22,121 nt of DNA. Origin: Cochliopodium minus (Eukaryota > Discosea > Himatismenida > Cochliopodiidae). Position 1 is the first letter of the stretch. Each line of letters begins with the position of its first letter. Where the stretch lies: positions 1 to 22,121 of the forward strand of contig JAMYWO010000410.1 in assembly GCA_024220525.1 (NCBI GenBank). Reading direction: 5' to 3'. A program made the translations under genes and the position numbers. Below are positions 1-22,121 of the stretch, in pieces. Below the pieces are notes generated by a model, which saw only the letters and a list, made by a program, of their open reading frames with translations, was not told the origin of the DNA and ran no database searches.

Positions 1-828
1 AATAATGATAATAAAGAAAGTTACCTTGGCATTAAAGAAAATAAGAAAGATAAAGATAATCAAAATAAAATGAATGAAAATCAAATTAATCAAAATAAAA
101 TGAATGAAAATGAGAATAATGAAAATAAAATTAAAGAAAATAAGAAAGATAATGACAAAAATAACCCTCCTAATTCTCTCTCGATGAACTCCCCCTCTGA
201 AAACCCTAACAACACCAACACGCATTCTTCTGTTACTCCATCCTCTCCTCAACCAAACTTCCCCATCGATTTCCTTTTACCAAAAACTCCTTCCTCCACT
301 CAAACAGAAAACCCTCAAAACCCTCCTCAAACAATCTCTTCAAATGCAAATTTTTCAAATGGAAGTGTTTTTGTGAATGGAAGTAACCCTTCCAACGGAA
401 AAATCAGCCCCAGAAGTCCCTCCAAAAACAACAGAGTTCAACACAAACACCATTCTCATTCCAACAACCACCATCACCTTCATGGCCACCATCTCATTCC
501 CCATCAACAAAATAATATTGGTCCTTTCACTTTTTCTTACATTGGAAACATCAGGGACTTGCAAAATGATTTCAACAAAGGAAAGGATTTAAGCAGCAAT
601 AATAATAATCAAAATAATTCTGAGAATAATACAAACCATCATAATAATAACGAAAATAATATTAATGGAAATCTCCTCAAAAACAACTATTTCTTCTCCT
701 TTTTTTCTGATTCTTCCAACTCTTTTTCTTCTTTTCCTCTCAATCCTTTTCCTCAGGACAATGATCGCAAGAAGATTGATGAGAAGGAAAAGTTCAAATC
801 ACAAGAAAATAAAGAAAAAATAAATTAA
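1..828 (+). CDS. Asn/His-rich low-complexity protein, 3' part only
   Basis: The reading frame is open from base 1 to a TAA at 826-828, so the gene starts left of the window; the ATG at 70 is internal or at most a possible start. The visible 275 residues have no recognisable domain. The first 50 residues are a Lys/Asn/Glu repeat in which the block NQNKMNEN occurs twice (61-84 and 91-114) and an IKENKKD block occurs twice (about 31 and 130). A Ser/Pro/Asn-rich stretch follows, then a His cluster at about 440-500, more Asn runs, and a basic/acidic tail (DEKEKFK). This looks like a disordered tail of a larger protein. The existence of the coding frame is likely; no function is proposed. Confidence 0.65.
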   Translation, partial: NNDNKESYLGIKENKKDKDNQNKMNENQINQNKMNENENNENKIKENKKDNDKNNPPNSLSMNSPSENPNNTNTHSSVTPSSPQPNFPIDFLLPKTPSSTQTENPQNPPQTISSNANFSNGSVFVNGSNPSNGKISPRSPSKNNRVQHKHHSHSNNHHHLHGHHLIPHQQNNIGPFTFSYIGNIRDLQNDFNKGKDLSSNNNNQNNSENNTNHHNNNENNINGNLLKNNYFFSFFSDSSNSFSSFPLNPFPQDNDRKKIDEKEKFKSQENKEKIN

Positions 829-1335
829 ATTTCTCTCTTCCTTTTATTAATTCAGTCTCCTCAAATTATAAATGTAATTAAAACTCAAATTTAAAACACA
901 TTAATTCAAACAAATTTTCTATAATCTCTTGATTTTATGTTTAAATCTGGCTTTTCTGATTTGTGTTTTTATCCTTTTTTGATTTATTTGTTGGAAATTC
1001 CACTTTTTTATTCTTGAAAACTTTTTTCATTGTCCAGTATAATCATTATCTATCATAAAAATCCAATCTAAGCAAGTAATGAAGTCTTCTGTTAGCTTCT
1101 AAAGTTGATCTCTTTAAAGCAATTAGCGGAGCAAACTCCATAATCATTGTCTTTGGTGCCCTTTGCTTAATTCACTCACAATAAAGAGGAAAATCACTTT
1201 ACTTGTGACACCAATTGAAAGAATGACCTTACATAAATCTATTTCAACTTTCAATTATACAATCAAGAATTTGATTATTAAAAGTGAGTTAATTAATTTT
1301 TTAATTTTTGTTTTTTTATTGAAATAAGATAAATT
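829..1335. other. Gap between two convergent 3' ends
   Basis: This 507-bp stretch lies between the TAA of the Asn/His-rich gene (+) and the TAA of UBA5 (-). It is AT-rich and has no open frame of useful length. The middle (about 1040-1160) is less AT-biased than normal spacer DNA here and is described separately as a possible ankyrin remnant. The outer parts are expected to hold the 3' UTRs and poly(A) signals of both genes. Confidence 0.6.
1040..1160 (-). pseudogene. Possible decayed ankyrin-repeat fragment
   Basis: On the minus strand the words DNDYG and DNDYTG occur about 35 codons apart. Between them one frame reads APLIALKRSTLEANRRLHYL followed by LRLDFYD. The order D-x-x-G, P-L-x-x-A, then L-L about 18 residues later, then another D-x-x-G resembles the 33-residue ankyrin repeat. 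The frames do not join without shifts and a TAA interrupts them, so if the reading is right this is a relic and not a working exon. The match is short, so chance is a real alternative. Confidence 0.25.
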
Positions 1336-4191
1336 TTATAATTGATTAAATTGATTCTGGAGATTTTCTAGATCCAAATTAGGATCAACTTGAACATTGT
1401 TTTCATTTCTGCTTTCCTCTACTCGTTTCTCAAACTTCAAAGTCAACCCCACATTATTTAATTCATCAACAAAAACGTTATTGTTCGCATTAACCTTGTT
1501 AGCATTGTTATCAACAAAAGATTTATTATCATTATTATTATTATTATTATCATTATTATATGAAGAATTATTATTAATATTATTATTGTTGTTATTATTA
1601 TTATTATTAATATTATTATCAATAATATTATTGTTATTATTAGTTTCGTTGAAAGAAGAATCGAGATGATCAATCAAAGAAATTCCCCATGGATTATCAG
1701 AATGAGTGACGGGTTCTTCTTTTTTGATTTCATTTTCTTCGTTGTTGAGTTTGTTTTGGTTGTCGAGGAGCTGTTGTTGTTTTACGAGGGTTTGATGTTG
1801 CAAACAATGTTTGTTTTCGCAGTATGGATTTGGCTTCAATGTGTAGCTTGGGAAAAAATCGTCCAATGCATTGTACCCCAAAAAATACCCCACTTCCAAA
1901 AAAATATTAATTAAATAAATTAAATAAAATAAATTAAATAAAATAAATTAAATAAAATAAATTAAATAAAATAAATAAAATAAATAATACAAAAATAAAA
2001 ATTAAATAAAAATGAAAATAAAAATAAAGAAAATAATAAATAAAAAATTACAAAAATAAAACAAAAAATGAAAAAAAAAATAGAAATAAAATACTAATTT
2101 TTTAAGAAATAAATAATATATTCAAAAAATAATATTAAATAAAATAAAAAAATAAAATAAAAAATAAAAAATGAAAAAATAATAAAATAATAAATAAATA
2201 AAAAATTAAAAACTAAAAAATTTTTAAAAGAAGTACCTTTTCCAAAACCCAACAAGTGTTTTAATACATTTTGTGCTAAAAAAGAAGAAACCATTGACAT
2301 TGTTGTTGGTAAACTTGCTACAAAAAAAAAATGTTAAATATTAATAAAAAATATCAAATAAATAAAAAATTTAAAATAATTTAAATCAAATAAATAAATT
2401 TTAAATCAAATAAATAATTTAATTGAATAAATACATTTTAATTAAATAAATATTTTAAATCAAATAAATAATTTAATTGAATGAATACATTTTAATTAAA
2501 TAAACATTTTAATTAAATAAATATTTTAATTAAATAAATATTTTAATTAAATAAATATTTTAATCTGAAAAAATTATACCAGCACATACACCCTCTCTTT
2601 TCAATGATTTTTCATCAATACCCGAAACAACCAAAAGTGGAGGAGAACACTCTAAAATTTCAAAAGAATAAAACGTGGAAAATATGGAAAATAAATATGA
2701 AAAATAAAATGTGAAAAAATAAAATTTTGAAAATTAAAATGTGAAAAAATTGATATTTTAAATTATTAAAATGTGAAAATATGAAATTTTAAATTATTAA
2801 ATTTAAAATTATTTATTTATAATAAACAAAATAATTATCAAAATGAAAAAAAAAAATACCAAAACATGCAGAGAGGCCAGGCACAATGAATTGGATATGA
2901 CCCGACATTGCGTTTTCAGAAACACCACTCTCCATCCACTTTATTCCCAATTCCAAACATGCCTTGTTTATCGATATTCTCGCCTCAAAGTTGTCCACTA
3001 TCATAAAATTAAACCCAAAAAATTAAAAAAAATAATTAAAATAATTAAAAAATAATTAAAAATAATCAAAAAATAATTAAAAAAATAATTAAAAAATAAT
3101 TAAAAAAATAATTAAAAAATAATTAAAAAATAATTAAAAAAATAATCAAACCTTTTAAATAAAAACAAAATAAAAAATTGATATTATTTAAAAAAATAAA
3201 ATCAAAATAATTAAAAAAAAAAATTGAACTTTAAAAATAAAAACTACCAAAAATAATGAGTAATACAGAAAAAGAATTTTGTATTCATTTCCACTCTTTT
3301 GAAATTTATTCAAAACAAATAAATTTAGAAATAAATTGATTAAAATAAAATTAATGAAAATTAAATTAAAAACATTTTTTAGAATTTTTTTTGAATCAAT
3401 TTTTAATTTAATGAAAATAAAAATAAAAATAAAAATAAAAATAAAAAAAAAATAAAAATGAAAATGAAAATGAAAATAAAAATAAAATAAAAATAAAAAA
3501 TAAATAATAAAAAAAAAATAAAAAAAAAAATGAAAATAAAAAAAATATTTTATTAATAATATGATTAAATGAAATAAAATTATTTTTTTTTTACCACATC
3601 CCAAAACCAAGTCAACTTTACCATTGGTGAGAGAGCCACTGGTCAGAGTCTGGAGAAAATGATCAAAATGCTTCATGGAAGAGATGTTGTAATCGTGGCT
3701 GTCGATGAGGACATCTGGATTGATTTTATTCAAGGTTTCTTGTGCTGCTTCTGTTTTCTTTTTTCCACATTGTTCAGGTGTGTAAAATAATCTGTTCATA
3801 TTCGCCAATTCTACCGTATCGTAATCAAATAAGATCAATTTTCCTATCCCACATCTTGTCAACATTTCTGATGTTACACTTCCTTTATATTTAATTGGAA
3901 TTTTAAATTATAAAGTGATGAAAAAAAATTTTTACCTACTCCCCCTAATTTTTTTGAACATTTTAATCTCTAATTTCTTATATTTTTCTATCCCATACCT
4001 AATCCAACTATAGCAACAGTATAATTTCTAATATTCTTTTTAATATTTCATTTATATTTCGCTCGAATACTTTTCTTTGTTATTACCCTATAATTTGATA
4101 CTATTCCCATTGTTTGCAATGCCATTAATCTTGAATATGGATTCTCATCTGTTACTTTTTCTGATATATGTTCTATTTTTTCTCTTTTCAT
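1336..4191 (-). CDS. UBA5: UBA5, UFM1-activating enzyme (E1)
   Basis: UBA5 adenylates UFM1 with ATP, holds it as a thioester and passes it to UFC1, starting ufmylation of ER-associated and ribosomal targets. Eight exons (4087-4191, 3999-4035, 3936-3944, 3595-3882, 2860-2997, 2580-2651, 2237-2317, 1336-1892) join in phase to 428 residues; human UBA5 has 404. Visible hallmarks are [15 protein letters not shown] near residues 15-30, the glycine loop VGLGGVGS at 45-52, [15 protein letters not shown], zinc cysteines 191/194 and 268/273, the catalytic Cys215 in KREGVCA-ASLPTTM, a UFM1-interacting motif DNPWGISLI around Trp312, an Asn-rich linker, and a UFC1-binding-like end [12 protein letters not shown]. 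The start (ATG 4189-4191) gives a short N-terminus like the human short isoform; a farther upstream start is possible. It diverges from the Bfr1-like gene. Confidence 0.95.
1893..2236 (-). repeat. UBA5 last intron with 14-bp AT tandem repeat
   Basis: This 344-nt intron starts with GTACTT and ends GGAAG in gene direction. On the plus strand at about 1908-1980 it carries several copies of a ttaaataaaataaa-type unit, then drifts into irregular A/T sequence. There is no coding signal inside it. Confidence 0.7.
2318..2579 (-). repeat. UBA5 intron with 17-18-bp AT tandem repeat
   Basis: This 262-nt intron (donor GTATAA, acceptor TGTAG) holds repeated ttttaattaaataaata-type units at about 2395-2565 on the plus strand, some with a ttgaatgaatac variant. 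The repeat differs from those in the neighbouring UBA5 introns. Confidence 0.65.
2998..3594 (-). repeat. UBA5 longest intron with aaaaaataatt tandem repeat
   Basis: At 597 nt this is the longest intron seen. It has a run of about 11-bp aaaaaataatt units at 3020-3150 and an A-rich aaaaat array at about 3415-3540. It separates the exon ending VDLVLGC from the one starting VDNFEAR. I see no exon inside it; the frame continuing from 3595 to 3188 is a read-through of A/T repeats. Confidence 0.7.
3936..3944 (-). other. UBA5: 9-nt microexon of UBA5
   Basis: In gene direction the exon reads GGGGAGTAG, with an AG acceptor before it (3945-3946) and a GT donor after it (3934-3935). Its flanking introns are 54 nt (3945-3998) and 53 nt (3883-3935). 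Joined with ...GTTGGATTAG upstream and GAAGTGTAACA downstream, it gives VGLGGVGSVT, the conserved E1 glycine loop. Skipping it would keep the frame but delete three residues of that loop. The homology and double phase fit are strong; no transcript was seen. Confidence 0.85.
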
Positions 4192-4629
4192 TTTTTTTTT
4201 TAAATATTTTGAAGTTTCCTTCTTTTTACTTTATCTATCTTCTCTATTCAGTGATTATGATTGAAATCATGATTTTTTTGATCAATCAAAGATTTTTTTT
4301 TTTTTTTTTATCGTTCTTATTCTTTAATAGATTAGTTTTTTATAATTTTATTAATATATAAAATAAATAATATTTAAAAAATATAAAAAAAAAATTAATA
4401 TATAAGGTATGAAGAAATTTTTTATTTATTTTTTTTGCAGAAACACAATCTTATTTTTTTCAATTTTTTGAATAAATTATTTAAAATTTTTTTGCTTTTT
4501 AAATATATTTAAATTATATGCAGAATATATCTTCAAATTTTTCATAATCAATATTTTTATTTGCTGAATAATTAAAATTTTATAATATTTTCATCAAATT
4601 TATACAAATTCTCAAAATTTATATCTAGA
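4192..4629. promoter_or_regulatory. Shared 5' region of UBA5 (-) and Bfr1-like gene (+)
   Basis: This 438-bp AT-rich segment separates two divergent starts and must hold both promoters. It has a run of 17 T at about 4293 and other long T tracts. A GGTATGAAG...TTTTGCAG pair at about 4405-4440 could be a very short intron in the 5' UTR of the Bfr1-like gene, but nothing tests that here. I recognise no TATA or initiator motif that stands out from the AT background. Confidence 0.5.
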
Positions 4630-6231
4630 ATGTCTGATAATACACAAAGACCAAGAACTGGAGGAAAGGTTGATGACCGTAAGAACAAATCAAACAGAGA
4701 TACTCACACCACCAACAAGGGTGGAAAAACTGATAGATTTGGAAAGAACCAAAAGGGATCCCAACCAAAGTATGATGATACCCAAGAAGCAAAAAAACAA
4801 AAAGAAAAAATTGAAAGAATTGATGATGAAATCAACAAAACCCAAAAAGAAATCGAAAGAATCGGAAAGGTTAGAGTTGTTGTAAGAAAACCACGTGCAA
4901 GATTGACCAATAAAGATCAAATTCTCAAAGAAATCGAGAAAACTAAAACTAGACTCGCTAAAGCTGAAGAAGATGTAAAGACCTTGCAACCTGATGTAAA
5001 GAGAGCTCTTGAAACTGTTAACGATAAGAGAACTGCAGTAAACAGATTGAAAACTGGAGTATTCATTCAAAATGTTTCCACCCAAGACTTTATCCAACAA
5101 AACGAAACAAAACTTAGAGAAGAAGTCAAACGTCTTGAAAAGAAATTGGAGACTGAAACTCTTTCGATTGGAGAAGAAAAGGTTGTTGTACAAGATATCA
5201 AAAAGGTCAAAGCAATGAGAGCTAATTTTGAACCTTATCAAAAAAGGGCAACTGAATTGAGACAAGCTGAAAATACATTCAACAAACTTGACAGAGACTT
5301 CAAAAACAAGACCCAATCTCTTGAAGAATACAAGAACACCATCCTTGAACTCCAAGGTGATCTCAACTCCCTCGAAGAAAGAGAAAAGGAAGCAGAAAAC
5401 TTGAGAAAGGAAGAGGAAAAGAAGCAAAAGGAATCAGAACAAAAGGAAAAAGATGAAAAGACCAAACTTGTTGAAAAATTGGATGAATTGGTCAAACAAT
5501 TCCGTAATGAAAAGGATCTTCTTGCACAAATGAGAGACAAGTGGTACGAAAACAAAAGAGAAGAACGTAACAAGAAATTGGAAGTTGCAAACAGTGAACG
5601 TTCCGAAAAGAGAAGACTCCAAGAACAAGAAAAGAAAGACCAAAAAGCTCAAGAGAGACATGAAAGAAGAACTGCTATCCCATTCAACACTGAAATCACC
5701 GTCTGCCAAAACTTGATTGTATATTTGAATGAATTGTTAAACTCCACTAGAGTAAATGAATCAACCACCCAACCTCAAACTGAACAAAAGAAGGAAGAAA
5801 AGGGAGACCAACAAGGTTACATCAAAGGAAAGACCGAAACTGAAGATCTCTTGTTCCCTGAAAGCACCGGACAACAAAAAAAGAAGAAAACCCAAAAGAA
5901 GAAGAAAGCTGCTCCAACTAAGATCACCCACAACTGGGATACTTTTACTCGTTTTGAAGAAATCGGATTGGGAGAACCTCCAATTGTTGTTTCCAAAATC
6001 CCAGAAGCTATTGAAAGTGTCAAAGCTAAGCTCGTTGAATTCAAAAAGAAATCCCAAGAAGAAAGACTCGTTATCTTGAAGAAGCTCAGCGAAGAAGAAA
6101 GAGAAGAAAAGAGACAAGAAGAAGAATTAGAAAAATTGAGATTACAAAAAGAAAAAGAAGAAAAGGAAGCACCAAAGACCACTGAAGAACCAAAGAAAGA
6201 AGAAGGAACTCAAACCAACGAAAGCAAATAA
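4630..6231 (+). CDS. Bfr1-like polysome/ER-associated coiled-coil protein
   Basis: The gene is intronless, 533 residues, with ATG 4630 and TAA 6229-6231. Yeast Bfr1 (470 residues) binds mRNA on polysomes and the ER and affects ploidy and secretion. Similarity to it is seen in order: a basic Gly/Asn/Lys N-terminus (1-50); long Lys/Glu coiled coil (about 55-345); LSIGEEKVVVQDIKKVKAM then FEPYQK near 178-205, like LSLVQEKLLVKEM and IEPIRK in Bfr1; IPFNTEITVCQNLIVYLNEL at 350-369; DLLFP then Lys-rich QKKKKTQKKKK (407-426); and FTRFEEIGLGEPP plus IPEAIESVKAKLVEFKKK (439-474), like the Bfr1 C-terminal domain. An acidic/basic tail follows. Codons end in G or C (AAG, AAC, ATC) more often than in neighbouring genes, which suggests high expression. 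The assignment rests on remembered yeast sequence. Confidence 0.85.
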   Translation: MSDNTQRPRTGGKVDDRKNKSNRDTHTTNKGGKTDRFGKNQKGSQPKYDDTQEAKKQKEKIERIDDEINKTQKEIERIGKVRVVVRKPRARLTNKDQILKEIEKTKTRLAKAEEDVKTLQPDVKRALETVNDKRTAVNRLKTGVFIQNVSTQDFIQQNETKLREEVKRLEKKLETETLSIGEEKVVVQDIKKVKAMRANFEPYQKRATELRQAENTFNKLDRDFKNKTQSLEEYKNTILELQGDLNSLEEREKEAENLRKEEEKKQKESEQKEKDEKTKLVEKLDELVKQFRNEKDLLAQMRDKWYENKREERNKKLEVANSERSEKRRLQEQEKKDQKAQERHERRTAIPFNTEITVCQNLIVYLNELLNSTRVNESTTQPQTEQKKEEKGDQQGYIKGKTETEDLLFPESTGQQKKKKTQKKKKAAPTKITHNWDTFTRFEEIGLGEPPIVVSKIPEAIESVKAKLVEFKKKSQEERLVILKKLSEEEREEKRQEEELEKLRLQKEKEEKEAPKTTEEPKKEEGTQTNESK

Positions 6232-6771
6232 AACTAACTAAAACGAGCAACCAGCATCATTTATCTTTTTGTATAATTATCTTTTTAATTATATAGAAGG
6301 ATAAATTTTGTTCCTTGCTCTTTTCTCTTTTTCTTTTCTTATTTTTTGTTTGTATAGTAGTTATTAATTCTTAATCCTTCTTCTTCATCACTATTTTTAA
6401 CTACTATAAATAACAAACAACTTGTAAGAATTGGGAAAGAGAAAAAAACGCCAAATCAAAAAAAAAAATTAATTCAACAATTAAATTTATTATTATCAAA
6501 AACATCTTTTTTTTTCAATAAAACTCTCATTTCTTTCAAATATTACACACTCTAACTTTGAAAAAAAATTTAATATATATATTTTTTTTTTTTATTTAAA
6601 AGATAGAACTCTAATTCCCTTTAAAGCAAATATATTTTCTCAATTTGAATATAAATCAGAATTAAGCAAAACTTTTCTTTCACTTCACTTTAAAGATTCA
6701 CATAATATATTCGTTTTTAAATTAAAAAAAAAAATTCAAAGGATAATTAAAGTAATTATCAATATAGTGAT
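6232..6771. other. Spacer between Bfr1-like and RGS/RasGEF genes
   Basis: This 540-bp spacer is between two genes on the same strand. AATAAA overlaps the Bfr1-like stop codon (AAATAAAAC) and may be its poly(A) signal. An 11-bp perfect inverted repeat, tatagtagtta (6353-6363) and taactactata (6398-6408), encloses a pyrimidine-rich loop. The right half is A/T homopolymer tracts leading to the next gene's start. I see no coding frame. Confidence 0.55.
6742..6760. promoter_or_regulatory. Palindrome GATAATTA-AAG-TAATTATC just upstream of the RGS/RasGEF gene
   Basis: Two perfect 8-bp arms (6742-6749 and 6753-6760) flank a 3-bp spacer, ending 11 bp before the ATG at 6772. Each arm contains GATAA and TAATTA, which are core sites of GATA-type and homeodomain-type factors in other eukaryotes. 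In such AT-rich DNA palindromes arise by chance, so a regulatory role is a guess. Confidence 0.3.
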
Positions 6772-9700
6772 ATGAATAGAGAAACAACAATCAATATCTC
6801 TCTATTGATAAGAAATGAATATGAAGTAATCAAAAAATTTGAAGGAAATGTAAATCTATTATTGGAATATTTGGTAACTTCTGCAAATTTGAATCCAATA
6901 GTGGACAATTTTTTGACCGAAATGGGATTTGAATATGAAAATTATTTCTTATTGTGGAAAAGAATCTATTTTTATAAGAAGAGATTTGATATTTCAACCA
7001 ATAATTCATTCATTGCCAATCAAATCTACAAATCCCTCAATCAAATTTATAAATTCCTTTCATTCCCTCCCAAATTATTGGAAAAATTGGACAAATATTT
7101 TGAAGAGAATGAAGAGGGAAAGCAAATGGACAGAAATATCTTTGACGATCTTCAATCTTTTATAGGAAACGAGAAATTTGAAATGATCTCCTCCTATGTA
7201 CAAAATTTGTTTGATAAATTAACCTCATTCCCTATTCATAATGTGGAAAGTCCGAAAAGAGGAAAGATATGTGATTTGCAGAGTATAGATCAAATCTTTT
7301 CGAAATTAAATCAACAAAATCTTCAAAATAGCCAAAACATCAAATCACAAGTGAAAAAATTGAAAGAGAAAGAGGAATCAGAAGATTCGGAGAATTCTTC
7401 TCTTTCTTCACTTGCTTCCAATCAAATAGAGAAAACAATGAATTTTCAAGATGATAATTCCTCCAATTCTGAATCACATCCCCTCTCCGAATCTAATTAT
7501 CCAAGAAGAACCAGTCTTGCAAATGGAGAAACAACAGTAACAAATGAGATAGAAAAGCTTTTGATGGATCAATCTCTTTTAAACGATTTGAATTTCCTTT
7601 CTTTCAATGAAGAAGTATATGGCACCGATAATTCGAGAAATACACCCAGTATTTCTCCTGTTCCTTTTATCAAATCCCCTCACACCAACAACAAATTGAA
7701 TTCATCAATGGAGAAGAACAAATTGAAGCCCAATATGGGAATGAGGATGTCCGTTTATCAATTTGATGATGATACCAGCGAGACAGTATCGATGCAAGAT
7801 GAGGACGATGATAATCCTCGCAACAAGTATTCCACCGATGATATATTCGCTAGATACGATCATTACAAGGATAATTCACCAACAAACAATAATAATTTAA
7901 TTCTCAGCAATTCTCCCTCAATGATGAGAGGTGAAAATCTTTTTTCATCTGCTCCTCTTCCAAATTTCAAAGGAGAAAATGATAATGAAGGCAAAAATGA
8001 AAGTGGGAGTGGAAATGAGGGGAGCCCCAATGAAAACTATTCAAATCCAATCAAAACAGATAAATTTAATCCTATCAACAAACAGATCACTCGAAACATG
8101 GTTGCTTCTCCGCAAACAGGGATGAAATTGAACATTTCTCAGCTCAACAGGGGGAGTTTGTTGGATACTAGCGGAGATTTTTCCAACAGAAACACTCTCT
8201 TTTTGATTTATGCGGATGATGGTGAAAGCAAAGATTTGGTTCCTCAACGTCTTTCCCCAAGGTTCTTATTTTAAATTATTTCTTAAATTATTCTAAATTT
8301 GCTTTAATGCTAATTAATTTTCATTTTATTTTTTAATTTTAATTTAGATTATTGTTTTCAGATCCCGCGCAAATTTTTTCAAAACACTTTTCAAACAGAA
8401 ATGTAGCCAAAAATTTAAAAAAGCTCTCCAACCTCCTCTTCTTCGCCGAAAGCGGCCAACAAGAAACCAAAAAAGAAAACTCCTCCAACAACAACAACAA
8501 CAACAACAATAACAACAATACCTCCTCCCCAAGTCCGAGCCTCCTCAGCAAATCAAGCAGCAACAGCAACATAAACAATATCAATACTAACAATGCTAAT
8601 AACTCAAACAATATGAATAACATAAACAATAGGAACAATGATGAGAACAGAAGAGATAATTTCACAGAGGCTGTTGAGTTTATTTTAAAGGAGAAGACCA
8701 TTTTGCTTTTGTTTGAGAGCTTTTTGGCTTTGAGGGAGAAGATGATCCGTGATCTTCTTTCTACCTCCAAGAGATTCACTTTAAAAGAAGAGGAGAAAGT
8801 TGGTAAATCATGGAAAATGTAAAATATAAAAAATTTTTTAATTAATTTTTATATTTTTATTTTAAAAACTTGAAATTTTTATATTTTTAATTTATCAATT
8901 TTTAAATTTTTTTTATTTTATTATTTTATTATTTTCAATCTTAAATTTTTTTTAAATCAAAAATTTTGAATTTTAGGTTTAATGACATGATGGAGTATGA
9001 AAAAGTTATGTTGAAAGATCCTTTGTATTCATCACCAGCATTGTTGTCATTCAGAGTAAATCAGATATTTTCTTTTTATTTCAGAACGAGCCCCTCTTCT
9101 TTTCTTTCTTTGTCTTCTTCTCCCAATACCCTTTCCCTCTCCTCCTTTCTCCTCCTCCTTTCTCCTTCCTACACCACTCCCTCCCCTCTTCTCCTTCAAC
9201 GTAAATATTATTTTTTTTTTTTATTTTTAATCTTTATTTGATTTTCTATTTTTTTTCTTTTTTTTCTTTTTTTTTCAATACTAATTGTTGGGAATTTTTT
9301 TTTATTTTAATTATTTTGAGGAAATGCTTTCCAAAAATTTTTTTTTAAAATTTTAAACTGGATTACTTACAAAAAAAATTTTGGTTTTATTTTATTCATT
9401 AAATTTATTTTTATGTCCCTGTCTAAAATTTTTTATTTTTTTTTCCAATATATTATTTTTATTTTATTCTTTATCTTCATTTCATTTTATTTTAAATTTT
9501 TTTTTTATTTTTTTTATTTTTTTATTTTTTATTTATTTATTTTTTTATTTTTTATTTTTTTATTTATTTTCAAAACAATTTTTTTTGATTAAAAAAAAAA
9601 GAGGAAGAAAAAGAAAAGTACAAGGAAAGGATGTGCGCAGGAGTGTTTAACGAAATGAAAGAAAACCTGAAAGTGACGATGCACAGCTGCGTGAACGAGT

Positions 9701-12700
9701 TCCTCCTCTACTGCAACCACTATAAAAAAAAGAGCCTCGAAAAAGAAATAGAGTTGGGATGCATCCTCTTTGAACAATCTCTTTTAAACAATAAAAATTT
9801 GACAAACATTAATGACAATTATGGTTTTGAAGTTTTGTTTCATCTTTCTTCTCTTCAAATAGACAATGAAAGGAGTAAAACTACTTTGGATGATAATCTT
9901 TCTTTTTTTTGGGAAAGTCTTTCTTCTCTTCTTTCTTCCAATTCTTTGTTTTTTGATTTTCTTTCTTATTCTTTCAAGAGGGAGCTTCTTTCTTGGTCTC
10001 CTTTCGGTAAAATTAAATTATTTTTCTTTTTTTTCCAAAAAAAAAATTAAATCAAAAATTTTACAAAATAAAATTTGAAAAAAAAAAAAATAAAATTTAT
10101 CAACATTTAAAAAATCAAATAAACAGAATTTATCAAAAACATTTTAAATTGTGTTTAAAAAATTAAATTAAAAAATACTAATTTAAAACTAAAATAAAAA
10201 TAAAAAGAAAAATTCAAAGTTAATACAGAATTAAAAAATTAAATTTTTAATAAAAAAAAAATTTAAAAAAATTAAATTTGAAAAAAAAATAATTCAAATT
10301 TTGAAAAAATAGGAGAGAGATTGATGAAAATAAAGAAAGAAGTGAAAGGAAAAAGAGTTTGGATCATGTACGAAGGATTTGAAGTGACAAGCAGAGTGAT
10401 GAGCAGTGGACATTTGGGATTGAGCAACAAGTATTTCGGGAAGTACATGGAAAGTTTCGATTCCATGCTGATCTCTCTAACCAAAGTCTCCAAAGAAGAA
10501 AGCAGAAAAGAAGTTCTCCCTTTTCTTTCTCCTCAGTTATTCCAAAACAAAGCATTGTTCTTTTTGAAAGTGATGGAGTTTATTGTTACTGGTGCTTTGT
10601 CTTCTTTGAATAGATCGCTTTCTTCTGTCACTCCCAAGTTCAGCTGCTTTTTTTTGGAGATGAATGCGCTTTTAAACACAAAACTGAAATCTTATTGTCC
10701 AGATCTCGTTTATTTCGATCGTGGTGCTTATCTCACTCTTCTTTTCATTTATCAGTTTTTGTTGTTTCCCATTCTTCACAATCCTAATCTTTACAGGAGG
10801 GGTTTTTACGATATCAAGATTATCGATTCTCTTTCTTCCATTCTCATCGATCTTCCCATGGTGGGATCCAAACAACTTCTCCTCCTTCTTTCCAACTCCA
10901 ATTCTGGTTTTTCATCAAGTACTTCCCCTTCCACTTTTCACCCTCCCTCCCCTCTTCAATCTCCCCTCTCTTCTAGCAATACTTCCTCTTCCAATCCCAA
11001 TTCTCCTCTTTCTCGTACTTCTTCTTCCGCTTTTCGTCCTCCCTCTCCTCTTCTCTCGCCTTCTTCTACGCATACTGGTACCACTTCTTCCTTGAAAAGT
11101 AGATCAGAATCCTCCATAAAATTTCAGAATTCAAACAATCTTTCTTTAAATAACGAGGAAAACATCGTTAATGGTTCTGATCCTTCTATTTCCACCAATT
11201 TTGTGAGCACTTCTCATCCTTCTCTTTCTGTTAACGAAAACAAAACAGATACCTCCAATAATACAAATGATAACAAAAACAATACAGATGATAACAAAAA
11301 CAAAACAGATACCTCCAATAATACAAATGATATCAAAAACAATACAGATGATATCAAAAACAATACAGATGATATCAAAAACAATACAGATGATAACAAA
11401 AGTAAAACAGATGATATCTCTCCCTCTAATAACGAAAATACCCCAGTTAAAAATAATGATATCCCTGTAAAAAATGATCATAAAACAGAATCCTCTGATG
11501 TAAATACCTCTGTTAGTGATACCATTTCTAAAAATGAGAAAACAGAATCTTCTAATGTAAATACCTCTGTTAGTGAGAGTATCAGTGAAGAGCCCCAAAC
11601 AAAGAAGATAAAGTACCACTGGATTTTTGAACCCCAAAAATATGAGGGAGATCATTTCGTCGGAAAGGGATTGTGCATTTATCATTTCGATGTCAACTGG
11701 GTCATTGCAAAAGAATCCATGCTCCAAAAGATTCTTTCTGTTCTCTTTGTATACAAAATTTTTATTTTTTTCAATATTGTTTTTTATTTTTAAATTATAA
11801 TTTTTTATAATTTTTATTTTTGAATTATAATTTTTTATAATTTTTATTTATTGTTTTTATTTTTTCTTTCTTTTTTGTTTTTTATTCAATTTTTTATTTT
11901 TTTTACTTAACAATTTTAAAACTTTTTTTTAAAAGATGCCAAACAAGAGAGAAAGAACAGAAAACAAAGTGTTTACAGTGGCAGAATGTATGATGTACAA
12001 TAACTATTTGATAAACCTTTACAAATATGTCAAAAGCCAAAGAAATGGATTGATCTCAAGAGTTTCTGATTATTCCTGCAAACTCATCAAAGAAATTTGT
12101 TTGGGAAATGTCTCCACCTGGATGGATAGAAACAGGTATTATTAAATTTTATAATTTTTTTTTTTGTTTCAAAATTTTGATAAATTAATTTTTTATTCAT
12201 TATTTTTTTATTTTTATTTTTATTTTATTTTTTATTTTTATCATTATTTTTAATTTTATATTTTTTATTTTATTTTTTATTTTTATCATTATTTTATATT
12301 TTTTATTTATTATTTTTTATTTATTATTTATTATTTTTTTTTGGAAATTTATTTTTAATTTTTTTAGTTTGAACAATTCAATAGTGAGTAATAATGAAGA
12401 TGATACAGAGAAAAAAATTTCAATCATAATGAACATGCACGCAAACAAAGTTCCCCCATTTGACGACAGTTTCTTCAAATTAGAAAGTGGAGAGGAAGAA
12501 TTCATTGTGAAAGACAGCAAGAACGAGAAAAGAGAAGTCAATTTTAATGTTTTTTTCAACTACATACCTCCCATTCAAACGCTTTCTCTTTTTTCTAATG
12601 TCAAAAAGAAATCTATGAAGACAGGTGACAAAATAAAGATGGTGAAGAAAAAAGTAGTGTTGGGTAGAGAGCTCAGAAAAGAATTGTTTCAGTGCAACAG

Positions 12701-15700
12701 TGTTTTTGACAAGTTGAAACAAATTAGCAACATTTCTCTCCTTAAAAACTCTTTTCACCAGTTCATTCTTTTCTACACTTCTTTTTATGAGCGTGTAGAT
12801 ATTCAGGATAACTCTTCTTTGATTCATCTTTCCAGCAATCTCCAATATTCCACTCTTCCTGAGAAATTGCTCACCTTGGAAAACAACAAGTTGAAAGTTT
12901 TGTTTCAATTTTGGATAGAGATGATGAATGCCAAGAAACAAGTCCTTTTGCCGACTCATTTGGAAGAATTGAAGGCCATTCTTCTTTTTCATTTCACTTA
13001 TAAAGATCATCTTACTTGTTTCCCTCCTTTTTTAAAGAGTTGGATTATCTACAATTTTGAGAAGAAAGATATTAAAGTGTGGAGTGTTCTTTACAAGGTG
13101 ATAGTGAATTATATCGAATCTCTTCTTTTCCCTTTGCTTTCTACTTTTTTGCATTCTTTAGAAAATAGGAAATTTATTTCTTCCCCTCTTTCTTCTCTTC
13201 CTTTTCTTTCTGATGGAGTCCCTACTTTTTTATCTCAGATCTCCTACTTTCTTATGTCTCCTAGTGTAACAAAACTTTCTTGGAAGCATCTTTTCAACGA
13301 TCATTATTTCATGAAAAACGAAGAGAAACGTGCTTTTTATCAATTTTTGGAAATGGTCAACCAAGGTTTTTCGGTTTCCAAAATATTAAAACCTTCCCCT
13401 CTTATTTCTTCTCTTTCTCTTATGTTTTATCTCACTAATTTGCCTTTTCCTATCGCAGATTCTTTTTCTTCTATTCTTTCTTCTTTTTTCCCTGTTGATG
13501 TTTCTCTTTATCAACCTCTTTCTTCTCACATTCCTTCTTTTTTCAATAACTCTTCCAATCCCAATAGTTCTTCTCCTCCAACAAATGTTAATCGTTTATC
13601 TAACAGGTTGTCTGTTACTAGCAATGAATTTACAAAATTACATTTGGAAGAGGAAAAAGAGATGGACAAAGATGATCTTTTATTTTTCATTTCTTCTTTA
13701 ACGACCAGACAAAAATCTCTTTTAAAATGGTTACTCCATCTGATGCATTCCCTTTCCTCTCTTTACCAATTGGAATCTCGTTCAAACAATAAAGTAAAGA
13801 TATACTCCAGTTGGTGCTATCAAATCTCTTCCATTCTTTTGTTTTCTTCATCAAGCAATCCTCTTTACTTTACTCCCCAAATGTCTCTCGATGTATCAAT
13901 GGCTTTTCATTCCTCCTCTTCTCCTTCCTCTCTTGATCAACCTCAACTCCCGATCCCCTTGACTGCACTTCCATCTCTTTCCATTCCCACCAATCATTCG
14001 GGAACTCTCCTCACTAAAAAGAAAGACAAAAAACCCACCCTTCATTCCAAATTATTTACCACTCTTCGTACTCCTTCTCCTAATAACTCCCCTACCCAAA
14101 CTCTTTCCTCTTCTCCTTCTCAGGCTAATCTTCTTTCTTCTTTAAATAAACCCAACACTAGTTTAATAGAGCAGGATCTGGCTATTGATGGGAAAGAAGA
14201 AAACGATATAAAAAGCAATATGTTTGATAGCAAAGATATTGTAGAGAAAGATACTAAATACAAGAAAAGCAAAAAAGAAAAAGAAGTGCAATTCAATGAA
14301 AATTATGAGAATAAAGAAGATAATGTAAATAACAATGTAAATAACCACCTCAATTCTTCTTTCACCACTTCTGGAGGAGAATATTTCACTCATGTTCCTC
14401 TGGATTCTTTGACTCCCATTACAAACTGTTCTCAATATCTGAACAATCCAACTCAAATAATCCAGCTTTTTTCTAATCTTCTTTTCCATCTCCACTCTTT
14501 TTCTTTTCTCCAATTCAACGTGGATCATTGGAAAAAAAGAAATGTGATTTGGTCGGTTTATCAAACCAAACCCTCCAACACTACTGAGGTAACACCCAGA
14601 ACTTCCAGCATTGACGAAGAAACAAACAAAAACTCTCCCGAAATTCAAGAAAATGAGAGCAAAGAAAATAAAGAAGAAAATGCAAAGGGAGAAGATGTGG
14701 AGGATGGAAACAAGTATCTTTTGGCGGGGGCAACTTTGGAAGAGATTTTGGGATTTTTGTTGAGCGATGGATACAATCATGTGGATAATTCTTACGTGAA
14801 AGTTTTCTTGCAAACACATCTCTATTTCACCACTTCTTCTGATGTTCTCTCCTACCTTTTTGAAAAATACCAAACCAAGTTTTATTCTGTTCCTAAAAAA
14901 GAGAAAAAAGAAGAGAAAAAAGGGGCTATAGGATTGACCGAAGATGAAAAGAGGATCTTCTTGGGAAGAAGAGAAAAGAGAAAGGAAAGAATCGTTTATA
15001 TTTTGACAGAATGGTTCACCAATGAAAACTTTTTAAATACTTCTTCGATTGATCAACCTTTTCTTAAACTCTTTTCTCAGTTTTTGGACTTTGCTTCAAA
15101 GGAAGAAAAGAAAGAGAAGAAGAGGGAAATCAGCAAAACAAAAATGCTGAAAAATTGTTATTCCCTCTTGGAAAAATACCACAAACAAAAAACCTTTGAA
15201 AATAAATTACAATCTAATCTCACCATCCTCACTGAATTGGAAGAAAACATCACTTTCATGGAAATTGATTCTTATGTTTTTGCCCAACAACTCATTTTGT
15301 ACGATGCAAAAATTTTTTCGAGTTTAAATCCCAAAGAATTACTCTTCAAAAATTGGAAACACGAAAAAACTTCTCCTACTCTCACTCTTTTTACCAAACA
15401 ATGGAATTCTGTTGTAAATTGGGTTGCCACTTTGATTGTAATGCAAAAAGATGTTTCAAAGCGTGTTCAATTGATAGAAAAACTTTTGAATATCGCCAAT
15501 TATTGTTGTACTTTCAATGATTTTCACTCTTGTTATGCCATTGTTGGAGGTAATTTTTAAATTTTTTTTTTTTTTGGATTTTGACATTTTTATTTTTATT
15601 AAAAAGGTTTGGGAACGGTGTCAGTTGATAGATTATCAAAAACTTGGCCACAAGTATCCAAATCTTCACAAGAAATCAAAAGTTATCTTGATCTTTTGTT

Positions 15701-16100
15701 TTCTCCTTCTAAAAATTATCAAAATCTGAGAAAGAAAATGGAATCTTTGAATCGTTCAATTCCACTAATACCATACACCGGTTTGATACAAAAGGATTTG
15801 TTTGCAATGGAAGAATCAAACGAAAATTTCATTTCAGAAGAAGAAATCACGAGAGTATCAAAGTTTGTTAATCTATCAAAAAGCCAAAAGATTATAAATT
15901 TTGAAAAGATGAGGCTTTTACATAAAGTTGTACAAAATGTGGTGAGTTATCAAAACAGATCTCCTTACAAATTCCCAATCAATCTTCCTATTACTGCCTA
16001 TATCAAACAACTTCCTCAAATAGGGGATGCTGATAAATTGTATGATTTGTCTTTGATCATTGAACCAAAGATCATCAATACAAATTCAAATACAAATTAA
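6772..16100 (+). CDS. RGS-RasGAP-RhoGAP-like-RasGEF multidomain signalling protein
   Basis: Eight exons (6772-8261, 8348-8818, 8977-9200, 9602-10006, 10313-11748, 11936-12135, 12368-15549, 15607-16100) agree in phase at all seven junctions and sum to 7,902 nt, 2,633 residues plus TAA. Domains in order: RGS (about 28-150); Ser/Asn-rich acidic linker; RGS-like segment (about 601-772, interrupted by low complexity); RasGAP (about 782-1055); Ser/Pro/Asn linker with a 7-residue repeat; unrecognised segment (about 1292-1517); RGS-like (about 1518-1677); RhoGAP-like (about 1691-1914); linker; REM (about 2191-2255); CDC25-type RasGEF (about 2361-2625). RasGEF domains load GTP on Ras-family GTPases, RasGAPs stimulate hydrolysis, and RGS domains bind G-alpha. 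I infer a receptor-proximal hub. From memory, Dictyostelium GflB, a G-alpha-stimulated Rap1 GEF, may be a partial analogue. Two adjoining genes remain possible until a transcript spans exons 5-7. Confidence 0.85.
6853..7221 (+). other. RGS domain 1
   Basis: Residues 28-150 fit the nine-helix RGS pattern: LLEYL near the start, a FLTEMGFEYENYFLLW block matching the FL-x-SEEN-x-x-FW signature (Asn57 at the G-alpha-contacting Asn, Trp62 at the Trp), FIANQIYKSLNQIYKFL for the AxxIYxxF helix, and NIFDDLQSFIGNEKFEMI for the FDEAQxxV helix. RGS domains bind activated G-alpha and usually speed its GTPase. The match is by eye. Confidence 0.75.
8658..9732 (+). other. RGS-like segment 2, split over three exons
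   Basis: NFTEAVEFILKEKTILLLF plus ESFLAL (exon 2), MFNDMMEYEKVML then LLSFRVNQIFSFYF (exon 3) and GVFNEMKENLKVTM then VNEFLLYCNHYK (exon 4) can be laid along the RGS helices FxxLL...FxxFL, FWxxxEEFKK, AxxIYxxFL and FDEAQxxV...FPRFLxSxxY. A Ser/Pro/Leu low-complexity run of about 45 residues sits in the middle. The canonical EEN signature is absent, so the fold is tentative. The LSFRVNQIFSFYF match argues against removing a 29-nt GT...AG stretch that starts at GTAAATCAG. Confidence 0.4.
9201..9601 (+). other. 401-nt T-rich intron of the RGS/RasGEF gene
   Basis: The donor is CAAC|GTAAAT and the acceptor is a run of A ending AAAAG|AGGAAG; the join is phase 1 and gives ...LLLQ-QEEKEKYKERM. Inside are T homopolymers and TTTTTATT repeats with no coding sign. 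An alternative pair, AGA|GTAAATCAG with acceptor AGAG|GAAG at 9603/9604, would also keep the frame and would drop the Ser/Pro-rich part of exon 3. The neighbouring intron at 10007-10312 (306 nt, donor GTAAAA, acceptor AATAG) is A-rich and equally empty. Confidence 0.65.
9760..10890 (+). other. RasGAP domain with arginine finger but no second arginine
   Basis: GAYLTLLFIYQFLLFP (1001-1016) aligns residue for residue with the RasGAP signature GAFLFLRFICPAILSP. Upstream, VTSRVMSSG places Arg891 (codon 10393-10395) at the arginine finger of FRANSLA. The gap from Arg891 to the signature position is 116 residues, against 114 in p120GAP and 115 in neurofibromin. The signature's own arginine is Leu1007 here (10741-10743). 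The helices between (KALFFLKVMEFIVTGAL; FFLEMNALLNTKLKSYCPDL) fit the family. A 306-nt intron splits the N-terminal part. Confidence 0.75.
11245..11415 (+). repeat. In-frame 7-residue coding repeat (TDDIKNN)
   Basis: The linker after the RasGAP domain repeats a 21-nt unit coding variants of TDDIKNN (TNDNKNN, TDDNKNK, TNDIKNN, then TDDIKNN copies). An older, longer unit starting DTSNNTND is itself duplicated around it. Just downstream, at about 11482-11586, KTESSDVNTSVSDTISKNE is followed by a near copy KTESSNVNTSVSESISEE. All copies stay in frame, so length changes are tolerated. Confidence 0.85.
12693..13172 (+). other. RGS-like segment 3
   Basis: Residues about 1518-1677 can be laid on the RGS pattern: SVFDKLKQISNISLLKNSF, then ENNKLKVLFQFWIEMMNAKK for the ENLxFWxExxxxK helix, HLEELKAILLFHF for AxxIYxxF, and KVWSVLYKVIVNYIE with LLFPLLSTFLHS for the terminal helices. 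An insertion of about 35 residues lies between the first helices and the ENNK block. Similarity is in hydrophobic spacing more than identity; another all-helical fold is possible. Confidence 0.4.
13212..13883 (+). other. RhoGAP-like domain without catalytic residues
   Basis: DGVPTFLSQISYFLM matches the GVPxFLxxxxxxLE start, SLMFYLTNLPFPI matches LLKxYLRELPEPL, and LTTRQKSLLKWLLHLMHSL matches LPxxNRxTLxxLLxHLxxV, followed by SNNKVKIYSSW for the NKMTxxNLA region. The GxFRxSG arginine finger aligns with LFNDHY (Asn1719, codon 13296-13298), the LLK lysine with a Met, and the LRELP arginine with Thr. Real RhoGAP activity is therefore unlikely; binding of a Rho-family GTPase or a structural role is possible. 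Confidence 0.6.
14712..16080 (+). other. REM plus CDC25-homology RasGEF catalytic module
   Basis: LAGATLEEILGFLLSDG and DNSYVKVFLQTHLYFTTS are a clear REM (RasGEF N) motif. The catalytic domain follows: SYVFAQQLILYDAKIFSSL, NPKELLFKNW, WNSVVNWVATLIV, KRVQLIEKLLNIAN, FNDFHSCYAIVGG-LGTV then SVDRLSKTW, IPLIPYTGLIQKDLFAMEES (the helical-hairpin region) and NFEKMRLLHKVV. All conserved blocks are present, so exchange activity is expected. Which GTPase it serves (Ras, Rap or Ral type) cannot be read from this. A 57-nt intron (15550-15606) cuts between the AIVGG and LGTV blocks. Confidence 0.93.
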
Positions 16101-16216
16101 TTTATATTAAAAAAAAAAATGTTTTATAATTCAAAATACAAAGTTCAAAATAATTTAATTTGGAGGATATCATTCAAATCAATCTTTTTTGAATGGGATA
16201 AAGATTTATTTTAATT
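16101..16216. terminator. Short convergent 3' spacer with an inverted repeat
   Basis: Only 116 bp separate the TAA of the RGS/RasGEF gene (+) from the TAA of Ku80 (-). cattcaaa (16171-16178) and tttgaatg (16188-16195) are perfect 8-bp inverted arms around a 9-bp spacer. TTTATT at about 16206, which reads AATAAA on the minus strand, may be the Ku80 poly(A) signal, meaning the 3' UTRs are tiny or overlap. A role of the hairpin in 3' end formation is inferred from position only. Confidence 0.35.
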
Positions 16217-18126
16217 TTATTCAATTTTATCAAACAAGTCATCAATGTCAATATCATCGTTGTCATTTGGTTGATTATTGTTGTTGTTTACATTATTTTG
16301 ATTCTCATCTTTTTCAAAAAACATGGTTGCTTGTGTATTGGTAAGATTGGAGTCGTCAGATTCGTCGATACTGATGGGGAAAATCTTGTTTTTTTCGAGG
16401 AAAAGAAAGAAATCATTTTTTCTTTTATTTTTGTAAAAAATTTTTGATTGATTCAAAAAAGAATTAAACTGGAGTGATTCTTCTTCTTCAATGCATCCCT
16501 TTCTCAAAACTTTTATTGCTTCTATCGCTTTCCCGTAAAATTGATTTCCGAGAGAATCATCAACAATTTGAAAAATTACTTTTTGCATTTGTTGAATGGC
16601 AGTGTCAACCAAATCAACATCCCTTCTTTTCATCATCTTTTCAAAATCATCAATGGGATGAATGGATCCAACAGAATCGACACCCCCAGAAAGAATGTTG
16701 GATAAAGAAAAAAAGTCTCCGCCTTCTGGATTGTTTTTCTGTTTTTTGTTGAGAGAAGATTGAACGTAAGAGGAGAGGTTTGTTTCTTTTTGAATGTTTT
16801 CTGTGAACATTTCGGACCAAAATGTTCTTTTTTTTGATTTTGCAGTGGTTTGAAGATTTGTGAACACAAAATTTTGTTTGAGAGAATGAATAGAAGAAGC
16901 ACTGTTTTGAAGGAGGAGGTTAGAAGGATTGATGTAATCAGAAATGAGGTTGTCGAGGGGGGGAATCTCTGATTTTTTGTTGGACAAAAAAGAATGTAAA
17001 GAAGAAAAGAGGGGTGCCGACTTTTTCCCTCCTCCCTTTCCCTTTCCCTCTCCTTCTCCTTCTCCCTCTCCTTCCTTTTCTTTTCTTATCTGATAATTGT
17101 AAAGAGCTCTGCTTTGGAGGGATTGATAAAAGTGTTGAAGGGTGGGATTAAACGTGTATTTTGGTTTTAAAAGAGAAAGGGGATTCATCTCTTCTTTCAC
17201 CTCTTCTTTATCATGGAGGTTGTAAGAGAGGGAAGAAAGGGAGGAGGAGGAGAGGGGAGTGTGGAGATCAAAGGAGAGGATGAAATCTCTCACAGAGGTT
17301 AGCTGTTGGGTGGAAGGTTTGAAGTTTTTTTTGGAGAGGGAAGGAGAAAGAGAAGGAAAGTGATAATGTCTCAAATCTTCTGCAAAAGGTAATTTATTGA
17401 AAATAAAATAATACACTGAATTATTATTATTCTCTGAATTATTATTATTATTATTTGAAGAAGAATTGGAAGAATTATCATTGGAAGGAGAAGCTTTTGA
17501 AATGGGAATCAATACACCCAACATCACTTTTGCATTTGCTCTTTTGATGAAACGAACGATGGCAAGGGATTTAGTTTCAATCATTGCTTCTATGAGGGAG
17601 GAGATTCCCACATTTGATTCTTCATCATTTCCCACTATCACCTCGCTTTCTCCCATAAAGTTTTCTCTTGGCACTGCATTCATGTCACAAAAACCAATCA
17701 ACCACATCCCTTTCTCTCCACTCTTGTATTCCAACACTTTTTCATCCATAAAATCGAATGGAATCAATGATCTTCCGTACTTGTATCTTTTTTTTTTCAG
17801 AAAAATTTTTTTACATTTTAAATTTTTTAATCATTTCTTCAATTATTCTTTTTTTTTTATTAAATATTAATTTTTTTTCATTTTTTTTTTACCCTTTAGA
17901 TAAATTTTTTTTGTCGATTTTGACACCAGATTCCAAAACACTTTCATAATTTCTTTCCATTTTAACTTTGAATTCCCTCCCTCCATTCTCCTCTTCTTCC
18001 TCCTCCTCCTCTCCTTCATTGTCCTCCTCCTCTATCTCTTCTTCCTCCTCTCCTCCTCTCCCCTTTCCTTTTCTCTTTTTTTTGTTAATATTATTATTGT
18101 TACTGTTAATGTTATTGTTGTTATTA

Positions 18127-18164
<38 letters not shown>

Positions 18165-19807
18165 GTTATTATTATTATTATTATTGTTATCATTTTGAGA
18201 GGATAGTTGTTGAAAGGAGAGGAGGGAGAGTTTGGAGGCAGAGGGGAAAGAAGTTGTTTTCGTTTTCAAAAAAGAAGAAACAGACAACACCATTGCTTCT
18301 TCTTTCGTTCCTTTACAACATATAAATATGAAAAATAGAATATGAAATAAAAATAATAAAAAATAAAAATGTAAAATTTAGTGAGGAAGATTCTTTTTAT
18401 TTTTTAATTTTATTTAATTTATTATTTTTATGTTATTGTTATTTTTTTAATTTATTTAATTGATTATGATTATTATTTTTATTTTATTATTGTTATTTTT
18501 TTAATTTATTTAATTGATTATTATTTTTTTTTTTTTACCAATGGAGAAATCGCCTTTGAAGGTAGGCCTTTTCAAAACAGACTTGGAACGGAAATAACTC
18601 ATTAACTGAATGGCTTCATCAATGTTTACAATTAATCCATTCACTTTTTCCACTAATTTCTCCACCACTTTTAAATTCTTTTTCTGTTCTTTTCCCTCTT
18701 TTTCTTCTCCCCACTTTCTATCTCATCAAATAATATATTTAAAAAAATCACAATTAATCATAAAAAAATCAAACATTTTTAAAAAATAAAAAAATTATAA
18801 AAAAATAAAATAAATAAATTTAGAAAAAAGTAAAATTAATAAATAAAATGAAATAAATAGAGAAATAAAGTAAAATTGATAAATAAAATAAAATAAATTG
18901 GAAAAATAAAAATTTTATAAAATAATTACCAAAGAAGAAGGAGGAAGAGGGAGGAGAAAGAGGAGGAGGGGAGACACAATGAAGTTTACATTTCATTTTG
19001 AGAATTGACTAATGACGATGTCGATATCATTTTCCAAAACAGGAGAAGTCATGTCACTTTAAATATTCTCCTCTCCATCTTTTTCTCTTCTGCTTTTTTA
19101 TCAATATATCCATTCCCACTACATCATCATCATTTACAAACAAATATTAGACAAATAAAAATTAAATATAGAAAACTATTTTAAAATAAGAAAACTATTT
19201 AAAATATGTAAACAATAAATAAAAAAACTATTTAAAATATGATATATCCTTTGTAAATTAAATAAAAAACTAACTTTGTAAACATTAAATAAAAACTATC
19301 CTTTGTGAAAAATAATTTCTTTTGAATTTAGAAATTTAATTTATAAAAATTATTTTTGGCGGTTATTAATAAAAATGAAAATATGTTGGTAAAATAGGTT
19401 GATTTATTAAGGTACCTATGATTGAATCTATCAAATCTGAATCTTTATTTCCTATAGAAGGAGAAATATTTGACAAATTATGCAATAATTTGATGGAAGG
19501 AGGCTCCAAATCATTGAATACAGTTATATTTTGATATCCATCTTGGCTTAATCTATTTTTTGTTTGTTTTGTTCCCATCAATACAATGGATATCAAATCA
19601 TTTTTGCTGCATATCAATTTTTGTTGTATCAAAAGGGTTACCTATAATTAAAGTATATGGTGCAATTTATGCAAAAAAGATAATTTGTTAAAAGGCTGAT
19701 ATTTTTACCGCTTTTAAAGCAAATTCCAATTTTGTTTCCCCATTTTCATTTTTTTCTATCATTGATGGTCCCACATCAATTATAATAACAAGTGATTCTT
19801 TATTCAT
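16217..19807 (-). CDS. XRCC5: Ku80 (XRCC5) DNA end-binding protein, with a damaged exon 3
   Basis: Ku80 pairs with Ku70 to ring DNA ends in non-homologous end joining. Six exons: 19709-19807 (MNKESLVIIIDVGPSM, vWA start), 19416-19641 (NDLISIVLMGTKQT, DGYQNITVF), 18930-19118, 18539-18713 (RPTFKGDFSIG), 17893-18310, 16217-17786 (YKYGRSLIPFDF, GFCDMNAVPRENFMG, LPFAEDLRHYHFPSL, then SLSNILSGGVDSVGSIHP of the C-terminal helical domain). The last 13 residues, DDIDIDDLFDKIE, match the DNA-PKcs-binding tail of vertebrate Ku80 (GGDVDDLLDMI). All exon junctions are phase-compatible, but exon 3 contains two apparent 1-nt (net) frame losses and one in-frame TGA. Without those the protein would be about 892 residues against 732 in human, the excess being Asn runs, an acidic block in exon 5 and an EGEGEG run in exon 6. 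It may be functional if the lesions are sequence errors. Confidence 0.9.
16220..16258 (-). other. XRCC5: DNA-PKcs-binding-type tail of Ku80
   Basis: DDIDIDDLFDKIE is the extreme C-terminus, set off from the helical domain by a flexible Asn-rich stretch. The pattern acidic-x-D-D-L-hydrophobic/aromatic-D-x-I matches the vertebrate Ku80 tail that recruits DNA-PKcs. This implies a DNA-PKcs-type kinase in the organism; the kinase gene itself is not in the window. Confidence 0.75.
18930..19118 (-). other. XRCC5: Ku80 exon 3 with frame breaks and a TGA
   Basis: Homology to the Ku80 vWA domain runs through three frames: VGMDIL then KKAEEKKMERRIFKVT then DMTSPVLENDIDIVISQFSK then NVNFIVSPLLL (human IVSMDVI, GKKFEKRHIEIFTDL, LDIIIHSLKK, ISLQFFLPF). 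The first break is at or beside a run of six A in gene direction (19094-19099), where a seventh A would keep the frame. The second is near 19048-19057 (GTGACATGAC), where a GACA repeat may have collapsed. A TGA at 18993-18995 replaces one residue after FSK. The exon length is 2 nt (net) short of in-frame. The exon borders TAG|TGG and TTG|GTAATT are good. Confidence 0.7.
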
Positions 19808-19961
19808 TGAACTATTTTTGAAATAAACACTATTTTAATTTTCTTTCTCTTTTTTTTTTAAAAATTAGTTGAAAAAATTAAAAAAAAGGAAACTTTTTCA
19901 AAGAAAGAAAATCTATCATTGGAAAATCAAATTTAAATAATAATCAAAATATATTTCATAA
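19808..19961. promoter_or_regulatory. Shared 5' region of Ku80 (-) and WASHC3 (+)
   Basis: Just 154 bp lie between the two divergent start codons, so 5' UTRs and both promoters must fit here or overlap the genes. The sequence is AT-rich with a TTTTTTTTTAAAAA block at about 19852-19864. No named element is recognisable. Confidence 0.5.
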
Positions 19962-20586
19962 ATGAATAATTATGAAGGTAATAATATATTTAAATCATTA
20001 TACATCCTATCTTATTCATCAAATCTTCACAGAAATCGATCCAATACCAATAAATAAGACGGTGGTGTTTTTGAATAATTTTATAATTAGCACAACCCAA
20101 TATTTGAATAGATTCAGTTACTTGTGTGAACAAAAATTAGCAAAAGTAGCAAGAGATGTGCAAAGAATAGAAATCACAATGAGTATTTTAGAAACAAAAT
20201 TGAGCTCAATAGATGGAATAGATAAAGTGAGTGCTCCCACAAATACAACCAATGATACAACAAATCAATCCAATTTGGATCAATCAGGAATACCACAACC
20301 ACCATCCGATAATGTTCCACCTCCTCCCGTTGAAAATTTTGTAAAAGTAAGAGATGATGAAAGATTCAAACAATTTTTCAAAGCGATCGATATGGGTGCA
20401 CCTGCTCCTCAAATAGAAATGAGATTGCAAGGTGAAGGAATAAATCCCTCCATTTTGAGTTGTGGAGAAGAAAGGGCAGATCAATTCGATAATAAAGGTG
20501 AAAGAAAGATTGATTATAATCATCTTCCCCCTGGTATCGGTGAGGATTCCAATAGCTCTGAAGAAACAGATAGTTCTGAGTATTAA
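19962..20586 (+). CDS. WASHC3: WASHC3 (CCDC53), WASH complex subunit 3
   Basis: WASHC3 is a small core subunit of the WASH complex, which activates Arp2/3 on endosomes to drive actin-dependent sorting. The model has a 16-nt first exon (ATG 19962, MNNYE), a 55-nt intron (19978-20032, GTAATA...CACAG) and exon 2 to TAA at 20584-20586, for 189 residues; human has 194. Matches in order: IPINKTVVFLNNFIISTTQY (human VAFLNQFVVHTVQF), LNRFSYLCEQKLAKV, IEITMSILETKLSSIDGID (IETTLNILDAKLSSIPGLD), a Pro-rich PPSDNVPPPPVEN linker, then DDERFKQFFKAIDMGAPA and MRLQGEGINPSIL (human DPRYARYLKMVQVGVPV, ISEGLDPDLL), and a Ser/Glu-rich acidic end. Starting instead at the ATG at 19972 inside the intron would add residues not seen in the family. 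Confidence 0.93.
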
Positions 20587-20699
20587 TTCCATTTTCACTG
20601 ATATTGAATTAAAAAAAAAGTTTTATTTATTTTTTGTCGGAAACACATCTATTGTAATTGAATTTCTTATAGTCCATGTTGGAATGGATATGGATGACA
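20587..20699. other. 3' flank of WASHC3
   Basis: This short AT-rich stretch follows the WASHC3 stop and precedes the broken minus-strand frames. It includes a run of nine A at about 20611-20619. No poly(A) signal or coding frame is clear. Confidence 0.4.
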
Positions 20700-22121
20700 T
20701 GTTTTAGTTATCATTCCCTTTTTTTTTTTTAAAAAATACCACAAACTTTTCCTTAAAATGGCCAACAAAAAATAAATCTCTCTTTCTTTGTAGTTTTTCA
20801 TTTTTATTCCCCTGGATGTATGTCTCATTTCCAAATTCATTAAATCTTTGTAATCATCCAAAAATTTTTTGTTGCATTTAAAATTTTCGAGTTCTTTTAA
20901 GAAAACAAAGGTGGTTTCTTTTGTATCGTAAAATATCTCATCAATTTCGATGATAGAAACAACATCAGAATAAGTCAAATTCATTTCGCAGATGTAACTC
21001 ACTTTAATTTTTTCAATTTTTGAGAAGCTATTTGTTTATATTTTTTGAGGATTTCGTCAATGTTTGGATGTTTCTATTCAATCTTGTCTGAAAATTGTAT
21101 TAATTCCCTCATTTTCTTGAATTTCTTTCATCAAGTTCTTTTGTTATACATAATTATTTCCTATTTTCTTGTCAAAAATATTCATAAAAATATTTGAGAT
21201 TTGTGGAAGAAATCTTTTTAATCTTCTAGTTTTGAGAAAAATTTCCTTTTGGTTCTTCAAATTTGGATGATTTCTCATTTTTTATATTTTAAAATTAACA
21301 GCAAGAAATTAACATTTTTCTTGAACAGATGTTATTAGGGATGGGTTTAATATAATAAGAATAACTTGTCAAATTGAAGAGAATTATGAAAATGGAAAGA
21401 ATCAAAATTTTTGAGATAAATACTTCAAATCAAATCATTATATATATATATCATTTTCATTGAATTTTTTTTTTTTTTTTGTTTGAGTTTTTCTTGATTG
21501 GTTGTCTAATTTCTTTCTCAGTGAAGAGGTTGTTCAAAGTTTCTTTGTTTCCAAGTCGAACTTCTCACACCATGATCATTTGTCGAAAAATCCATCGATC
21601 ATTTCGTTCTTGTAGATTTCTTCATACACTTCTTTTTCAAGATTTGCAGCATCCATTCCTTTCATCTTTCACCTTCCTCCTTTGGGAGATACTCAAGTTT
21701 GGGTGTGATTGAAGTTTAAACTTGAGGTGCATTGAGTGATCTTGTCTATCTTTTCAAAAACAATTTTTTTCTTACTTTAATTCTTCAATTTCTTGGACAT
21801 CATCAATTTGTTTTGACAGTTCTGACATTTCTTCTTCAAATTGTCAACCTTATTTTCTGATGTTTCAGTTGAATCATAACTTTGTGAAGATTCAAGATCA
21901 ATTTTTTTTTTCCCCTCTTTTCCTTTTCACCCTAACTTTCTTAATTCTCTTTTTTGATCTAAAACACCCAGTGGGTTATCTTTATTTAAATATTAAACAA
22001 AAAGTAAAATTATTCCAGATAATTCAATCAACATTTGGTAGACTCAAATTGGAAGTCCAAGAATGATTATCAAGACTCTTCTATATTTGACATCTTTCCT
22101 TGTAGCATTGAAAAGAAGATT
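20700..22121 (-). pseudogene. Chain of broken minus-strand reading frames, unknown gene
   Basis: Gene-like pieces lie in one orientation but in shifting frames. The longest, about 20708-21000, reads SYICEMNLTYSDVVSIIEID through FLDDYKDLMNLEMRH to YFLLAILRKSLW. Upstream are IDEILKKYKQIASQKLKKLK (about 21010-21060) with an in-frame TAG before HPNIDE, MRNHPNLKNQKEIFLKTRRL (ending near 21280), KFDLETKKL and NLFTEKEIRQPIKK in different frames (about 21485-21560), and acidic coiled-coil-like FEEEMSELSKQIDDV (about 21790-21845). The charged composition is that of coding sequence here and not spacer. I recognise no family. It could be a decayed gene, a fast-evolving gene with many small introns, or a poorly read stretch of sequence. 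Confidence 0.4.

Follow-up and report, generated by a model that had tools for sequence, protein, structure and literature searches.

The combination of RhoGAP and RasGEF on one chain is already known. Dictyostelium RasGEFD is described, in the available text of PMC1273635, as a RasGEF with a RhoGAP homology domain, and Saccharomyces BEM2, in the same text, as a chain with RhoGAP, RasGEF and RasGEF_N regions; that text contains no occurrence of either RGS or RasGAP. In the RGS-RhoGEF proteins of Entamoeba and Naegleria fowleri, the RGS domain binds active G-alpha and the protein is a G-alpha effector, according to the available part of PMC9283941, where a legend to an N. fowleri figure leaves it possible that an RGS domain with a RasGEF has already been drawn. 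Our literature search found no claim of RGS, RasGAP and RasGEF on one chain among the papers listed, and nothing combining RasGEF, RhoGAP and Naegleria.

Here we analyze a window of 22,121 nucleotides from Cochliopodium minus (the whole stretch of contig JAMYWO010000410.1 from position 1 to 22,121). A first-pass annotation had placed RGS, RasGAP and RasGEF on one predicted polypeptide. With about even confidence, we read the locus as one large multidomain RasGEF that consists of an RGS-like domain, a long, partly low-complexity region, a RhoGAP-like domain lacking the catalytic arginine, RasGEF_N and RasGEF, with no RasGAP. Thus read, the window resembles RasGEFD and BEM2 in joining RasGEF to RhoGAP, as far as the descriptions in the available text of PMC1273635 allow the comparison; it differs from BEM2 in that the same text presents the latter as a homologue of RhoGAP with a role in cell polarity. 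With the Entamoeba and N. fowleri proteins, as they appear in the available part of PMC9283941, it would share the joining of an RGS-type domain to an exchange domain for small GTPases; however, the exchange domain there is a RhoGEF and here a RasGEF.

Results

The predicted gene model lies on the forward strand at 6772–16100, where its stop codon ends. It comprises eight open exons with a reading phase that is consistent across all seven junctions, as originally claimed. The G+C content is 31–36% in the exons versus 4–20% in the introns, and the model frame has the top codon score among the three forward frames in each of the eight exons. With donor 9055 and acceptor 9604 for intron 3, the model has 2,584 residues, and all domain tests were run on this variant; donor 9200 with acceptor 9602 reproduces the 2,633 residues reported at first pass. 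Because the extra stretch of the longer variant (9056–9200) is coding-like, with 44% G+C and a codon score of 0.18, this variant is equal to or better than the shorter one.

Exon 1 (6772–8261, residues 1–496), delimited by phase and G+C, ends at a GTTCTT donor, and the remaining six introns start with GTA. Exon 2 (8348–8818) contains a poly-N linker, and the profiles assigned no domain to it; exon 3 occupies 8977–9200, or ends at 9055, and exon 4 occupies 9604–10006, or starts after acceptor 9602. The second half of exon 5 (10313–11748) is of low complexity, first S/P-rich and then composed of NNTDDIK-like repeats. Exon 6 (11936–12135), placed by phase and codon score, has an in-frame ATG as its first codon, the weakest point for reading the locus as one gene. 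Exon 7 (12368–15549) is a single unbroken frame that encodes the RhoGAP-like domain, RasGEF_N and half of RasGEF.

That the locus consists of two adjacent genes, an upstream one whose RGS-like product stops within exon 5 or beyond it and a downstream one whose RhoGAP-like RasGEF starts from the ATG at 11936 or within exon 7, appears to us rather unlikely, despite several observations in its favor. Exon 6 opens precisely with ATG, preceded by an A/T-rich stretch, and protein searches of the genome yielded no paralogue with both halves: the exon 1 and exon 5 proteins matched the window alone, and the exon 7 protein matched, besides the window, RasGEF_N/RasGEF parts only. Furthermore, the in-frame continuation past exon 5 (11749–11790) has a codon score of 0.10 and so does not read as non-coding. 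However, coding-like G+C stops at 11748, where a GT donor (GTATAC) agrees in phase with the AG at 11935; the in-frame stop comes 45 bases past exon 5, following sequence with 10% G+C; and two genes would leave a gap of 142 bases before exon 6. The C-terminal RasGEF with the RhoGAP-like domain ahead of it on one long gene model is supported, and the RGS-like domain probably forms the N terminus of that model; the splicing of exon 1 through to exon 7 in one transcript is a prediction from the sequence.

A RasGEF with RasGEF_N is certainly present, and the claim of a complete RasGEF module was borne out. RasGEF_N (14727–15026) is recognized by Pfam with E=8.9e-10, or 2.4e-9 on the spliced model (37.8 bits against a curated cut-off of 28.3), and the catalytic domain downstream (15279–15914), interrupted by intron 7 (15550–15606), with E=1.2e-49 when spliced (169 bits against 23.1). 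The nearest solved relatives of the RasGEF, the best of 28 matched sequences, are RasGRF1 (2ije) and Epac2 (4mgk). Residue 2411 (codon 15519–15521) is Asp, whereas both of these structures and all seven paralogues with a readable motif have Asn. The paralogue scan covered 18 loci, some overlapping, gave eight rows, from which L007 (wrong frame) was excluded by eye, and admitted only N or D at the site, so that other residues would stay invisible. Because one conserved Asn is Asp, we only infer exchange activity, for a domain that is itself present and complete.

The possibility that the RasGEF is catalytically dead and serves as a scaffold is, in our judgment, unlikely. The conserved N-[FYL]-[NH] motif starts here with an Asp that none of the seven readable paralogues has, which would fit such a protein, as would the RhoGAP-like part, which likewise lacks its catalytic residue. 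However, outside this site the RasGEF can be aligned with RasGRF1 (2ije) across 246 residues, and the paralogue comparison is based on seven readable motifs under a pattern limited to N or D.

In exon 7, residues 1644–1836 approximately (13218–13796) resemble a RhoGAP domain with an insert. Against a RhoGAP profile built from this genome, the region scored 20.2 bits, with both halves in order, a value reached by none of 500 shuffles and none of 282 non-members (15.1 at most). To that extent, the proposal of a RhoGAP-like fold stands; the generic searches did not bear it out, given that Pfam finds no RhoGAP match in the region at E<=10 and that hhalign aligns 40 columns only, with a probability of 13%. 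The window is also absent from the genome matches to PF00620 that are listed (163 matches in total). The window scores of 15.3–20.8 lie between those of the non-members and that of the weakest held-out member (41.1), that is, beyond the controls yet under the family. The held-out sets contain near-identical paralogues and fragments of one gene, which inflate the upper ends of their scores, and accordingly all comparisons are with the lowest members. An earlier profile of 15 sequences gave 13.3 bits (0 of 300 shuffles and 1 of 281 non-members as high). Adding five RhoGAP-RasGEF sequences of this genome to the profile raised the window score; used alone as a profile, these five gave 12.1 bits, with five of 285 non-members as high and the best at 18.0. 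In the family alignment, the catalytic arginine (GxFR) is missing: the window has KHLFND where active-looking members have IFR. Together, the profile score and the alignment tentatively suggest a RhoGAP-like domain without the catalytic arginine. A second RasGEF_N ahead of this region was considered and rejected (4.9–5.0 bits; 109–117 of 500 shuffles as high).

The arrangement recurs in the same genome. RhoGAP precedes RasGEF by 1.4 to 3.4 kb, both on one strand, on at least eight contigs (C11, C12, C20, C82, C161, C172, C466 and C468), picked by eye among the matches listed, with distances checked afterwards. Pieces from five of the eight entered the RhoGAP profile; C20 and C82 were too broken to be included, and the profile had no RhoGAP sequence from C468. 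In five (C12, C20, C82, C161 and C468), RasGEF_N lies between the two, the same order as in the window; the RhoGAP of these five, unlike that of the window, is recognized by Pfam. In C161, Pfam RhoGAP (2.5e-7) and RasGEF_N (1.2e-9) share one open frame, just as the RhoGAP-like domain and RasGEF_N of the window share a single unbroken exon. The RhoGAP domains of C11, C12, C161 and C466 lack the finger arginine, like that of the window, with C466 the least sure, being joined across an intron there.

For exon 1, the signal is of a similar kind. Residues 31–132 approximately (6862–7167) scored 27.4 bits against a 27-sequence RGS profile from this genome (L073 excluded for stops or introns within the match), with none of 500 shuffles and none of 238 non-members (16.4 at most) as high. 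Thus, the N-terminal RGS domain called initially is retained as a candidate RGS-like domain on account of this score, and not on that of Pfam, which gives no RGS match in exon 1 at E<=10, or of hhalign (P=7e-4, probability 26%). By comparison, the Entamoeba RGS (4gou) matches an RGS alignment from this genome at 1.9e-11. PF00615 has 51 matches in the genome at E<=1, none of them in the window, and the RGS scores of the window, 20.7–30.4, again fall beyond the controls yet under the weakest held-out member (32.2). A first, 15-sequence profile was equaled in 2 of 300 shuffles and by 3 of 239 non-members. Exon 1 also scored 14.5 against the RasGEF_N profile (0 of 500 shuffles and 1 of 225 non-members as high), suggesting that part of its signal is a generic helix pattern. 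The same judgment applies to the RGS-profile scores of exons 4–5 (16.1 bits; 2 of 500 shuffles and 1 of 238 non-members as high) and of residues 1450–1640 (15.9 bits; 0 of 500 and 1 of 238), because one non-member reaches 16.4. An RGS domain in exons 2–3 was rejected, with 139 of 300 and 33 of 500 shuffles as high.

The RasGAP core that had been assigned to exons 4–5 was not detected by the profile searches, which had been named beforehand as the test capable of refuting it. At E<=10, the spliced exons match no Pfam family and the claimed core no PDB entry, and none of the 87 matches that PF00616 has in the genome at E<=1 falls in the window. Against a RasGAP profile from this genome (L020, L026 and L027 excluded for stops or introns within the match; L037 left out as the same gene as L024), exons 4–5 scored 3.5 bits, a value reached in 50 of 500 shuffles and by 39 of the 203 pieces from non-members; held-out members scored 51–211 and non-members at most 13.6. 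With hhalign, the exon 5 stretch LFIYQFLLFPILHNPNLY aligned to the RasGAP FLR..PA...P region over 19 columns (P=0.12), with the arginine of the FLR motif missing; this stretch is the likely source, we infer, of the earlier RasGAP impression. By eye, among the matches listed, no RasGAP match has a RasGEF match on its own strand within 5 kb; the two that come closest, on C1, are 8.7 kb apart, and the RasGAP match there is weak (E=0.024). We therefore reject a RasGAP in exons 4–5.

Discussion

The reading of the first pass, with RGS, RasGAP and RasGEF on one chain as a self-limiting switch or one that turns one Ras-family member on and another off, and its variant in which a RasGAP fold in exons 4–6 has diverged beyond the reach of profiles, and a chain with RGS, RasGAP, RhoGAP-like and RasGEF domains would set a G-alpha-gated balance of loading and unloading of Ras-family GTPases, are both highly improbable: the 19-column resemblance to the FLR/PAxxxP region and some 330 coding residues (681–1012) of exons 4–5 that lack any other assignment speak for a RasGAP, but the Pfam, PDB and own-genome searches, the missing motif arginine and the lack of a close RasGAP-RasGEF pair among the matches listed speak against it. 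With no RasGAP beside the RasGEF on the chain, the proposed switch is unsupported; the G-alpha link that went with it is still a possible one, G-alpha genes being present in this genome. More generally, a by-eye RasGAP call in a low-complexity, A/T-rich gene failed when measured against held-out members from the same genome.

If the locus is instead one multidomain RasGEF, the RasGEF domain would load a Ras/Rap-type GTPase with GTP. On the model of the Entamoeba and Naegleria RGS-RhoGEF effectors, the RGS-like domain may bind active G-alpha, whereby the exchange factor would be recruited to, or released at, the membrane. Given the missing arginine, the RhoGAP-like domain might bind a Rho/Rac GTPase without GTP hydrolysis, or it could serve as a scaffold. 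A domain of the G-alpha-binding type would then sit on the same chain as a Ras activator, with a module of the Rho-binding type between them, giving a protist a direct route to Ras from heterotrimeric G proteins. The genome holds many matches to RasGEF, RhoGAP, RGS and G-alpha, and at two further places (C26 and C494), RGS lies near RasGEF on one strand.

Results

Contig C405, complete in the window, is one of 598 in this 44.65 Mb genome, which the introns and the genes present mark as eukaryotic. The eight-exon gene on its forward strand, rebuilt from sequence (6772–8261, 8348–8818, 8977–9055 or 9200, 9604 or 9602–10006, 10313–11748, 11936–12135, 12368–15549 and 15607–16100), appears sound as far as sequence can tell. 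All seven GT-AG junctions of the first-pass annotation were reproduced with agreeing phases, and the frame closes with a single terminal stop. G+C content is 31–36% in the exons compared to 4–20% in the introns, and the codon log-odds score, trained on 2,831 codons from 18 stretches of this genome that encode RGS or RasGAP, agrees: in all eight exons the model frame exceeds the other two forward frames, and in seven it exceeds every one of the five alternatives, the exception being exon 3 (79 bases). The previously proposed product of 2,633 residues is obtained with one pair of intron 3 splice sites (9200/9602), whereas the alternative pair (9055/9604) yields 2,584.

The weakest link of the one-gene model, to judge from the sequence, is intron 5. 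Exon 6 opens with ATG and could thus be the start of a second gene. The in-frame run of exon 5 into the intron has a codon score of 0.10 and is not clearly non-coding, although its G+C content is only 10%. The likely arrangement is a single gene whose product has the RGS-like domain at its N terminus and also carries the RasGEF.

The gene contains a complete RasGEF module, as first annotated: the spliced C-terminal 444 residues match Pfam RasGEF (E=1.2e-49) and RasGEF_N (E=2.4e-9). The closest solved structures among 28 matched PDB sequences are 2ije (1.1e-26) and 4mgk (3e-25), which, from the molecule names, we take to be RasGRF1 and Epac2, respectively. The first Asn of the conserved N-[FYL]-[NH] motif matters for RasGEF catalysis. 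The window reads D-F-H at this motif, and the Asn is kept in all seven readable paralogues (18 partly overlapping loci scanned, with a pattern allowing N or D only).

Exon 1 probably carries an RGS-like domain. Pfam detects no RGS in this exon at E≤10, but against an RGS profile of 27 fragments from the same genome (134 positions), exon 1 scores 27.4 bits over profile positions 10–107, a value reached by none of 500 shuffles (maximum 17.6) and none of 238 non-member ORF pieces (maximum 16.4). It is this 27-fragment profile that yields the result; an earlier, smaller one did not settle exon 1. Across profiles built without individual members, the window scores 20.7–30.4 compared to 32.2–96.4 for the held-out members, placing exon 1 under the weakest Pfam-detected RGS. 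Profile-profile comparison with RGS gave P=7e-4 but a probability of only 26%. A similar RGS alignment, of 26 sequences, retrieves RGS proteins from PDB (best 4.3e-31) and is therefore a true RGS profile. Exon 1 also scores 14.5 against the RasGEF_N profile.

A RhoGAP-like stretch lies in exon 7, which it shares with RasGEF_N and half of RasGEF. It exceeds the controls with the own-genome profile (19 sequences: 14 fetched matches and five from RhoGAP-RasGEF genes) but has no Pfam RhoGAP match at E≤10. Residues 1630–1870 score 20.2 bits, with two halves in order flanking an insert; neither 500 shuffles (maximum 12.9) nor 282 non-member pieces (maximum 15.1) reach this value. Held-out members score 41–173 compared to 15.3–20.8 for the window, and profile comparison gave P=0.002 but a probability of only 13%, over 40 columns in the second half only. 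In the family alignment, the finger arginine is absent from the window. Loss of this residue is, as these sequences align, common in the genome: seven members have R (L081–L086 and L088), and none is found in C11, C12, C161 and C466 or in L087, L089, L090, L091, L093 and L095, six matches not known to adjoin RasGEF. Counted by origin, the arginine is kept in 7 of 13 readable fetched matches (L081–L095, C11 apart) and in 0 of 4 readable RhoGAP-RasGEF sequences.

The RasGAP core assigned to exons 4–5 found no support. At E≤10, the spliced segment (residues 681–1014) has neither a Pfam nor a PDB match, and none of 87 genome-wide PF00616 matches at E≤1 lies in C405. With an own-genome profile of 26 fragments, held-out members score 51–211 bits, and the highest score among 203 non-member ORF pieces is 13.6. 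The window segment scores 3.5 (0.9–4.7 over held-out profiles), and 39 of these non-members, like 50 of 500 shuffles, score as high. Comparison of exon 5 with a similar RasGAP alignment (24 sequences) gave P=0.12 over 19 columns at a PAxxxP-like stretch, in which the RasGAP arginine is absent. RasGAP was rejected on these scores; a RasGAP fold diverged beyond profile reach is possible but unlikely. The low-complexity half of exon 5 shows, by eye, short in-frame NNTDDIK-like repeats at about 11250–11410.

Discussion

The pairing of RhoGAP with RasGEF is already known: according to excerpts of PMC1273635, a domain homologous to RhoGAP occurs in Dictyostelium RasGEFD, and yeast BEM2 joins RhoGAP with RasGEF regions, resembling the RhoGAP-like and RasGEF parts described here. 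For the addition of an RGS-like domain, which may be new, we saw no precedent among the open PMC papers listed. However, the legend of Figure 1 in PMC9283941 includes RasGEF in the domains shown for proteins of Naegleria fowleri that are candidates for G protein signalling, so that figure may already depict RGS together with RasGEF in a single protein.

In passages of the same paper, RGS-RhoGEF is a G-alpha effector in Entamoeba and a candidate one in N. fowleri. By this analogy, G-alpha bound via the RGS-like domain would recruit the exchange factor. The RhoGAP-like domain would bind Rho or Rac and leave the GTPase on. G-alpha genes give 78 matches in the genome, each exon counted separately.

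Related arrangements recur in this genome. RhoGAP lies 5' of RasGEF on the same strand, 1.4 to 3.4 kb apart, in at least eight contigs (by eye, among the matches listed), with RasGEF_N between them in five of the eight. In the paralogue at C161:10500-16800, RhoGAP and RasGEF_N share one open frame of 504 residues; frames further upstream resemble, by eye, RhoGEF and PH parts. RGS is found upstream of RasGEF on C26 and downstream on C494, in neighbouring frames on one strand, and each pair is likely a single gene. The C494 order (10218-13406, same strand) is opposite to that of the window. As protein queries of the genome, exons 1 and 5 match nothing beyond the window, and exon 7 matches, outside the window, only RasGEF_N/RasGEF parts.

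Upstream of the gene lie a ThiF/E1-like frame (3188–3907, reverse strand; Pfam ThiF 1.2e-19) and a charged, coiled-coil-looking open frame (4576–6231, forward strand; 532 residues, counted from an ATG at 4633) with no Pfam match above cut-off. Directly downstream, 116 bases past the stop, a convergent Ku gene (16217–17830, reverse strand) matches Ku_PK_bind (8.3e-30) and the Ku beta-barrel (9e-19) in Pfam and is presumably Ku80-like, judged by its C-terminal domain. The WASH complex subunit CCDC53 is encoded at 19966–20586 on the forward strand (E=2e-33).
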